Assembly: GCF_026004055.1 (NCBI RefSeq)
Contig: NZ_BPIJ01000001.1
Location: 434,001-498,000 of the forward strand
Direction of reading: 5' to 3'
DNA from: Meiothermus sp.
Lineage (GTDB): Bacteria > Deinococcota > Deinococci > Deinococcales > Thermaceae
DNA length: 64,000 bases
Part shown: piece by piece, positions 1 through 64,000 of the stretch
How positions within the stretch are numbered: the first letter of the stretch is position 1
Layout: every line of letters starts with the position of its first letter
Made by a program: the position numbers and the translations under genes
The notes under the pieces: generated by a model
Database searches by the model: none
What the model was told of the DNA's origin: nothing
What the model saw: the letters and a program-made list of their open reading frames with translations, nothing else

Positions 1-196
1 CCAGCAACGGGATGAGCACCAGGGTGCCAAACACCAGGACAAGGTAGCCAGGATAGCCTTGGTCTATCGGTCTGGGAAAAGCAGCCTGTAAAGCCCAGAA
101 CAAGAGGAGCCCAGAAAGCGTGGCCACCATCAGGGCTCCCCCCAAAAGCCCAATTGCCAGCAGGAAACCTCGAGCGCCAGGGGGGGAACGGTACAT
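1..196 (-). CDS. Hypothetical membrane protein, N-terminal part (cut by window edge)
   Basis: The reverse strand reads an open frame from an ATG at 196 to the window edge, about 65 residues, beginning MYRSPPGARG. Two hydrophobic stretches, roughly residues 11-34 and 48-65, look like membrane helices separated by a short polar loop. A GGAGGA ribosome binding site lies 6 nt upstream of the start. Too little is present to name a family. It is divergent from the aldehyde dehydrogenase gene. Confidence 0.6.
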   Translation of the reverse strand, partial: MYRSPPGARGFLLAIGLLGGALMVATLSGLLLFWALQAAFPRPIDQGYPGYLVLVFGTLVLIPLL

Positions 197-246
197 ACAG
201 TCCTCCGTGTGCCTTGTTTGGGACTGGCCCAAGCAACCTAATCGGC

Positions 247-269
247 GCCCCCAGCATATACTTGGGGGC
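247..269. other. Short GC-rich hairpin between divergent genes
   Basis: A perfect 7-bp stem (GCCCCCA at 247-253, TGGGGGC at 263-269) encloses a loop that contains TATACT-like sequence. It sits between two divergent genes, so it is unlikely to be a terminator. It may overlap a promoter, but no matching -35 box is evident. Confidence 0.3.
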
Positions 270-392
270 CCCATTTTGTAAGCCCTGTGGTCATATTTGT
301 TGCCTGTGGTGCGGTATGGAAGCGCTTTAATCTGACTTTCGCGGGCCAAGCCCTTGACGCAGGCCGTCCTATGCTCCCACCATAGACGTACC

Positions 393-1994
393 ATGCTCGA
401 GACCGGACGGCTCCGGGCCATCAATCCGCCCCGCGAAGCCCCGCAGTTCACCCCCGCCCTACTGGAACGGCTGGCAAAGCGGGTATCGCTATGGGGCGAG
501 CGGCCCCGTCAGACCCTGTACGCACCCTTCGACGGAAGCGTACTGGGAACCATCCCGATTTGCATTCCCGAGGATGCCCAGCAAGCTGTTCAACGAGCCA
601 GAACTGCCCAGGCCGCATGGGCTAAAGTAGATCCTAGAGTCCGGGCGCGTATTATGCTGCGCTTTCACGACCTGCTCTTGGAGCGCCAGCCCGAAATCCT
701 CGACCTGACCCAGTACGAAACCGGCAAGGCCCGCCGCGATGCCCAGGAGGAGCTTCTGGACTCGGCCATCGTGGCGCAGTTCTACGCTACCCGCAGCCCC
801 GGCTGGCTGCGCCCCCGGCGTACCGGCGGAACCTTTGTGGGCCTGACCCAGACCTGGGAGTACCGCCATCCGGTGGGAGTGGTGGGGGTTATCGCACCCT
901 GGAACTACCCGTTGGTTATGGCGGTGAGTGAGCCGATTCCGGCCCTGATGGCCGGCAACGCGGTGGTATTGAAGCCCGACCCCCAGACCACCTTTACGGC
1001 TTTGTGGGTTCAGGCCCTAATGGAAGAAGCGGGGCTGCCGCCCGAGCTGTTTCAGATTGTGACCGGCGGGGCGGAGGTGGGGGCGGCGTTGGTGGCCTCG
1101 GCCGACTTCATCGCCCTGACCGGCAGCACCCCCACCGGGCGCAAGGTGGCCCGGCAGGCCGGGGAGCGGCTGATTGGGGTGAGCCTCGAGCTCGGTGGCA
1201 AAAACCCCATGCTGGTGCTGGAGGATGCCAACCTCGAGGCCGCCGTGGACGGGGCCATTCACGGGGCCTTTGCCAATGCAGGGCAGCTTTGTGTCTCGCT
1301 CGAGCGCATCTTTGTCCACGAAAAGGTCTTCGAGGCCTTCACCAAGCGCTTTGTGGAAAAAACCTTGGCCCTGCGGCTGGGGGCCACCCTCGACCACCGC
1401 TCGCAGATGGGCTCCCTGACCGTGCAGCGGCAGTTCGACACGGTGCTGGCCCACGTGCAGGACGCGGTATCCAAGGGCGCTAAGGTGCTTTTGGGCGGGC
1501 GACCTCGGCCCGACCTGGGGCCCCTCTTCTTCGAGCCCACCATCCTGACCGACGTAACCCCCGCGATGCGTGTGTACGCCGAGGAAACCTTTGGCCCGGT
1601 GGTGAGCCTGTACAAGTTTAGCGACCTCGAGCAGGTGCTCACCCTCATCAACCAGAGCGAGTATGGCCTCAATGCCAGCGTATGGACCCAAAACCTCCGC
1701 AAAGGCCGTGAGGTGGCCGCCCGCATCCAGGCCGGAACCGTGAATATCAACGAGAGCTACGCCGCCGCCTGGGCCTCGATGGATGCCACCATGGGGGGCT
1801 TCAAGGCCTCGGGGCTGGGGCGACGGCACGGCAAAGAGGGGCTCTATCGCTTTACCGAGGTACAGACCATCGCCATCGAGCGATTAATACCCGTCACCGG
1901 CCCGACCTGGCTTCCGAGGGGCTGGTACGGGCGCATCGTGACCGCAGCGCTGCGGACTCTTAAGACACTAGCCCGGCTGTGGTACCGGGTTTAG
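393..1994 (+). CDS. Aldehyde dehydrogenase (succinate-semialdehyde dehydrogenase-like)
   Basis: NAD(P)-dependent oxidation of an aldehyde to a carboxylic acid, 533 residues. From this start the general base is Glu266 (in LELGGKNP) and the nucleophile Cys300 (in GQLCVS), 34 residues apart as in the family. The APWNYP motif near residue 170 and a C-terminal GLGRRHG region also fit. Substrate cannot be read from sequence; the semialdehyde branch is a guess. The frame stays open upstream to a TTG at 354, but the ATG at 393 puts the active-site residues at family positions. There is no clear Shine-Dalgarno. The stop overlaps the convergent anti-sigma gene by 4 nt. The C-terminus is a little longer than usual, with a basic amphipathic end. 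Confidence 0.85.
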   Translation: MLETGRLRAINPPREAPQFTPALLERLAKRVSLWGERPRQTLYAPFDGSVLGTIPICIPEDAQQAVQRARTAQAAWAKVDPRVRARIMLRFHDLLLERQPEILDLTQYETGKARRDAQEELLDSAIVAQFYATRSPGWLRPRRTGGTFVGLTQTWEYRHPVGVVGVIAPWNYPLVMAVSEPIPALMAGNAVVLKPDPQTTFTALWVQALMEEAGLPPELFQIVTGGAEVGAALVASADFIALTGSTPTGRKVARQAGERLIGVSLELGGKNPMLVLEDANLEAAVDGAIHGAFANAGQLCVSLERIFVHEKVFEAFTKRFVEKTLALRLGATLDHRSQMGSLTVQRQFDTVLAHVQDAVSKGAKVLLGGRPRPDLGPLFFEPTILTDVTPAMRVYAEETFGPVVSLYKFSDLEQVLTLINQSEYGLNASVWTQNLRKGREVAARIQAGTVNINESYAAAWASMDATMGGFKASGLGRRHGKEGLYRFTEVQTIAIERLIPVTGPTWLPRGWYGRIVTAALRTLKTLARLWYRV

Positions 1995-2632
1995 GAGGTA
2001 GGCACCCGGCCCAAGGGCTCGGTGGGCTGGGGGCTGCCGCCGGGGGGCTCGAGGCTCACCCCCATAAAGTCGAAGCCCTCGTAGTTGGTCTCGAACACCC
2101 GCCCCGAAAAAACCCCCAACGAAACCGGCTCTGCGCCGCTCTTGCGGCCCCAGGCCTGGTAGACCTTGCCCGGCGGGGGCGGCTCGCGCAGCACCATTAA
2201 GCAGGGCCCCTCCTCCCGCCAGAGCATGGTGCCAAAAGCCTGGCCTTGGCTATTTTTGATGAGTTGCCACTTCACCTCGGGGTCGGCCAGCCAGCGGGCC
2301 AGCTTGGCCTGTTCCTGAGCGAGCGCCTGGTACTGCCGGTATAGGCCCACCCCCCAGCCCCCCAGACCCAACACCAAAAGCACCAATGCAGCCGCCGCCC
2401 AACCCAGGAAATTCCGCCTCGGGAAGGCGCTGCGCTGAATGCGGGCCCACACCCGCGGAGGTGGAGTTACCGGCGGCAGGCTCTGGGGGAGCCGCAGCAG
2501 CACCGCCTGAAGCTCCGCTAGCTCCTGGCGCAGTTCGGGGGAGGCTTGCAGGGCTTGCTCGAGCCGGGTTTTTTCTTCCCCCTCCAGCAGCCCCAGGGCG
2601 TAGTCGGGCAGCAGCTCGTGGAGGTCTTTCAT
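1991..2632 (-). CDS. Anti-sigma factor, RskA type
   Basis: Membrane-anchored anti-sigma factor of 213 residues. The N-terminal part (residues 1-60, with HELLPDYALGLLEGEE) is the helical sigma-binding domain. A single membrane helix lies at about residues 75-97. The outer domain contains GKVYQAWGRKSG and GVFSG, as in the RskA/anti-sigma-K family. Its start overlaps the stop of the sigma gene in an ATGA, so the pair is translationally coupled. It probably holds the sigma factor at the membrane until a signal or proteolysis releases it; the signal is unknown. Confidence 0.85.
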   Translation of the reverse strand: MKDLHELLPDYALGLLEGEEKTRLEQALQASPELRQELAELQAVLLRLPQSLPPVTPPPRVWARIQRSAFPRRNFLGWAAAALVLLVLGLGGWGVGLYRQYQALAQEQAKLARWLADPEVKWQLIKNSQGQAFGTMLWREEGPCLMVLREPPPPGKVYQAWGRKSGAEPVSLGVFSGRVFETNYEGFDFMGVSLEPPGGSPQPTEPLGRVPTS

Positions 2633-3198
2633 GCGTCCTCCGAGACCTGTGGCCCGCCCAGGTACTCGCGGAGCTTGAGCAGGGCCCGGCGCAGCCGGGT
2701 CTTGACCGTACCCAGGGGAAGGTGGTGTCGTTCGGCCAGCTCGCTGTGGCTGTAGCCATCATAAAAGGCTTCCTCGAGCAGCCTGCGGTCGGTGGGCTCG
2801 AGCGTGTGCAATGCCCGCCGAATCATAATCCGATCGGTAGGGTCGTCCTCTCGCCACAGTCCCAACTCCTGGTCGGGGTTGTGCAGGTCGTGGTCTTCCA
2901 GTTTTTGGGGCCGGGCCTTGCGGCTGCGTAAGCGCGAGAGGGCCAGGTTTCGCCCGATGGTAAACAAAAACGCTGTTACGCCGCCACGCTCAGGCTGGTA
3001 GCGGGCGGCCTCCCGGTAGAGCTGAACAAAACTGTCTTGCAAGATCTCTTCGGCCTCCTCGCGGCTCTGGAGCATCCGCAGGAGAAGCGCGTACAGCGAG
3101 GGGCTATAACGCCGGTATAGCTCTTCCAAAGCACGCTCATCCCCTTTAGCGAGGCGCGACATCAGGGCAATGTCTGGCTCCACGCCTCTATTCAACAC
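2629..3198 (-). CDS. ECF RNA polymerase sigma factor (SigK-like)
   Basis: Extracytoplasmic-function sigma factor, 189 residues. Region 2 is seen around EEILQDSFVQLYREAARY and TIGRNLALSRLRSRK (core and -10 binding). Region 4 ends with the helix-turn-helix LPLGTVKTRLRRALLKLREYL. A GTG at 3198 is the first possible start and has no strong Shine-Dalgarno, so a later start such as the Met before SRLAKGDE is possible. It heads the pair with the RskA-type anti-sigma gene. Such pairs usually control a small envelope or oxidative stress regulon; OsmC is transcribed in the same direction just upstream. Confidence 0.85.
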   Translation of the reverse strand: MLNRGVEPDIALMSRLAKGDERALEELYRRYSPSLYALLLRMLQSREEAEEILQDSFVQLYREAARYQPERGGVTAFLFTIGRNLALSRLRSRKARPQKLEDHDLHNPDQELGLWREDDPTDRIMIRRALHTLEPTDRRLLEEAFYDGYSHSELAERHHLPLGTVKTRLRRALLKLREYLGGPQVSEDA

Positions 3199-3257
3199 TA
3201 CGTTTGAGGTTGGCGCTATAGATGTTCAAGCAAAATGAATCCTCAAGTATAGCCCCT

Positions 3258-3677
3258 TCAAACCAACCGGGCCTCGAGGGTAATTTCGGGCACTGCGGCC
3301 AGGGCCTTGGAGATGGGGCACTTGGCCTTGGCTTCCTGGGCCAGCTCCTGAAACTTTTCCGCGTCAATGCCGGGCACCTTGGCTACCATTTGTAGCTCGA
3401 TTTTGGTGATGGTAGGGCCCTCGCCCAGGTGCACTTTGGCGGTGGCGTTTAGTTCTTCGGGTGGGGTGTTGTTGTTGGTGAGCAAGGCCGAAAGAAACAT
3501 GGCATAGCAGCCGGCAAGGGCCGCCCCGATCAGCTCCTCGGGGTTGGTGCCGGGGGCATCGGCGAACCTCGAGGCCCAGGTATAGGGCCCTTCATACACC
3601 CCGCTTTCCAGCTTCAAATGGCCCTGGCCTTCCTTTAGGGTACCTTTCCAGACTGCATTGGCTGAACGTATCGGCAT
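3258..3677 (-). CDS. osmC: OsmC/Ohr family peroxiredoxin
   Basis: Thiol-dependent hydroperoxide-reducing protein, 139 residues. The two redox cysteines are Cys57 (in ALAGCYAM) and Cys120 (in AKCPISKAL), the spacing expected for OsmC. The N-terminus MPIRSANAVWKG and the GTNPEELIGAA segment are typical. The frame opens at 3701, but AAAGGAG lies about 8 nt before the ATG at 3677, so that start is chosen. It is separated from the ECF sigma gene by about 60 nt and could belong to the same stress response, although no shared promoter was identified. Confidence 0.88.
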   Translation of the reverse strand: MPIRSANAVWKGTLKEGQGHLKLESGVYEGPYTWASRFADAPGTNPEELIGAALAGCYAMFLSALLTNNNTPPEELNATAKVHLGEGPTITKIELQMVAKVPGIDAEKFQELAQEAKAKCPISKALAAVPEITLEARLV

Positions 3678-3884
3678 GGCTTGGCTCCTTTCTTTTATCA
3701 TAATGCGCCGCTTGCGATAGGGCCGGCTGTGTTCTAGGTTGCAAGTTGCTTTCAGAGCGGGATTGAGGGCTAGGCATAGTGGCTATTCAGGTAGGCCATG
3801 CATTTAGTTTGCGACCTTGGGCCTTCAATTTTTGGCTTTACCTAATGGTTTGACCTTTCCTGGCCAAACGCGCACAATGCCCTG

Positions 3885-4724
3885 GTGCTGGCCTTCTTGT
3901 TTGTGGATGGGTTGGGGCTTTCGCACGACCCCCGAAGCCCACTAGAGCGCCTGGATCTGCCCACCCTACGCGCTCTGAGCGGGGGATTTCGCCAAGAGCC
4001 CTTTAGCCAGTCCAACCTGGCCTACCGGGTTTTGGATGCCGGGCTGGGGGTAGAGGGCCTGCCCCAGTCGGGTACCGGCCAGACCACTTTGCTAACCGGA
4101 ATCAATGCTGCCCGGTGGCTGGGCTACCACCAGGGGCCCCACCCTCTGCGCAGGCTACAGGAGCTTTTGCAGCAGGAGAGCCTGCAGGTCTGGGCTGCGC
4201 AGCGGGGCTTGCGGGTTTTGCACGCCAACGCCTATCGTCAGGAGTACCTGGAGCGGGTGTTGGACAGCCGTCGTAATCTGCTCTCGGCCTTTGGTTTTGC
4301 GGCCAGAGTGGCCGGGTTGGAGTTGCTTCCCCTGGGGCATCCCCAGGCCCTTTTGCCGGCTTTCTGGCCCGAACCTGAGGCCGCAGGCCGGTGCTTTGCT
4401 CACATCGCTCAGCAGCACCACCTGACCCTCTTGGAAAACTGGGCCCTGGATTATACGGCCCATCGCCAGCCGGAAACCCTAGACGAACGCTTTGTGGAGC
4501 TCGAGCGATTCCTAAGCGGCTTTTTGGAGGCAAACCCCGGGGTCACCCTGGTACTCACCGCCGACCACGGCAACGCCGAAGAGCCCTGGCACACCCAGCA
4601 CACCCTAAACCCGGTGCCGCTTATCGTTCACGGCCCTATGGCCCACGATCTCCCCGAGATGCATAGCCTGGCCGACGTAGCGCCCTGGATCAAGCACAAG
4701 CTTTCCTCATTGGCAACAATCTGA
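3885..4724 (+). CDS. Alkaline phosphatase superfamily (metalloenzyme) protein
   Basis: A 279-residue protein of the phosphoglycerate mutase/alkaline phosphatase metalloenzyme fold. The N-terminal FVDGLGL supplies a metal-binding Asp, SGTGQTTLLTG near residue 65 resembles the nucleophile loop, and LVLTADHGNAEEPWHTQHT near the C-terminus carries the Asp-His and His metal ligands. It is shorter than cofactor-independent mutase and lacks its inserted domain, so a small phosphatase or phosphotransferase is more likely; the substrate is unknown. The start is taken as GTG at 3885 without a clear Shine-Dalgarno. The TGA stop lies in the first bases of repeat B. Confidence 0.7.
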   Translation: MLAFLFVDGLGLSHDPRSPLERLDLPTLRALSGGFRQEPFSQSNLAYRVLDAGLGVEGLPQSGTGQTTLLTGINAARWLGYHQGPHPLRRLQELLQQESLQVWAAQRGLRVLHANAYRQEYLERVLDSRRNLLSAFGFAARVAGLELLPLGHPQALLPAFWPEPEAAGRCFAHIAQQHHLTLLENWALDYTAHRQPETLDERFVELERFLSGFLEANPGVTLVLTADHGNAEEPWHTQHTLNPVPLIVHGPMAHDLPEMHSLADVAPWIKHKLSSLATI

Positions 4725-4922
4725 TACCAGATTCGGTTAGTTCGTCACCGAATGGGGACGAACTAACCCGACCAAAGTTATCCGCGTAGCGGAGGGCGAT
4801 ACCGCCCCTTGGAAGGGAGACGTTTTTTTCGCCGACCGTCAGGGAGGGGTGTGCTCTAGGATTCAAAAAGATAGCCCCCAGGGTGGTTTGTTTTGAAGAC
4901 TATCTTTTTGAATCCGGTATGA
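4723..4922 (+). repeat. Family B repeat, copy 1 (two long hairpins)
   Basis: About 200 bp bounded by inverted ends of the form TGATACCRGATTC. It contains a stem GTTAGTTCGTC/GACGAACTAAC and a 16-bp perfect stem (GGATTCAAAAAGATAG at about 4859 with its complement near 4899). A second copy in opposite orientation lies at 39688-39850. No protein is encoded. Its first bases provide the stop codon of the upstream gene. Confidence 0.75.
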
Positions 4923-4985
4923 TTCGGCCTGTCCCAAAACAGGGCATCGCGCCTTGGCTCCTTGGCATGGGCAAGCGAAAGATGT

Positions 4986-5015
4986 TTGACCGCTTCTGCC
5001 CTGCCGTGCTATCTT
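4986..5015 (+). promoter_or_regulatory. Promoter of the tRNA-Pro/tRNA-Gly pair
   Basis: TTGACC (4986-4991) and TATCTT (5010-5015) are separated by 18 bp and lie about 38 nt upstream of mature tRNA-Pro. This is a good housekeeping sigma promoter match. Confidence 0.7.
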
Positions 5016-5052
5016 TGAACCTGCGCTTTGGCTTGAGAGCCAGACGTACAAT

Positions 5053-5129
<77 letters not shown>

Positions 5130-5161
5130 GCCCCAGCGGCCGGCGTGCTCAGGTATGAAAC

Positions 5162-5237
5162 GCGGGAGTAGCTCAGTTGGTAGAGCGTCAGCCTTCCAAG
5201 CTGAATGTCGCGGGTTCGAATCCCGTCTCCCGCTCCA
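5162..5237 (+). tRNA. tRNA-Gly (anticodon TCC)
   Basis: A 76-nt cloverleaf with acceptor GCGGGAG/CTCCCGC, discriminator T and an encoded CCA. The loop CTTCCAA in stem TCAGC/GCTGA gives anticodon TCC. A terminator follows immediately. Confidence 0.96.
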
Positions 5238-5240
5238 CAA

Positions 5241-5264
5241 GCCGCCCTATGGGCGGTTTTTTTT
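5241..5264 (+). terminator. Rho-independent terminator after tRNA-Gly
   Basis: CCGCCC (5242-5247) pairs with GGGCGG (5251-5256) across a 3-nt loop and is followed by eight T residues. Confidence 0.9.
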
Positions 5265-5283
5265 GTCTTCCTTTAGCCCGTGC

Positions 5284-5310
5284 TTGAAGGGGAGAGGAGT
5301 TTGCTAAACT
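5284..5310 (+). promoter_or_regulatory. Probable promoter of tRNA-Arg
   Basis: TAAACT at 5305-5310 is a plausible -10 box 28 nt before the mature tRNA. The -35 assignment is weak: TTGAAG at 5284 gives only 15 bp spacing. Confidence 0.4.
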
Positions 5311-5337
5311 ATCGCTGGCCCCCTGGTGGGGTGGTGG

Positions 5338-5413
5338 GCGCCCGTAGCTCAGTGGAGAGAGCAGCCGCCTTCTAAGCGGTAGGTCGGGGGTTCGAATCCT
5401 CCCGGGCGCGCCA
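5338..5413 (+). tRNA. tRNA-Arg (anticodon TCT)
   Basis: A 76-nt cloverleaf with acceptor GCGCCCG/CGGGCGC, discriminator G and an encoded CCA. The loop CTTCTAA in stem GCCGC/GCGGT gives anticodon TCT. It comes after its own gap and promoter rather than the Pro-Gly transcript. Confidence 0.95.
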
Positions 5414-5437
5414 GTTCAGGGCGGTTTTCACAAGCAG

Positions 5438-5497
5438 TCCCTACAGCAGCTTTTGCTGTAGGGATGCAAGAATCCGGGATTGCACAGACCCCGGATT
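5438..5497 (+). other. Two consecutive perfect hairpins downstream of tRNA-Arg
   Basis: An 11-bp stem (TCCCTACAGCA at 5438-5448 with TGCTGTAGGGA at 5454-5464) and an 8-bp stem (AATCCGGG at 5471, CCCGGATT at 5490) lie 6 nt apart. Neither has a downstream T-run, so they could be transcript-end processing structures or repeat remnants rather than a classic terminator. They are the only structure seen between the tRNA and repeat D1. Confidence 0.5.
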
Positions 5498-5550
5498 CAC
5501 AAAGAGAATCGTCGTTCGTATCCGAGAGACTTTGCTTATGAAGCCCAGTT

Positions 5551-5780
5551 ACAGTGCTCTTCACAGACGTGGCCACTCACGAAAACGAGAAGGGACAAGC
5601 AGACGTGCCTCACCGAGGTGAGGCACGTCTGCGTTGCGTCTGGGCCAGGTTAGCCACCTTGTGGCTGTGGCATAAGCCATTCCCTGGCAGACGCATGTTA
5701 CGCACTGGGGCGTGGGCCACGGGTGCTTGGGTTTCGAGTTTCCCGGCGGCCACTGTTCTGTCCAGGGCAAAAGATTCTTA
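5551..5780 (+). repeat. Family D repeat, copy 1 (attached to A1)
   Basis: About 230 bp repeated in inverted orientation at 28103-28336, and represented by its outer ~27 bp at 32325. It contains a perfect 16-bp stem with a 2-nt loop (GCAGACGTGCCTCACC near 5599 and its complement). In both full copies D joins an A element at the same point, so D-A is a composite unit. Short open frames here are not supported as genes. Confidence 0.75.
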
Positions 5781-6120
5781 GTGGTCTGGTAACAAAATAC
5801 GCAGTATGGGGTTTAGCCTTCAGAACGCGCCGTGTCTCGTAAACCTGGGCCTTCGGTGTCTTGCCTGTACGGTCATGCAAAAAGCACCCCACCCCGCTTC
5901 GCCCCTTCCCTCCCCTACTGCGTAGGGGAGGCCAGGTGGGGTGGCTGACCTGGCCCTTCACGCAGCGGATTGGGGGCCTTGCCTGATACCCTCCCCCACC
6001 CTCCCTACGCGGTAGGGAGGGCGTTTTTAGGCCATCTCGGGGGCCGAAGTGGGATGGAATCTCTACAACGATGTATTCGGTGTGCGGTACATAACTTCGG
6101 AAATTTAGTTACCAGACCAC
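5781..6120 (+). mobile_element. Family A MITE-like element, copy A1 (340 bp)
   Basis: Begins GTGGTCTGGTAAC and ends with its complement GTTACCAGACCAC (13-bp terminal inverted repeats), flanked by TTA on both sides. Two internal palindromes (CCTCCCCTACTGCGTAGGGGAGG and CCCTCCCTACGCGGTAGGGAGGG, each slightly imperfect) dominate the middle. No transposase is encoded. Full copies of exactly the same length occur at 27763, 37143, 49851 and 53806. Confidence 0.85.
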
Positions 6121-6123
6121 TTA

Positions 6124-6326
6124 GTGGTCTGGTAACAAAGTATGTGACCCCACTTTTTCCGTCATTGCGAGCATCCGCAGGATGCAAAGCAATCCAGAAT
6201 CTCTGCCCGGCCAGCCTACACAAGGCTATCTGGATTGCTTCGTCGGCGGGGGCCTCCTCGCAATGACAAGGTGCTCACATCTTGGATTTGTAAGGGCAAA
6301 GTGACGAAAATCAGATTACCAGACTA
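6124..6326 (+). mobile_element. Family C element, copy C1
   Basis: About 200 bp starting GTGGTCTGGTAACAAAG and ending ATTACCAGAC, so its termini resemble those of family A. The interior is the ATTGCGAG...GCAATGAC type of inverted repeat with two copies of GGATTGCTTCG in opposite sense. It abuts A1 with only TTA between, an arrangement repeated at 36938-37482 and 53655-54145. Confidence 0.75.
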
Positions 6327-6368
6327 ACTCCCGTGGTCGGGGTAGAAAGTCTCATCCCATACTTGGTA

Positions 6369-7772
6369 TCAGGCCTGGGCTCGAGGCTTTAGCAAGTCCT
6401 CCGGTTCACTTTTGAGCGGTTTTGACAGCAAGAACGCTACGGCCCGCTGGGCCGTGCTGCGGCCCATGCGGATCACCTCGGGGAGCCCTACCCCATGGTA
6501 GGCGGCTCCGGCCAGAAAGAGGCCCGGCAGAGTTTCGGCGCTCAAAGCCTGGGCCACACGCTCTTGATGGCCTACGGTGTAGCGGGGCAGGCCCAGCGGC
6601 CAGTGGAACACCCAGGTCTGAAGCGGTTTGGGCACCTTCCCCCAGAGCCGCTCGAGGTCATGCAAGGCTAACTTAGCCAGCTGGTCTGGGCTGGCTTCGA
6701 CCCCCGAAAAATAGGCCCGCACCAAGCCAAGGCCCTCGGGGGCCCGTCCTGTCCACTTCTGGTCGCTCCAGGTAAAGCCCCGGGCGCTAAAGCCCTGGCC
6801 CAGGCTCATCAAGATACCGTGGCCAACCCGAGGCGGCAGCTGTGTCTTATCGAAGGCAAGGCTGACGGTGGCCGAACTGCCATAGGGAATTGCTTGCAGT
6901 GCGTGAGCGGCTTCGGGGTGAAGGTTCGCCAGCAGCTCTCCCGTAACCCCCGCGGGGGTGGCCAGTACGATGGCATCGGCTTGTATCAACCCTGCGGAGG
7001 TATGAATCAGCCAGCTTTTGGAGCGCTCGATTCTGCTCACCTGCGTGCCCAGACGGATGTCTACTGCGGTTAGGCGGGCCTCCAAGGCCTGTACCAAGCG
7101 GCCCAAGCCCCCCTCAAGCGAGGCGAACAACTGCCCGGCTTCGCGGCTACCGCGCTCTTTACGCTGGGCCATGGCCCCCCGGATCAGACTGCCGTACTGC
7201 TGCTCGAGGGCCACAAGCTGCGGGAAAGCTGCCTGGGTCGAGAGTTCGTAGGGGTCACCACCGTAAATGCCGCCCGAGAGTGGGGCTACCAGCCGCTCCC
7301 AGACCTGCCGCCCTAGCCGGCGCTCGATGAAGGCACCAAAAGCCTCATCGCCTTGGGGTCTTTTAGGAATGAACAAGTCGAGGAGGGCTCGAGCCTTGCC
7401 CAGGGGGCTCAGCAGGGGGCTCTGTGCCAGCGCCCGCAGGTCGCCTGGCACCACCATTTGCAAGCCTGCGGGAATTGGCAGCGCCCGCTCGCCATTGTGG
7501 ATGAGCGCCGAAGGTCTGGCGGGCGTGGTGCCCACTATTTCGGCCTCCAGACCTAGCTCTCGCATCAGTTCCAGGGCCCAGGGCTTATAGCGCACCACGG
7601 CGTCGGGGCCGCCCTCCAGTACGAAGCCCTGCTCGGCTACGGTAAGGATTTTGCCCCCCAGGCGGTTTTCGGCCTCGAGCAGGGTAATTTGCAGGTCGGG
7701 CGCTGCCTGCCGGGCGTAATAGGCGGCGGAAAGGCCCGCGGCCCCCCCTCCAATCACCACCAGATGCGCCAC
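6369..7772 (-). CDS. hemY: Coproporphyrinogen III / protoporphyrinogen oxidase (FAD)
   Basis: FAD-dependent oxidase of the porphyrin pathway, 467 residues. The N-terminal VVIGGGAAGLSAAYYAR is the FAD-binding Rossmann motif, and the C-terminal LFLAGAAYHGVGLPE is the usual second FAD contact. With HemQ beside it, the oxygen-dependent conversion of coproporphyrinogen III to coproporphyrin III (CgoX role) is more likely than protoporphyrinogen oxidation. The GTG start at 7772 overlaps the hemH stop by one base (TAGTG) with GAAGGGGG before it, so the longer frame from 7802 is rejected. It is the last gene of the haem operon; its TGA lies in a TGATACC sequence like the ends of repeat B. Confidence 0.9.
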   Translation of the reverse strand: MAHLVVIGGGAAGLSAAYYARQAAPDLQITLLEAENRLGGKILTVAEQGFVLEGGPDAVVRYKPWALELMRELGLEAEIVGTTPARPSALIHNGERALPIPAGLQMVVPGDLRALAQSPLLSPLGKARALLDLFIPKRPQGDEAFGAFIERRLGRQVWERLVAPLSGGIYGGDPYELSTQAAFPQLVALEQQYGSLIRGAMAQRKERGSREAGQLFASLEGGLGRLVQALEARLTAVDIRLGTQVSRIERSKSWLIHTSAGLIQADAIVLATPAGVTGELLANLHPEAAHALQAIPYGSSATVSLAFDKTQLPPRVGHGILMSLGQGFSARGFTWSDQKWTGRAPEGLGLVRAYFSGVEASPDQLAKLALHDLERLWGKVPKPLQTWVFHWPLGLPRYTVGHQERVAQALSAETLPGLFLAGAAYHGVGLPEVIRMGRSTAQRAVAFLLSKPLKSEPEDLLKPRAQA

Positions 7773-8737
7773 TAGTCCCCCTTCTGGGCAAAGCCTGCCC
7801 ACTCCCGCAGCACCAGGTCGCGCAGCACCTCGATATAGTCGGGGTCGGCATTCAGGCTGCGGGTACGCAGTAGGCGCAACCCAAGCCGGGCCGCGGTGTT
7901 TTGCGCCTCGTAGTCGAGGTCGTAGAAGACCTCGAGGTGATCCGAAGGAAAGCCCACTGCGGTCACCACTACCTCAGCAAAGCCGGCTTTACTGGCCTCC
8001 TCCAGTTTTTCGTTTACATCCGGCCCAATCCAGGGCTCCGGGGTGCGGCCTGCCGACTGCCAGGCGATGTCCCAGTGCGCCAGACCTAGTTGCCGGGCCA
8101 CCTGCTCGGCGGTGGTGCGCACCTGAGCCTGATAGCGTCCGTCCTGGGCGGCTTTTTCCGGGATGGAGTGAGCCGTAAACAAAAAGAGCGCTTGCCCTGG
8201 CTCCCGCAGCCGCCAGAGCTGCTCCAAGACGCGGTTGGCCAGGGCCTGGATATAGCCGGGGTGGTCGTAGTATTCCTCGACCAGGCGAAACGCCAGGGGA
8301 TGGCCCAGCTCTGCCAGGGTTTCTTCCACCTTTTGGCGGTACTCGGCGATGCTGCGGGCCGAGAAGTGGGGGGCCGCCACGATGCCCACAGCCTGCTTGA
8401 CCCCGTCTTCGACCATGGCCCGTACCGCCTCGGCAATGAAAGGGTGCCAGTGCTTGGTGCCGTGGTAGACGCGGGCGGGGCCTCGTACCCGGGGGCCGGG
8501 AGAGGCGGTCAGGGGGGTGGGGTAGAGCGGCAGGCTGGCGTTCAGGGCGGCCTCGAGGCGGATGGCCTGGGCGTAGGTGATCTCGCTCAGGGGGCTGCGC
8601 CCGATCAAATGATAGCGCTCCTCGAGCTCGGCCAAAAGCTCCGGGCTGGGGGGCCGCCCGCGCCGGATGTCGGTGTAGTAGGGCTCGATTTCCTCGCGTC
8701 GGTAGGGGGTGCCGTAGGCCATTAACAGGACATTCAT
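7772..8737 (-). CDS. hemH: Coproporphyrin III ferrochelatase
   Basis: Inserts ferrous iron into the porphyrin ring; 321 residues. AAPHFSARS carries the metal-site His, FTAHSIP the second conserved His motif, and SDHLEVFYDLD the catalytic-side Glu, as in ferrochelatases. In this operon the substrate should be coproporphyrin III (CpfC role), because HemQ is the next enzyme. A GAGG site lies about 7 nt before the ATG. It is 18 nt downstream of hemQ, the widest gap in the operon, and overlaps hemY by one base. Confidence 0.92.
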   Translation of the reverse strand: MNVLLMAYGTPYRREEIEPYYTDIRRGRPPSPELLAELEERYHLIGRSPLSEITYAQAIRLEAALNASLPLYPTPLTASPGPRVRGPARVYHGTKHWHPFIAEAVRAMVEDGVKQAVGIVAAPHFSARSIAEYRQKVEETLAELGHPLAFRLVEEYYDHPGYIQALANRVLEQLWRLREPGQALFLFTAHSIPEKAAQDGRYQAQVRTTAEQVARQLGLAHWDIAWQSAGRTPEPWIGPDVNEKLEEASKAGFAEVVVTAVGFPSDHLEVFYDLDYEAQNTAARLGLRLLRTRSLNADPDYIEVLRDLVLREWAGFAQKGD

Positions 8738-8755
8738 CGTAAACCTCGAGGGCCC

Positions 8756-9538
8756 TTAGGCCAGATCCGCCAGCACCTCGCGGATGTCTTTTTTGACACA
8801 GGTAAACATCGGGGTATCGCGCAGGGTGTACTGGCTGGCCTCGGTGAAGCGCAGGCGCTGTACCAGATCCACAAACTCCTGGGGGTAGTTGGAGTCGAAG
8901 GCCACCACAAACTCCTGGTCGTCAATGCCGTAGGAGTACGAGGTGTTGAGGGTGACGCCGGTGAAGGGGGCCGAAACGTAAATATGCTCGTCCATCATGC
9001 CCTGGCGGGCCTGGGGGGAGAGGTCGTACCAGGGCCGGGTCTTGATGAAGGGGTACACAAAGAGGTATTGTCCCTGCCCCGGCAGAAGCTGCACCCCCTC
9101 CCCCTCGGGGTTGAAACGGTCTACGTAGATGGAGCGCTTCTGCATGGAGAGAAACGAGTAGGGTTGGCTCAGGTAGCCGGCCAGGGCGGTGCGGTTTAGT
9201 TCGCGCTGCATGGCCTGAAAGTCGGGCACCTGGAAGCTGATGCGCCAGAGCATGAAGTCCACATCGGCCCGCAAGCCCACCAGACTGTAGCTGCGCAGAA
9301 TAAAGCCCTCCCCGCGCCCCGCCCAGCGCTCGCAGACCTCGGCAAACTCGGCTTTAGCTGCTTCGATGAACTCCGGGCTCTGGCGGCGGAACTCCGGACT
9401 CACCTTGAAGAAGGCATAGTTCATGAACTGCCGCTTGGCTTGGTCGGGCGCTTTGCGACTGATGAGGCCGGCGGGATCAAGATCTACCATGCGCCGGGTT
9501 TCTTTTTCCTTGTATTCGCGAGCTTCCTTCTCGTTCAT
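8756..9538 (-). CDS. hemQ: Coproheme decarboxylase (HemQ/ChdC, chlorite-dismutase fold)
   Basis: Last step of the coproporphyrin-dependent haem pathway: oxidative decarboxylation of two propionates of coproheme to give haem b. The 260-residue protein has the family core YLFVYPFIKTRPWYDL, including the reactive Tyr region, and MMDEHI with the likely haem-ligand His. The start at 9538 is set by AGGAG about 7 nt upstream and an ATGA overlap with the hemE stop; the frame itself is open to 9667 inside hemE. Its presence shows that this organism makes haem through coproheme rather than protoporphyrin. Confidence 0.9.
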   Translation of the reverse strand: MNEKEAREYKEKETRRMVDLDPAGLISRKAPDQAKRQFMNYAFFKVSPEFRRQSPEFIEAAKAEFAEVCERWAGRGEGFILRSYSLVGLRADVDFMLWRISFQVPDFQAMQRELNRTALAGYLSQPYSFLSMQKRSIYVDRFNPEGEGVQLLPGQGQYLFVYPFIKTRPWYDLSPQARQGMMDEHIYVSAPFTGVTLNTSYSYGIDDQEFVVAFDSNYPQEFVDLVQRLRFTEASQYTLRDTPMFTCVKKDIREVLADLA

Positions 9539-10593
9539 GCAGGCTCCTCTTGCAAACGGTTGAACTGCTGTACAACTTCTACCAAGTGAGCTACGTGTTC
9601 GGGGGGCGTGGTGCGGATTACCCCGTGCCCCAGGTTGAAGATGTGGGGGCCGCCCCGCCCGGCCCAAAGCACCTTCCGAGCCTCCTGGGTGATGACAGCT
9701 GGCGGGGCTAAGAGCACCGCCGGGTCGAGGTTGCCCTGCAGGGTGTGGCGGGGGAAAAAGGGGCGAACCTGATCCAGGCTCATCCGCCAGTCCACGCTCA
9801 CCACCTCACAGGGCAGCTCGGCGATGAGGGGGTAGAGGTGACTGGCCCCCACCGCCAGGTAGATGCGCGGCACCCCCAGGCCCCCCAGCCCCTCGAGTAC
9901 CCGCCGGTTGTAGGGTAGGCCGAAGGCGCGGTAGGTCTCGGGGTCGTGCAGGCCGGCCCAGGAGTCGAAAAGCTGGATGGCCTGGGCCCCGGCCTCTATC
10001 TGCATCCGCAGGTAGCTTAGGGTGAGCTCGGTGAGCTTCTCCAGTAGGCGGTGGGCCAAAGCGGGCTCCTGGCGCAAGAAGGCTCGGAACACCTCGTAGT
10101 CTTTGGAGCCGGCCCCTTGCACCAGGTAGGTCGCCAAGGTCAGCGGGGCCCCGCCAAAGCCGATGAGGACAGTTTCTCGGCCCTGAAGCTCCCGTCGCAC
10201 CAGCCGGATGGCCTCGGCCACAAAGGGGGCCATCTCGGCCGCCTCGGGCCTGCGCAGGGCCTCAATCTGGGCCAGGCTTCGCAGCGGCTCGGCCACCACC
10301 GGGCCGGGGTTGAACTCCACCGCCACCCCCATCGCGGGCAGGGGGGTCATGATGTCGCTAAAGAGGATAGCCGCGTCCAGTGGAAAGCGGCGCAGGGGCT
10401 GGAGGGTAACCTCGGCGGCCAGCTCGGGGGTGCGCACCATTTCCCAAAAGCTGGTGCGGGCTTTGATGGCCCGGTATTCGGGCAGGTAGCGTCCGGCCTG
10501 GCGCATCAGCCAAAGGGGGGCCCGGGGGGTGTCCTCGCCCCAGGCAGCGCGCAGGAAAAGAGAGGGGGTGGTCTGGGTAGGGCTTGGGTTCAC
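9535..10593 (-). CDS. hemE: Uroporphyrinogen decarboxylase
   Basis: Decarboxylates the four acetates of uroporphyrinogen III to coproporphyrinogen III; 352 residues. The substrate-binding motif PLWLMRQAGRYLPEYR at the N-terminus and FSDIMTPLPAMG around residue 80 are diagnostic. The GTG start overlaps the response-regulator stop (GTGA) with AAGGAG 5-6 nt upstream, so it is translationally coupled to the regulator. Confidence 0.95.
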   Translation of the reverse strand: MNPSPTQTTPSLFLRAAWGEDTPRAPLWLMRQAGRYLPEYRAIKARTSFWEMVRTPELAAEVTLQPLRRFPLDAAILFSDIMTPLPAMGVAVEFNPGPVVAEPLRSLAQIEALRRPEAAEMAPFVAEAIRLVRRELQGRETVLIGFGGAPLTLATYLVQGAGSKDYEVFRAFLRQEPALAHRLLEKLTELTLSYLRMQIEAGAQAIQLFDSWAGLHDPETYRAFGLPYNRRVLEGLGGLGVPRIYLAVGASHLYPLIAELPCEVVSVDWRMSLDQVRPFFPRHTLQGNLDPAVLLAPPAVITQEARKVLWAGRGGPHIFNLGHGVIRTTPPEHVAHLVEVVQQFNRLQEEPA

Positions 10594-11294
10594 GTGGGCT
10601 CCTTGGATTCGGGCTCGGGGGTGAAGCGGTAGCCCACCCCCCAGACGGTATGAAAGTGCACGGGGTTTTGCGGGTCGGACTCAAACAGACGGCGCAGGCG
10701 CACCACGAAGTTGTCGATGGTGCGACTACTGGGGAAGACCTCCTGGCCCCAGACCCGGTCTAAAATCTCATCTCGGCTCACCACCTCGCCGGCCCGCTCC
10801 AGCAGAAGCCGTAGAATGGCCATCTCCCGCTCGCCCAAGAACTCCTTGCGGCCGTCTTTCAGGTAGACCGTCCAGGCCCGGAAGTCGATGCGATGGCCGG
10901 CGAAGGTGTAGACCTGGGCCGGGGTCTCGGCCCGACGGCGCAGTAGGTTTCTGACCCGCAGCAGAAACTCGGGTAGGTGGAAGGGCTTGGCCAGGTAGTC
11001 GTCGCCCCCCACCCGCAGGCCCTCCACCCGCTCCTCCGGGGCCCCTTTGGCCGAGAGAAAGAGCACCGGGGTGGAAAAGCCCAAAGCCCGCATTTTTCGG
11101 CAGACCTGGAGGCCGTCCAGGTGGGGTAGCATCACGTCCAGCACCACCAGGTCAGGGTTGAGCGCGGCCCAGCGCTCCAGGGCGGCCTGGCCATCGGGAA
11201 TCACCTCCACCGCGTAGCCTTCGCCCTCGAGGTTGTCCTGCAGGGCCGCAGCCAAGGCGGGCTCGTCTTCCACCAGCATCACCCGGGGCTTCAC
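10590..11294 (-). CDS. OmpR/PhoB-family response regulator inside the haem operon
   Basis: DNA-binding response regulator of 234 residues. The receiver domain (1-120) has the acidic pair in MLVEDEP, phospho-acceptor Asp53 (LVVLDVMLP) and Lys in YLAKPF. The winged helix (about 130-230) carries the SSRTIDNFVVRLRRLFE recognition region and VWGVGYRF. Its start overlaps the kinase stop (GTGA) and its stop overlaps hemE. OmpR/PhoB proteins bind tandem direct repeats with a period near 11 bp, which is exactly what lies at 16264-16280 between hemA and hemL. Control of haem synthesis is therefore a reasonable inference, not shown. Confidence 0.9.
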   Translation of the reverse strand: MKPRVMLVEDEPALAAALQDNLEGEGYAVEVIPDGQAALERWAALNPDLVVLDVMLPHLDGLQVCRKMRALGFSTPVLFLSAKGAPEERVEGLRVGGDDYLAKPFHLPEFLLRVRNLLRRRAETPAQVYTFAGHRIDFRAWTVYLKDGRKEFLGEREMAILRLLLERAGEVVSRDEILDRVWGQEVFPSSRTIDNFVVRLRRLFESDPQNPVHFHTVWGVGYRFTPEPESKEPT

Positions 11295-12448
11295 GCGGGC
11301 CTCCTTTCAGGCTGGGAGGCCGGGGCCTGCAAAAGGGGGAAGGAGAGCACAAAGCGGCTGCCCTGGGGCAGGGCCTCGGCCCGCACCCGGCCTCCCATCA
11401 GCTCGGCGAGGCTTTTGACCAGGTAAAGCCCCAGCCCCAGCCCCCGGGTGCGGCGGGTCTGCTCGTCCCCTACCCGGTAGAAGGGCTCAAAGATGCTTTC
11501 CAGTTCGCCTTTGGGCAGGCCCACCCCGCGGTCTTCGACCTCGAGCAAGGCCTGCCCTCCCTCGGCCCGGAGTCGTATCCAGACGGGTTTTTCCTCACCC
11601 AGGCTGTACTTGAGCGCGTTGTCCAGGAGGTTCGAAAGTACCAGACCAAAGGCCTCGGGGTCGAGTTCAACCGGCAGGGGGAAAGACGCCGGCTCAAAGT
11701 GCAGGCGGGCTCCCCGGGCCTCGAGGGTGCTGCGTTGGCGGGCCAGACAGCGCTCGGCGGCCTGATTCAAGTCCTGGGGTTCGGGCCGGATCTGGCCCAG
11801 GCCCTGAACCAGCCTCGAGGTGGCCAGAAGTCGCTCGGAAAGGTCTTCCAGTCGGTCAATTTCGTGTGCCATGTGGACAAGGTAGGCCTGCACTTTTTCC
11901 CGGGGCAGCTCGCGCAGCTGTAGGGTCTGCACCAGCAGCCGCAGCGCGCCCAGGGGGGTGCGAAACTCGTGCGTGGCGGCCAACAAAAAGTTCTGTTGGC
12001 GCCGCTTAAACTCCTGCTCCCGCCGCAGGCTGCGCCCGATGATGAACAGGCCCAAGAGCATCACCAGCAAAAACACCGGCCCCTCGTAGGCGAACATCCG
12101 CAGGTAACGCATCTGCTCGGCCCGGTAGGCCGCCAGCCGCTCGGGGTTCACATAAACCCGCTCGCCCTCGACCTCGAGGTGGGGAAAAGCCGCCTTGAGT
12201 TCGGCGCGTAAAGCGGCGCGTTTCTCGGGGGCGGTGGCGGCCCAGAGCTGTTGTACCAAGGCGGCTTCCTGCAGCCAGGCGGTCTCGGCGTACTCGATAT
12301 TTTGTTGGATGTACTGGCGCTGAAAAATGAGCCACCATCCCACCTGGGCGATCAAAAACCCCACCACCAGCGCAAAGGCCAGCCAGACCCAGCGCTTGGG
12401 GGCTTTCCAGTTCCTAAGACCCACCCACCCACCTTCCTTCAAATCCAT
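11291..12448 (-). CDS. Membrane sensor histidine kinase inside the haem operon
   Basis: Sensor kinase of 385 residues. Membrane helices at about 20-42 and 122-138 enclose an ~80-residue outer domain with no recognised fold. No HAMP domain is obvious. The dimerisation/phosphorylation helix has His160 in ATHEFRTPLGAL. The ATPase domain shows the N box (LSNLLDNALKYS), DRGVGLP and RGLGLGLYLVK. It overlaps hemB by 10 nt and the response regulator by 4 nt. The ligand could be haem, a porphyrin, iron or a redox cue; nothing in the sensor domain decides this. Confidence 0.9.
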   Translation of the reverse strand: MDLKEGGWVGLRNWKAPKRWVWLAFALVVGFLIAQVGWWLIFQRQYIQQNIEYAETAWLQEAALVQQLWAATAPEKRAALRAELKAAFPHLEVEGERVYVNPERLAAYRAEQMRYLRMFAYEGPVFLLVMLLGLFIIGRSLRREQEFKRRQQNFLLAATHEFRTPLGALRLLVQTLQLRELPREKVQAYLVHMAHEIDRLEDLSERLLATSRLVQGLGQIRPEPQDLNQAAERCLARQRSTLEARGARLHFEPASFPLPVELDPEAFGLVLSNLLDNALKYSLGEEKPVWIRLRAEGGQALLEVEDRGVGLPKGELESIFEPFYRVGDEQTRRTRGLGLGLYLVKSLAELMGGRVRAEALPQGSRFVLSFPLLQAPASQPERRPA

Positions 12449-13476
12449 CGTTTTTCCAAAGCCTCCAGCGCATGGTAGCTAATGATCAGGTCGGCCCCGG
12501 CCCGCTTGATGGCAATCAGGGTCTCCCGCACGGCCCTGGCCTCGTCCAGAGCCCCGGCCTGGGCCCCTGCTTTGAGCATGGCGTACTCGCCGCTCACGTT
12601 ATAAGCTACCAGCGGCAGATGAGTAGCGGGCCGTAGCCGGGCCAGAATGTCGAGGTAGGCCAGGGCCGGTTTGACCATCAGCAAGTCGGCGCCCTCGAGT
12701 TCATCCAAAGCAGCCTCTTTCAGGGCTTCTCGAGCGTTACGCACGTCCATCTGGTAGGTGGCGCGATCGCCGAAGCTAGGGGCACTTTGGGCGGCATCGC
12801 GGAAAGGGCCGTAAAAGGCGCTGGCATACTTGACGGCATACGACAAAATGCCCACCTCGGTATGCCCGGCTTGGTCGAGCGCCCGCCGCAGATACCCCAC
12901 CCGCCCGTCCATCATGTCCGAGGGAGCCACCAAGTCGGCCCCGGCCTCGGCGTGCATCAGGGCCATGGCCGCCAACTGCCGCAGCGAACGGTCGTTGTCG
13001 ATGCGAACCCCCCGGGGGGTTTCTTTGAGCACCCCACAGTGCCCGTGGCTGGTGTGGGCGCACAGGCAGACGTCGGTATACAGAACCACCTCTTCGCCAA
13101 AGGCTTTCCGGGCCTCGCGCAGGGCTTGGGGCACCGGGCCCTCCGGGTCGGCGGCGCTCTTGCCCAGGGGGTCTTTGTGGGTGTCGGGCAGCACGCCAAA
13201 CAAAAGCAAGGAACGTACCCCGAGCTCTAGAGCGCGCTCGGCCTGGCGCAAAAAAGTGTCCGGGCTGTAGCGGTGAAGGCCGGGGAGGGCTGCGATGGGC
13301 TCGGACAGACCCTGGCCCGGCATTACAAAAAAGGGCACGATCAGGTCGGTGGGGCGCAGGTGGGTTTCGGCCACGCTCTCGCGCAGAGCTGCGCTGCTAC
13401 GCAGGCGCCGGGGCCGCTGGGTTAGCTGGACGGGGGCATCCACGGGTAGGGTTTCGGGGTTCTTCAGGTCGAGCAC
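12439..13476 (-). CDS. hemB: Delta-aminolevulinic acid dehydratase (porphobilinogen synthase)
   Basis: Condenses two 5-aminolevulinate molecules to porphobilinogen; 345 residues. The zinc-type cysteine cluster DVCLCAHTSHGHCG is intact, and Schiff-base lysines are in SYAVKYASAFYG and LMVKPALAY. The GTG start has GAGGTGA just upstream. Its start overlaps the hemD end by 13 nt and its end overlaps the kinase start by 10 nt. Confidence 0.95.
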   Translation of the reverse strand: MLDLKNPETLPVDAPVQLTQRPRRLRSSAALRESVAETHLRPTDLIVPFFVMPGQGLSEPIAALPGLHRYSPDTFLRQAERALELGVRSLLLFGVLPDTHKDPLGKSAADPEGPVPQALREARKAFGEEVVLYTDVCLCAHTSHGHCGVLKETPRGVRIDNDRSLRQLAAMALMHAEAGADLVAPSDMMDGRVGYLRRALDQAGHTEVGILSYAVKYASAFYGPFRDAAQSAPSFGDRATYQMDVRNAREALKEAALDELEGADLLMVKPALAYLDILARLRPATHLPLVAYNVSGEYAMLKAGAQAGALDEARAVRETLIAIKRAGADLIISYHALEALEKRWI

Positions 13477-14141
13477 GGTTCACCTCGCAGGTTCAGGATG
13501 GCAGCCAGGATGGCCTCCGGGTCGGGGCGGGCGATGGTATGGGGAAAGCCCCGTTCTTCCAAGGCCTGGGCGGTAGTGGGGCCCAGGGCCAGGCAGTGGG
13601 CCTGCTGCCCTACCGAGGCCGGGAGGGCCCAGACTGCGGAGGGGCTGGCCAGAAGCACCAGATCGGGCGCCGGCAGCGCAGGGGGCCAGGGCTTGGGTCT
13701 GGTTTCGTAGACCACCACACTGCGAACGGTGTAGCCCGCCTCTTGTAGTCTTCGGGATAGGACGGGTCGGGCCAGGTTGCCCTGCGGCAGCCCCACAAAC
13801 CCAAAGGGCCGCCGGGCCAGAAAGGCCTCGGCCAGGCTTTCGCTGGTTTCCTGGGGGGCTACTAGTTCAACCGGGCCAAAGGCAGCCTCGAGGGCTCGCT
13901 GGGTGGCAGCCCCAACTGCGCCCAGGGCCTGCCCTTCGGGCCGGACGCCCAGTTCCTGTAAGGCCCGCACCGCTGCCACGCTGGTAAAAAGCCACCAACG
14001 GCAGTCCAGGAGGGGCCTGAGGTCGGCCTGGAGGGTATGGGTTTCGATCAGGGGAACCCGCCAGACCTCGAGGCCCTCGGCCTCCAGGGCCTCTTGCAGG
14101 CCTTCCAAACGTCCTTCGGACTGGGTCAGGGCAACGGTCAT
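13464..14141 (-). CDS. hemD: Uroporphyrinogen-III synthase
   Basis: Closes and inverts ring D of hydroxymethylbilane; 225 residues from the ATG at 14141. The sequence is poorly conserved in this family, but the N-terminal VALTQSEGR, the FTSVAAVRAL motif and the LLASPSAVWAL motif, together with its place after hemC, are convincing. The frame is open to 14414, but the ATGA overlap with the hemC stop sets the start. Confidence 0.85.
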   Translation of the reverse strand: MTVALTQSEGRLEGLQEALEAEGLEVWRVPLIETHTLQADLRPLLDCRWWLFTSVAAVRALQELGVRPEGQALGAVGAATQRALEAAFGPVELVAPQETSESLAEAFLARRPFGFVGLPQGNLARPVLSRRLQEAGYTVRSVVVYETRPKPWPPALPAPDLVLLASPSAVWALPASVGQQAHCLALGPTTAQALEERGFPHTIARPDPEAILAAILNLRGEPCST

Positions 14142-15034
14142 CGGGCCACCTCTGGATGATCGAGCCGGATTTGTTGGTAGACCGCCTCGGCTACCTGATC
14201 CGGGCTGGGGTGTTTGGCGCTGTAGCGCTGGCCACCATACCAGGCCAAGAGCTCCAAGCCCTCCGCGCCCATTCGGGCGGTAGCCCCCAACGCCAGTTGA
14301 CAGCCACCGGCCAGCCGGCGCAAGAGACCCCGTTCGGCGGCCACGGTGGCCTGGGCGGCAGGGTCGTTGAGCTGCTTTAGCAGGGCCTTTAGCGCCGGGC
14401 GATGGGTCGGACACTCTAGCGCCAGGGCGCCCTGGGCGGGGGCCGGCACCAGCTGCTCGGGTTCCAGAAGCTGGACGTGCAGCCCGCTCAGATCCAGGTT
14501 CAGGCGCTTGACCCCGGCTATTGCCAGCAGAATGGCCTCGTAGTCGCCCCGCAACAGCTTTTCGACCCGGGTGGGGACGTTGCCCCGCAGTTCCAGCAGC
14601 TCCAGATCGGGCCGCAGGTGGTGGAGCTGGGCCTTACGCCGCGCCGCGCTACTGCCTACCCGGATGCCCTGCTTTAGGGGTAGCACCGGCTGGCCCGGGT
14701 TGAGCGCGGACGGGTGTACCAGCAAGAGCTCGCGGGGGTCTTCGCGCGGCGGCACGGCGGCAATTTCCAGGCCCGGCACCCCTTCGCCCGGCAGGTCTTT
14801 GTAGGAGTGCACGGCCAGGTCGGCCCGGCCCTCGAGCACGGCTTCTTGCACCGCCTTGGTAAAAAACCCCTGGCCCTGCATCTGGGCAAAGGGGGCTTGC
14901 TCACGGTCGCCTTGGGTCTCGACGATCACCAGCTCAGCCTGCACTCCCTGCTGCTCCAGGCGGGTCTTTACCCATTCGGCCTGCCATAAGGCCAGGCGGC
15001 TGCCCCGGGTGGCGATGCGCAGGGTCTCACTCAT
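14138..15034 (-). CDS. hemC: Hydroxymethylbilane synthase (porphobilinogen deaminase)
   Basis: Polymerises four porphobilinogens to hydroxymethylbilane; 298 residues. The N-terminus RIATRGSRLALWQA, the DLAVHSYKDLP segment and the cofactor cysteine in RLAGGCQLALGA (dipyrromethane attachment) are all present. It overlaps hemA by 8 nt and hemD by 4 nt. Confidence 0.95.
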   Translation of the reverse strand: MSETLRIATRGSRLALWQAEWVKTRLEQQGVQAELVIVETQGDREQAPFAQMQGQGFFTKAVQEAVLEGRADLAVHSYKDLPGEGVPGLEIAAVPPREDPRELLLVHPSALNPGQPVLPLKQGIRVGSSAARRKAQLHHLRPDLELLELRGNVPTRVEKLLRGDYEAILLAIAGVKRLNLDLSGLHVQLLEPEQLVPAPAQGALALECPTHRPALKALLKQLNDPAAQATVAAERGLLRRLAGGCQLALGATARMGAEGLELLAWYGGQRYSAKHPSPDQVAEAVYQQIRLDHPEVAR

Positions 15035-16226
15035 GTGTTTCCTCCCAGTCCGGGCGGCCGGGACGCCCGGTGAGGCCGGCCTCGAGCAGAAAGGCCTGGG
15101 CGGCCTCCACCCCGTGCTTGCGGGCCAGCCCGCGCAGCCCCTTGACCGGAAAATGGGCGAAGCGGTGGGCCAGCCGCTGTACCAGTTCGGGCTCGAGCAG
15201 CTCCCCCACGGTCTCCTGGAGGGTTTGACGGTAGGTTTCCCGCATCTGCACGATGGCCGCTCCCATGGCCCGCTCCGACCAGTCGGCCAGGGCCTGGTCG
15301 AGTTCCTCTAGCACTATCTGCTCGGCTCGAGCCAGGTCGGCCTGCAAGCGCTGGCGGCGGGCCTGCCCCAGGCGCTGCATCCAGTTTAGGTCGATCAGGG
15401 CTACGGGGTGCCCGGCCACCGCCGCCGGATCCACGTTGGGCGGCAGGCCCAGATCCACGATGGCCCGGAGGTTGGGCTGACGGCGGAGGAATTGGGCCCC
15501 GATCAGATTTGGCACCCGGGTTGCGGTCACCAGGCCCGAAAGATCGGGGGGGTTTTCCAGGAAGGCTTCCAAGGTCATATACCGGGCCCCCAGCGTCAGG
15601 GCCAGCTCCCGGGCTTTGGCCTCGGTGCGGTTGACCAGCCACAGCTCGAGGTCGGGCGAAGCGGCCAGGCTTCGCGCAGCCAGCCGGCCCATCTCCCCAG
15701 CGCCCACCACCGCCACCCGGGCGGGCCGGGGTAGCCGGGCCTCAAACTCCGGGCGGGCCAGGCTAAAAAGCGAGGTATGGGCCGGGGCCAGCGGTATCTC
15801 GCGCCGCACCCGCTTGGCAATGCGCAAGGCCTGCTGGAAAGCAAAGCTGGTGAGGGGGCCCACCGTACCCGCTTGGCGGGCGGCCTCGAAAGCCTGTCGT
15901 ACTTGCTGCATGATCTGGTCTTCGCCGGGGTTGAGCGAGTCGAGCGAGGCGGCCACCCGGCACAGGTGCTCGAGGGCGCCTTCTCCGGCAAAAGCGTAGC
16001 CGCGGGGTAGGGAAGGGGGTATCAGGGTGCGGCGAACCTCCTCGAGAGATGCACCTTCTGCCAGCGCCAGCACCAGTTCGGCGCGGTTACAGGTAGTAAT
16101 GGGAACCACCTCGCAGAGGAGCTCTCGGGGCCAGCCCGGTTGCTGTTGCAGCCAGGTGCTCCAGGCCTGCAGCGCCTCCGTTCCGCCTCTTTGTTGGGAC
16201 ACGCCCAGTAGCGCCAGGGCCCACAT
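15027..16226 (-). CDS. hemA: Glutamyl-tRNA reductase
   Basis: First committed step of C5-pathway tetrapyrrole synthesis: NADPH reduction of glutamyl-tRNA to glutamate-1-semialdehyde; 399 residues. The catalytic Cys46 is in TTCNRAEL, the NADPH-binding motif in VAVVGAGEMGRLAARSL, and the C-terminal dimerisation helices are complete. It is the first gene of the ten-gene haem operon and is divergent from hemL, which makes the next enzyme. No strong Shine-Dalgarno precedes the ATG; a TATTGA box on the minus strand (16244 to 16239) suggests a very short leader. Confidence 0.95.
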   Translation of the reverse strand: MWALALLGVSQQRGGTEALQAWSTWLQQQPGWPRELLCEVVPITTCNRAELVLALAEGASLEEVRRTLIPPSLPRGYAFAGEGALEHLCRVAASLDSLNPGEDQIMQQVRQAFEAARQAGTVGPLTSFAFQQALRIAKRVRREIPLAPAHTSLFSLARPEFEARLPRPARVAVVGAGEMGRLAARSLAASPDLELWLVNRTEAKARELALTLGARYMTLEAFLENPPDLSGLVTATRVPNLIGAQFLRRQPNLRAIVDLGLPPNVDPAAVAGHPVALIDLNWMQRLGQARRQRLQADLARAEQIVLEELDQALADWSERAMGAAIVQMRETYRQTLQETVGELLEPELVQRLAHRFAHFPVKGLRGLARKHGVEAAQAFLLEAGLTGRPGRPDWEETHE

Positions 16227-16263
16227 TGCAATTGGTTATCAATAGCAGATGAAGCTCAGGAAG

Positions 16264-16280
16264 TGTCACAAAACTGTCAC
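16264..16280. promoter_or_regulatory. PHO-box-like direct repeat between hemA and hemL
   Basis: TGTCAC occurs at 16264-16269 and 16275-16280, an 11-bp period, with AAAA and a C between them; this closely follows the PhoB box layout (CTGTCA-type half-sites). A further CTGTC follows at 16327. It lies 38-54 nt upstream of hemA in the divergent control region. The winged-helix regulator of the haem operon belongs to the class that binds such repeats. Confidence 0.6.
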
Positions 16281-16397
16281 CGGGGGCGCTGGTTATTTTT
16301 GAGTTGCTTGTTCGGGACATAAAAAACTGTCCTCGAGGTGGCCTCTTAACCTTCGGGAGGATTGATGCTGGGCCGGAGGGGTGCTAAGGTCACGGGC

Positions 16398-17714
16398 ATG
16401 AAAGACTCGACTACACCGACTACACGTTCGGAACATTTGTTTGCCCGGGCCCAGCAGGTCATCCCCGGTGGGGTCAACTCCCCGGTGCGGGCCTTCAAAG
16501 CCGTAGGGGGTACCCCCCGCTTCATCGCCCGGGCCCAGGGGGCCTACCTGTGGGATGCCGACGGCAACCGGCTCTTAGACTATGTGGGCTCCTGGGGGCC
16601 CATGATTCTGGGCCACAACCACCCGGCCGTAGTTGAGGCCATTCGGGCTGCGCTGGAGGAAGGCCTGAGCTATGGGGCCCCCACCGAGCGGGAAGTGGTG
16701 CTGGCCGAGAAGGTATTGCAAGCCTACCCCGGCTGCGACCAGATTCGCTTTGTGAGCAGCGGTACCGAGGCCACCATGAGCGCCCTGCGCCTGGCCCGGG
16801 GCTACACCGGGCGCGACCTGATCGTGAAGTTCCGCGGCAACTACCACGGCCACGCCGACAGCCTCTTGGTGCAGGCCGGCTCGGGGCTGCTCACCGGCAG
16901 TGGGGGTACCGCCAGGAGTGCCCCCTCGAGCGCGGGGGTGCCAGAGGCTTTTGCCGAACTAACGCTGGTGGCCGATTACAACGACCCCGAGGGGCTAAAA
17001 GCCCTATTTGCCCAGCAGGGCGAACAAATTGCCGCAGTGATTTTTGAGCCGGTGGTGGGCAACGCGGGGGTGATTGTTCCCACCAACGAATTCCTCGAGG
17101 CCCTGCACCGCCTCACCCAGGAATACGGCGCCCTGCTCATAGCCGACGAGGTGATGACCGGTTTCCGGCTGGCCCCGGGGGGTGCGGTGGAACTGTTGGG
17201 GCTAAAGCCCGACCTGGTCTGCTGGGGCAAGATTATCGGGGGGGGCTTGCCGGTGGGGGCCTATGGGGGCCGGGCCGAGATTATGCAGCAGGTGGCGCCT
17301 TTGGGCCCGGTCTACCAGGCCGGCACCCTGAGCGGCAACCCGGTGGCCATGGCCGCCGGCATCGCCACCCTGGATACACTCTTGACCCAACCGCCCTACG
17401 CGCACCTCGAGCGCTATGGCCAGGCATTGCAAGAGGGGCTAGCGGGCATCTTCCGGCAAGCCGGCATCCCCACCACCATCAACCGGGTGGGCTCCATGAT
17501 TACGGTGTTTTTTCGAGAAGGGCCAGTTTCGACCTATGCCCAAGCGGTTGCTTCAGACACCCAGCGCTTCAAACAGTTCTTCCACGGCCTACTGCAAAAC
17601 GGGGTCTACTGGCCGCCCAGCCAGTTCGAAGCGGCGTTTTTCTCGGCTGCCCACACCCAAACCGAGCTCGAGCGCACCCTGGAGGTCGTAGAGCAGGTGG
17701 TGCGGGAGCTCTGA
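16398..17714 (+). CDS. hemL: Glutamate-1-semialdehyde 2,1-aminomutase
   Basis: PLP enzyme converting glutamate-1-semialdehyde to 5-aminolevulinate; 438 residues. [13 protein letters not shown] at the N-terminus, the [11 protein letters not shown] cofactor motif and the Schiff-base Lys278 in [15 protein letters not shown] are diagnostic. The start is uncertain: ATG 16398 fits family length and has AAGG 8 nt upstream, while ATG 16365 follows a good GGGAGG and would add 11 residues. It is divergent from hemA, so first and second enzymes share one control region. Confidence 0.92.
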
Positions 17715-17844
17715 ACCGCTCGTGTTTGCAACACGTACTCACAAAATGCGCCAAACGTATCCATTTTTGCCAACACTTTGCAGCTATTTTTGCCTATAAC
17801 CGCTTTAGACGTAAAAAACTACCCCATTGCTTTGCGGGTTGCCG

Positions 17845-17874
17845 TTGACACCCGGTAAGCCCCATCCATATACT
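17845..17874 (+). promoter_or_regulatory. Strong promoter of the urate gene cluster
   Basis: TTGACA (17845-17850) and TATACT (17869-17874) are 18 bp apart. The predicted start point is near 17881, about 29 nt before the ATG of the truncated binding-protein gene. Confidence 0.8.
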
Positions 17875-17909
17875 CTGCCCAGGTGTTTCCGCACCGGAGG
17901 AGGTTAGGT

Positions 17910-18302
17910 ATGTGGTCTCGAGGTGTCCTCATTCTTTTATGGATCTTCCTTGGAATGGCTGTGGCGCAGCAGCGCACCAATGTGCGCTTCACCCTCGACT
18001 TTGCCTTTCAGGGCCCCACCGCACCTTTCTTGCTGGCCCAGGACAAGGGCTACTACACCGCGGAGGGCCTGAATGTCAGCATTGACCGGGGTTTTGGTTC
18101 AGCGGACGCCATCAGCAAGATTGCCGCCGGCAACTACGACATGGGCTTTGCCGACTTCAACTCGCTCATCGAGTTTAATACCCGCAACCCCAACAACCAG
18201 CTCCTGGCGGTGTTCATGGTCTACAACACCACGCCGGCGGCGGTGTTTGCCGTTCTGGAACGCCGTTTGGTGGGCTGGGCTTACCGCAGTCAGAATGCCT
18301 GA
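17910..18302 (+). pseudogene. Truncated NMT1/SsuA-type ABC transporter binding protein
   Basis: The first 115 or so residues match the start of a periplasmic nitrogen/thiamine-precursor-type binding protein: signal peptide (VLILLWIFLGMAVAQ), FQGPTAPFLLAQDKGYYTAEGL and ISKIAAGNYDMGFADFNSL. Family members are about 320 residues long, and here similarity stops after AAVFAVL and the frame ends after 15 unrelated residues. The gene keeps a strong promoter and GGAGGAGG, so it looks like the remains of an internal deletion that brought OHCU decarboxylase close to the promoter. No permease or ATPase partner remains. By position it may have imported a purine or ureide. Confidence 0.75.
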
Positions 18303-18384
18303 AGGTCGAAAGCTCAAAGCACGGATAGCCGATTGCTGGAGACCCGCACGCACCAGACCTCCGACCCTCGAGGCTTGAGAGATT

Positions 18385-18882
18385 ATGACCTTAGCCGAAA
18401 TCAACCAGCTTTCCCGTGAAGCCTTTGTAGAGGCGGTGGGCTGGGTGTTTGAGCACTCGCCCTGGATTGCCGCGCAGGCCTGGGAGAGCCGGCCGTGGCA
18501 AAGCCTGGATGAGCTGCACAAAGCCATGGTGCGCTGTGTGGAAACAGCGCCGCAAGAGGCCCAGCTTGCCCTGATCCGGGCCCACCCCGACCTGGGCAGC
18601 CGGGCCCGCATGGCTCCCGCTTCGGTAGCGGAGCAGCAGGGGGCCGGGCTCGGCGCCCTGAGCCCCGCCGAATATGAACGAATCCAGGCCCTCAACCGGG
18701 CCTATACCCAGAAGTTTGGCTTTCCATTTATTCTGGCGGTGCGCGGAAAGAGCAAGCACGACGTGTTTGCAGCGATGGAGACCCGTTTGCACCATAGCCT
18801 AGACCAAGAACTGCGAACCGCGCTCGAGGAAATCTACAAGATTGCCCGCTTTCGACTTGCCGACTTGCTGGCTCAAGACTAG
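18385..18882 (+). CDS. OHCU decarboxylase (urate pathway)
   Basis: 2-oxo-4-hydroxy-4-carboxy-5-ureidoimidazoline decarboxylase, third enzyme from urate, giving S-allantoin; 165 residues. The catalytic His is in IRAHPDLGSRA, and LNRAYTQKFGFPFILAVRGKS is the family signature. It stands 18 nt upstream of puuD and is read with the HIU hydrolase downstream, so the first three steps from urate are in one transcription unit. Confidence 0.9.
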   Translation: MTLAEINQLSREAFVEAVGWVFEHSPWIAAQAWESRPWQSLDELHKAMVRCVETAPQEAQLALIRAHPDLGSRARMAPASVAEQQGAGLGALSPAEYERIQALNRAYTQKFGFPFILAVRGKSKHDVFAAMETRLHHSLDQELRTALEEIYKIARFRLADLLAQD

Positions 18883-18900
18883 ACTCAATCCAACCTTGCC

Positions 18901-20217
18901 ATGGACATCCTCCACCACGACCGCTTACGGCTCATCAAATGGCCCTGGATACTGGCCATTCTGGCCATGGTTGCCCTGGGCCTCTATCTGACCCTGACCC
19001 ACGGCTGGCAAGCCCACGCCAAAGAGTGGCTCAACTTAATCGTGCGCTGGCTGCACATCATCTACGGCATTGCCTGGATTGGGGCCAGCTTTTACTTCAT
19101 CTTTTTGGAAAATGCCCTCGAGCGCCAGGGGGTGCGGGCCGAGCTTTCGGGCAACATCTGGACCATTCACGGGGGCGGTATCTACTACCTGGAAAAATAC
19201 AAAACCGCTCCGGCGCAGTTGCCCAAATACCTCCACTGGTTCAAATGGGATGCCTACCTCACCTGGGTCACGGGTTTTTTGCTCCTGGTCATCGTTTACT
19301 ATAGCGACCCCCGGGCCATCCTGCTGGCCCCCGGCAGCACCCTGCCGGGCTGGGCCGCCATTGCGCTGGCGGTAGGAAGCTTGGTAGCGGCCTGGCTCAT
19401 CTACCTGGCCCTCTCGAGCACCAAGTTGCTCTACCGTCCGGCCCTGTTCTTGCTGGTGGGAGGGGTGCTGGTAGCGGTGGCGGCCTACCTGCTGGGGCAG
19501 GTCTTCAGTGGGCGCGGCACCTTTATGCACATTGGGGCCATGCTGGGCACCATCATGGCGGCCAATGTCTTTTTTGTAATCATCCCCTCGCAAAAGAAAC
19601 TGGTGCGGGCTGCACAGAACGGCGAAACCCTCGAGCCCGACTTTGTGGCCTGGGTGCAGTTTCGCTCGCGCCACAACAACTACCTCACCCTGCCGGTGCT
19701 CTTCACCATGATTGCCCATCACTTCCCCATGACCTATAGCGGAGGGGCCCACTGGCTGATACTGATTTTGCTTTTTGTGGCCGGGGTGGCCGTGCGGCAC
19801 TTCATTAACGTCACCGAGAAAGAGCACCATCAGACCCTGGTAGAGGGTGGAGCCATGCCCTATCTGCTGGTGCTGGCGGCGGCTTTGCTTCTGGCGGCAT
19901 TCTACCTGACCGCGCCACGCTCCAGCGCCGAGGCCCAGGCGCACCCGCCGGTGGCCTTCGCCGAGGTGCAGGCCATCATTCAAGCACACTGCCAGATGTG
20001 CCACGCGGCCCGTCCCACCCAGCCCGGTTTTGCTTCGGCGCCGGGGGGGGTGATGCTGGACACCCCCCAGCAGATTGTGGCCTACGCCCAGAAGATCAAA
20101 CAGGTCTCGGTGGACACCCAGTACATGCCCCTGCTGGTGCCGGGGATTCCGCCCCTGACCACCGAGCAACGGGCCAAGCTGGGGGCCTGGGTGGCCCAGG
20201 GGGCCAAAGGCCCGTAG
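18901..20217 (+). CDS. puuD: Membrane urate oxidase PuuD with C-terminal cytochrome c
   Basis: Integral membrane urate oxidase (urate to 5-hydroxyisourate) of 438 residues. About eight membrane helices span residues 15-345 (for example WPWILAILAMVALGLYLTL, LTWVTGFLLLVIVYY). A C-terminal cytochrome c domain follows with the haem site Cys364-Gln-Met-Cys367-His368. This build matches the PuuD type, which passes electrons to the respiratory chain rather than making hydrogen peroxide. The HIU hydrolase begins 9 nt downstream. Confidence 0.88.
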   Translation: MDILHHDRLRLIKWPWILAILAMVALGLYLTLTHGWQAHAKEWLNLIVRWLHIIYGIAWIGASFYFIFLENALERQGVRAELSGNIWTIHGGGIYYLEKYKTAPAQLPKYLHWFKWDAYLTWVTGFLLLVIVYYSDPRAILLAPGSTLPGWAAIALAVGSLVAAWLIYLALSSTKLLYRPALFLLVGGVLVAVAAYLLGQVFSGRGTFMHIGAMLGTIMAANVFFVIIPSQKKLVRAAQNGETLEPDFVAWVQFRSRHNNYLTLPVLFTMIAHHFPMTYSGGAHWLILILLFVAGVAVRHFINVTEKEHHQTLVEGGAMPYLLVLAAALLLAAFYLTAPRSSAEAQAHPPVAFAEVQAIIQAHCQMCHAARPTQPGFASAPGGVMLDTPQQIVAYAQKIKQVSVDTQYMPLLVPGIPPLTTEQRAKLGAWVAQGAKGP

Positions 20218-20226
20218 GATAGGAGC

Positions 20227-20583
20227 ATGGCCCGACTCTCGACCCATGTTCTGGACACTACCCACGGACGCCCGGCAGCGGGGCTCGACCTCGAGCTCTA
20301 CCGCATCGGCCCTGCGGGTGAACGCACCTTCATCACCGCGGCCAGCACCAACACCGATGGCCGCACCGATGCCCCCTTGCTTTCCGGCGAAACCCTTCCG
20401 GTGGGCCTTTACGAGCTGGTCTTTCATGTGGCGGCCTACTTCAAGGCCCAGGGGGTAGCCCTGCCCGACCCTCCTTTTCTGGACGAAATAGTGATTCGCT
20501 TTGGCATTGCCGAGGCAAGAGGACATTATCACGTGCCCCTGCTGGTGTCTCCCTACGGTTACAGCACCTACCGGGGGAGCTGA
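20227..20583 (+). CDS. uraH: 5-Hydroxyisourate hydrolase
   Basis: Transthyretin-like enzyme hydrolysing 5-hydroxyisourate to OHCU; 118 residues. The N-terminal [16 protein letters not shown] supplies the active-site His, and the C-terminal YRGS motif that separates the enzyme from transthyretin is intact (STYRGS). AGGATAGGAG lies just before the ATG. Confidence 0.95.
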
Positions 20584-20615
20584 GCCGTATTGACTTCCCC
20601 AGTAGAATCCTTCCG

Positions 20616-21845
20616 ATGAACCTTCACCTACTTGCCCAGGAGGCCCTCGAGCGCTGCGTGCAGCTCGCCCGCTACTCGGAGGAGGTGGGCCGACTGACCC
20701 GCACCTTTTTGTCGCCCCCCATGCAGGAGGTGCACCGGGCCCTGACCGGCTGGATGCTCGAGCTCGGCATGACGGTACGAACCGATGCGGTGGGCAACCT
20801 GATCGGGCACTACCCCGCGCAGACTCCCCAGGCGCCGCTTTTCTTGCTGGGGTCGCACGTAGACACCGTGCGCGATGCCGGCAAGTACGATGGCGTGCTG
20901 GGGGTGACCCTGGCGCTGGCCCTGGTGAAAGGTCTGGAGGGCCGGCGGCTGCCCTTTGCCCTCGAAGTGATTGCCTTTTCGGAGGAAGAGGGGGTGCGCT
21001 ACGGGGTGCCCTTTCTGGGCAGCAAGGCGGTGGCAGGCCGGTTTGAGCCTAGTTTTTTGGGTCTCTGCGACGCCGAGGGCCGCACGGTGGAGGAGGCCAT
21101 CCGGGCCTTTGGCCTGAGGCCCGACCAGATTCCCCAGGCGGCGTACAATCCGGCTTCGGTAAAAGGTTTTTTGGAGTTCCACATCGAACAGGGGCCGGTG
21201 TTGGAGGCGTTGGGGTATCCGCTGGGCATCGTGGAGGCCATCGTGGGCCAGAGCCGGTTGGAGGTGGCCTTTCGCGGCCAGGCCGGCCATGCCGGTACTA
21301 CCCCCATGCACCTGCGCCGCGATGCCCTGGCCGGGGCCGCCGAGTGGATGACCTTGGTGGAGCGCGAGGCCCGCGAGGAGCCGGGCTTAGTGGCCACCGT
21401 GGGCATGATCAAGGCCCTGCCGGGGGCCGCCAACGTGATTCCAGGGGAAGTGCAGATGAGTCTGGATGTGCGCCACCCATACGACGAGGTGCGCAGCCTG
21501 GCGGTGGCTAACCTGATTACAAGGGCCCAGCAGGTGGCGCAGCGCCGGGGGCTCGAGCTAGGCTACCTGACCAAATACGAACAAGCGGCGGTTCCCTGCC
21601 ACCCTGGCCTTAATGACTTATTGGCCCAGGCCGTGGAAGCCCAGGGCTACCCCGTCCACCGGCTGGTTTCGGGGGCCGGACACGATGCGATGATTATGAC
21701 CTCGCTCTGCCCCTCCACCATGCTCTTTTTGCGGAGCCCCGGAGGTCTTTCGCACCACCCGGACGAGTCGGTCTGGCCAGAGGACGTAGAGGCCGCCTTG
21801 CGGGTAGGCTTGGATTTTTTAGAGCGCATGGCCCACAGTGTGTAG
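20616..21845 (+). CDS. allC: Allantoate amidohydrolase (M20 family)
   Basis: Zinc/manganese hydrolase of 409 residues, probably allantoate to ureidoglycine, carbon dioxide and ammonia. Metal ligands are visible in GSHVDTVRDAGKYDG, FSEEEGVRYG and FHIEQGPVLE, with the C-terminal HHPDESV. M20 members of this group also include N-carbamoyl-amino-acid hydrolases, so the substrate rests on context: the urate genes precede it by 32 nt and allantoinase and ureidoglycine aminohydrolase are elsewhere in the window. Confidence 0.8.
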   Translation: MNLHLLAQEALERCVQLARYSEEVGRLTRTFLSPPMQEVHRALTGWMLELGMTVRTDAVGNLIGHYPAQTPQAPLFLLGSHVDTVRDAGKYDGVLGVTLALALVKGLEGRRLPFALEVIAFSEEEGVRYGVPFLGSKAVAGRFEPSFLGLCDAEGRTVEEAIRAFGLRPDQIPQAAYNPASVKGFLEFHIEQGPVLEALGYPLGIVEAIVGQSRLEVAFRGQAGHAGTTPMHLRRDALAGAAEWMTLVEREAREEPGLVATVGMIKALPGAANVIPGEVQMSLDVRHPYDEVRSLAVANLITRAQQVAQRRGLELGYLTKYEQAAVPCHPGLNDLLAQAVEAQGYPVHRLVSGAGHDAMIMTSLCPSTMLFLRSPGGLSHHPDESVWPEDVEAALRVGLDFLERMAHSV

Positions 21846-21909
21846 CGGCGGCTCAATGCACTTCCAACCTTGGCCAGACGCTGGTTGCAAGTCGTAGTAG
21901 ATTAGGGCG

Positions 21910-22662
21910 ATGCCTGCCTACGATTATGCTGCGACCCGCCCGCTGGTGGTTTTTCACCAAGGTCAAAGCCGTTGGTACCAGCCGCTTTTGACGGCTTCGC
22001 TGCATCACAACCTACCCTTATTTGTGTACCCCAGCCAGCCGGGGGCCTCCCTCGAGGCGGCCGTCGCGGCCCTGCTGCCGTTGGGCTTGCGGGGCGCGGT
22101 GCTGGAAGACCCCGGCCTGCAGGCCCTGGCCCTGGATGTCGTGCAGCACCTCGAGCCCGAGGCCCAGGCGGCCCGCCGAGTAGACCTGATCCTGCCCGAG
22201 GTGACGGGCACCCGGGGGTTTTTCCTCGAGCCTATCGCCCTGGCCAACCTGATCCGCCGCTATGCCTTTGGCGATAAAGCGCTCTGGCTGGGCCCCATTC
22301 GTTCCGAACTGGCCCAGGGTTTGCGCGGCCTGACCCAGATCTCGGTGCTAAGCCGCAGTTTTCCCGAAGGCGAAAACTTTATGCAACTGCTGCCCGTTCC
22401 GCAACGGGGCGTGGTGGCGGTGGCCGATGTCCAGGCCCAGGTGGTGGCCCGACAAGCCGATCTGATCCTCTACGCCGGGGGTAGTCTGCCGCTGGCCCTT
22501 TTGCAGCCCTACCACAGCGTGATTGCCTTCAAACCGCTGCCTTCGGAGGCGCTGCGACTCATAGGGGAGTACGTGTCTCCCGAGGAGTTCCAAAAGTTTC
22601 ACCTGGCCGCTTTGCTCGAGCCCCTGGGCTATGCCCTGCCCCCCGAGACCTTCACCGCGTGA
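21910..22662 (+). CDS. Conserved hypothetical protein
   Basis: A 250-residue soluble protein, not recognised. It begins with a Phe/Tyr-rich segment (RPLVVFHQGQSRWYQPLL) and has alternating hydrophobic segments that suggest an alpha/beta fold; there are no membrane helices or metal clusters. A TAGATT box at 21898-21903 lies 6 nt before the ATG, so the mRNA is probably leaderless with its own promoter. It follows the urate genes in the same direction but has no evident link to them. Confidence 0.65.
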   Translation: MPAYDYAATRPLVVFHQGQSRWYQPLLTASLHHNLPLFVYPSQPGASLEAAVAALLPLGLRGAVLEDPGLQALALDVVQHLEPEAQAARRVDLILPEVTGTRGFFLEPIALANLIRRYAFGDKALWLGPIRSELAQGLRGLTQISVLSRSFPEGENFMQLLPVPQRGVVAVADVQAQVVARQADLILYAGGSLPLALLQPYHSVIAFKPLPSEALRLIGEYVSPEEFQKFHLAALLEPLGYALPPETFTA

Positions 22663-22676
22663 GGCCTGAGCCAGCC

Positions 22677-23396
22677 TCAGCGCTCTTCCAGCACGCCCTG
22701 CTTTAGCAAGCCGGTCACAATGGGTTCACCTACGCGCAGCAGTGCGTAGCTGCCCAGTCTGCGGGCGGTGGTTTTCAGGCGCACCAAGTGCTTTTCCAGG
22801 GCTTCTTGGTAGCCCCTTATTTCGAGCGTTCCTACTTCCATCCGGCTTCCCACCTCTACGTCGTGCAGGAGGGCCTCGGCAAAGCTAGGAGACAGTTCTT
22901 CTGGGGCCATGACCTGTACCAGCACTACATGCCTAAGTTTTTGCAGAAGACGCGACCAGTCCAGCTCATCCAGCCCATCGGTGATCAGTACCGTCACGCC
23001 CTTGGGGCGGGGGAGGCCCAGCAGCACCGAAGGCCCTTCGGCAACCGGCGCGGGCCGGCCTCGGTAGCGGCCACCACCCCACAAAAAAGCCCCTTCCGGC
23101 TTGGCACACTCGGCCAGTAAACGCAATACCCGCTCGGCATAGGGCTGCTTTCCCAGTAGCTTCATACTGGGGGAGCCATCCAGAAAAAAATTGAAGCGGG
23201 CTGGAGCCTCGGCCTGAAATATGCGGGTGTAGAGCCGGCCTGTGCGGGCATAGGCCCGCCAATCAATAAAGCGTGGCTCGTCGCCCTGGGCATAGCCGCG
23301 CAGTTCGTAGAACTCCAGGCCTCGCCCCGGCACGGCCTGGGTGCGCTCGCCAGCGAAAGGCTGGGTGGGGCGGGTGCGGATGCGGTAGCGGGTCAT
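22677..23396 (-). CDS. DUF58 domain protein
   Basis: A 239-residue DUF58 protein. The family signature is clear: GRGLEFYELRGYAQGDEPRFIDWRAYARTGRLY, followed by a degenerate von Willebrand-like segment (FFLDGSPSM, VTVLITDGLDELDW). DUF58 proteins usually sit beside a MoxR ATPase; none is next to this one, but a VWA protein is 0.8 kb away on the other strand. No function can be assigned. Confidence 0.85.
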   Translation of the reverse strand: MTRYRIRTRPTQPFAGERTQAVPGRGLEFYELRGYAQGDEPRFIDWRAYARTGRLYTRIFQAEAPARFNFFLDGSPSMKLLGKQPYAERVLRLLAECAKPEGAFLWGGGRYRGRPAPVAEGPSVLLGLPRPKGVTVLITDGLDELDWSRLLQKLRHVVLVQVMAPEELSPSFAEALLHDVEVGSRMEVGTLEIRGYQEALEKHLVRLKTTARRLGSYALLRVGEPIVTGLLKQGVLEER

Positions 23397-23537
23397 GGGT
23401 AGGCCCCGTGCAACACTTTATGCCATCACAGGGCATTTGGGCGCTACCGGATTTGAGCGGCATCGTGAGGGGTGCGTCTTATCGCTGCTTGTGGAGGGGC
23501 GGCGAGGGCCTTTCTCAAATGCCTGTTATAAGTGTTA

Positions 23538-23569
23538 TTGACAGTATTTACAGTTAGATATACACTGTA
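23538..23569 (+). promoter_or_regulatory. Leaderless promoter with palindromic operator for the MerR-VWA pair
   Basis: TTGACA (23538-23543) and TACACT (23561-23566) are 17 bp apart, and the ATG at 23573 is where transcription should start. The perfect inverted repeat TACAGT-N9-ACTGTA (23549-23569) lies between and over these boxes, the usual place of a MerR-family operator, so self-regulation is likely. Confidence 0.7.
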
Positions 23570-23572
23570 GCT

Positions 23573-24196
23573 ATGCCCGACCTGGTTTACCTGCTCGAGC
23601 CCCACCACACCTGGAATTTGGGGGCGCTGGTGGACGAGGCCAACCGCCTGCTCCCCGAGGTGCTGCCGGGCTCGAGCCGGGCCAAGGAGGCCATCACCGC
23701 CCGGACGGTGCGCTACTACACCTCCGAGGGGCTGCTCGACCCCCCCGAGAAGGACTGGCGCGAGGCCCGCTATACTGGGCGCCACCTGCTGCAACTTTTG
23801 GTGGCCCGGAAGCTCTTGGCCCAGGGCCACACCCTGCGCACCATCGGCCCGGAGCTACGCCGGATGGACAACCTCGAGCTGCTCGAGCTGCTGCAGCAAC
23901 CCACACAGGTGGTTTTGCAGCCCGCCTCCTCCAACCCGGCCCTGGAGTACCTGCATCAAATTCGCCCTTCTGCCCAGCCCCTCTTTTTAATGGACCCCCA
24001 CCCGTCGGCCCCCCCCTCCGAGACCCTGCACCGGGTACGGGTGAAAGACGGCCTGGAAATACTGGTGGAGGAGAACCACCCCCTACCCCAAAGCCCCGCC
24101 GAGTGGCAGACCCTGCTGGAGGAAATCCGCAAGGCCCTGGAGACCCTGGCCGCGCCCGGCCCCACCTCGCGTAGAAAACCCGTTATTAGGAGGTAG
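23573..24196 (+). CDS. MerR-family-like transcriptional regulator
   Basis: A 207-residue protein. Residues 35-85 form a winged helix of MerR type (ITARTVRYYTSEGLLDPP, then ARYTGRHLLQLLVARKLLAQG). The C-terminal half has no cysteine or known ligand-binding domain and is rich in Pro and Glu. The first ~30 residues before the helix are unusual for MerR. The last two Arg codons (AGGAGG) form the ribosome binding site of the VWA gene 3 nt downstream, so the two are coupled. It probably binds the palindrome at 23549-23569. Confidence 0.78.
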   Translation: MPDLVYLLEPHHTWNLGALVDEANRLLPEVLPGSSRAKEAITARTVRYYTSEGLLDPPEKDWREARYTGRHLLQLLVARKLLAQGHTLRTIGPELRRMDNLELLELLQQPTQVVLQPASSNPALEYLHQIRPSAQPLFLMDPHPSAPPSETLHRVRVKDGLEILVEENHPLPQSPAEWQTLLEEIRKALETLAAPGPTSRRKPVIRR

Positions 24197-24199
24197 AAC

Positions 24200-25408
24200 A
24201 TGCCCAACACCCCCAAACCCCGCATCGAGTTCATCCCCCGCAAGCCCGCCGTGCAGCGCGACGCCCCGACCCGCCTCGAGGCCCTGCTGCGCCTCCATGC
24301 CCCCGAGGTCAAGCTGCCCGAGCGGCCCCGCCTGAACCTGGGTCTGGCCCTCGACCGCTCCGGCAGCATGGCCGGCGACAAGATTCGCAAAGCCCGCGAA
24401 GCCGCCATCTTTGCCATCAAGCAGCTCACCCCCCAGGACCGCGTCGCCATCGTGGCCTACGACAGCGAGGTGGAGTTGGTGCTGCCCTCCACCCCTGCTA
24501 CGGACAAAGCCGCCATCCTCGCAGCTATCGAGCGGATCGACGATCGCGGCAGCACCCACCTCTTCGGGGGTTGGAGTGAGGCTGCCCATCAGGTAGCCCA
24601 GCACCTCGACCCCGCCGCCCTCAACCGGGTGCTCCTGCTCACCGACGGCCTGGCCAACCAGGGCCTCACCGACCCCCAGGAGATTGGCCGCCACGTGGGC
24701 GAGCTGGCCCGGCGGGGGGTTTCCACCAGCACCCTGGGCGTCGGGCGGGACTTCAACGAGGACCTGCTGGCCTTGATGGCCGACCGGGGCGAGGGCAACT
24801 TCTACTTCATCGAAAGCAGCGCCGACCTGCCGCGCATCTTTGCGCAGGAGCTTTCGGGCCTCCTGGCCACCTTCGCCAAGCAGGTGCGCCTGGGGCTCGA
24901 GGGCAACGGATGGCAGGTAGAGTTGCACAACCAGTTCAGCCGCGACCCCCACGGAGCCTACCGGCTCCCCGACCTGGCTCACGGGCTGCCCCTCGAGCTG
25001 GCCGTTACTCTCCGCGTTCCGCCCGGCCCCCTGCAGGGCAAGCTCAAGCTGAGCTGGGAGGATAGCTCCGGCAAGCGCCGACAGATGAGCCTGCCGCTGA
25101 ACCTGGAGGCCGTAGACGCCGCTGCCTTCGCCCAGTTGCCCGAGAAGCGCGAGGTCATGGCCTACCTGGCCAAGCTCGAGGCCACCCAGACCCGGCGGGA
25201 GGCGATGGCTTACTTGGATAGGGGAGAGCTGGGACGGGCCAAAGCCTCGATTGAGGCCGTTATACCCAAAATGGCCCAGTTCGGCGACCTTTACCCCGAG
25301 GAAGCGCAAGAACTGAGGGCGCTGCTGGGGTCTGTCGACGAAGACGCCCTTGCCGCCCGAAAGTGGATGTCCTACCAAAGTCTACGCAACCTCAAGGGCA
25401 AACGCTGA
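24200..25408 (+). CDS. VWA domain protein
   Basis: A 402-residue protein with a von Willebrand A domain from about residue 45 to 220. The metal-binding site is intact: Asp52-Ser54-Ser56 in LDRSGSMAG, a Thr in RGSTHLFGG and Asp in LLTDGLANQG. The C-terminal half is mixed beta then helical and has no membrane helix or signal peptide, so it is probably cytoplasmic and may act in assembly of a metal-dependent complex. It is coupled to the MerR-like gene. The partner is unknown; no MoxR ATPase is in the window. Confidence 0.85.
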   Translation: MPNTPKPRIEFIPRKPAVQRDAPTRLEALLRLHAPEVKLPERPRLNLGLALDRSGSMAGDKIRKAREAAIFAIKQLTPQDRVAIVAYDSEVELVLPSTPATDKAAILAAIERIDDRGSTHLFGGWSEAAHQVAQHLDPAALNRVLLLTDGLANQGLTDPQEIGRHVGELARRGVSTSTLGVGRDFNEDLLALMADRGEGNFYFIESSADLPRIFAQELSGLLATFAKQVRLGLEGNGWQVELHNQFSRDPHGAYRLPDLAHGLPLELAVTLRVPPGPLQGKLKLSWEDSSGKRRQMSLPLNLEAVDAAAFAQLPEKREVMAYLAKLEATQTRREAMAYLDRGELGRAKASIEAVIPKMAQFGDLYPEEAQELRALLGSVDEDALAARKWMSYQSLRNLKGKR

Positions 25409-25460
25409 GCCTTTGGGTAAAGCGTGCCCTAGGTTGCGCCCATACAGAACCTGGGAAGCC

Positions 25461-25498
25461 AATACCGGATTCGGTTGGTTCACATCGAATCCGGTATT
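25461..25498. repeat. Minimal family-B inverted repeat after the VWA gene
   Basis: AATACCGGATTCG (25461-25473) and its perfect complement (25486-25498) are separated by 12 nt. The ends match the termini of family B, so this looks like a shortened B element; it may now act as a terminator although a T-run is lacking. Confidence 0.55.
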
Positions 25499-25566
25499 TC
25501 GTGTACCCCACTCCCAAAAACCCTTTTCCGTCCGACGAAAGCTGGTGGGGAGGCTACAGTAGGGCC

Positions 25567-25932
25567 GTGAACGAAGAACCCGAACGACCCCCCAAGCCTG
25601 TGGAAAACAACCCCACGCCCCAACCCCCCAGGTTCGCCTACCGCGACTGGTGTATCCACGACCCGGTGTTCGACGTGCGCAAGTACGGCTTTGACCCGAT
25701 AGATAACCCCGACCTCTACTACTGGAACGGCTGGCTCTGGCAGCGGGTCAAAGGGGAGTTCAGGGCCGTAGCCCCCATCCGCGAGGAGGAGCTTGACCGG
25801 GACGTGCAGGAGCGGCTCAAAACCTGGCGTGAGATTGGCCTGATGCCCCTGGACGAGAACGACCCCGAGCAGGTACAGCGGGCTAGGGAAGAGTGGAAGC
25901 GGCAGGTCTGGTCAGCCCCCAACCCCTGGTAA
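25567..25932 (+). CDS. Hypothetical protein, Trp/Tyr-rich
   Basis: A 121-residue acidic protein, not recognised. It is rich in aromatic residues (YRDWCIHDPVFDVRKYG, LYYWNGWLWQRV) and ends in a charged helix. A GTG at 25567 is preceded at 6 nt by TACAGT, consistent with a leaderless mRNA; the frame is open upstream to 25363 across the VWA end, which is unlikely to be used. The next gene starts 11 nt downstream with its own ribosome site, so the two form a pair. Confidence 0.6.
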   Translation: MNEEPERPPKPVENNPTPQPPRFAYRDWCIHDPVFDVRKYGFDPIDNPDLYYWNGWLWQRVKGEFRAVAPIREEELDRDVQERLKTWREIGLMPLDENDPEQVQRAREEWKRQVWSAPNPW

Positions 25933-25943
25933 GAGGTGAAAGT

Positions 25944-26519
25944 GTGATCGGTATGGAAAACAAGCCCGACCTAGAAATGCTCAAGCCCCTCAACGTCATT
26001 TATGAGGCCACCGCCGCTAACGTATTCATCGCCAAAGAGGGCATTTACGCCGCCGTCAAGAACTTCAAAATCGCTCACGCAATGGTTTTTGGTGCTGACC
26101 TGGATGGAGGCATCTACGAAGACCCCGCCTACGAGGTGCCCTTCAAGGCGGGCGACTGGGTGGCGGTCTACGCCTCCCGCCTGGAGCCCTCCCCCTATGC
26201 CCGTGGCCCCTACGCCAACGTCGCCCCTAGCCCCTTCCGAGTGCTGTGGGTGAATGGTGCGGGGGAGTGGGGCTACAGCGAGCACCATAGGGGCAAGGGC
26301 AAACCGGGCAATCTGGAAGACATGAAGGGCGACCTGAAGAAGCTCATCGCCACCATCCGCCCGGTGAAGAGCATCCCCGGCTTCCAGATGCCCCCCAAGG
26401 ACGACCTGGACGACGCGCTGGAAGTAAACGAGGAACAAGGCTGGCCCCTGGAGCGCCTGGTGGCCCTGGCCCGTGGGGACATTGAGCTGGACAACCCGGC
26501 CATGCGGTGGTGGAGGTAG
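25944..26519 (+). CDS. Hypothetical protein, partner of the preceding gene
   Basis: A 191-residue soluble acidic protein, not recognised. The central part (FKAGDWVAVYASRLEPSP, SPFRVLWVNGAGEWGY) looks like a beta-rich domain, and the C-terminus is helical and ends RWWR. GAGGTGA ends 4 nt before a GTG at 25944, the preferred start; ATG 25953 is the alternative. With the preceding gene and the methylase-like gene it fills a small island between repeats. Confidence 0.6.
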   Translation: MIGMENKPDLEMLKPLNVIYEATAANVFIAKEGIYAAVKNFKIAHAMVFGADLDGGIYEDPAYEVPFKAGDWVAVYASRLEPSPYARGPYANVAPSPFRVLWVNGAGEWGYSEHHRGKGKPGNLEDMKGDLKKLIATIRPVKSIPGFQMPPKDDLDDALEVNEEQGWPLERLVALARGDIELDNPAMRWWR

Positions 26520-26546
26520 TCTGCCAGGACGACCAAGGAGCGTTGG

Positions 26547-26618
26547 ATGCGCGAACGAGGGCGCGCGATTGCGTTCGAAAGAAAGATTCTCAAGGGGCAC
26601 GGAGGCATCTGGCAGTAG
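26547..26618 (+). other. Possible 23-codon ORF or gene remnant
   Basis: An ATG at 26547, preceded 6 nt away by AAGGAG, opens a 23-residue basic frame (MRERGRAIAFERKILKGHGG...). It may be the relic of a longer gene in the island; nothing else is seen between 26520 and 26743. Confidence 0.25.
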
Positions 26619-26743
26619 CCCGCTGGGATGACTAGGGACTGGGGCCGGATGCCCTGCTGGTGAGCCGGCTATTTGGATAAAGGAGATGTTGCTTTTTGTT
26701 GATTCTGTCCGTCAGACAGAAGGAGCCCTGTATCTTGAGGCCT

Positions 26744-27763
26744 ATGAGACGCAACGCCTGGCAGATTTACCAAGAGGTGTTGGCGGCAGCGAGGCAGGCT
26801 GGGTTCGCCGGCCAGGAAGCTACGGTGGTGGAGGGTCTTCTTCGCCTGGATCGCAAGGCCTTTGGGTCTTTTGCCGAGGCCCTTAGGCTTGATCCCAAGT
26901 ACCTCCGATACGACCTGCTTCCCATAACCAAACTGCCTGAGGTTTTGCGAGAAGCCTTGCGCCAGGGGCTTCCCCTCAGGGAAGCGCACAGACTCTACCG
27001 CCTTCTCCGTCGAGGTGTCCTGACCCTGGCAGACCTCGAGGGTAAACCACCCAGAGCCCTGGCTGCCCTTCCCTATTTTCAGGGGGACTTCCCCCTCGAG
27101 ACCCCTGTCTGGCTCTTCCCACCGGAGCCTAGGGGAAGCGAAGCTCTCTCCCCTGCTGTGGCCCGGGCCCTGGTTCTCCTTTACACCCAGGTGGGGGAGC
27201 TGGTTCTGGATCCCATGGCAGGCTACGGCACCGTGGTGGAGGTGGCAAGGGCTTTGGGAAGGCGAGCCTGGGGTGGGGATATTGTCCCCTTGAGCCCGCT
27301 GGTGGAGCAAGCAGACATCGCCGACCTCCCGGCCCACTTCCGCCAAGAGGCCGCCCTTTTGGTTCTCCACCCTCCCACTTTTGCCTTCTGGAGCGAGGCG
27401 GAGGGGCAGGGGCTGGATCCCGAAGAGTGCTACGGGGCCTATGTGGGCTACCTGATCGACCGGATTCACCACGCCCTCCCGGCGATTCGGCCAGGGGGAA
27501 GGCTGGCTCTGGTGGTACGCCCGAGAAAGGAGATCTCCCTCAAAGAAGCAGCCAGGGGTCGGGACTTCTTCCTTTCTCCCGTAGAGCGTGCCTTGGCGGA
27601 AGCGGATGGGGCAAGGCCGCTGCGCTATCACCTAGCGGTGAGCCAGGATGGCTGCCAGGACTGGCATGTGTTCGTGGCCGAGGTATGTGGAGGCCAAACC
27701 GAGCAAGCCAACCTGCAACGAGCCGGAGATGGGGAGACCTACGAGGTACACCCTTTGGACTAG
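26744..27763 (+). CDS. DNA methylase-like protein with N-terminal helical domain
   Basis: A 339-residue protein. Residues 156-163 (DPMAGYGT) followed by ARALGRRAWGGDI form the S-adenosylmethionine-binding motif of N4/N6 DNA methylases. At the position of the catalytic (D/N)PPY there is His209-Pro-Pro-Thr-Phe, which lacks the usual Asp/Asn and Tyr. The first ~120 residues are helical (KLPEVLREALRQGLPLREAH), like ParB/KorB HTH regions. TATCTT lies 7 nt before the ATG, so the mRNA is probably leaderless. The stop codon TAG is made at the junction with element A2. It could be an orphan or defective methylase; no restriction enzyme is adjacent. Confidence 0.65.
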   Translation: MRRNAWQIYQEVLAAARQAGFAGQEATVVEGLLRLDRKAFGSFAEALRLDPKYLRYDLLPITKLPEVLREALRQGLPLREAHRLYRLLRRGVLTLADLEGKPPRALAALPYFQGDFPLETPVWLFPPEPRGSEALSPAVARALVLLYTQVGELVLDPMAGYGTVVEVARALGRRAWGGDIVPLSPLVEQADIADLPAHFRQEAALLVLHPPTFAFWSEAEGQGLDPEECYGAYVGYLIDRIHHALPAIRPGGRLALVVRPRKEISLKEAARGRDFFLSPVERALAEADGARPLRYHLAVSQDGCQDWHVFVAEVCGGQTEQANLQRAGDGETYEVHPLD

Positions 27764-28102
27764 TGGTCTGGTAACTAAATTTCCGAAGTTTTGTACCGCA
27801 CACCGAATACATCGATGTAGAGATTCCATCCCACTTCGGCCCCCGAGATGGCCTAAAAACGCCCTCCCTACCGCGTAGGGAGGGTGGGGGAGGGTATCAG
27901 GCAAGGCCCCCAATCCGCTGCGTGAAGGGCCAGGTCAGCCACCCGACCTGGCCTCCCCTACGCAGTAGGGGAGGGAAGGGGCGAAGCGGGGTGGGGTGCT
28001 TTTTGCATGACCGTACAGGCAAGGCACCGAAGGCCCAGGTTTACGAGACACGGCGCGTTCTGAAGGCTAAACCCCATACTGCGTATTTTGTTACCAGAGC
28101 AC
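27763..28102 (-). mobile_element. Family A MITE-like element, copy A2 (340 bp)
   Basis: Starts GTGGTCTGGTAAC right after TA of the upstream gene's TAG stop and ends GTTACCAGAGCAC (one mismatch). It is in opposite orientation to A1 and carries the D extension on its far side, as A1 does. Confidence 0.85.
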
Positions 28103-28336
28103 TAAGAATCTTTTGCCCTGGACTGAACAGGGGCCGCCGGGAAACTCGAAACCCAAGCACCCGTGGCCCACGCCCCAGTGCGTAACATGCGTCTGCCAGG
28201 GAATGGCTTATGCCATAGCCACAACGTGGCTAACCTGGCCCAGACGCAACGCAGACAAGCGTGCCTCACCGAGGTGAGGCACGTCTGCTTGTCCCTTCTC
28301 GTTTTCGTGGGCGGCCACGTCTGTGAAGAGTGCTGT
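28103..28336 (-). repeat. Family D repeat, copy 2 (attached to A2)
   Basis: Inverted copy of 5551-5780, including the long hairpin (GTGCCTCACC-GA-GGTGAGGCAC, with its outer arms diverged) and the same junction with A. From here to the parvulin stop at 28403 nothing else is seen. Confidence 0.75.
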
Positions 28337-28402
28337 AAGGCTCAGGTACAACCCAGCCCGGGTAAGAAAGCCCTGCCGCCGCAGGACTGATTGGCTTGAA
28401 CC

Positions 28403-29341
28403 CTACTGGTTCTGCAAGTTCTGGGGAAACAACTCGGTAGGGGTGCGGTTCACTATGCGATCCAGTACCTTCTGCAGCGCAGCGTTCTTAACCGCCTGAT
28501 CTAGGGCGCTCTTGACCTGCTCAAAGGGCTGGAAACCGGCGGGTTCCACTTTGCTGAGCAAGATCACGTGAAAGCCAAACTCGGTTTTGACCGGGGTCTT
28601 GGAGCTTTCACCGGGCTTCAGTGCGGCCAGCCCCAGCTCAAAGGGAGCCACAAAAGTGCCTTTGGGCTCACATCCGAGTTCGCCGCCTTCGTTTTTGCTG
28701 CCGGGGTCTTGCGAAAGCTCCTTGGCCAGATCGGCAAAATTCTCGCCTTTACCCAGTCGAGCAATCACCTGTTGGGCTTCTTGCAAAGTGCCGACCAGAA
28801 TATGCGAGGAGCAGTAGCGTGCCGGCAACATAAACTGGGGTTTGGAAACCAGGTACAACATACGCAAGGCGGCCTCGCTGGTCTGCAAACGCTTGATTAG
28901 GTGCTCGAGGTAGGCGTTGTAGGTCAGGGCTTCGTATACCAGCTTGCGATAGGACTCGAGGCTCGGAATACCGGCTTCCTCGAGGGCCTGGTTGAGCGCT
29001 TCTTCGTTTTCGAACTCGGACTTTACTTCCGCGACGGCTTCCTCGATGGCGGTATCTTGGGCCGCGAAACCGGCGCTCTCGGCTGCCAGAATGATGGCTT
29101 GATCGCGCGCCATCCGTTCTAGAAACTGTGGCCTGAACTGAGCAAAAGCTTCTTCTGCTTCGGGGCTGTAGGCTTGGCCGCGCTGTTGCAAGGCATCGCG
29201 CACAAACAAACGGAATTGCAGGTCGAACTGGCTTTTGGTGATGGTAGATTTGCCAACCCTGGCCACTACCGGGTCGGTTTGGGCCATGGCCATTAAAAAA
29301 AACGCTGTCAAAAGGAGTACAAGTACCTGTTTTAGCTTCAT
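28403..29341 (-). CDS. Exported peptidyl-prolyl cis-trans isomerase (parvulin, SurA/PrsA-like)
   Basis: Periplasmic or surface folding helper of 312 residues. A signal peptide covers residues 1-20 (LVLLLTAFFLMAMAQ). A SurA-type N-terminal helical region (30-165) precedes a parvulin domain (about 170-270) with SSHILVGTLQEA, FADLAKELSQDPGSKNEGGELG and EFGFHVILL. GAGG lies before the ATG. The mature N-terminus has no lipobox Cys, so it is probably soluble or anchored by the uncleaved signal. Confidence 0.88.
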   Translation of the reverse strand: MKLKQVLVLLLTAFFLMAMAQTDPVVARVGKSTITKSQFDLQFRLFVRDALQQRGQAYSPEAEEAFAQFRPQFLERMARDQAIILAAESAGFAAQDTAIEEAVAEVKSEFENEEALNQALEEAGIPSLESYRKLVYEALTYNAYLEHLIKRLQTSEAALRMLYLVSKPQFMLPARYCSSHILVGTLQEAQQVIARLGKGENFADLAKELSQDPGSKNEGGELGCEPKGTFVAPFELGLAALKPGESSKTPVKTEFGFHVILLSKVEPAGFQPFEQVKSALDQAVKNAALQKVLDRIVNRTPTELFPQNLQNQ

Positions 29342-29636
29342 TTTTCTACCTCGAGAACAGCCCTTTATCCATCCAAAGCACGGCGCTTCGAGTGGTTCTA
29401 GCTGCTTGTGGCGCTATGCTATCACGTCCGGGGTTGGCCCATTTCAGATGTGTTGCACTTTTCAGCACACCCCGTCACACAAAGCCCTATCCCAAGATTC
29501 CGTACCCGTTTAGAATCGGAAACGTGTGCCTTATTTGTAATCCCAAGCCGCTTGTTTTGGGCGGTGCGCTGCGGGTCATAGAATCCTCGGCCCTATTTCC
29601 CAACCCCCCCGTTGCGCGCCTAGTCGATGAGGTTTT

Positions 29637-30926
29637 ATGAGCAGAATCGCCATAATTGGTGGGGGGCTGGCCGGACTAGCAGCGGCGTACTGGGCCTCCC
29701 AAGCCGGCCTCGAGGTCGTCGTACTCGAGGCCACGCAACGCTTTGGCGGACACACCCGCACCGCCAAACTGGATGCCATTGCGCTCGAGCTGGGCGAGGA
29801 GTCCTTCGACGACTGGCCCCCGGTCTTGCTGGATCTGTGCGGTCAGCTTAAACTCGAACCCACCCCCTCGCCAAACCTCCGGCAGATCGTCCTTCAAGGC
29901 GGCCGGAACTGGGTGTTGCCTGCGGGTTTGAACCTGTTTTCGGGTTTTGGGTTGCATCAAATTACCAAGCTGCCTTTTAGCCAAAGCGTTAGGTGGCGAC
30001 TGGGCATGGAGCGCTTTGTTGCAACCCCTCCGGCCAAGGACGAGCTTATGGGAGCCTTTTTGCGCCGCAAGTTGGGCCCCGAGGTGTGGGCGGTACTGGA
30101 GCCATACCTAAGCGCAATGTTGGGTGGCCCCGCCGAGGAAGTCTCGGCGCAAGCTGCCCTGGGTCGTTTGATAGCACTCGAGCGCCAAGGGGGCTTGCTG
30201 GCAGGTAGCCGAAAGCTCTCTAACCCAGGCCGGTGGCAGTTAGCCGGGGGAATGGGCAGTCTAATCGAGGCCCTGGGCAAGCACCTCCCAAGCGCCAAGC
30301 TATTACCCCAGCACGAAGTGTGGGCTCTCACCCGGGATGCAAGACACTGGCAGGTGCACGTGCGGGGCGGTTCACTTAGCGCCGAGGCCATCTTTATGGC
30401 ACTTCCCGCCCCACAAGCAGCCAAGGTTTTCCGCCCCTCCGCTCCCCAACTCACCACCCTGCTAAACCACTTTCCCCACCAACACAGCGCCAAGGTCTAT
30501 CTGCTCTACCGCCACGGCGAGCTGGCCGAACCCACCGAGTATTTTTTTGCCCGTGGGGAGGGCTATACCAGCAGCGCCATTAAGCTGACCCACCCCAGTC
30601 CAGACCTGGCCTTGGTAAGAGCCCAGTTTATGGGTGAAGCGGCCCGATGGAGCGACAGCGACCTGGCTAAACAAGCCCAACAAGACCTCGCCCGGCTTCG
30701 GCAAATCGAGGCCCGTCCGCTGGCAGCCTGGGTCTTCCGCCAGCCCTCCTCGAGGCCTCAGTTCACCCAGGGCCACGCGCAGCGGGTAGCCCACCTCGAG
30801 CAGGAGCTGGTGTATGCCCCGGGCCTTTTCCTCACCGGTAGCTATCTGGCCGGCCCCGGCCTAGCCAACCTGGTAGAACACGCCCATCAAACCATACGGC
30901 GGGCCCTCGATTTCCTGGCCCTCTAG
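29637..30926 (+). CDS. HemY-like FAD oxidoreductase (paralog)
   Basis: An FAD-dependent amine/porphyrinogen oxidase-fold protein of 429 residues. It resembles HemY at 6369 along its length: IAIIGGGLAGLAAAYWA, LGAFLRRKLGPEVW-type and SAQAALGRLIALERQGG segments, and LFLTGSYLAGPGLANLVEHA at the C-terminus. It stands alone, outside the haem operon, preceded by GAGG before the ATG. It may be a second porphyrinogen oxidase or may act on another substrate such as a carotenoid precursor; sequence alone does not decide. Confidence 0.7.
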   Translation: MSRIAIIGGGLAGLAAAYWASQAGLEVVVLEATQRFGGHTRTAKLDAIALELGEESFDDWPPVLLDLCGQLKLEPTPSPNLRQIVLQGGRNWVLPAGLNLFSGFGLHQITKLPFSQSVRWRLGMERFVATPPAKDELMGAFLRRKLGPEVWAVLEPYLSAMLGGPAEEVSAQAALGRLIALERQGGLLAGSRKLSNPGRWQLAGGMGSLIEALGKHLPSAKLLPQHEVWALTRDARHWQVHVRGGSLSAEAIFMALPAPQAAKVFRPSAPQLTTLLNHFPHQHSAKVYLLYRHGELAEPTEYFFARGEGYTSSAIKLTHPSPDLALVRAQFMGEAARWSDSDLAKQAQQDLARLRQIEARPLAAWVFRQPSSRPQFTQGHAQRVAHLEQELVYAPGLFLTGSYLAGPGLANLVEHAHQTIRRALDFLAL

Positions 30927-31050
30927 AACCCCTTGGCAGCAGTTTGCTCAGCATACCGTCGTGGAGATGAGGTTACAAAGTTTGAGCGCAGGGAGGACGT
31001 TTTTCGACCCGCCTTTTTGGTAATGGAATCTCTGCAACTGTGTAATAGCG

Positions 31051-31080
31051 CAAAACCCCCAGACCGCAGCCTGGGGGTTC
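31051..31080 (-). terminator. Terminator of the rplJ-rplL operon
   Basis: AACCCCCAG (31054-31062) pairs with CTGGGGGTT (31071-31079); on the minus strand the hairpin is followed by TTTT. It lies just after the rplL stop. Confidence 0.85.
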
Positions 31081-31093
31081 GCAAAGCATCGCC

Positions 31094-31474
31094 TTATTTC
31101 AGTTCGACCTTGGCGCCTGCATCCTCGAGCTGCTTCTTGATCTTTTCGGCTTCGTCTTTGGAGACACCTTCCTTGACGGTACCGCCTTGCTCGGCCAGGT
31201 CTTTAGCTTCCTTCAGGCCCAGGCCGGTAATGGCGCGGAGCTCTTTGATCACGTTGAGCTTCTGGGCGCCCGCATCCTTGAGCACCACATCGAACTCGGT
31301 CTTCTCTTCGGCAGCAGGAGCCGCCGCACCGGCAGCGGCGCCCGGCATGGCCACGGCCACCGGAGCAGCAGCGGTCACGCCCCACTCTTCTTTAAGTTCG
31401 TCAATAAGTTGCTTGAGTTCCAGTACGGTTGCACCGGACAGTTGAGCCTTGATCGAAGCAATATCGAGAGCCAT
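31094..31474 (-). CDS. rplL: Ribosomal protein L7/L12
   Basis: Ribosomal stalk protein, 126 residues. The N-terminal dimerisation part, an Ala-rich hinge ([16 protein letters not shown]) and the C-terminal factor-binding domain ([22 protein letters not shown]) are complete. It is 34 nt downstream of rplJ. Confidence 0.97.
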
Positions 31475-31508
31475 TTTTTCCTCCTATCGGGCCTATTGAC
31501 CCACCGGC

Positions 31509-32033
31509 CTAAGCGGCCTCTAGTTTCTGAACCTGGGCATCCAGGATGCCCACCAATTCCTGCGCCTTTGCCCCCAGCACGGCCACGAAGTTGGACATCG
31601 TAGCGGACAGCACGCCGACCAGTTCGGCTTGCAGTTCCTTCTGGCTGGGCAGCTCGGCCAGGGCCTCCACCTGCTGACCCGTGAGGGCCTGTCCCGAGAG
31701 CATTCCCGACTTTAGGGCAGGAATGCCTTTATCGTTCGTCTTGGCGAACTCCTTGAGGGCTTTGGCGACACCGGCGGGGTCGTTGAAGGTCACCACCGCC
31801 GAAGGGCCACTCAAACCTTCGATGGCCGGCAGTCCCAGGTCGCTGATGGCTTTGCGGATTAGGGTGTTTTTGGCCACAATCAGCTCGCCACCCTTTTCCC
31901 GCAGCGCCTTGCGCAGCTTCCCGGTAGGGCCCGCCTCGAGCCCTTGGTAGTTCACCAAGAAGAACGAGCCTTCCGTACCCTTGAGGGTAGCGGTAAGCGC
32001 CTCGAGGTTTTCGATGTTGCGCTTGTTAGGCAA
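31509..32033 (-). CDS. rplJ: Ribosomal protein L10
   Basis: Stalk base protein that binds 23S rRNA and L7/L12 dimers; 174 residues, with [12 protein letters not shown] and [12 protein letters not shown] near the N-terminus. It starts with TTG at 32033, with AGGAGGAA just upstream. rplK-rplA are not adjacent; instead an own promoter and a 220-nt leader precede it. Confidence 0.96.
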
Positions 32034-32283
32034 TGTTCCTCCTAGCGTGGGCAGGGGTAGGGACTTAGCAAAGACTCTACAACCCGCCCTCTTGTTGTTT
32101 TGGGACTAGGGAGTTCCCACCAAGTTAACCGCGAAAAACGCTTCCCTACGAGCGCCTCGGCGACATTTTTAAGGCTTCTCGCCCGTCGCTGTCTTTGGCT
32201 GCCCTGCGGGCCCGGCCTAGCAATCCAAGGCCCAGGAGGGACACCAAGGGTGAAGTATACAAAACGACCTTGGCTCCTGACAA
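32034..32283 (-). promoter_or_regulatory. rplJL promoter and L10 mRNA leader
   Basis: On the minus strand, TTGTCA (32283-32278) and TATACT (32259-32254) are 18 bp apart, giving a leader of about 215 nt before the TTG start. A long leader here is the usual place for L10-mediated translational feedback; the exact fold was not modelled. Truncated element A3 lies directly upstream of the promoter. Confidence 0.7.
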
Positions 32284-32324
32284 GTCCGGTCGCGTAATCA
32301 CCGACGGGAAGGTTCTGGCTTCCA

Positions 32325-32566
32325 GCGCTCTTCACAGACGTGGCCGCCCACTTCCCTCCCCTACTGCGTAGGGGAGGCCAGGTGGGGTGGCTGACCTGGC
32401 CCTTCACGCAGCGGATTGGGGGCCTTGCCTGATACCCTCCCCCACCCTCCCTACGCGGTAGGGAGGGCGTTTTTAGGCCATCTCGGGGGCCGAAGTGGGA
32501 TGGAATCTCTACATCGATGTATTCGGTGTGCGGTACAAAACTTCGGAAATTTAGTTACCAGACCAC
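32325..32566 (+). mobile_element. Truncated D-A element (A3)
   Basis: The outer ~27 bp of family D (GCTCTTCACAGACGTGG...) are joined directly to the last ~215 bp of family A, ending in GTTACCAGACCAC at 32566. About 330 bp present in A1/D1 are missing, so this is an internal-deletion derivative. Its end completes the stop codon of the ABC ATPase gene. Confidence 0.75.
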
Positions 32567-33225
32567 TAAGCCAGCCGCAACTCCGGCAGGCCTTGGACTA
32601 AGTGCTCGTCGTGGGTAGCCACGATCACCGCGGTGCCGATTTCTTGGGCCAGGCTCAGCATGAGCCCGAGTACTTTTTCGGCGTTGCGCCGATCCAGGCT
32701 GCCGGTCGGCTCGTCGGCTAGCAAGAGCTTGGGGCGGTTGTACAGGGCTCGAGCCACCGCAATACGCTGCCGCTCACCTCCCGATAGGGCCTTGGGGAAT
32801 AGATGGGCACGGTCTAGTAGCCCTACCCGATTGAGTAACTCCAGCCCCCAGGCCGGGTCTACCTGGTTGGCTAAATACCCCGGAACAAGGATGTTTTCTA
32901 GTGCGGTAAGCTCGGCTTGTAGATAGTGGTGCTGAAAGACTAAGCCGGTGAAGTATAGCCGCTGTCGGGCCAGCTGCTCTTCGCTCAGATCACCGATGCT
33001 CTGGCCCAGCCACCGCACATCGCCCGCTTGCAAGGCCAGCAACCCGGCCAGCAGGTGCAGCAGGGTGGTTTTGCCGCTACCCGAGGGCCCCAGAACGACC
33101 CGTATCTCGCGCTCATGCAGGGCGAAGTCCAGGTTCTGGAACAGCTCGACCTCGCCATAGCGAAAACCCAACCCAGAAGCTTCCAAAACCGGAGTGTTAC
33201 TTGCTATTGGCAAACCGTTACGCAC
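32566..33225 (-). CDS. ABC transporter ATP-binding protein (LolD/MacB-like)
   Basis: An ATPase subunit of 219 residues with Walker A (GPSGSGKTTLL), Q loop (VFQHHYL), signature (LSGGERQR) and Walker B (LLLADEPTG); the LDRRNAEKV and ATHDEH segments fit the LolD/MacB group. No permease is adjacent, so it must work with a distant partner or be orphaned. The gene starts with GTG and is divergent from crp. The TAG stop falls at the junction with element A3. Confidence 0.9.
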   Translation of the reverse strand: MRNGLPIASNTPVLEASGLGFRYGEVELFQNLDFALHEREIRVVLGPSGSGKTTLLHLLAGLLALQAGDVRWLGQSIGDLSEEQLARQRLYFTGLVFQHHYLQAELTALENILVPGYLANQVDPAWGLELLNRVGLLDRAHLFPKALSGGERQRIAVARALYNRPKLLLADEPTGSLDRRNAEKVLGLMLSLAQEIGTAVIVATHDEHLVQGLPELRLA

Positions 33226-33236
33226 CCTTGTAGAGT
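33207..33236 (+). promoter_or_regulatory. Leaderless promoter of the CRP-family gene
   Basis: TTGGCA (33207-33212), 18 bp, TAGAGT (33231-33236), then 7 nt to the ATG at 33244, so transcription should begin at or next to the start codon. Confidence 0.65.
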
Positions 33237-33243
33237 GTACTTG

Positions 33244-33921
33244 ATGTTGGCCGACCTACAGGTACTAGCCAAGACCCCGCTCTTCCAAGGGGTGCCGCCT
33301 CAGGCCCTCGAGGTTGCTCGAGAGTCTTTTGTAACCCGCAACTACCCGGCAGGTAAGTTAATTTTTGAGGCCGGGGATATGGGGGCGGCCCTTTATATTG
33401 TCCAGAGCGGACAGGTGCGCATCTACCGTACCTACTTGGATGGACGGGAGCGCATGTTTGCCTACCTGGGCCCCGGCGAAGTGTTTGGAGAGATGAGCCT
33501 GCTGGACGATCAGCCCCGCAGCGCCTCTGCCGAGACCACCCTAGACTCGGTGCTGCTGGTGTTGTACCAGGATGCCTACTGGAGTCTGGTGCGCAAATGG
33601 CCGGAAATCCTGCACAACCTGGCCACCATCCTGGCTCGTCGCCTGCGCGAGGCCGACCTAGAGCTCGAGGTGCTTTCCTTCGAAGAGGCCCGGGGCCGGG
33701 TGGCCTACGCCCTAACCAAACTGCGCAAGCAGCGCTATGGCGATGGGGTCAAGATGAAGCTAACCCACCAAGAACTGGCCCAGCTCTCCGGAACCAGCCG
33801 CGAGACCGTAACCCGTGTGCTGCATGCCCTGCGCGAGGAAGAGCTGGTTCGGGTGGGCTCGGGTTATGTAGAAATCCTCGATCCGGTGGGTCTGGAGGAA
33901 GTGCTTTTTGGCTTGCGCTAG
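33244..33921 (+). CDS. CRP/FNR-family transcriptional regulator
   Basis: A 225-residue regulator. The cyclic-nucleotide-binding beta barrel (about 20-120) contains GEVFGEMSLLDDQPRSASAE, which closely follows the cAMP-binding loop of CRP (GExxxxxxLLxxxxRSAS). The C-terminal winged helix has LTHQELAQLSGTSRETVTRVL. No N-terminal cysteine cluster is present, so it is CRP-like rather than FNR-like, and cAMP binding is plausible. It is divergent from the ABC ATPase gene. Confidence 0.88.
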   Translation: MLADLQVLAKTPLFQGVPPQALEVARESFVTRNYPAGKLIFEAGDMGAALYIVQSGQVRIYRTYLDGRERMFAYLGPGEVFGEMSLLDDQPRSASAETTLDSVLLVLYQDAYWSLVRKWPEILHNLATILARRLREADLELEVLSFEEARGRVAYALTKLRKQRYGDGVKMKLTHQELAQLSGTSRETVTRVLHALREEELVRVGSGYVEILDPVGLEEVLFGLR

Positions 33922-33996
33922 CTTAGCGCCTATTGGTCTGGGGCCAGAACGGGTTTGGTTGTTGCATGAAGGATGCGACCGCGCTGAGGAAGCGTT

Positions 33997-34752
33997 ATGC
34001 GTTTGCGGGCTGATTTAGTCCCTCAGGACAACCTAAGCTATCAGGATGTGGTTCTGGTAGTGGATGTAATTCGGGCTACCACCACCGCGACGGCTTTTTT
34101 GGAAGCGGGCGCCAGCAGCTTGTACCTCACGGCCAGCTTGGAGGGCGCTCGAGCTTTCCGAGATACCGATGTGGTGCTGGCAGGGGAGGAAGGGGGCCTT
34201 AAACCTGCCGGCTTTGATTACGGCAACTCGCCCCGGGAAGCCCTGGAAGCGCCGGTAGGGGGCAAAATTGTGGTGCTGAGCACCACCAACGGCACCCGCA
34301 CGGCGCACTTAGCGGCCCAGAGCGCCAAACACGTTTTGCTCGCTTCGCTTTACAATGCCCACGCTGCTGCTCGTCTGGCCCACCAACTCGCCACCGAAGA
34401 GGTGGCAATTCTGTGTGCGGGCAAAGAGGGTCGCATAGGCCTGGACGACGTATACACCGCAGGCGTACTGGCCGAGTTTTTGCAGATCATGGGCTCCTAT
34501 GAACTCGAGGATGGTGCGCTCACCGCCCTCACCACCCGTCGCGCCTATCCCGATCCACTGGAGCCGCTGCATCTTTCGGCGGCAGCCCAGGCCCTGCGAC
34601 AGGTAGGGCTCGAGGCCGATGTACCTTTTTGCGCCCAGATCGCTGCTTCCCCTGCTGTGGGGGTGCTCGAGGGGCGGGTGGGCGAGGCCCTCATCTTTAA
34701 GCGAGCGCAGCGCCCCAGCAATGCCAGCCAGAGCCAGATTCCGACCGTCTAG
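33997..34752 (+). CDS. 2-Phosphosulfolactate phosphatase family (ComB)
   Basis: A 251-residue ComB-family protein: [18 protein letters not shown] near the N-terminus and [11 protein letters not shown] near residue 95 are the family signatures. The named reaction belongs to coenzyme M synthesis, which this kind of bacterium is not expected to have, so the true substrate is unknown. GAGGAAG lies 5 nt before the ATG. The 240 nt from here to gatA show nothing definite. Confidence 0.85.
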
Positions 34753-34993
34753 TACGGTCTCCACAAGATGAACAAGCCTGATCGTGGCGAAGAGGTCAGG
34801 GCATTAGACCCGGTTTGCGGGTTTGGCCGGGTAGTGGTAAGCGTGCCGAGATAAATCGGACTGGAGCGAGAGCGCTCTAATGCTCAGAACCTGAGGCCTG
34901 CTGACCTTGGGTCGGCATTGTTTTGGGCGCTTATGGCTACTCCCGGCCCTCATCAACCCTATTCGGCCGTAGTCAGCCGTATCATGGAGCGGT

Positions 34994-36460
34994 ATGTTGG
35001 CGCAGGAAATAGTGCAGCAAGTCCAGTCGGGTCAACGTTCGCCGCGTGAAATAGTCGAGGAGCGCTTGCAGCGCATTGCAGAGCTCGAGCCCTACCTCCA
35101 TGCCTTTATCCGCTTGAATCCAGAAGCGCGCTCTGAGGCCCAAGCTGTTGAAGAGCGCCTGGCAGGTGGCGAGAGCCTACCGCTGGCGGGGGTTCCGGTG
35201 GCCGTCAAGGACAATATCTGTACTGAGGGGCTGGAAACCACCTGCGGCTCTAAAATGCTGGCTTCCTTTGTGCCTCCGTATAACGCTACGGTCATCGAAA
35301 AACTGCGCAAAGCCGGGGCCATCGTGGTGGGCAAGGCCAACATGGACGAGTTTGCCATGGGTTCTTCCACCGAATACTCGGCCTTTGGCCCGACCCGCAA
35401 TCCCTGGGACTTGGAGCGGGTACCGGGGGGAACCTCGGGGGGCTCGGCGGCAGCGGTGGCCGCCGATATGGTGCCGGTGGCGCTTGGAACCGACACCGGT
35501 GGGAGTGTACGCCAGCCGGCTGCGTTGTGTGGCATCTACGGCTTTAAGCCTACCTATGGCCGTATTTCACGCTATGGAGTGGTAGCCACCGCCAGCAGCT
35601 TGGATCAGGTAGGAACCATGGCCCGCTCGATAAGTGACCTGGCCCTGCTGAGCGAGGTAGTATGCGGCCACGACCCGCGAGACAGCACCAGCCTGGAAGC
35701 CGTACCGCAGTTCATGGCCGCCTTGCAGGCTCCGGTGCAGGGCATGACCGTGGGGATTGTCAAGGAAGCCCTAGCACAGGGCAACTCGCCCGGGGTGCTG
35801 GAGGCCCTCGAGCGTTTCCGTTTGGTACTGGAAAAGCAAGGGGTGCGCTTTGTTGAGGTCAGCATTCCCACCCTGGCGTACGCCCTGGCCGCCTACTACA
35901 TTGTCAACACCGCCGAAATCAGCTCCAACCTGGCCCGCTACGACGGAACCCTTTATGGGCTGCGGGTGCCCGCTGAAGATAGTATCAGCACCATGATGCA
36001 AAGCCGTGAACACGGTTTTGGCCCCGAGGCACAGCGGCGGATTCTGATGGGAACGTTTGTGCTTTCGTCGGGTTACTACGATGCCTACTACGGCAAAGCA
36101 CTGCGTGTCAGGGCCAAACTCAAGGCCGACATAGACGCTGCCCTTGCCCAGGCCGACCTGCTGCTCACCCCTACCAGCCCTTTCCCAGCCTTCCCATTTG
36201 GCGAAAAAACCAGCGACCCCCTTGCGATGTACCTGGCCGACATAGACACCGTAGCCGTCAACCTGGCCGGAGCGCCCGCGATGAGTATCCCCGCAGGCTT
36301 CGAGGGGGCGTTGCCGGTAGGCGTTCAGCTCATCGGCAAACCCTTGCAGGACGAGCAAATCTTTACCCTGGCACATGCTTTTGAGCAAGCTACCGAGCGG
36401 GCTTTTGCTAAAGCAGCACAGGTTAACCTCGGCGTTACGCCACCTTATGCGCAGCAATGA
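34994..36460 (+). CDS. gatA: Aspartyl/glutamyl-tRNA amidotransferase subunit A
   Basis: Amidase subunit of the GatCAB complex that makes Gln-tRNA or Asn-tRNA from the mischarged form; 488 residues. The Ser-cisSer-Lys triad is clear: Lys in VAVKDNICTEG, cis-Ser in GGTSGGSAAAVA and nucleophile Ser in DTGGSVRQPA. GatB and GatC are not in the window. GGAG precedes the ATG, and a histidine phosphatase gene begins 3 nt after the stop. Confidence 0.93.
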   Translation: MLAQEIVQQVQSGQRSPREIVEERLQRIAELEPYLHAFIRLNPEARSEAQAVEERLAGGESLPLAGVPVAVKDNICTEGLETTCGSKMLASFVPPYNATVIEKLRKAGAIVVGKANMDEFAMGSSTEYSAFGPTRNPWDLERVPGGTSGGSAAAVAADMVPVALGTDTGGSVRQPAALCGIYGFKPTYGRISRYGVVATASSLDQVGTMARSISDLALLSEVVCGHDPRDSTSLEAVPQFMAALQAPVQGMTVGIVKEALAQGNSPGVLEALERFRLVLEKQGVRFVEVSIPTLAYALAAYYIVNTAEISSNLARYDGTLYGLRVPAEDSISTMMQSREHGFGPEAQRRILMGTFVLSSGYYDAYYGKALRVRAKLKADIDAALAQADLLLTPTSPFPAFPFGEKTSDPLAMYLADIDTVAVNLAGAPAMSIPAGFEGALPVGVQLIGKPLQDEQIFTLAHAFEQATERAFAKAAQVNLGVTPPYAQQ

Positions 36461-36463
36461 CCT

Positions 36464-36937
36464 ATGGAAATCTATCTAGTACGCCATGCCATAGCCCTCG
36501 AGGCGCTACCGGGTCAGTCCGACGATGCCCGGCCGCTGTCTGAACCGGGCAGACAGAAGTTCAAAGAGGCGGTGCAGGGGCTTGGGCGCCTAGGCGTTCA
36601 TTTTGACCGCCTTTACCATAGCCCCAAGCTACGCGCGGTACAGACCGCCGAACTTCTTGTGCCGCTGCTGGAGGGCGAGACCGAAGTAACGCCCTATCTG
36701 GCCGCCGAGCCCGGCCTACCGCTCCTCGAGGCTTTGCAGGGCAACAACGTAGCCCTTGTGGGGCACGAGCCCTGGATCGGCAGCTTATGTGCCTGGCTGC
36801 TCACGGGGCGCAAAGACGGTGGCCCTTTCCCCTTCAAAAAAGGGGGCGTGGCCTGGCTCGAGGGCACCCCTAAGCCTGGCGGCATGAAGCTCCGGGGCTT
36901 CTGGTCGCCCCGGGTTTTGCGCAGGCTATCCGGCTAA
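36464..36937 (+). CDS. SixA-like phosphohistidine phosphatase
   Basis: Histidine phosphatase family member of 157 residues. The catalytic motif is LVRHAIA at the N-terminus; the later His is in ALVGHEPWIGSL, and YHSPKLRAVQTAELL fits SixA. It removes phosphate from phosphohistidine or a small phosphoester. It is coupled to gatA by a 3-nt gap. Its TAA stop overlaps the junction with element C2. Confidence 0.85.
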   Translation: MEIYLVRHAIALEALPGQSDDARPLSEPGRQKFKEAVQGLGRLGVHFDRLYHSPKLRAVQTAELLVPLLEGETEVTPYLAAEPGLPLLEALQGNNVALVGHEPWIGSLCAWLLTGRKDGGPFPFKKGGVAWLEGTPKPGGMKLRGFWSPRVLRRLSG

Positions 36938-37139
36938 GTGGTCTCGTAATCTGATTTTCGTCGCTTTGCCCTTACAAATCCAAACGTGAGCACCTTGTCA
37001 TTGCGAGGAGGCCCCGCCGACGAAGCAATCCAGATAGCCTTGTGTAGGCTGGCCAGGTCAGAGCTTCTAGATTCCTTCGCATCCTGCGGATGCTGGCAAT
37101 GACGGAAAAGTGGGGTCACATACTTTGTTACCAGACCAC
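36938..37139 (-). mobile_element. Family C element, copy C2
   Basis: 202 bp starting GTGGTCTCGTAAT and ending GTTACCAGACCAC, with CTAAG on both sides. It is an inverted copy of C1 and is followed after TAA by A4, the same C-A order as the A1-C1 block read backwards. Confidence 0.8.
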
Positions 37140-37142
37140 TAA

Positions 37143-37482
37143 GTGGTCTGGTAACTAAATTTCCGAAGTTATGTACCGCACACCGAATACATCGTTGTAG
37201 AGATTCCATCCCACTTCGGCCCCCGAGATGGCCTAAAAACGCCCTCCCTACCGCGTAGGGAGGGTGGGGGAGGGTATCAGGCAAGGCCCCCAATCCGCTG
37301 CGTGAAGGGCCAGGTCAGCCACCCCACCTGGCCTCCCCTACGCAGTAGGGGAGGGAAAGGGCGAAGCGGGGTGGGGTGCTTTTTGCATGACCGTACAGGC
37401 AAGGCACCGAAGGCCCAGGTTTACGAGACACGGCGCGTTCTGAAGGCTAAACCTCATACTGCGTATTTTGTTACCAGACCAC
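37143..37482 (-). mobile_element. Family A MITE-like element, copy A4 (340 bp)
   Basis: Full 340-bp copy with perfect GTGGTCTGGTAAC/GTTACCAGACCAC ends and CTAAG on both sides. Its right end forms the stop codon of the minus-strand gene ending at 37482. The intergenic space is made of C2 and A4 only. Confidence 0.88.
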
Positions 37483-38480
37483 TAAGCCTGCTCGAGGCTA
37501 AAAGGGGTCTTCTGGCCGGCCAGGGCAATTGCGCGGGCCTCCTCTGGCACCCAGGAGAGCCCCAACACCGCCCTATAGGCCCTTAGCGCCTGGTCGCGCC
37601 GGCCTAACAGGTCGGCCAACTGCCCGTAGCGGGCCAGGGTGTAGCCCGGCAGGTAGGCGGGGTGCTGAAATTCGCTGTGCACAAGCTGCTCCAAAAGAGC
37701 AAAGGCGTCCTCCGGCTGTTTGGCGGCCAGGTAGATCTGGGCGGCGCAGTAGAGGGCTTCGGGGCTTTCTACTTCCTGCAACTGCTCTAGCAAAACCGCC
37801 CAGTCGTCCGACTCGCTCAGTTGCCAGGCCCGATCCAGCACGCTGCGCTGACGCTCGAGCTCGGTGGGGGTATGGGCCCCTGGCAACTGGTACCGCTCTG
37901 CCGGCAGGTTCTCCAGCAGCCAAGGGTACTCGAGCGCATCCACCAACACCACCCCACGCCCTGGAGCACCCCGCAAGCGCTGGGCTACTTGCTCCATGCG
38001 CTGCCGCCGGAAGCCGGTCGCGGGGCCCTCACCAAAAACCTGGGCGTAGCCCTGATGGTAGGCTTTTAGTACCTGTAGCACCGCCTCCTGGGCAAAATCT
38101 TCTGGGGTGCGGGGGGTGCTGAGCAGGGCTTGCAGGCTTTCCTCGAGACCCTGCACCTGGTGCAAAAGCTGCTGGCCTTTGGGGTACTGGCGCAAAGCTT
38201 CGCGAAAGCGATCGGCCTCGGCTTTGAGGTGGGCCTGTTCGTCCAGCGCCTCTATCTCCAAACCTGCTCTTTCGGCCCAGGGCAAAACGTGAAAGAATGA
38301 GACCTCGTTCTGGTCGCGCCAGCGCTGCGCTGCCAGTTCCTCGGGGCTATACGAGGCCAGGAATATCTTTTGGGGCTGGTGCAACTTAATCAGCTCCACC
38401 ACCGTCACCCCGTTGTAGCGCGGGTGCAGGATATGAAAGGGGCCCAGCGTAGGAATGACCAAGACCGACACGCCCGGCAT
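37482..38480 (-). CDS. Hypothetical protein with TPR-like C-terminus
   Basis: A 332-residue protein, not assigned to a family. The N-terminus (MPGVSVLVIPTLGPFHILHP) looks like a beta-alpha nucleotide or glycosyl-type fold, and the C-terminal third (ALYCAAQIYLAAKQPEDAFALLEQ, YGQLADLLGRRDQALRAYRAVL) resembles tetratricopeptide repeats. GGAGG 7 nt before ATG 38480 sets the start. The first 26 nt overlap the divergent MFS gene start. The TAG stop comes from the end of A4. Confidence 0.65.
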   Translation of the reverse strand: MPGVSVLVIPTLGPFHILHPRYNGVTVVELIKLHQPQKIFLASYSPEELAAQRWRDQNEVSFFHVLPWAERAGLEIEALDEQAHLKAEADRFREALRQYPKGQQLLHQVQGLEESLQALLSTPRTPEDFAQEAVLQVLKAYHQGYAQVFGEGPATGFRRQRMEQVAQRLRGAPGRGVVLVDALEYPWLLENLPAERYQLPGAHTPTELERQRSVLDRAWQLSESDDWAVLLEQLQEVESPEALYCAAQIYLAAKQPEDAFALLEQLVHSEFQHPAYLPGYTLARYGQLADLLGRRDQALRAYRAVLGLSWVPEEARAIALAGQKTPFSLEQA

Positions 38481-39681
38481 TTTAGACCTCCAAGATCGCA
38501 ACTACCGTTTTGCAATGCTCAATGGCTGGTTTGTGCTGTTGGGGGACGCTTTTTTTAATGGCTCCATCGTGCTGGCCTCCTTTGCCGCCAAGCTCGGCGC
38601 GGCCAACTGGGTGATCGGGCTGTTGCCGGCTTTGCTCAACGCCGGCTCGATGATACCGCAGGTTTTTGTCGCGCCCTACGTGGCCCGGCTTCCGGTCAAG
38701 GTGGTGCTGTACCGCCGCATGGCCCTGTTGCGGGTGGCCAGCCTGGGCCTGGTAGCGTTGGGAGGGTTTGTACTAGGGCAGCGCCCCGACCTGCTGCTAT
38801 GGGTATTTACGGTCGGGCTTGCCCTCAACGGCTTTTTTACCGGGTTCTCGAGCCTTCCTTTCTGGGAGGCCATCGGAAAAACCATTCCCATGGAGCGCCG
38901 CAGCGGGCTTTTCGCGGCCCGCAACCTGGTGGGCGGGTTGTTGGCTTTTGGGGCCGGTTTTCTGGTGCGCCTCATCCTTGATCTGCCGCTGGCTTTTCCC
39001 TACCCCTATGCCATTCTCTTCACCCTTGGCACCCTGGCCTTTGCCTATGGTTGGCATCTGTTTGGCTTGGTAGACGAACCCCCCGACAAAGAAACCCGCT
39101 CCGAGCGCATCTCGCTTAGCCTACCCTTCCGCGACTTTTATTTTCGCCGCTTTTTGCGGGTGCGCATTCTGCTGGTGATGGCCAGCATGGTCGAACCCTT
39201 CTATGCAGCCTACGCCGTGCGGGTGCTGGGACACAAAGGTGAGATCGGAACCTATCTAATGGTCTATACGCTTTCCTCGGTGCTTTCGAACCTACTGTGG
39301 GTGCGCATTTCCCGGCGCTATGGCTCGCGTAGCCTAATCCTGATCGGCGCCGCCCTGGGCGCAGCAACCCCTCCTCTGGCACTGCTGCTATCCCCGTCGG
39401 CTTTTTGGTTGGTGTTTGTGTTGCAAGGGGCATACCTGGCCTCCATTGGGGTAGGCACCTCCACCTATCTAGTGAACCTGGCCCCCACCGATGCCCGCAG
39501 TTCGTACATCGGCCTGTCCAATACTATTGTGGGGTTGTTGGCCTTCTCGCCGGTGTTGGGTGGGTTGCTGGCCGACCGCGTGGGGTATGCGGGGCCGATG
39601 GTGGTTGCAACCATCTGCTATGCCTGGGCCTTGTATGCGGGCCGCCGCCTGAAGCTGCTCGAGGGGGTACAACCGCGCTGA
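38455..39681 (+). CDS. MFS transporter
   Basis: A 408-residue major facilitator with about 11-12 hydrophobic helices (for example WVIGLLPALLNAGSMIPQVFV, LWVFTVGLALNGFFTGFS, YIGLSNTIVGLLAFSPVLGGLLADR). The substrate is unknown; the NGWFVLLGDAFFNGS start resembles bacterial drug or sugar efflux carriers. The ATG at 38455 overlaps the divergent gene by 26 nt and has a weak ribosome site (AGG), so a start a few codons later is possible. Confidence 0.85.
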   Translation: MTKTDTPGILDLQDRNYRFAMLNGWFVLLGDAFFNGSIVLASFAAKLGAANWVIGLLPALLNAGSMIPQVFVAPYVARLPVKVVLYRRMALLRVASLGLVALGGFVLGQRPDLLLWVFTVGLALNGFFTGFSSLPFWEAIGKTIPMERRSGLFAARNLVGGLLAFGAGFLVRLILDLPLAFPYPYAILFTLGTLAFAYGWHLFGLVDEPPDKETRSERISLSLPFRDFYFRRFLRVRILLVMASMVEPFYAAYAVRVLGHKGEIGTYLMVYTLSSVLSNLLWVRISRRYGSRSLILIGAALGAATPPLALLLSPSAFWLVFVLQGAYLASIGVGTSTYLVNLAPTDARSSYIGLSNTIVGLLAFSPVLGGLLADRVGYAGPMVVATICYAWALYAGRRLKLLEGVQPR

Positions 39682-39687
39682 GGAGTC

Positions 39688-39850
39688 TGATACCGGATTC
39701 AAAAAGATAGTCTTCAGAACAAACAACCCTGATGGTTATCTTTTTGAATCCTAGAGCACACCCCTCCCTGACGGTCGGCGAAAAAAACGTCTCCCTTCGG
39801 TCGGGTTCGTTTGTCGCCGTTCGGTGACAAACGAACCGAATCTGGTATGA
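39688..39850 (-). repeat. Family B repeat, copy 2
   Basis: Inverted copy of 4723-4922. It has the same TGATACCGGATTC ends, the 15-bp stem GATTCAAAAAGATA type, and a second stem GTTCGTTTGTC/GACAAACGAAC that differs from copy 1 by paired changes. It starts 7 nt after the MFS stop. Confidence 0.75.
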
Positions 39851-39905
39851 CATAAAGGCACCGTCGGAAAGATTCCCCCACATTTTCAGAGTGATAGCCC
39901 ACAGG

Positions 39906-40036
39906 CCCTTCACCGCGTAGGGTTGGGGAGGGTTCCTGGCAAGGCCCCGGGCCTGTCTGTTAGCAGGCCCTATCCATAACCCCACCTGGGGGAGGAAGGG
40001 GGCGAATCGGGATGGGGTGGTTTTCTGGTTGTACAT
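39906..40036 (-). repeat. Degenerate family-A remnant
   Basis: Matches the middle of family A in reverse orientation (CACCGCGTAGGGTTGGGGAGGGT, GGCAAGGCCCC, CCCCACCTGG) with many changes and no terminal repeats. Confidence 0.55.
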
Positions 40037-40047
40037 ATGTGGCTATA

Positions 40048-40250
40048 TTGGTCTGGTAATCTGATTTACGTCACTTTGCCCTTTAAGATCCAAATGTGAG
40101 CCCCTTGTCATTGCGAGGAGGCCCCCGCCGACGAAGCAATCCGGGTAGGGTTGACTGGGCGAGCCAGGCCAGAGATGCTGGATTGTTTCGCATCCAACGG
40201 ATGCTCGCAATCACAGGAGAAGGCCGGTATCCCATACTTTGTTACCAAAC
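40048..40250 (-). mobile_element. Family C element, copy C3
   Basis: TTGGTCTGGTAATCTGATTTACGTC at the left and TTTGTTACCAAACGG at the right, about 200 bp. It is the only intact C copy not touching an A element and is more diverged than C1 and C2. Confidence 0.7.
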
Positions 40251-40384
40251 GGCTATACGGGCATCTCTACGCCTAAATGACACGGCCATAATGCCTACCA
40301 AACAGGCGCAAACCGATGGGCGGGGCACCCCGTGCTTTCGCCTTTTTGCCTGCTCGGTGTACAGTGACGGAGGACGGTAAAACC

Positions 40385-41233
40385 ATGTTTGAACCAGGGC
40401 TTTTGAAGGATAAGGTAATACTGGTAACGGGGGGCGGTACGGGTCTGGGCCGCTCGATGAGCACACGCTTCCTGGAGCTTGGGGCCAGGGTGGCCATTAC
40501 CAGCCGTCGGGCCGAGACCCTTGCCCAGGCTGCCCAGGAGATGATGCAGCAGACCGGAGGAGAGGTTTTTGCCACTCCGGTAGATGTGCGCGACCCAGAA
40601 GCAGTAAAAAGCATGGTGGACGCGGTAGAAGCCCATTTTGGCCGCATTGATGTGCTGCTCAACAATGCGGCTGGCAACTTTATTTCCCCTACCGAGCGGC
40701 TCTCCTATCGGGCCTTCGATGCGGTGTTGAACATTGTGCTCCACGGTACGGTGTACTGCACCCTCGAGGTCGGTAAGCGCTGGATTGCGCGTAAACAGAA
40801 AGGGGTCATGCTCAACATTGCTACCACCTATGCCCAGTCCGGCTCGGGGTATGTGGTGCCTTCTGCTACGGCCAAGGCCGGCGTGGTAGCCCTGACCAAG
40901 TCACTGGCGGCGGAGTGGGGCAAGTACGGCATCCGGCTCAACGCCATTGCACCGGGGCCCTTCCCCACCGAAGGGGCCTGGACACGCCTGATGCCTACCC
41001 CGGAGATTGCCCAAATGTTCGAGAAGAAGATTCCCCTGGGGCGGGTGGGCGAGCACATCGAACTCGCCAACCTGGCCTCTTACCTCATCTCCGACTACGC
41101 GGGCTTCATTACCGGCGACGTGATCACCATTGACGGGGGCGAGACGGTCTGGAATGCGGGGGAATTCAACATCCTGGACGCCGTAACCCAGGAGCAATGG
41201 GATGCCCTCGAGGCCCTTCGCAAGAAAAGCTAA
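40385..41233 (+). CDS. SDR family oxidoreductase (2,4-dienoyl-CoA reductase-like)
   Basis: Short-chain dehydrogenase of 282 residues. The nucleotide-binding motif is VTGGGTGLGRSMS, with NNAAGNF after strand 4. At the usual Tyr-x-x-x-Lys position there is SATAKAGV, that is Ser/Ala with Lys, as in peroxisomal-type 2,4-dienoyl-CoA reductases, which lack the Tyr. That supports a dienoyl-CoA reductase in unsaturated fatty acid breakdown. The frame is open to 40316, but GGAGG and ATG 40385 fit the family N-terminus. Confidence 0.8.
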   Translation: MFEPGLLKDKVILVTGGGTGLGRSMSTRFLELGARVAITSRRAETLAQAAQEMMQQTGGEVFATPVDVRDPEAVKSMVDAVEAHFGRIDVLLNNAAGNFISPTERLSYRAFDAVLNIVLHGTVYCTLEVGKRWIARKQKGVMLNIATTYAQSGSGYVVPSATAKAGVVALTKSLAAEWGKYGIRLNAIAPGPFPTEGAWTRLMPTPEIAQMFEKKIPLGRVGEHIELANLASYLISDYAGFITGDVITIDGGETVWNAGEFNILDAVTQEQWDALEALRKKS

Positions 41234-41269
41234 CCCGCAAACCCGATTCCGGCGTGGCACAATAAAAGC

Positions 41270-41584
41270 GTGGAAGTGATCCAACCTTACATCGGACAGC
41301 TCACCTTTGGCGGGCTGGCCGGTTTTGCTGTGGGCTACGCTATCAAGACCGTGGGGCGTTGGGTGGCCATCATCCTGGGCCTGATTTTTGTGGTGGTGCA
41401 GGTGCTGGCCTCGATGGGCTACATCAACGTGGACTGGACGCGCATCCAGCGCGATGTGGAGCCTTTACTGCAACAAGATCAGATCAAAAGCGCCTGGGAC
41501 GCTCTGGTGCGGGTGCTTACTACCAACCTACCTTTTGGAGGGGCTTTTGTAGCGGGGCTTCTGCTGGGGTTGCGGCGGGGTTAG
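41270..41584 (+). CDS. FUN14 family membrane protein
   Basis: A 104-residue membrane protein with three hydrophobic segments (LTFGGLAGFAVGYAIKTVG, VAIILGLIFVVVQVLASMGY, GGAFVAGLLLGLRRG) matching the FUN14 pattern. It starts with GTG and has no clear Shine-Dalgarno. Its stop overlaps the convergent lyase gene by 4 nt. Function in bacteria is unknown. Confidence 0.8.
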   Translation: MEVIQPYIGQLTFGGLAGFAVGYAIKTVGRWVAIILGLIFVVVQVLASMGYINVDWTRIQRDVEPLLQQDQIKSAWDALVRVLTTNLPFGGAFVAGLLLGLRRG

Positions 41585-42432
41585 GCGTACTTGGTGCGGA
41601 GCAAAAGGGCCTGGCCGGAGAGTTCTGCTAGCCGGTCAAGGTCTATGGCGGTGGGGTGACCGTGCTGGGCCAGGTAGGGCAGCACCTGTTCGGTAGCCAG
41701 GTTGCCTACTAGCTCGTCGCCGGCAAAGGGGCAGCCGCCAATGCCGCCCAGTGCTCCCTCGAGCCAGCACACCCCGGCCTGTAGGGCTACCGCTACTTTC
41801 TCCAGGGTGTGCTCCGGACGACTATGTAAGTGCAGGCCGATTTTTTCATCCAACCCCCCCTCCCGCGCCACAGCTTGAAGGGTATCGGCGATGGTCTGGG
41901 CCGTGGCCACCCCGTAGGTATCGGCCAGCACGATGCCCGAAAGCCCCGGCATCTGCTGCATGCGCTGCACAAACTGCGCGGTAAGACCCGGTTCCCAGGT
42001 GTCGCCATAGGGGTTGCCGAAGGCCATCGAAAGGTAGACCACAAAGCGCAGCCTTCCGGCTTCGGCTAAGAGTTGTTCCAAAACCGGCCAGGATTCTTGG
42101 ATGCCTAGGTTGAGGTTTTTGCGCTGGAAGGTCTCGGAGATGGAGAAGGGATAGCCTACCGTGGTCAGGTGAGGGGCTTGTCGGGCCCGCTCCAGACCCT
42201 TGGGGTTGCCAATGATGGCCAGGTACTCCCGTCCCTCCGGCTTGGGCAAGGCGGCCAGCACCGCCTCGGCATCGGCGTGCTGAGGCACCCATTTGGGCGA
42301 GACAAAGCTGGTCAGGTCGAGGCTTTGAAAATCGGCCTCGAGCAGCCCCAGCAAATATCCCACCTTTTCTTCGGTTGGAATGAATCGGGCAAACCCCTGC
42401 CAGGAGTCCCGTGGACACTCCACCCATTTCAC
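41581..42432 (-). CDS. Hydroxymethylglutaryl-CoA lyase family protein
   Basis: TIM-barrel lyase of 283 residues, HMGL type, splitting HMG-CoA to acetyl-CoA and acetoacetate or an analogous reaction. VECPRDSWQGF is the N-terminal metal/catalytic motif in which the usual PRDGLQ is PRDSWQ. LSMAFGNPYGD, GIVLADTYGVA, LHLHSRPEHT and the Cys loop GALGGIGGCPFA are present. The GTG start overlaps the DUF5615 stop (GTGA), so it is cotranscribed with the toxin-antitoxin-like pair. Confidence 0.85.
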   Translation of the reverse strand: MKWVECPRDSWQGFARFIPTEEKVGYLLGLLEADFQSLDLTSFVSPKWVPQHADAEAVLAALPKPEGREYLAIIGNPKGLERARQAPHLTTVGYPFSISETFQRKNLNLGIQESWPVLEQLLAEAGRLRFVVYLSMAFGNPYGDTWEPGLTAQFVQRMQQMPGLSGIVLADTYGVATAQTIADTLQAVAREGGLDEKIGLHLHSRPEHTLEKVAVALQAGVCWLEGALGGIGGCPFAGDELVGNLATEQVLPYLAQHGHPTAIDLDRLAELSGQALLLRTKYA

Positions 42433-42779
42433 AGTTCCTCACTATACCGAGCGATGCCCTCCGGCTGCACCACATACAGCTCGCCCCATAAAGGGTAGCC
42501 CTGCCTGAACACATCGCTCAAGATCTCGCGCATCAGCTCGGGGTCAATCACCCCCGGGCGCAGCACGATACGCGGGAAGCTGAGGGGAAAGCGCACGGGG
42601 TCGGAGAAGTCCAGGTCGAGTGTGACCAGCACATAGTTGTGTTGCTCGGCGTAGGCGTACAAAAAGGCGTCGGAGCGCCCGGTGAGGCCCATCTCCCGCG
42701 CCGTGACCACCTCGTGCCCCTCGCCAATCAGCCACCAAAGCACCCGCTGGGGTATGTTTTCGTCGAGCAGAATGCGCAT
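42429..42779 (-). CDS. DUF5615 PIN-like protein (toxin-like)
   Basis: A 116-residue protein of the DUF5615/PIN-like group: MRILLDENIPQRV gives the first acidic residues, and LVTLDLDFSD near residue 55 the later ones, fitting a VapC-like nuclease fold. It overlaps the DUF433 stop by one base (TAATG). DUF433-DUF5615 pairs are treated as toxin-antitoxin-type modules. The ORF's open extension to 42872 lies inside the upstream gene and is not used. Confidence 0.85.
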   Translation of the reverse strand: MRILLDENIPQRVLWWLIGEGHEVVTAREMGLTGRSDAFLYAYAEQHNYVLVTLDLDFSDPVRFPLSFPRIVLRPGVIDPELMREILSDVFRQGYPLWGELYVVQPEGIARYSEEL

Positions 42780-43033
42780 TACTCCTCGTGCAGGGCGATC
42801 CACTCGTAGTTGGTGGAGCGGGCCCCGTACAACAGCGCGGCCTGGATGTCCTGGCGGGTCAGTTCGGGCCACTGCACCAATACCTCCTCGACGGACATCT
42901 GCGAGGCCAGGGCTTCCAAGACCATATGTACCGCAATGCGGGTTCCCTTTATGCGGGGGCGCCCTCTTAGCATTTCGGGATTGGAGCTGATGCGGGAGAG
43001 GAGTTCGCTGCGAGCCTTGGTATTCAGCTTCAT
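42779..43033 (-). CDS. DUF433 protein (antitoxin-like)
   Basis: An 84-residue DUF433 protein with a helix-turn-helix: GRPRIKGTRIAVHMVLEAL and SVEEVLVQWPELTRQDIQAAL are the family core. GGGAGGT precedes the ATG. It is the first gene of a three-gene unit with the PIN-like gene and the HMG-CoA lyase. Confidence 0.87.
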   Translation of the reverse strand: MKLNTKARSELLSRISSNPEMLRGRPRIKGTRIAVHMVLEALASQMSVEEVLVQWPELTRQDIQAALLYGARSTNYEWIALHEE

Positions 43034-43377
43034 GTGCTACCTCCCTGAGGGCGGTTTTGGGGCCCAGGGTTCACGCGCAAGTTCGGGCCGCAAAAGACGC
43101 TATGCACCCCGGCACGAGCCTGAGGCTTTCTTGGCTGGGCTGCATGCTTCATCATAGCCGATATTGCCCAGCGGTAGGGTCAAAAATCTCTCCTGCCCGG
43201 ATGTTCCCACGGGAAGCTCCACGTGGGTTAACCCAAGCGCCCACAAGTCTTCCCATCGGCACCCAGATTCAGGCTTCCTGCGGGGGCCCCAGATGAGGGA
43301 TCAAACGAGTTGTTTACAGGACTTTCTATTTGAAACCGCTATGACTCTGCTAGCTCGAGCCCAAAGCGTTGAATGCT
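43034..43377. other. Intergenic region with a degenerate family-B trace
   Basis: No gene is seen in 344 bp. Near 43305-43350 the sequence GTTGTTTACAGGACTTTCTATTTGAAACCGCTATGA resembles the right end of family B with several changes, so an old B copy probably stood here. The rest contains the DUF433 promoter, which could not be fixed. Confidence 0.4.
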
Positions 43378-43782
43378 TTACAAACCCTCCACCGGCTCGG
43401 TTTCCATGCCCCGAATGGCCTCGCGCAACCAGTCGGGGATGCGGGCGGGCTTGCCGTTTTCCAGCCAGACTACCACCACCTTGATCCGGGCGGCCAGCCC
43501 GCCGTCGGCCCAGGTTTCGCTATAAGTGCGGAAGCTCGAGTTCCCCACCCGCTCTACCCGCAAGGCAATCTCCACCTGCTGTCCGAACAAAATGGGGGTG
43601 ATGTAGTCCACCTCGGCCCGCGCCATTACAAAGTTTCCGCTGTCGATGTGGGCGCCGGCTTGCTGTAGGTAGTGGCCCCGCGCCACTTCGTCGTAGGTCA
43701 GATAAACCGCGTTGTTGACGTGCTCGAGGGTGTCGAGGTCGCTAAAACGCACCTGGATGGGTACGCGCACCGGAAAGATCAT
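43378..43782 (-). CDS. Acyl-CoA thioesterase (4HBT hotdog family)
   Basis: A 134-residue hotdog-fold thioesterase. VRFSDLDTLEHVNNAVYLTYDEVAR holds the catalytic Asp and the oxyanion Asn-Asn of the 4-hydroxybenzoyl-CoA/YbgC group. It hydrolyses an acyl-CoA of unknown chain type. It is divergent from pepF with only 47 nt between starts. Confidence 0.88.
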   Translation of the reverse strand: MIFPVRVPIQVRFSDLDTLEHVNNAVYLTYDEVARGHYLQQAGAHIDSGNFVMARAEVDYITPILFGQQVEIALRVERVGNSSFRTYSETWADGGLAARIKVVVVWLENGKPARIPDWLREAIRGMETEPVEGL

Positions 43783-43829
43783 GCCCTGGATTCTATCCCG
43801 AGGTATGGGGAATCCCTATACTTGAGCCT

Positions 43830-45593
43830 ATGAGCCAAGCCACCGCCGAACTTCCTACCTGGGATCTGGATTCTTTGTTTCCGGGATTTGAGTCGAGGCC
43901 ATTCTTGGACACCTGGAACCAGGTAGTGAATCAACTGCGGGATTTGCATGATTTCCTGGAGGCCCATCGTATCGGCCAGGAGGGGGCTTCTACCGACCCA
44001 CAGACTTTTCGTGCAGTACTGGACAGGCTCAATGCCTTTGGCGAGACCCTGGGGCCGCTCTTTGCCTACGTGCTGATGCGGGTGGATGCCGATAGCACCG
44101 ACGCCGCCGCCCAGGCCAAGCTCTCGGAGCTCGAGCGGGTGCAGCTCGAGTACCAAAAACTGCGCCCCAGGCTCCAGCGTTGGCTGGCTATGCTCGATGC
44201 CGATGCGGTGCAGGCAGGCGAATACCGGATTCTGCTCGAGGAGGCCAGAGTCCAGGCCCAGCACATGATGTCCGAGCCCGAGGAAGTGCTGGCCGCCGAG
44301 CTGTCGCTCTCAGGTGGACGGGCCTGGGTCAAGCTCCATGGCAACCTGACCAGCCAGATTACGGCGGTGGTGCTGGGGGAGGAGCTACCTATGAGCGCCG
44401 TGCGTAACCTGGCCATGCACCCCCAAGAAGCGGTGCGTAAAGCCGCCTACGAGGCTGAGCTCCAAGCCTGGAAAGCCCACGAAGTGGCCCTGGCGGCAGC
44501 CCTCAACGGCTACAAGGGCGAGGTCTCGACCCTGAACCGCAAGCGCGGCTGGCCCGACGACCTAGCCCCGGCCCTGTTCGAGAACCGTATTGGGCGTAAG
44601 ACCCAGGAGGCTATGCAGCGGGTGATGGTGGATAGCCTTCCGCACTGGCGGCGCTATTTTGCCCTCAAGGCTCGGGCTTTGAGCAAGAACCGACTCGACT
44701 GGTGGGATCTGTTTGCCCCGATGTCGTCCGGCTCCCTGCCCAAGAAATGGGGCTGGGAGGAGGGTCGGCGGTTTATTGTCGAGCACCTGTCGGGCTTCTC
44801 TAAGGCTGCTGCGGCGCTGGCTGAGCGGGCTTTTGCCGAGCGCTGGCTGGATGCCTCTCCGCGCAAGGGCAAAGTGGGGGGTGCGTACTGCATGCCGGTA
44901 GGGCAGGGATGCTCGCGCATTCTGCTAAACCACGAAGATAGCTTTGAGTCCCTCTCGACCCTGGCCCACGAGCTAGGCCACGCCTACCACAACCTCTGCT
45001 TGCGGGAGGTGCCCTACCTGCTGCGCCAGGAGCCCATGACCCTGGCCGAGACCGCTTCCATCATGAACGAGACCGTGGTGGGAGAGGCGGCCCTGCGGGT
45101 GCTACCCCCTGCCGAGCAACTTGGGGTGCTCGAGGGCGGCCTGCAAAGCGCAGCCCAGGTAGTAGTAGACATCCATTCCCGCTTTTTGTTCGAGCAGGCG
45201 GTGTTTGCCAGGCGCCGCGAGCGCGAGCTTTCGGCCCAGGAGTTCTGCCAGCAGATGTTGGAGGCCCAGCAAGAGACCTACGGCGAGGCCCTGGCTACTT
45301 ATCACCCCTACATGTGGGCGGTGAAGGGGCACTACTACGGCTCCAACTTCTATAACTTCCCCTATGCTTTTGGGCTTTTGTTTGGTCTGGCGCTGTACCA
45401 GCGATACCTGACCGAGGGCCCCGATTTTGTAGCGCGCTACGAGGAACTGTTGGCCTCGGTGGGCAAATACTCCGCCGAGCAACTGGCCGCTCGTTTTGGC
45501 TTCGATCTGGAGACGGAGGCTTTCTGGCAGGGGGGCATGGCGGTTTTGATTCAACGCATCGAGCGCTTTGAGCAGTTGCTGCTCAGTAAGTAG
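43830..45593 (+). CDS. pepF: Oligoendopeptidase F (M3 family)
   Basis: Zinc endopeptidase acting on oligopeptides in the cytoplasm; 587 residues. The metal site is His380-Glu-x-x-His384 in TLAHELGHAYH, with the third ligand region ETASIMNETVVGEA about 25 residues later. TATACT lies 7 nt before the ATG, so the mRNA is probably leaderless. The length is normal for the family. Confidence 0.92.
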   Translation: MSQATAELPTWDLDSLFPGFESRPFLDTWNQVVNQLRDLHDFLEAHRIGQEGASTDPQTFRAVLDRLNAFGETLGPLFAYVLMRVDADSTDAAAQAKLSELERVQLEYQKLRPRLQRWLAMLDADAVQAGEYRILLEEARVQAQHMMSEPEEVLAAELSLSGGRAWVKLHGNLTSQITAVVLGEELPMSAVRNLAMHPQEAVRKAAYEAELQAWKAHEVALAAALNGYKGEVSTLNRKRGWPDDLAPALFENRIGRKTQEAMQRVMVDSLPHWRRYFALKARALSKNRLDWWDLFAPMSSGSLPKKWGWEEGRRFIVEHLSGFSKAAAALAERAFAERWLDASPRKGKVGGAYCMPVGQGCSRILLNHEDSFESLSTLAHELGHAYHNLCLREVPYLLRQEPMTLAETASIMNETVVGEAALRVLPPAEQLGVLEGGLQSAAQVVVDIHSRFLFEQAVFARRRERELSAQEFCQQMLEAQQETYGEALATYHPYMWAVKGHYYGSNFYNFPYAFGLLFGLALYQRYLTEGPDFVARYEELLASVGKYSAEQLAARFGFDLETEAFWQGGMAVLIQRIERFEQLLLSK

Positions 45594-45625
45594 AAAAAAA
45601 GAACTCACTAAATATAAAACAAATA

Positions 45626-45655
45626 TTGACAAAATAGTAATCTCTGGTTTATATT
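45626..45655 (+). promoter_or_regulatory. Strong promoter of the SHOCT-like gene cluster
   Basis: TTGACA (45626-45631) and TATATT (45650-45655) are 18 bp apart in a strikingly AT-rich 70-bp stretch within a GC-rich genome. The predicted start is near 45662, followed by GGGAGGA and the ATG at 45675. Confidence 0.8.
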
Positions 45656-45674
45656 TACAACCAGGGAGGAAGCC

Positions 45675-45872
45675 ATGTTCGGACACTTCAACCAGGCAGA
45701 ATTGACCGTTGTAATCAGGGACAAAATCCATGTCTATCGTCAGGAAGCCGACCGGGCCCGCCAACTGCCCAAGCACTCTTTGCGCTACCGCATAGCCCAG
45801 CAGCTTCGGGTCTGGGCTGAGGCTTTGGAGCCGACCCGGGGCTTGGTCTCCCAGCAGTTGGGCAGGGCCTAA
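45675..45872 (+). CDS. Small hypothetical protein, first gene of the SHOCT-like cluster
   Basis: A 65-residue basic helical protein (MFGHFNQAELTVVIRDKIHVY..., then LRYRIAQQLRVWAEALEP), not recognised. It has no membrane helix. A strong promoter and GGGAGGA precede it, and the next gene follows 62 nt later, so it leads the operon. It could be a small regulator or binding partner; this is speculation. Confidence 0.7.
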   Translation: MFGHFNQAELTVVIRDKIHVYRQEADRARQLPKHSLRYRIAQQLRVWAEALEPTRGLVSQQLGRA

Positions 45873-45934
45873 AGCCACCCTTGAAGATGACGACTACCCG
45901 ACCAGGACAGGTAAAGACCAGAATGGAGGTTCCG

Positions 45935-46681
45935 ATGTCTGAACAAGAGCGCATCCAGGCCTTGCTGCTAGCAGGCAAAATCACCCAGCAGGAAGCCGAG
46001 TTACTGCTTTCGGCCCTCGAGGAAGGCGACACCGCGGCCCAACAGGCCCAGGCCACCCTGGGCGAGCAGTATGCCGCCCCGGCTACCGGATGGCAGCCGG
46101 AAGGGTTGCGCTGGGTGCGGGTTAGGCTCACCGCGGGTCAGCTCGAGGCCAGGCTCGACCCCAGCCTGCAGATGCCGGTGGTAGAGGGCCCGGCGGAGGT
46201 GCGCCCGGTGGGGGCCGACCTGGAAGTGTGGCCCGAAATGGCAGGGGGCAGCTTTTTTGGGTTGCTGGGCCGGATGGGTTCGTTGGAGCTGCGTCTTCCG
46301 TCCGGTTGGGGTCTGGAGATAGACGGCAAAGCTGCTCAGGTAGAAGCTGAGAGCATCGCGTTCCTCAAAGGCCGGGTGGCAGCGGGCAACGTGGAGCTTG
46401 TGGCCGTGGAAGGGCTCGACCTCGAGGTCACGGCGGGCAACATCGACGGCTCGCTTTTGCTGCGAGAAGGCCAGCACCGCCTGCGGGCCTCGATGGGCAA
46501 TGTCGAGCTGGAAATGTTACCTGGCAGCAGCGTCCAACTGCACCCCAGCGTGAGCCTGGGCAACCAGGAAATCCGGGGTTTTGACCGCTCGGTGAACGGG
46601 GCCCACCGGCAGCTTGGGGAGGGCCGGGCCAGCCTCGAGGTCTCGGTGCGCATGGGCAACTTGGAAGTGAAGGCGAGGTAG
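45935..46681 (+). CDS. SHOCT-like plus DUF4097-type beta protein (YvlB/LiaX-like)
   Basis: A 248-residue protein. The N-terminal 28 residues (SEQERIQALLLAGKITQQEA ELLLSAL) form the short helical module also found in two other proteins of this cluster. The rest is a beta-rich repeat region (GNVELVAVEGLDLEVTAGNIDG, SMGNVELEMLPGSS, RMGNLEVKAR), as in DUF4097 bacterial adhesin-type domains. This plan is that of YvlB and LiaX of Firmicutes, linked to cell-envelope stress. There is no signal peptide. GGAGG before ATG 45935 sets the start. Confidence 0.72.
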   Translation: MSEQERIQALLLAGKITQQEAELLLSALEEGDTAAQQAQATLGEQYAAPATGWQPEGLRWVRVRLTAGQLEARLDPSLQMPVVEGPAEVRPVGADLEVWPEMAGGSFFGLLGRMGSLELRLPSGWGLEIDGKAAQVEAESIAFLKGRVAAGNVELVAVEGLDLEVTAGNIDGSLLLREGQHRLRASMGNVELEMLPGSSVQLHPSVSLGNQEIRGFDRSVNGAHRQLGEGRASLEVSVRMGNLEVKAR

Positions 46682-46684
46682 GCC

Positions 46685-46807
46685 ATGAACCCGGCCAAAA
46701 ATCTGGCAAAACCCGTTCCCGTTCGAGCCACAAAACGGCGTAAAAGCAAGTGCACAAGGTCTGTACCGCGCCCGCTGCCCACCGTTTTTTTCTTTGCGAT
46801 TCTCTGA
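46685..46807 (+). CDS. Possible 40-residue basic peptide
   Basis: A short frame begins 3 nt after the preceding stop, with GAGG 6 nt before the ATG, and ends 11 nt before the next ATG. The product is strongly basic (residues 15-28, RATKRRKSK) with a hydrophobic end (TVFFFAIL). Fit between two genes of the operon favours translation, but no homology is known. Confidence 0.35.
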   Translation: MNPAKNLAKPVPVRATKRRKSKCTRSVPRPLPTVFFFAIL

Positions 46808-46818
46808 GGAGCCCCTTT

Positions 46819-47259
46819 ATGGAAGACAAAAAGCGCATTATGGATATGGTTCGGGAAGGCAAAATTACCGCTGAGGAGGCCATCCGCTTGTTGGAAGCGA
46901 TGGACTCTGGGCGACCCCAGACGGCCCCCGGCGCAGGCTACGCCTACGCAGTGGCCACCACCCCACCCCCCCCAAAGGGCATCGCCAAGATGATCCGCAT
47001 TGTGGTGGATGGGGAGGATGTCAAGGTCAAGGTCAACGTGCCTGCGGCCCTGGCCAAGTTTGCTTCCAACTTTATCCCCCCCGAGGCCAAACAGCAGTTG
47101 AGCGCCCAGGGGATCGATGTAGCAGGTATCCTGGACATGCTCAAGGGCGAGTTACCCGAAGGCCGCTTGGTGGATGTAGAAATCAGTGACGTGGCCAAGG
47201 TGAGCGAAGGCGAGACCAAGATGACCGGCCCCATGCGGGTCATGATCGAGGTGGTCTGA
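46819..47259 (+). CDS. SHOCT-like domain protein
   Basis: A 146-residue protein. Residues 1-30 (EDKKRIMDMVREGKITAEEA IRLLEAM) repeat the module of the preceding gene. The C-terminal part (MIRIVVDGEDVKVKVNVP ... LPEGRLVDVEI) is a beta domain of the kind found after this module in YvlB-like proteins. GAGGAG precedes ATG 46819. No signal peptide or membrane helix is present. Confidence 0.72.
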   Translation: MEDKKRIMDMVREGKITAEEAIRLLEAMDSGRPQTAPGAGYAYAVATTPPPPKGIAKMIRIVVDGEDVKVKVNVPAALAKFASNFIPPEAKQQLSAQGIDVAGILDMLKGELPEGRLVDVEISDVAKVSEGETKMTGPMRVMIEVV

Positions 47260-47291
47260 GGGGGGCTTTGGCCCCGGACGGAGGGAATGGG

Positions 47292-47633
47292 ATGGTGGCG
47301 GTGTCGAAAGCGCTTCCAGTGCACTGGTTCTCAAAGCTACACCGGGTTCGGCCTCGGTTTGTGTATTTGTGGGTGCGGGTACAGGATGTGCCGCTGCCCA
47401 TCTTTTTGTTTGCACCCCTGGTAGTGCTCGAGTTTTTCCTGTTGGTCGGCATCTGGATTACCCGGAGACAAGGCTTTGAGCCCCAGCTTGCCTTTGCCTT
47501 GCAGGCCCTGCGGGGCCAGACCTGGGAACTGCGGCAGATGCCGCCCTTCGCCCTGGTGGAGGTAAAGATAAAGCCCAAAGCCTTTTATCCCAAGGCCCCC
47601 ACGCAGGTGTATGTCAAGATCGGGTTGTGGTGA
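47292..47633 (+). CDS. Small membrane protein of the SHOCT-like cluster
   Basis: A 113-residue protein with one clear membrane helix (PIFLFAPLVVLEFFLLVGIWI, about residues 40-62) between a basic N-terminus and a cytoplasmic-type C-terminus. GGAGGG lies before ATG 47292. It is the only membrane member of the cluster and may tether the soluble SHOCT-like proteins; this is inferred from context. Confidence 0.7.
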   Translation: MVAVSKALPVHWFSKLHRVRPRFVYLWVRVQDVPLPIFLFAPLVVLEFFLLVGIWITRRQGFEPQLAFALQALRGQTWELRQMPPFALVEVKIKPKAFYPKAPTQVYVKIGLW

Positions 47634-47657
47634 AGTATGACCCGAGTTGGAGCTCCT

Positions 47658-48050
47658 ATGAACGTCTTTCCCATGCCCACCGAGTGCCCGGTACAGGGTT
47701 GTAACGGGCGCCTGCACGTGACCGGACTGGTCTGTTCTGCTTGTCGCACCGAGGTTAAAGGCGAGTTTCAGCCCAACGAGTTTGCTCTCTTGCCCCCCGA
47801 GCATCTGGAGTTTTTGCGCCTGTACATCAAGGTGCGGGGCAACCTGAAGGAAGTGGAGCGGATTCTGGGGCTCTCTTACCCCACCGTTCGGGCCCGCTTT
47901 GAAAGCCTCTTACGGGTGCTCGGCTACGAGGAGGAGGTAGACCAAAGCCCCAGTACAGAGGAAAAGGAAGCCATCCTCTCGGCTCTGGAAAAAGGCCAGT
48001 TGAGCGCTGCCGAGGCTGCCGAACGCCTGCGCGCCCTCAAGAAACGCTAA
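47658..48050 (+). CDS. DUF2089 zinc-ribbon/HTH regulator
   Basis: A 130-residue DUF2089 protein. The N-terminus is a zinc ribbon (CPVQGCNGRL ... VCSACRTEV). The centre is a sigma-like helix-turn-helix (NLKEVERILGLSYPTVRARFE). The C-terminus (EKEAILSALEKGQLSAAEAAERLRAL) is again the short helical module, so three proteins of the operon share it. It probably regulates transcription of this cluster, with the module serving for mutual binding. GGAG precedes ATG 47658. Confidence 0.82.
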   Translation: MNVFPMPTECPVQGCNGRLHVTGLVCSACRTEVKGEFQPNEFALLPPEHLEFLRLYIKVRGNLKEVERILGLSYPTVRARFESLLRVLGYEEEVDQSPSTEEKEAILSALEKGQLSAAEAAERLRALKKR

Positions 48051-48814
48051 AAACGGGGCGGTCGCTTCTCGAAAAAAGCAGCGATGCCTTCGGCTAGGTT
48101 GTCGGTCTCGCGCACCCAGGCGTTGGCAATGGAGGCCAGCCGGAAGCCGTCCTCGAGGCCCATTCCGGGCAGGGCGTTCAGCAGCTCTTTGGTCAGTGAA
48201 AGTGAGGTGGGGGCATTGTCGCACACCTCCTGGGCCAGAGCCAGGGCTTCGTCCAGCAGTTGCTCGGCGGGTACGACCCGGTTCACCAGCCCCATCCGGT
48301 AGGCTTCCTGGGCCGAGACCAACCGGCCTGTCAGGAGCAGTTCTTTGGCGTGTTTCTCCCCCACATTGCGCACCAGAATGACCCCTACCAAGGCAGCCAC
48401 AAAGCCAATCTTCACCTCGGTATAGCCGATGCGGGCTTGCTCGCTCATCACGGCCAGGTCACAGGCCGTGGCCAGCCCGGCCCCGCCGGCTACGGCTGGG
48501 CCGTTGATGGCGGCCAGGGTGGGTTTGGGGAAAGTGTAGATGCGGTGAAAAAGACGCATCAGCTCGCGGGAGTGGGCGTAGTTGGCCTCGGCCCCGGCGG
48601 TGGTAACGCTTTTGAGGAATGCCAGGTCGGCCCCGGCGCTGAAAGCCTGGCCCGATCCTGTAAGCACCACCCCGCGGATGCCCGGGTCTTGCTCGGCGAC
48701 CTCGAGAGCAGCCAGGAGGTGCTCAACCAGGGCAGGAGAGAGGGGGTTGCGCTTTTGGGGGTCGTTTAGGGTCAAAAGCCGGATGTCGTGGTGGTCAGAG
48801 GGGATTACCAGCAT
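48047..48814 (-). CDS. Enoyl-CoA hydratase/isomerase family protein
   Basis: Crotonase-fold enzyme of 255 residues. The oxyanion-hole segments SAGADLAFLKS and NGPAVAGGAGLATACDLAV are clear. GYTEVKIGF carries a Glu at the position of the second hydratase acid, while the first acidic position is less typical, so hydratase against isomerase cannot be decided. Its stop overlaps the convergent DUF2089 gene by 4 nt. Confidence 0.87.
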   Translation of the reverse strand: MLVIPSDHHDIRLLTLNDPQKRNPLSPALVEHLLAALEVAEQDPGIRGVVLTGSGQAFSAGADLAFLKSVTTAGAEANYAHSRELMRLFHRIYTFPKPTLAAINGPAVAGGAGLATACDLAVMSEQARIGYTEVKIGFVAALVGVILVRNVGEKHAKELLLTGRLVSAQEAYRMGLVNRVVPAEQLLDEALALAQEVCDNAPTSLSLTKELLNALPGMGLEDGFRLASIANAWVRETDNLAEGIAAFFEKRPPRF

Positions 48815-48961
48815 GGCTTTATGCTACTGCTGGGGCGGGCGGAATATAACCAAGCCCCCAGGCTTTATCTGCACCCAGCATTGCCGCGTAGCCCGCTTAT
48901 TGTGTACACTCGAGGATGTAGGTAACTATACTTAAAGTTTGTTGCTTGCGGAGGTGAAGTT

Positions 48962-49519
48962 ATAACCAAAGATGTCCCAGTAAACGAACGGATTCGGGTG
49001 CGTCAGGTACGCCTGATTGACGAGAACGGCACACAAGTAGGGGTCGTGGATACCCGCGAAGCCCTGCGTATGGCCAAAGAGCGCGAGTACGACCTGGTTC
49101 TGGTCTCGCCTAATGCGGTTCCTCCGGTCGCCAAGCTGCTCGACTACGGCAAGTGGCGCTACGAGCAGCAGCAGGCCGAAAAAGAAGCCCGCAAAAAGGC
49201 CAAGCGCACCGAACTCAAGAGCATGAAGCTCCGCCCCAAAATTGAAGCCCACGACTACAACACCAAGGTTGGGCACATCAGGCGCTTCCTCGAGGAAGGG
49301 CATAAGGTCAAGGTCACCATCATGTTCCGTGGGCGTGAGATGGCCCACCAGGAGCTTGGGTACAAGCTATTAGAGCGAATTGCCAAGGATTTGGAGGGCG
49401 TTGGTTTTGTGGAGATGCGCCCGGAAATGCTGGGCCGCGACATGAACATGGTGATGGCCCCAGGCTCCAAACCATCAGCTCAAGTGGCTCCTTCTGCATC
49501 GCCTGGCAGCCCCGCCTAG
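48962..49519 (+). CDS. infC: Translation initiation factor IF-3 (AUA start)
   Basis: 185 residues. The N-terminal domain begins with VNERIRVRQVRLIDENG, the hallmark of IF-3, and this lies upstream of the first ordinary start (GTG 48998). In that frame no ATG, GTG or TTG is available, while ATA at 48962 stands 4 nt after GGAGGTGA (48950-48957). E. coli infC uses AUU and is autoregulated because IF-3 rejects such codons; AUA here would do the same. The promoter TATACT is at 48927. The usual rpmI and rplT do not follow. Confidence 0.9.
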   Translation: MTKDVPVNERIRVRQVRLIDENGTQVGVVDTREALRMAKEREYDLVLVSPNAVPPVAKLLDYGKWRYEQQQAEKEARKKAKRTELKSMKLRPKIEAHDYNTKVGHIRRFLEEGHKVKVTIMFRGREMAHQELGYKLLERIAKDLEGVGFVEMRPEMLGRDMNMVMAPGSKPSAQVAPSASPGSPA

Positions 49520-49734
49520 CACCTCCAAATAGTCTTCAAAGTGCGGGAGAGTCCTGCCCAAAGAGGCCTTTAACTGGTTAATTGGGGCCTGTTGCAGCGC
49601 ACACTGCCCCACCTGCAAGCTGCTAGGGGCGGTATGTGTTGCATTGCGTGCAAGGTACAACCCAAAGGGCTAGGGCAGGTACCAATGCAGGCGTTTCTCA
49701 ACGACACAGTACTCGGCGTGGGGTCTGATACTAC

Positions 49735-50260
49735 TGGTCTGGTAATCTGATGTACTTCACTGTGCCCTGACAAATCCAAACGTGAGCACCTTGTCATTGC
49801 GAGGAGGCCTTAGGCCGACGAAGCAATCCAGATTAGGTTTGACCTGGCTAGTGGTCTGGTAACTAAATTTCCGAAGTTTTGTACCGCACCCCGAATACAT
49901 CGTTGTAGAGATTCCATCCCACTTCGGCCCCCGAGATGGCCTAAAAACGCCCTCCCTACCGCGTAGGGAGGGTGGGGGAGGGTATTAGGCAAGGCCCCCA
50001 ATCCGCTGCGTGAAGGGCCAGGTCAGCCACCCCACCTGGCCTCCCCTACGCAGTAGGGGAGGGAAGGGGCGAAGCGGGGTGGGGTGCTTTTTGCATGACC
50101 GTACAGGCAAGGCACCGAAGGCCCAGGTTTACGAGACACGGCGCGTTCTGAAGGCTAAACCCCATACTGCGTATTTTGTTACCAGAGCACTAGCTGCGCC
50201 AGAGATTCTGGATTGCTTCGCATCCTACCGGATGCTCGCAATGACGGGAAAAGGGAACGG
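49735..50260 (-). mobile_element. Family C element, copy C4, split by A5
   Basis: The left half (49735-49850) starts TGGTCTGGTAATCTGATG and includes CATTGCGAGGAGG and GACGAAGCAATCCAG; the right half (50191-50260) resumes with GAGATTCTGGATTGCTTCG and GCAATGACGGG. Element A5 stands between them. The 215 bp between infC and C4 hold no recognisable gene. Confidence 0.75.
49851..50190 (-). mobile_element. Family A MITE-like element, copy A5 (340 bp), nested in C4
   Basis: Full 340-bp copy, GTGGTCTGGTAAC at the left and GTTACCAGAGCAC at the right, with CTAG overlapping each end. Its place inside C4 shows that A elements moved after C elements had spread. Confidence 0.88.
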
Positions 50261-50532
50261 TAAAACGCCCAAAAAACCAAGTGTATGGGGGTTTCTTTGC
50301 AGTCGTTATATCGAATTCAGTTTGATTTCGGCTTCGATTATGTATATGACGAAGAAGGTTTTGATTTTACCTACAACTTATAGTAGATGCCTGTAAAAGA
50401 TACCCTACATATTCAAAGCCATATCTTGATTTTCTTACGATTACGGGAGTATTCTGTAATAAGCAAAAAACTTAATCCTTCCCCCGGCACTTGCCATACA
50501 TACACAACCAGTAGTAGTATCTATCGCGGAAA

Positions 50533-50578
50533 CCCCAATATCTTGTGCCATTGCGGTGGCCTTGGGGATATCTTATTC
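50533..50578 (+). promoter_or_regulatory. Candidate NrdR boxes upstream of the ribonucleotide reductase
   Basis: CCCCAATATCTTGTGC (50533-50548) fits the NrdR-box core CwATATnTwG closely, and a weaker GGGGATATCTTATTC (about 50564) lies 30 bp further, three helical turns away as in paired NrdR boxes. A third ATATCTTG is at 50421. The 340 bp before the RNR gene are unusually AT-rich; no convincing gene was found there. Confidence 0.5.
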
Positions 50579-50596
50579 GAAATTTAGGAGGACAGC

Positions 50597-53545
50597 ATGG
50601 ATGGTTTTACCCCCGCCGTTTTCGACGACCACGCCCAAGCTATTGCCAAACGCCAGTATATGCAGCCGGGTGATGGGGACGTGTATGGGATGTTCCGCCG
50701 GGTAGCCACCTGGGTGGCTTCGCCTGAAAAAACCGAACAGGACAAACAATACTGGGGTGAGCAGTTTTATCGGCTGATGGCTTCCAAGCGCTTCTGCCCG
50801 GGCGGGCGGGTATTGGCGGGTGCGGGTACTTTGCACGGCAACGTACTCAACTGTTTTGTGCAAGGGGCCACGGAGCACGACCCCAGCAGCTTTGACGGGG
50901 TGCTGGAAGTAGCGACCAAGCTGGCCTTGGTAACCAAAGTAGGTGGGGGCAACGGCGTCAACCTCGACCCCTATGCCTCGCGCAAAAAAGCCGGCCCTCA
51001 AGGAACCATACGCGGTTTTGCCTATCTTGCGGCCGATCACGCCGACGTCGAGGACTTTATCAAGGGCCTAATGCGTCCTCCAATTAACCCCGATGGAAAC
51101 AAAGAAAACATCACCGTGCGCAACTGGACGCGGGTGGTGTATGGGCTGTTAAAGCCCGAGCTAGCCGCGTTGGCCCGGCGCAACGGGGTCATGACCGTAC
51201 GAGAGAAGCCCGGAGATGCACTAATGGTGCCCGATGATATGCGCGGCATCCTCGAGACTGCCAAGTCGGCTTTGAGCCTGGCTATCAGGGGTCAGGAACC
51301 CCATGTAGACTTCAGCAACCTGCGTCCTGAAGGTGCGCCCATCAAGGGGAGTGGGGGCACCAGCAGCGGCCCGCTCAGTTTTTTGGTCGAAATTTTCGAT
51401 AACTTTTTGGAGTGGGCCAACCTAGGCGCCGACAAAGCAGGTCCGGTTGCCACCCTGCGCTACGTGTATGCCCCGGTGTTGCGGGTTGTACGCCAAGGTG
51501 GTACCCGGCGGGGTGCCGGAATGGCCACCATTGCCATCGACCATCCCGATCTGCTGGACTTTCTAACTGCCAAAGACCTTGATCGTGAGGCCAGCGAGGG
51601 GGATATCTCTACTTTCAATATCTCCATACTGGTCACCGAAAACTTCTGGAAAACCCTACAAGCAGATGGGCTGTGGGCCGTTGAACCCTCGGAGGTGCCG
51701 GGTAAATACTACCCTTACCCGGTGCGGGGGGCTTACACAGGTGTGCTGCCCGACCTGCCGGAGCGCCCTCAGGACGGTGCCCGGCCCATCCCGGTGTACG
51801 AGGGCAAAGTGCCGGCGAAGTGGCTCTGGCACGAAATCGCCTGGCACGCCTGGGCTACCGGTGAGCCCGGTCTGATCTTTGTAGATCGCATCAACGATCT
51901 ATCGGCCCTCAAGAACCTGGGGCCCCGTTATCAGATTCGCTCTACCAACCCCTGTGGCGAGATTCCCCTAACGGTGGGCGAGCCTTGCGACCTGGGGGCT
52001 CTTAATCTGGCCGCTTACGTTGAAAATGGAAGGTTCAATTTTGAAGCCTTTCGTCAAGATGTTCATACTGCTATTCGCTTTCTGGACAACGTACTAGATG
52101 TGAATGTGTTTGCGCTGGAAGACAACCGCGTGGCCAGCCAGACCTTACGCCGCTTGGGCCTGGGGGTGATGGGCTTAGCCGACATGCTGATCAAGATGGG
52201 GTTGCCATACTCCTCAGAAGCGGGCCGCCGGGTGGTAGCCCAGGTAATGAACGTCATGCGTGAAGAGGCGATTGCCGAGTCGGAGCGGCTGGGCCAGGAA
52301 CGAGGGGTGTTTCCACTTTACCAGCAGAACCGTGCTGCTTTCGAGGCGTTGGGCATTCGCCCACGGCGCAACGTGGCGGTTTTGACGGTAGCTCCTACCG
52401 GCACTACCAGCATGTTGATGGGCGTTTCCAGCGGTATCGAACCCATGTTCTCGCCCTTCATGTGGCGGCGTATTGGCGGGGAGTATAAGGCTTTGTTGCA
52501 TCCCTTGTTTGTGGAGATGATGGAGCAGTACCCAGCCGAGGGGCCCTTTGAGAAAGATGGGGCGTGGGATTGGGAGGCCATTATTCAGGCCATCCAGGCC
52601 CATCATGGTAGCGTCAAGGGCCTCGAGGGGATTCCCAGCGCTATCGGCAATGTGTTTGAAGGGGCCCACGACGTGCCCCCGCTGGATCACGTGCGCATGC
52701 AAGGGGTTGTGCAGACCGCTTTCGACGCCGAGGGTTACGCCGCTAACTCGCTTTCCAAGACCATCAACCTGCCCAACCAGGCCACCGTGGAGGATGTGGA
52801 AGCAGCCTATACCGAGGCCTACATGACCGGCTGTAAAGGCATTACGGTCTACCGCGATGGTAGCCGTGAATTCCAGGTGCTCTCGGTCAGCAAGGAAGAG
52901 AAGCAAGCCGAAGCCAAGGAAGAAACCGTGGCCGTGCAGCCGGCTTTGCTGGAAGTTCCGCCAAGCTCTGCTACCGAGCGCACAGCCCGTCCGGTCTTCG
53001 AGCGCACAGGCCGGCTGGTAGGCTACACCGACATGGTCAAGCTTACCGCTGCCGACGGAACCCGTCGGGGCTTTCTGGTTACGGTCAACATGCAGGGCGA
53101 GCACCCGGTGGAGGTGATTCTGACCTCGGGTAAGGCAGGCGATGAGGCCAATGCCGACAGTGAGGCCCTGGGCCGTATTATTTCGAAAGCCCTGCAATAT
53201 GGGGTGCCGGTAGCCGAACTGGTCAAGACCCTGCGCGGCATCAACGGGGGTTTGTATGGCAGCTATCAGGGTCGCTTTGTTACCAGCAAGGCCGACCTGA
53301 TCGCGGTAGCCCTAGAAACCACCGGCAAAATCCAGCTTGGCGAAGCCGAGCGCAAAGCCGCCCAGATGCCCCTAGACCACATGGTGCCCCAGGCCGTGCA
53401 GCGGGCGGCCGCACCCTTGCAGAACATCCGCCCCACCGGCGGTAAGACCGGACTGGGCAAGTGTCCCGAGTGCGGGGATGAAAACCTGGTGCGCGAAGAG
53501 GGGTGTGTAAAATGTTATGCCTGTGGGTACAGTAAGTGTGGCTAG
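50597..53545 (+). CDS. nrdJ: Class II (adenosylcobalamin-dependent) ribonucleotide reductase
   Basis: 982-residue catalytic subunit reducing ribonucleotides to deoxyribonucleotides with a B12-derived radical. Redox Cys86 (VLNCFVQG), the radical-site Cys453 in TNPCGEIPL, and PTGTTSMLMGVSSGIEP are in family positions. The C-terminal ~250 residues carry an extra domain (RTARPVFERTGRLVGYTD...) and a final zinc ribbon (CPECGDENL, CVKCYACGYSKCG) of the NrdJ type. AGGAGG lies 6 nt before the ATG. No separate radical-generating subunit is needed or present. Confidence 0.92.
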   Translation: MDGFTPAVFDDHAQAIAKRQYMQPGDGDVYGMFRRVATWVASPEKTEQDKQYWGEQFYRLMASKRFCPGGRVLAGAGTLHGNVLNCFVQGATEHDPSSFDGVLEVATKLALVTKVGGGNGVNLDPYASRKKAGPQGTIRGFAYLAADHADVEDFIKGLMRPPINPDGNKENITVRNWTRVVYGLLKPELAALARRNGVMTVREKPGDALMVPDDMRGILETAKSALSLAIRGQEPHVDFSNLRPEGAPIKGSGGTSSGPLSFLVEIFDNFLEWANLGADKAGPVATLRYVYAPVLRVVRQGGTRRGAGMATIAIDHPDLLDFLTAKDLDREASEGDISTFNISILVTENFWKTLQADGLWAVEPSEVPGKYYPYPVRGAYTGVLPDLPERPQDGARPIPVYEGKVPAKWLWHEIAWHAWATGEPGLIFVDRINDLSALKNLGPRYQIRSTNPCGEIPLTVGEPCDLGALNLAAYVENGRFNFEAFRQDVHTAIRFLDNVLDVNVFALEDNRVASQTLRRLGLGVMGLADMLIKMGLPYSSEAGRRVVAQVMNVMREEAIAESERLGQERGVFPLYQQNRAAFEALGIRPRRNVAVLTVAPTGTTSMLMGVSSGIEPMFSPFMWRRIGGEYKALLHPLFVEMMEQYPAEGPFEKDGAWDWEAIIQAIQAHHGSVKGLEGIPSAIGNVFEGAHDVPPLDHVRMQGVVQTAFDAEGYAANSLSKTINLPNQATVEDVEAAYTEAYMTGCKGITVYRDGSREFQVLSVSKEEKQAEAKEETVAVQPALLEVPPSSATERTARPVFERTGRLVGYTDMVKLTAADGTRRGFLVTVNMQGEHPVEVILTSGKAGDEANADSEALGRIISKALQYGVPVAELVKTLRGINGGLYGSYQGRFVTSKADLIAVALETTGKIQLGEAERKAAQMPLDHMVPQAVQRAAAPLQNIRPTGGKTGLGKCPECGDENLVREEGCVKCYACGYSKCG

Positions 53546-53654
53546 TACATTGTCTGGGTGGTTTCGGCAGGCCACCCGTCGACCAAGCGGTTGAGAGCAG
53601 TTCTCGAGAATGCCCCCCATTTATGCAGATAGGGCGTTGCCTTGACGGACGCCT

Positions 53655-53802
53655 TGTTGTTGCAAGGAGGCCAAAAGCCGGCGAAGCAATCCAGATAGCC
53701 TTGTGCAGGCTGACCGGGCAGAGATTCTGGATTGCTTCGCATCCTGCGGATGCTCGCAATGACGGGAGAAGGCCTGCATCACATACTTTGTTACCAGACC
53801 AC
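53655..53802 (-). mobile_element. Family C element, copy C5 (left part lost)
   Basis: Retains TTGCAAGGAGGCC, GCGAAGCAATCCAGATAGCC, GGATTGCTTCGCATCC and the GTTACCAGACCAC end at 53802. The first ~55 bp are lost or altered. It abuts A6 with TTA between. The 110 bp after the RNR stop hold nothing else. Confidence 0.7.
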
Positions 53803-53805
53803 TTA

Positions 53806-54145
53806 GTGGTCTGGTAACTAAATTTCCGAAGTTTTGTACCGCACACCGAATACATCGATGTAGAGATTCCATCCCACTTCGGCCCCCGAGATGGCCTAAA
53901 AACGCCCTCCCTACCGCGTAGGGAGGGTGGGGGAGGGTATCAGGCAAGGCCCCCAATCCGCTGCGTGAAGGGCCAGGTCAGCCACCCCACCTGGCCTCCC
54001 CTACGCAGTAGGGGAGGAAAGGGGCGAAGCGGGGTGGGGTGCTTTTTGCATGACCGTACAGGCAAGGCACCGAAGGCCCAGGTTTACGAGACACGGCGCG
54101 TTCTGAAGGCTAAACCCCATACTGCGTATTTTGTTACCAGACCAC
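53806..54145 (-). mobile_element. Family A MITE-like element, copy A6 (340 bp)
   Basis: Full copy with perfect terminal repeats, in tandem with C5. Its outer side runs into a degenerate A remnant. Confidence 0.88.
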
Positions 54146-54272
54146 TAGTGAGGGTGGGGAAGGGTATCAGGTAAGGCCCCCCGTTGGTTGCTGAAGGGCC
54201 AGGTCAGCCATCCCACCTGGCCTCCCCTACCTCGTAGGGGAAGGAGGGGTAAGGCAGGGTGGGGTAAAGTGC
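54146..54272 (-). repeat. Degenerate family-A remnant next to A6
   Basis: GAGGGTGGGGAAGGGTATCAGGTAAGG and GAAGGGCCAGGTCAGCCATCC match the A interior in the same orientation as A6, with a changed palindrome (CTACCTCGTAGGGG). Terminal repeats are absent. Confidence 0.6.
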
Positions 54273-54366
54273 ATACCTGCGTATAGAGCGCGATAAGTCG
54301 AGATGAACCGGCTTATCCGGTTCGGCATGACAATCCTAGAGGGTAGAACTGGGTATCCTTTAGTTT

Positions 54367-55377
54367 ATGTGGGATCTGGTTATTGTCGGTGCGGGGCCGG
54401 TGGGGCTGGCCGCGGCCATTGAGGCCAAACGCGCCAACCTGAAGGCGGTGGTGCTGGAAAAAGGAACCATCGTTAACACCCTGTATCGCTGGCCCAAAGA
54501 AACCGTGTTCTTTAGTGAAGCCAAGAACATCGAAATTGGCGGGCATCCGTTTCCCTCGCTTTATCCCAAGCCTACGCGACGAGAGGCCCTGCAATACTAT
54601 CGCCGGGTCGCCGAAAACGAAGAACTGGATATCCGCATCTACACCGAGGTTATCGGTATCCATCCCGACCGGGGCCATTTCAGGGTGGACTACCGCGACC
54701 GAGACGGGGAGGGCACGTTACAGAGCCGTTTTGTCCTGGTGGCTACCGGCTACTACGACAACCCCAACCGCCTGGGCGTGCCAGGCGAAGAATTGCCCCA
54801 TGTGCGCTATGGTCTGGACGAAACCCTACCCTACTGGAAGCAGCATGTGGTGGTGATAGGGGGTTCCAACAGCGCGGTGGAAGCGGCCCTCGAGCTCTAT
54901 CGCGCCGGCGCCAAGGTTAGGGTGGTTCACCACGCGGCCGAGATCCGCCCACGGGTCAAGTACTGGCTCAAGCCCGATTTTGAGAACCGGGTCAAGGAAG
55001 GGGCCATCGGGCTCCTGCTAAACACCCGGGTTCTGGAGATCACCCCACGCGAGGTGGTTGTTTTGGAAAAAGGTGAGGGGGCTGGGGCTGTTCGCCGGCT
55101 CCAAGCCGATTTTGTGTTGGTACACATTGGCTACAAAGCGGTGGATGAGTTGTTGCGCAGGGTGGGTGTGGAATTCCAGGGCGATGCGCCGCTGCTTTCC
55201 GAAACCTACGAGACCAGCATCAGGGGGCTTTTTGTGGCAGGCAGTGCGGGCTTTGGCTCCGATACCCGTACGGTGTTCATCGAAAATGGACGGGAACACG
55301 CCCTGAAAGCTGTGGGGGAAATGGCCGACCGTATCAAGGCCGCAAGTCTGACCTCGACGCCGCTCAGCCAGGTTTGA
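54367..55377 (+). CDS. YpdA-type bacillithiol disulfide reductase (FAD/NADPH)
   Basis: Flavoprotein of 336 residues. GAGPVGLAAAIEAKRANL binds FAD, VVIGGSNSAVEAALELYRAGA binds NADPH, and NTLYRWPKETVFFSEAKN is the signature of the YpdA/Bdr group that reduces oxidised bacillithiol. There is no CxxC motif of thioredoxin reductase. Deinococcota are known bacillithiol users, which fits. TATCCT lies 7 nt before the ATG, so the mRNA is probably leaderless. Confidence 0.85.
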   Translation: MWDLVIVGAGPVGLAAAIEAKRANLKAVVLEKGTIVNTLYRWPKETVFFSEAKNIEIGGHPFPSLYPKPTRREALQYYRRVAENEELDIRIYTEVIGIHPDRGHFRVDYRDRDGEGTLQSRFVLVATGYYDNPNRLGVPGEELPHVRYGLDETLPYWKQHVVVIGGSNSAVEAALELYRAGAKVRVVHHAAEIRPRVKYWLKPDFENRVKEGAIGLLLNTRVLEITPREVVVLEKGEGAGAVRRLQADFVLVHIGYKAVDELLRRVGVEFQGDAPLLSETYETSIRGLFVAGSAGFGSDTRTVFIENGREHALKAVGEMADRIKAASLTSTPLSQV

Positions 55378-55445
55378 ACGGGAGATTGAGCCCGGTATCT
55401 CCCCAGCTCGATGTGGGCCCGTAGGCCGTTGTTGTAAGCATCCGC

Positions 55446-56738
55446 TCACTCATCCAGGGTGGTAGGCTCTTCCCGGCCGCCCTCTTTGTCTTCGGCCAGT
55501 GAGAGTTTGGCCAGTGTTAAGGCCAGCACATAGGTGCCTTTGGCAATGTCTTCGGGGGAGGCGTACTCGTCGGGGCGGTGGCTGATGCCCTCCCGGCAAG
55601 GAATGAAGAGCATGGCTGTAGGGGCAATGCGGGCCATGAACAGCGAATCGTGGTAGGCACGGCTGACCATTAGCTTGAACTTAACCCCGGCTTCGCCACA
55701 CGCTGCTACCAGCGCTTTTAGCGCCTCCGAACCCGATTTGGCTGGGGGGTCAATGTTGATGATTTCCACGCTGTACTTGATCCCGCGCCGGGTACAGACC
55801 TGTTCGACCCCCTGGATAACATTGCGAATCACCTGGTCGCGGCGTGCTTGTTCCACATCGCGTATGTCAATCTCGAGCTTGACCCGGCTGGGCACGCTGT
55901 TTACGGCGTTGGGATAGACCTCGCAGAAGCCCGTGGTGGCTACGGTGTTGATGCTGCCGCTGTTCTTGGCAAAGGCTTCGACGCCCAGGATAATCTCGGC
56001 GGCTGCACAAAGGGCATCGCGGCGGTCGGGCATTAGCACGGCCCCGGCATGGCCGCCTACCCCTTCCAGAACGACCCGCAAAGATGCGGGGGCTGCAATG
56101 GCCGTCACGATGCCCAAAGGTACTTGTTCTTGCTCGAGGATGGGCCCTTGCTCGATGTGCATCTCGACAAAAGCCGAGTAGTAGCCCTCGGGGAGTTGTA
56201 CATCCTCTAGCCGGCCCATATAACCGGCCTCCCAGCGTACTTCCTCGAGGGTGCGCCCTTCTGGGTCTTTGAGCAGGCGCAGCGACTCGGGGGTCAAGAC
56301 CCCGGTCAGGGCCCGGCTGCCCAGACAGCCGATGCCAAAGCGTGTAGGCTCCTCGGCGGTAAAAATGAGGAGCTCAATTGAACGGCGGGGCTTGAAACCA
56401 CTTCGCTGTAAGGCACGTATGGCCTCCAGGCCTCCCAAGACCCCTACCGTCCCGTCGTACATGCCGGCATAGGGAATAGCGTCGAAATGAGACCCTGTGC
56501 CTACCGCGGGCAGCTCCGGCTCGGTGCCTTCCCAACGCGCAAAAATATTGCCCAGGCCATCTTCCCGCAGTTTTAAGCCGGCTTCGACGCACAGGCCTTT
56601 GAGGTAGGCCCTGGCCTCGAGGTCGGGCTTGGTGTACAGGATGCGGGTAATGGCCGGCTTGGGCGTATCGGAAAACGCCGCTAAGGCCTCGAGTTCCTGG
56701 ACAATTCGCGCTTGATCTACCAGTGGTCTTACAATCAT
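55446..56738 (-). CDS. M20 amidohydrolase, probably ureidoglycolate amidohydrolase
   Basis: Metal-dependent amidohydrolase of 430 residues. Metal ligands are in GTGSHFDAIPYAGMYDG, FTAEEPTRFG and VEMHIEQGPILE, and the dimer-domain Asn/Arg region is ATTGFCEVYPNAVNSVPS. It resembles the allantoate hydrolase at 20616 but is more distant. Because allE and allB precede it on the same strand, the last ureide step (ureidoglycolate to glyoxylate, carbon dioxide and ammonia) is the best guess; N-carbamoyl amino acid hydrolase is the alternative. GGGAG precedes the ATG. Confidence 0.75.
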   Translation of the reverse strand: MIVRPLVDQARIVQELEALAAFSDTPKPAITRILYTKPDLEARAYLKGLCVEAGLKLREDGLGNIFARWEGTEPELPAVGTGSHFDAIPYAGMYDGTVGVLGGLEAIRALQRSGFKPRRSIELLIFTAEEPTRFGIGCLGSRALTGVLTPESLRLLKDPEGRTLEEVRWEAGYMGRLEDVQLPEGYYSAFVEMHIEQGPILEQEQVPLGIVTAIAAPASLRVVLEGVGGHAGAVLMPDRRDALCAAAEIILGVEAFAKNSGSINTVATTGFCEVYPNAVNSVPSRVKLEIDIRDVEQARRDQVIRNVIQGVEQVCTRRGIKYSVEIINIDPPAKSGSEALKALVAACGEAGVKFKLMVSRAYHDSLFMARIAPTAMLFIPCREGISHRPDEYASPEDIAKGTYVLALTLAKLSLAEDKEGGREEPTTLDE

Positions 56739-56813
56739 GGGTTGCTCCCGGAAATAAATCTATGCCCTTGCAGCATGTTGATTGGCCAAAGGTTCAACAC
56801 ACCCCTGGGGGTT

Positions 56814-57566
56814 TTAGGAAGTCAACAACTCCAGCGAGTGGCGGTTTACATCCTTGTAGATGAGGTACTTGCTGGGGGTTTTGCCCAGGGCGCCAAACCA
56901 CTGCGGACAGAATGAGGCCATCCAGATTACATCGCCGGCCTGCACGGTGTACCACCGGTCGCTCAGACGGTACACCCCGCCGCCTTGCAAAAACAAAAGG
57001 CCATGTTCCATCACGTGGGTTTCCACCAGGGACAGATGGGCCCCGGGTGCAAAGGTCATGGTATTGACGGCCATATCGAAGGCAAAATGGTCAGGCAGGA
57101 GCAAGCGTACCTGCAGGGCTTCATCGCCCATCAGCGGACTGCTGGGAACCGCTAGTTCATGGCCTAGCACCACCTGGGGCACCTCGACCCCGGCTAGGGC
57201 CTGGTAGGGTTTGTCGAACACCACCATGCGGGCCGCAGTTTTCGACTCGAAGCGGTGCGGGGTATTGGCCGGTAGATACACGTAGTGATCGGCCTCCAAC
57301 AAGTGTCGGGTGCCCCCGACCTCGAGGGCTACCTGGCCTTGTAGCACATAGGCAAAGCGCTGGATATCCAGCAGGCTCATCTCCCCCGCACCCCCAGGCT
57401 CCATTTCCACCGTGTACATCTTGAAACGGGCCCCCAGCTCTGGGGCAATATGGACGATGCAGGCGGTGCTCGCCCAGCCCGGTAATGGCGCCCGAACAAA
57501 GGTATCGGGGGTTAGAAGGGCATGGTCGGGGGTTACGCAGGTACGGGTAAAACCGGTCAGGCTCAT
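56814..57566 (-). CDS. allE: (S)-Ureidoglycine aminohydrolase (bicupin)
   Basis: Manganese bicupin of 250 residues releasing ammonia from ureidoglycine. The two cupin domains are seen at about 60-130 (FAYVLQGQVALEVGG, YVYLPANTPHRF) and 175-245 (METHVMEHGLLFLQGGGVYRL-type, QAGDVIWMASFCPQWFGALG). The C-terminal YKDVNRH is typical of the UGHY family. The ATG overlaps the allB stop (ATGA). Confidence 0.9.
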   Translation of the reverse strand: MSLTGFTRTCVTPDHALLTPDTFVRAPLPGWASTACIVHIAPELGARFKMYTVEMEPGGAGEMSLLDIQRFAYVLQGQVALEVGGTRHLLEADHYVYLPANTPHRFESKTAARMVVFDKPYQALAGVEVPQVVLGHELAVPSSPLMGDEALQVRLLLPDHFAFDMAVNTMTFAPGAHLSLVETHVMEHGLLFLQGGGVYRLSDRWYTVQAGDVIWMASFCPQWFGALGKTPSKYLIYKDVNRHSLELLTS

Positions 57567-58906
57567 AGATTCCTCGTTTGTAGGCGAACCTCGCTAGGCC
57601 TGACTATTTTACCCTCTTTGAAGATCGGTTCCCCCCTGAGCCAGGTGCTCTCTACCACGCCCAGGAAGGTCTGGCCTAGGTAGGGCGAGAGGCGGTGGCG
57701 GTAGTGCAGGTCTTGGGGGGCAAGGGTGTGGCTTTGGGAGAGGTTGACCAGGGCGAAATCGGCTTCAAAGCCCACGGCAAGCTGCCCTTTTCGTTTCAGG
57801 CCAAAGCGCTTGGCCGGGTTCAAGGCCAACAGTGCGGCGATGTGCTCGAGCGCGAGCCCGCGCCGCTGCCAGCCCTGGCTGAGCATGACCGCCAGCGTAG
57901 ACTGCACCCCTGCGATCCCGCCCCACAACGCGAAGAAATCCGGGTTCTGCTTCATCTCAGGGGGGGCAGGGGAGTGGTCGGATCCTATTATATCCACCGA
58001 GCCCGCCCACACCTCGGCCCAAAGCCGGTCTTGTTCGGACGCGCTGCGCAAGGGTGGGGCGCATTTTCCGGTTGCTCCCAGCCACTCCAGGTCGTCTTCG
58101 GTAAAGGCCAGGTAGTGGGGACAGGTCTCGAGGCTCACATCCACCCCTCGAGCCCGGGCCTCGGCGGCGAGTGCTACCCCTGCACCCGAACTGATATGCA
58201 CAATGTGTAGCTTACAGCCGGTTTCTTGGGCCAGCAAAAGGGCCCGTTGGATGGCCTCGAGCTCGGTAAAAACCGGCCTCGAGGCTACATACTCCCGCCA
58301 GGACACTCCCTTGGCCCGCATTTTCCGGGTCAGGTGGGCTGTGAGTATCTCCGACTCGGCGTGCACCGCTACCGGCAAGCCCCACTCCGCTGCCAGCCGC
58401 ATTCCTTCATAAAGGGTGGCATCGTCGCAGGCTGGGAATTCGGGGAGGCCCGAGTTGCACATGAAGGCCTTAAAGCCGATTACCCCGCGTTCGGCCAGTT
58501 CGGACAGGTGCTCGAGGTTCTTTGGGGTAAGCCCGCCCCACAAAGCAAAGTCGGTGCAAGACAAGGCCCGCAGAGCCGAAAGTTTCTGGTCGAAGGATGG
58601 CGCATCCAGGGTACAGGGTAGCGAGTTGAGGGGCATATCAAAAAACACCGTTCCACCTCCGGCCGCAAAGGCCGCGCTACCCGTCTCGATGCCTTCCCAG
58701 TGGGCCTGCCCCGGCTCGTTGAAGTGCACATGTACATCCACCAGACCCGGGAAAACATACCGACCCGTTGCCAACACCTCTTGCCGGGCCGACTCGGTAA
58801 TTTCCTCGGCTATTTGGCTAATTTGCCCATCCAGAACCCCCAGGTCGGCCTGCTGCACACCGGCTGGGGTCACCAGCTTTCCTCCGCGAACAACCAGGTC
58901 GAGCAT
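57563..58906 (-). CDS. allB: Allantoinase
   Basis: Zinc amidohydrolase of 447 residues opening the allantoin ring to allantoate. PGLVDVHVHFNEPG gives the first two metal His residues, GFKAFMCNSG carries the bridging Lys, VAVHAE and LHIVHISSG the next His residues, and IGSDHSPAP the Asp. These agree with allantoinase rather than dihydroorotase. Start 58906 has GGAG upstream; the frame's extension to 58942 is less likely. It is the first gene of allB-allE-amidohydrolase. Confidence 0.9.
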   Translation of the reverse strand: MLDLVVRGGKLVTPAGVQQADLGVLDGQISQIAEEITESARQEVLATGRYVFPGLVDVHVHFNEPGQAHWEGIETGSAAFAAGGGTVFFDMPLNSLPCTLDAPSFDQKLSALRALSCTDFALWGGLTPKNLEHLSELAERGVIGFKAFMCNSGLPEFPACDDATLYEGMRLAAEWGLPVAVHAESEILTAHLTRKMRAKGVSWREYVASRPVFTELEAIQRALLLAQETGCKLHIVHISSGAGVALAAEARARGVDVSLETCPHYLAFTEDDLEWLGATGKCAPPLRSASEQDRLWAEVWAGSVDIIGSDHSPAPPEMKQNPDFFALWGGIAGVQSTLAVMLSQGWQRRGLALEHIAALLALNPAKRFGLKRKGQLAVGFEADFALVNLSQSHTLAPQDLHYRHRLSPYLGQTFLGVVESTWLRGEPIFKEGKIVRPSEVRLQTRNL

Positions 58907-58981
58907 GGCAACTCCGTGGGTCAAGAATAAAGCCTGGGACAACCCGCACGCTAGCAGCGATTGCCAACGTGGCGCTTAGCC

Positions 58982-59395
58982 TTAGCGGGGGATGTCCTCG
59001 GCGGTGAGGAACCTGGGCTTGACCCAGCGAACCTCCTCGAAGGTGCCGTCGTAGCGCAAAATAGCAGCGATGCGGGCCCTCGAGTACACCTGGTGCGGCT
59101 TTTTGGGGATGAAGGCGGTCACGATATCCACCCAACGCGGTTCGCGGTATTCCAGCACCACGTGCAAGGGCAGCTTGAGCTGGGGCGGAAAGACCATGTA
59201 GCCCAGCACCAGCATCCTCTGATCTTCTGGGTAAACCGCCATCTCGCGGCCCCACTCCACGGCCTGCAATACGTCGTGCTCGATAAAGCCCTCTTGTAGC
59301 ATGTGCTTGGCCACATGGGGGCCAATGCGGTAGCGGCCTTCACGGATGTAGGGGAGGAGTTCCTCGAGCCTGCGGATGCGCGATCGTTTGAGCAT
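58982..59395 (-). CDS. DUF4258 family protein
   Basis: A 137-residue protein with the DUF4258 pattern: IGPHVAKHMLQEGFIEHDVLQAV and LVLGYMVFPPQLKLPLHVVLEY. These are small proteins with an RNase-like (BECR-type) beta sheet, often near toxin systems, but no antitoxin gene adjoins this one. GGGAGGA precedes the ATG. Confidence 0.75.
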   Translation of the reverse strand: MLKRSRIRRLEELLPYIREGRYRIGPHVAKHMLQEGFIEHDVLQAVEWGREMAVYPEDQRMLVLGYMVFPPQLKLPLHVVLEYREPRWVDIVTAFIPKKPHQVYSRARIAAILRYDGTFEEVRWVKPRFLTAEDIPR

Positions 59396-59490
59396 CTGTC
59401 CTCCCTTTAGCGGTCAGCCCCACGCTCGGTAAGAGGTGGGGCCAGGGGCTGCTCTTCAGAGAACCCTGGTGAAAGGGTTCCGCCTCTCGA

Positions 59491-60117
59491 TTATAGGGCG
59501 TATTGGGACAGGTCGTGTGGGCTCCTTACTGCAATTGCCGCCCCATACACCTTGGCGGCCCCGGCCTCGAGCAAAGCCTTGCGGGCCCGCTCGAAGGTGG
59601 TGCCGGTGGTTACCACGTCATCTACCAAAAGCCAGATTCCTTTTACCCGGCGGGCAGGTTGAAAGGTGGCCTCGGAGAGTTGTAGGCGCCGGAGCAGGGT
59701 TTTTTGGGTTTGCGATTTATCCCAGGCTGTGCGTGAGAGCACGCTTTGGTAGGGGATGCGCAGTTCTTTAGCTGCTGCTTGGGCCAGCAGCTCGGCCTGG
59801 TTGTAGCCGCGTTTAATCCTACGGGGTAGCAGGGTAGGTACGGCGGTCACGCCATCAAGCCCCCACTCGGCCTGTTTTATACCCAGCGCTACTTGCTGGC
59901 CTAAAAAGCTAGCCAGCTCTCGCCGGCCCTGGTATTTGAGGGCCTTGGCAAGCCGCCCAAACCGCTGGTAATCGCCCAGGTAGACAAAGTGGGGGAGATG
60001 CCGGGGCACCAGCAATGCCCGGCAGTTGGCACACAAAACGGGCTGGCCCAACGGCTGCCCACAACCCGGGCAGGTTGCACCGGTTAGTTGTTCCCACCAG
60101 CCCAAAAGCGAGGCCAT
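59491..60117 (-). CDS. comF: ComF family phosphoribosyltransferase
   Basis: A 208-residue competence-type protein, expected to act with the DNA-uptake machinery, for which Thermaceae are known. A zinc-ribbon start (CPGCGQPL ... LCANCRALL) is followed by a PRT domain with the PRPP loop VDDVVTTGTTFERA. It begins 3 nt after the mtnA stop and is therefore cotranscribed. Confidence 0.9.
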   Translation of the reverse strand: MASLLGWWEQLTGATCPGCGQPLGQPVLCANCRALLVPRHLPHFVYLGDYQRFGRLAKALKYQGRRELASFLGQQVALGIKQAEWGLDGVTAVPTLLPRRIKRGYNQAELLAQAAAKELRIPYQSVLSRTAWDKSQTQKTLLRRLQLSEATFQPARRVKGIWLLVDDVVTTGTTFERARKALLEAGAAKVYGAAIAVRSPHDLSQYAL

Positions 60118-60120
60118 GTT

Positions 60121-61104
60121 TCACCCAATACCCAGCGCGGCCCGCAGCGATTCATCGAAAGGGGGGTAGAGCACGCCTTTCTCGGTCACAATGCCGGTAA
60201 CCAGGTGGTGCGGGGTCACATCAAAGCCCGGATGGGCGGCTGGAAAGCCCTCGGGGGCGATGGGCTGCCCCCGGATGACCGTAACCTCCTGGGCCGAGCG
60301 CTGCTCGATGGGAATCTGGGCACCGCTTTCTAGCTTGGGGTCTACCGTGGAGAGCGGCAAAGCAGGGTAGAAGGGGATTCCGTGGTACCGGGCCAGAATG
60401 GCCAGACCGTAGGTGCCGATCTTGTTGGCAAAGTCGCCATTTAGGGCCATGCGATCGGTGCCGAGCATTACTGCATCCACCTGGCCTTGGGCCATCATGT
60501 AGGCGGCCATGTTATCGCTAATCAGGGTGGCAGGCACCCCCACTTTTTGCAGCTCGTAGGCGGTCAGGCGGGCCCCTTGCAGGTAAGGGCGGGTCTCGTC
60601 CACCCAGACATGGGTTACCCGGCCCAGGCGATAGGCTTCGATGATTGCACCCAGCGCGGTGCCGTACCCCCCGGTGGCCAGCGGCCCGGTGTTGCAGTGG
60701 GTGAGCACCTGGCCCTTCAGCACCCTAGCGCCGTGCTGACTGATGGCCTGCTCGGTGGCCTCGACCTCGGCCCAGATGGCCCGGGCTTCACGCAGCGAAG
60801 CTTCCAGGCTGCCCCAGTGGGGCTTCATGCGATCCAGGGCATAAAACAGGTTGACGGCGGTAGGGCGGCTCTGGCGCAGGAGGGCGTCGGCCTCGGCAGG
60901 GTTTTCACCCGACAGATGGGCCAGCACCATGCCATAGGCGGCCGTGACCCCGATGGCCGGGGCCCCGCGCACCACCATTTCCTTGATGCCAAGCGCTGTT
61001 TCCCGGGCGCTTTTGCAGGGCACCCAGACTTCTTCGAAGGGGAGCTTGCGCTGATCTAGAAGCCAGAAGGTGTTTTCCTCAAAACGAAAGGGCAGTACCC
61101 TCAT
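60121..61104 (-). CDS. mtnA: S-methyl-5-thioribose-1-phosphate isomerase
   Basis: Methionine salvage enzyme of 327 residues converting methylthioribose-1-phosphate to the ribulose form. The catalytic Cys is in THCNTGPLATGGYGTALG and the Asp in GTDRMALNGDFANKIGTYG; VVRGAPAIGVTAAYG is also typical. No other mtn genes are adjacent. Confidence 0.94.
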   Translation of the reverse strand: MRVLPFRFEENTFWLLDQRKLPFEEVWVPCKSARETALGIKEMVVRGAPAIGVTAAYGMVLAHLSGENPAEADALLRQSRPTAVNLFYALDRMKPHWGSLEASLREARAIWAEVEATEQAISQHGARVLKGQVLTHCNTGPLATGGYGTALGAIIEAYRLGRVTHVWVDETRPYLQGARLTAYELQKVGVPATLISDNMAAYMMAQGQVDAVMLGTDRMALNGDFANKIGTYGLAILARYHGIPFYPALPLSTVDPKLESGAQIPIEQRSAQEVTVIRGQPIAPEGFPAAHPGFDVTPHHLVTGIVTEKGVLYPPFDESLRAALGIG

Positions 61105-61113
61105 GTGGTCAGT

Positions 61114-62286
61114 CTACTTCAGGGTGCTCAGGAGACTGGTGTAGAGCAAAAAGAACCGGTTTTCGTCCAGCCGGGCCTGGGGGTTGTTCCAGGTGGCCGA
61201 TACGCAGTACTGCTTTCCGTCCCGGGCGGTGAGCCAGGTGGTGAGGTTGAGTACGCCCGGCTCCGAGCCCCCCTTGTAGGCCACCCGCTGCCAGTCGGTA
61301 GGGTTGGCGAGACCGGGGTTGAGCGACATCAGCGGCAAAGCCTGCACCCTGCCCATGAGCGCACACAGTTCGCGGGTGCTGAAAAACCACTCCACATCGA
61401 TGGCTACCGGCTCCCCCGCAAACACACTCGCATCGGGCAAGGGGAGCTGGGCCAGTGCCGGCAGCAGGGCCGTCCGCTCGGCGGGGTTGGCGCGGTAGCG
61501 CAGGAGCCATTCCCGGTTTTGCGGGTTCTTGAGCACAAATGCCTCGCGGGTGGTGAGGAAGGGCCGGTTTCGGGGAGAAAGTTTTTCTACCTCCGAGCGC
61601 CCCACAATAGCGATGAGGGCGTCGGTGGCGGTGTTGTCGGAGATGGAGATCATCTGGGTGGCGTACTGCTCGAGGCTCAAGGGTGTGCCGTCGGGCAGGT
61701 TTTGCAGGGTGCCGCTGGGCAGGCTTTTCCACTCGGGCCTTAGCGGTACGGTATCGCTCCAGCGGCGCTGCCCGGCCTCGATCTGCTGCCGCAGGGCCTC
61801 TAGCACCGCCAGCTTGAAGGCCGAACCCACCGCCAAGACGGCATCTGCGTTTAGGTTCAACCGCTCCTGGCTGCCCTCGAGCACCAGCACACTCACCTGT
61901 CCAGGCAGTGTGCGGTATTCGGCCAGAAGCTGCTCGAGTGTGAGGGTTGTTCTGGGCTGGGCGGGCCGAAAAAAAAGTCCCTGGATGCGACCTTGGGCAT
62001 CCAGCGAAATTTGCGCGGGCACCACCCCCCGCTCGAAGTTCACCCGGAAGTTGGGCCCGTCCGGCTCCACGCTTTGGTACGCACCCAGCCCGTTCAACAG
62101 TTGCTGAAGAATGGCCTCCACCTGCACCACCGACACCTGCTGCAAGAAGACCGGGGCAAACCATTCAGCCTTGGCCGGGCGCTCGGTGAAGAGGCGCTCG
62201 AGGGCCATTTTGGGGGTTAGGGGGGTTTGGGCAACGGCGATCAGTAAACCAAACAATAGCACCATCATCCAGCGAATCCGATTCAT
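61114..62286 (-). CDS. Exported serine hydrolase, class A beta-lactamase-like
   Basis: A 390-residue exported protein. The signal peptide is residues 1-20. An N-terminal DUF3887-like domain (about 25-110) precedes a penicillin-binding fold with Ser155-x-x-Lys158 (VGSAFKL), Ser216-Asp-Asn218 (ISISDNTA) and Lys-Gly-Gly (YKGGSEPG). All three active-site motifs are intact. It could be a carboxypeptidase or esterase acting on the wall rather than a resistance enzyme; sequence does not decide. Confidence 0.85.
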   Translation of the reverse strand: MNRIRWMMVLLFGLLIAVAQTPLTPKMALERLFTERPAKAEWFAPVFLQQVSVVQVEAILQQLLNGLGAYQSVEPDGPNFRVNFERGVVPAQISLDAQGRIQGLFFRPAQPRTTLTLEQLLAEYRTLPGQVSVLVLEGSQERLNLNADAVLAVGSAFKLAVLEALRQQIEAGQRRWSDTVPLRPEWKSLPSGTLQNLPDGTPLSLEQYATQMISISDNTATDALIAIVGRSEVEKLSPRNRPFLTTREAFVLKNPQNREWLLRYRANPAERTALLPALAQLPLPDASVFAGEPVAIDVEWFFSTRELCALMGRVQALPLMSLNPGLANPTDWQRVAYKGGSEPGVLNLTTWLTARDGKQYCVSATWNNPQARLDENRFFLLYTSLLSTLK

Positions 62287-62320
62287 AGACGTCCTCTAGC
62301 CACCGATAATGAGCCGACAA

Positions 62321-64000
62321 CTACCCCTTGACCAGCTCTTCCACTGCGGTTCCGGCCCACTTTACAAAGGCTACCTCACGGGGGCTCGAGAGCTCGGGGT
62401 GTACCGCTACCACCCGCACGCCGTACTCGTAGCTACCGGGGCGGGCCGGTGCGTAGTTACCGGTGAATAGGAGGGCGTCGCGTTCCTGGCCCGCGGGCTT
62501 CAGCGCGACTACTTCCAGGTCGCCGCTGCTGCGGCGCACCACCAGCTCAACCTGCAGCGTTTCGGTGGGAATGCCGTAGGCTTGTACAAAGGCCCGCAAC
62601 TGCAAGGGCTGGGCGCCGGCAGCGGGGGGTTCAACCCATACCTTCACGTTGTTCCAGGCGGTTTGTACCAGGTTTTTCCAGCTTGCCACTTCTTTTAGGG
62701 CCGCACCGTTGTTTTCCATTAGGTGCGCGGCTCGCTTCGCCAGTGGGGTGTAGAACTTGCGGTGGTAGTCGTTTACCATGCGCTGGGCTGAGTAGGTGGG
62801 GCCACAGGTGCGGATGCTGTCGCGCACCATGGCCAGCCAGCCGCTCGGTGTTCCGACTGCGCCCCTGGCATAGAAAAGTGGAATAACCTCGTACTGAAGG
62901 GTGTCGTAGAAGCTTTGGGCGTCGGCGTGATCCTGGGCCTCCTCGGTGGCGTAGGTGCGCTCGTCGCCAATGGCCCAGCCGTTGGTGGTGTTGAAGGCCT
63001 CGGCCCACCAGCCATCCAGAATGGAGAAGTTCAGGGCGCCGTTGAGGGCGGCTTTCATGCCCGAGGTACCCGAGGCTTCCATGGGACGCCGGGGGGTGTT
63101 GAGCCAAACATCCACCCCCTGTACCAGGCTGCGGGCCAGGCCCATGTCGTAGTTTTCCAGTAAAATCATCTTGTCTTCCAGCCCTAGGGCCTTGATTTTC
63201 TCCGCCAGCTTCTTGAGGAACTCCTTGCCCGGCTCGTCTTTGGGGTGGGCCTTGCCGGCAAACACAAACTGTACCGGCAGAGGTCCGTTTAAGATCGAAA
63301 CCAGCCGCTCGGGGTCGGTGAACATCAGAATGGCCCGCTTGTAGGTGGCGAAGCGGCGGGCAAACCCGATGGTGAGCACGGTGGGGTCGAGCACCTTTTC
63401 GGCGGCCCGCAAGCTAGCCGGGAGGTCGCCGTTGCGGCGGCGCTGCTCAAAGAGCCTTGCCCGCACTTCCTCGATCAGGTGGGCCCGCAGTTTGTTGCGG
63501 ATGTGCCAAAGCTCGTCTTCCTCGAGTTTGTCCACGGTCCACTGGCTGGGGTCGTGGAGTTGCTCGGCCCAGGTCTTGGGGAAGGTGCGCTCGTAAAGAG
63601 CGTGCATCTCGGGGTTCAAAAAGCTGAAGGTGTGGATGCCGTTGGTGATGTGACCGATGGGCACTTCCTCTGGCTCCAGGCCCTTCCACAAATGCTGGAA
63701 CATCTCGCGCGAGACCGCCCCGTGCAGCGCCGAGACCCCCCCGGCGGCGCGGGAGGTACGCAGGGCCAGGTTGGACATGCTAAAGACCGGGCCATAGCTT
63801 TTTTCCTCCCGGCCCAATGCCATAAACTCCTCTCTACCGATGCCCAGCTTGTTCCACCAGCCGTCCAGATAGCGCTCCACCAGCTCCAGCGGAAAGGTAT
63901 CGTGGCCGGCAGGAACAGGGGTATGGGTGGTAAAAAGCGCCCCCGCGGCGGTGGCTTCCAGGGCCTCGCTAAAAGAACGCCCTGTAGCCACCATCTCACG
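62321..64000 (-). CDS. glgP: Alpha-glucan phosphorylase, C-terminal part (cut by window edge)
   Basis: The frame runs to the window edge, at least 559 residues, so the true start lies outside. It degrades glycogen or maltodextrin to glucose-1-phosphate with PLP. ALFTTHTPVPAGHDTF, VLTIGFARRFATYKRA, GVDVWLNTPRRPMEASGTSGMKAALNG (with the PLP-binding Lys) identify the short GT35 phosphorylases of Thermus type. The final ~110 residues form a beta domain after the catalytic part. Confidence 0.93.
   Translation of the reverse strand, partial: REMVATGRSFSEALEATAAGALFTTHTPVPAGHDTFPLELVERYLDGWWNKLGIGREEFMALGREEKSYGPVFSMSNLALRTSRAAGGVSALHGAVSREMFQHLWKGLEPEEVPIGHITNGIHTFSFLNPEMHALYERTFPKTWAEQLHDPSQWTVDKLEEDELWHIRNKLRAHLIEEVRARLFEQRRRNGDLPASLRAAEKVLDPTVLTIGFARRFATYKRAILMFTDPERLVSILNGPLPVQFVFAGKAHPKDEPGKEFLKKLAEKIKALGLEDKMILLENYDMGLARSLVQGVDVWLNTPRRPMEASGTSGMKAALNGALNFSILDGWWAEAFNTTNGWAIGDERTYATEEAQDHADAQSFYDTLQYEVIPLFYARGAVGTPSGWLAMVRDSIRTCGPTYSAQRMVNDYHRKFYTPLAKRAAHLMENNGAALKEVASWKNLVQTAWNNVKVWVEPPAAGAQPLQLRAFVQAYGIPTETLQVELVVRRSSGDLEVVALKPAGQERDALLFTGNYAPARPGSYEYGVRVVAVHPELSSPREVAFVKWAGTAVEELVKG

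Follow-up and report, generated by a model that had tools for sequence, protein, structure and literature searches.

A DUF2089 operon of a Meiothermus-like bacterium with three SHOCT-like modules and a 22-bp repeat array at its promoter: a possible self-controlling envelope-stress cassette

Organization of the operon

We analysed a 64,000-nucleotide stretch of DNA, hereafter called the window, in whose numbering all positions are given. It belongs to a Meiothermus-like genome of 3.18 Mb, and the closest named relatives of its DUF2089 protein are those of Meiothermus species. Five genes, A65-B-C-D-E, all on the + strand, form one operon of 2.4 kb that lies 3' of an M3 peptidase gene, with an enoyl-CoA hydratase gene converging on it. 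The genes, and the SHOCT-like modules that three of them encode, are as follows.

45675..45872, + strand: A65, a basic, probably helical leader protein of 65 aa, kept in relatives
45935..46681, + strand: B, a SHOCT-like module followed by a toastrack (DUF4097/LiaG-type) beta domain
45938..46024, + strand: SHOCT-like module of B (genome profile search, relatives, hhalign)
46819..47259, + strand: C, a SHOCT-like module followed by an alpha/beta domain, fold without assignment
46822..46914, + strand: SHOCT-like module of C (modelled helices at 2-13 and 18-29)
47292..47633, + strand: D, basic, with a single hydrophobic (membrane) segment at about residues 37-55 (hydropathy)
47658..48050, + strand: E, the DUF2089 regulator, with a zinc ribbon, a NarL/sigma-4-like HTH and a C-terminal SHOCT-like module
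47955..48047, + strand: SHOCT-like module of E (modelled helices at 98-111 and 117-129)

The first-pass annotation of this DNA had placed the three modules and their ORFs correctly, N-terminal in B and C and C-terminal in E. It had also counted one or two small proteins in the operon, and here only one stands: the 65-aa protein encoded at 45675 is conserved, carries the motif LP..xLRxRIAxxLRxWAExLEP and is kept in much of the order, and Pfam and NCBIfam searches with it returned no match. A 40-aa ORF at 46685 was not gene-like, having no family match and C following directly after B in most relatives, and it was dropped as a gene.

The regulator E scored over the cut-offs for the HTH family PF09862 (76.7 bits) and the zinc ribbon PF22747 (44.5 bits), and its modelled HTH resembles NarL/LiaR-type response regulators and sigma region 4 at Z 6-8, values common among helical domains of this kind. 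The Pfam toastrack family PF13349 (DUF4097) was not matched by B itself and was matched by 29 of 45 B relatives; together with a weak match of B to LiaG (2e-4) and of the B-family profile to the toastrack structure 4qrk (0.0033), the aligned family identifies B as a toastrack protein, in which hydropathy revealed no membrane segment. C matched the LiaX model NF038025 with 21.1 bits over residues 1-29 only, below the full-length cut-off of 350 bits. Its structure model was moderately confident (pTM 0.45), and for its alpha/beta domain the best PDB matches had Z <= 4.3 (OSR1/SPAK CCT domain) and Foldseek returned no match at E <= 0.001. The kinship with LiaX and YvlB that the first-pass annotation had proposed is supported. 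In many Deinococcota the D gene again separates C from E. By eye, D and the C-terminal domain of C have strand-like motifs in the same order, and D may be a divergent paralogue of that domain lacking the module; the two were collinear over 78 columns in hhalign but at 5% probability, and homology is not claimed.

A SHOCT-like module shared by three proteins

The modules were compared with PF22746 (SHOCT-like_DUF2089-C), which has a curated Pfam cut-off of 27 bits. C exceeded it clearly (46 bits, 3e-12), E reached 24.1 bits (2.6e-5) in the protein search and 27.5 bits in the genome search, and B matched weakly at 13.5-16.5 bits, under the cut-off. Among relatives, PF22746 was found at E <= 0.01 in 35/45 B, 55/55 C and 53/65 E proteins, and the module alignments of B, C and E matched each other with a probability of 95.6-98.1% (hhalign). 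Once relatives are added, sequence comparison thus makes it clear that the three modules are homologous. They are also the only credible PF22746 matches in the whole-genome search, in which the fourth best scored 12.7 bits. The structure models of C and E have a two-helix hairpin at the module sites. SHOCT proper (PF09851) likewise comprises two short amphipathic helices, spans about 30 aa and has a conserved G and a conserved E; however, none of the operon proteins matched it at E <= 1 in Pfam, PF22746 being the only one of the two families that they match.

Conservation of the operon in the order

A DUF2089 protein over the cut-off was present in 103 of 111 genomes of the order. The first-pass annotation had taken separation of these genes in relatives as grounds for refutation, and what was found is that the operon, including A65 and the membrane protein, is retained across the order. 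In five genomes without a DUF2089 protein over the cut-off (G046, G053, G104, G106 and G110), PF22746 was over its cut-off in 0/5.

A repeat array over a near-consensus promoter

Upstream of A65 lies a sigma-70-type promoter together with direct repeats of AAATRTAAA, spaced with a 22-bp period and overlapping the -35 hexamer TTGACA. The elements are listed below.

45588..45596, + strand: putative operator box 1, AAGTAGAAA, preceding box 2 by 22 bp
45610..45618, + strand: putative operator box 2, AAATATAAA, kept in several of the order's families
45626..45655, + strand: sigma-70-type promoter, TTGACA, 18 nt, TATATT
45632..45640, + strand: putative operator box 3, AAATAGTAA here and AAATATAAA in most relatives
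45648..45656, - strand: inverted box copy over the -10, AAATATAAA on the - strand (sequence; relatives)

The near-consensus promoter of the first-pass annotation was recovered (TTGACA-18 nt-TATATT, 11/12 to consensus), and this score, together with the conserved repeat array, which lies where an autoregulatory operator would be expected, speaks for the strong controlled expression that had been suggested from it. Exact TTGACA occurred upstream of the operon in 42/70 Deinococcota loci, where about 2 are expected from shuffled sequence, and in 14/24 loci of other phyla, where about 1 is expected. Box 3 begins directly 3' of the -35 hexamer, and in box 1 TAGAAAA is retained within the genus. Ten promoters of the genus, compared with themselves, gave an identity peak at lag 22 only (0.51 vs 0.34 expected), and among 45 other Deinococcota loci repeats were again most numerous at lag 22, judged against shuffles that keep base content only.

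The two-box pattern occurs a single time in its own genome by whole-genome search, and no further sites of a possible regulon rose above the level of the reversed-pattern control. Order-wide, 35 of the 46 two-box matches lay within 5 kb upstream of a DUF2089 gene on the same strand, which accounts for 33 of the 39 genomes having any match, while the reversed control pattern gave very few matches. One of the matches outside this set, in G041, is directly before an A65 gene. G024 has a second, distant copy (C1:528248; L187 ~1500), with a similar one in its relative G023 (C1:753675); the gene after the G024 copy may encode another small leader protein, with a longer ORF behind it, and may be a second target. 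Beyond Deinococcota most loci have no clear 22-bp array, with the exceptions of a WOR-3 locus (L162), where AAATTATAAA is repeated at 22 bp before the DUF2089 gene, and a Clostridia locus, where GTTAAA is repeated at 22 bp.

A second inverted repeat at 45643-45668, CTGGTT...AACCAG, surrounds the -10 and overlaps the start of the ribosome-binding site. Its sequence in other Meiothermus is CCTTGGTT...AACCAAGG, both arms being altered in concert.

Relation to described systems

The operon belongs to a described kind, because Ravi et al. 2024 (PMC11237479) reported such a four-gene DUF2089/toastrack context, for which they proposed a PSP-like role, and recognised a zinc ribbon, an HTH and a SHOCT-like part in DUF2089. 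The same paper already carries the idea that SHOCT-like modules and a DUF2089 regulator come together in complexes beneath the membrane, assembled by the modules (PMC11237479). In that context, as in the present operon, a DUF2089 gene with all three parts adjoins genes for toastrack proteins; the present operon differs in having DUF2089 last, an added 65-aa leader and a different membrane protein. The main text of that paper, as searched, reports neither the promoter array nor Deinococcota, and the open-access literature that we searched yielded no earlier report of the array, A65 or the charge pattern described below, and no experimental study of DUF2089 or of the SHOCT-like module as a regulator. 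What is new here is therefore the repeated control site, the conservation of A65 and the charge pattern, the type of gene cluster being already known.

Several envelope-stress systems are comparable in part. LiaX acts in envelope stress (PMC10269926), and the start of its model matches the N-terminal module of C; however, LiaX of enterococci has a C-terminal toastrack (PF13349) domain, whereas in the present operon module and toastrack are divided between two proteins, and DUF2089 is the regulator in place of the LiaFSR kinase system, which is absent. YvlB, part of a two-hybrid network with PspA/LiaH (PMC9239133), belongs to YvlABCD of Bacillus subtilis, which similarly joins a SHOCT-like and toastrack protein with membrane partners, yet is under sigma-W control, whereas the present operon has its own DUF2089 regulator and neither PspC nor a holin-like protein. 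Toastrack/PspC genes of Listeria are induced by bacteriocin (PMC12791056). The feedback of PspA on PspF would work in a similar way provided that an effector holds its own regulator in check, but the proteins are others and the regulator here is not an AAA+ activator.

Proposed control of the operon and its alternatives

We infer that the DUF2089 protein is the binder of the array and through it autoregulates the operon. Repression would be likelier than activation, given a near-consensus promoter that the boxes overlap. On the reading that we prefer, to which we give a probability of roughly 0.45, the operon is a self-controlling, PSP/Lia-like envelope-stress cassette in which DUF2089 represses through the array and the hairpins of B and C modulate it. 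The regulator, sitting on the tandem 22-bp-spaced AAATRTAAA boxes over -35 and -10, would keep the operon low; B and C would be cytoplasmic proteins, probably collected at the membrane by the aid of D and perhaps of A65; pairing of B and C with E via the common hairpin would change the regulator's hold on its operator, and the feedback loop would thereby be closed, reporting the state of the membrane without a kinase. Repression by DUF2089, pairing of the modules and membrane stress as the signal are each steps that we infer.

Pairing of the hairpins is the step on which the evidence divides. In Deinococcota, helix 2 of the module has a mean charge of +1.7 in E, -4.0 in B and -2.8 in C, and these patterns fit E-B and E-C pairing, so that holding or releasing the regulator in this way is plausible, though the basic helix of E might serve DNA binding only. 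It is possible, if somewhat doubtful, that DUF2089 autoregulates via the 22-bp array while the modules stay unpaired and act as independent tethers, to the membrane, to another protein, for example PspA, or to nucleic acid. Homo-oligomerisation of a related SHOCT domain was not supported in a published test (PMC3581485), and the alternative, membrane anchoring, has been proposed by Ravi et al. (PMC11237479). Co-evolution of the modules beyond phylogeny was not significant in a comparison of low power (partial r 0.07 and 0.11 for the distances of E vs B and C; p 0.23 and 0.09). A third protein is also at hand, as one PspA gene lies elsewhere in the same genome, outside the operon, in which a Pfam search found no gene matching PspA. 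Speaking against independent tethers, the modules occur in a single operon only, where DUF2089 is missing they are likewise missing or score under the cut-off, and the charge difference between E and B/C has the sense expected for pairing.

The array itself bears on two further readings. That DUF2089 is a class II activator, binding the upstream boxes and contacting RNA polymerase near -35 so that stress boosts transcription, would suit the location of boxes 1 and 2 upstream of the -35 and the likeness of the modelled HTH to the activating response regulators VraR, LiaR and DosR; we consider it unlikely, since the promoter already scores 11/12 and box copies also lie over the -35 and -10, where they would block the polymerase. 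More improbable still is that another factor binds the array, or that it is a polymerase-related element, with DUF2089 acting elsewhere: several DUF2089 loci, chiefly in GC-rich genomes, have no evident array, but across the order it is near-exclusive to the DUF2089 operon, and it recurs beside DUF2089 in WOR-3.

DUF2089 loci in other lineages

In the loci that were fetched, DUF2089 adjoins same-strand toastrack and C-type genes bearing the module, and such neighbours occur in Deinococcota, Bacillota, Chloroflexi, WOR-3, Coatesbacteria, Planctomycetes and others. Module matches on the opposite strand were not found in the fetched DUF2089 loci, and natural two-module proteins were not evident among them. 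In L175 and L176 the toastrack protein carries the hairpin C-terminally, so the hairpin is portable. Control of this kind might extend to DUF2089 proteins in general, which would then be kinase-free autoregulators whose occupancy of a tandem array with 22-bp period is set when their C-terminal hairpin pairs with the complementary hairpins of the toastrack and LiaX-like proteins of their operon; we hold this generalization to be doubtful. If true, one 30-residue module would connect membrane sensing to transcription in many bacterial phyla. Both DUF2089 regulators and SHOCT-like modules occur widely. The present operon offers five small, thermostable proteins in compact form and a precise predicted operator, so that the role of the module and signalling from toastrack protein to DNA become testable.

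Some loci have unusual features. Two to three tandem toastrack genes, each with its own module or near one, are present in L045, L054, L055 and L056. In L062, L064, L067, L071 and L074 the zinc-ribbon cysteines of DUF2089 are gone and the HTH is almost unchanged, so that zinc is dispensable in these lineages. In L177, a MAG contig labelled Klebsiella pneumoniae, DUF2089 is beside a SHOCT-like gene, and the label looks like mis-binning.
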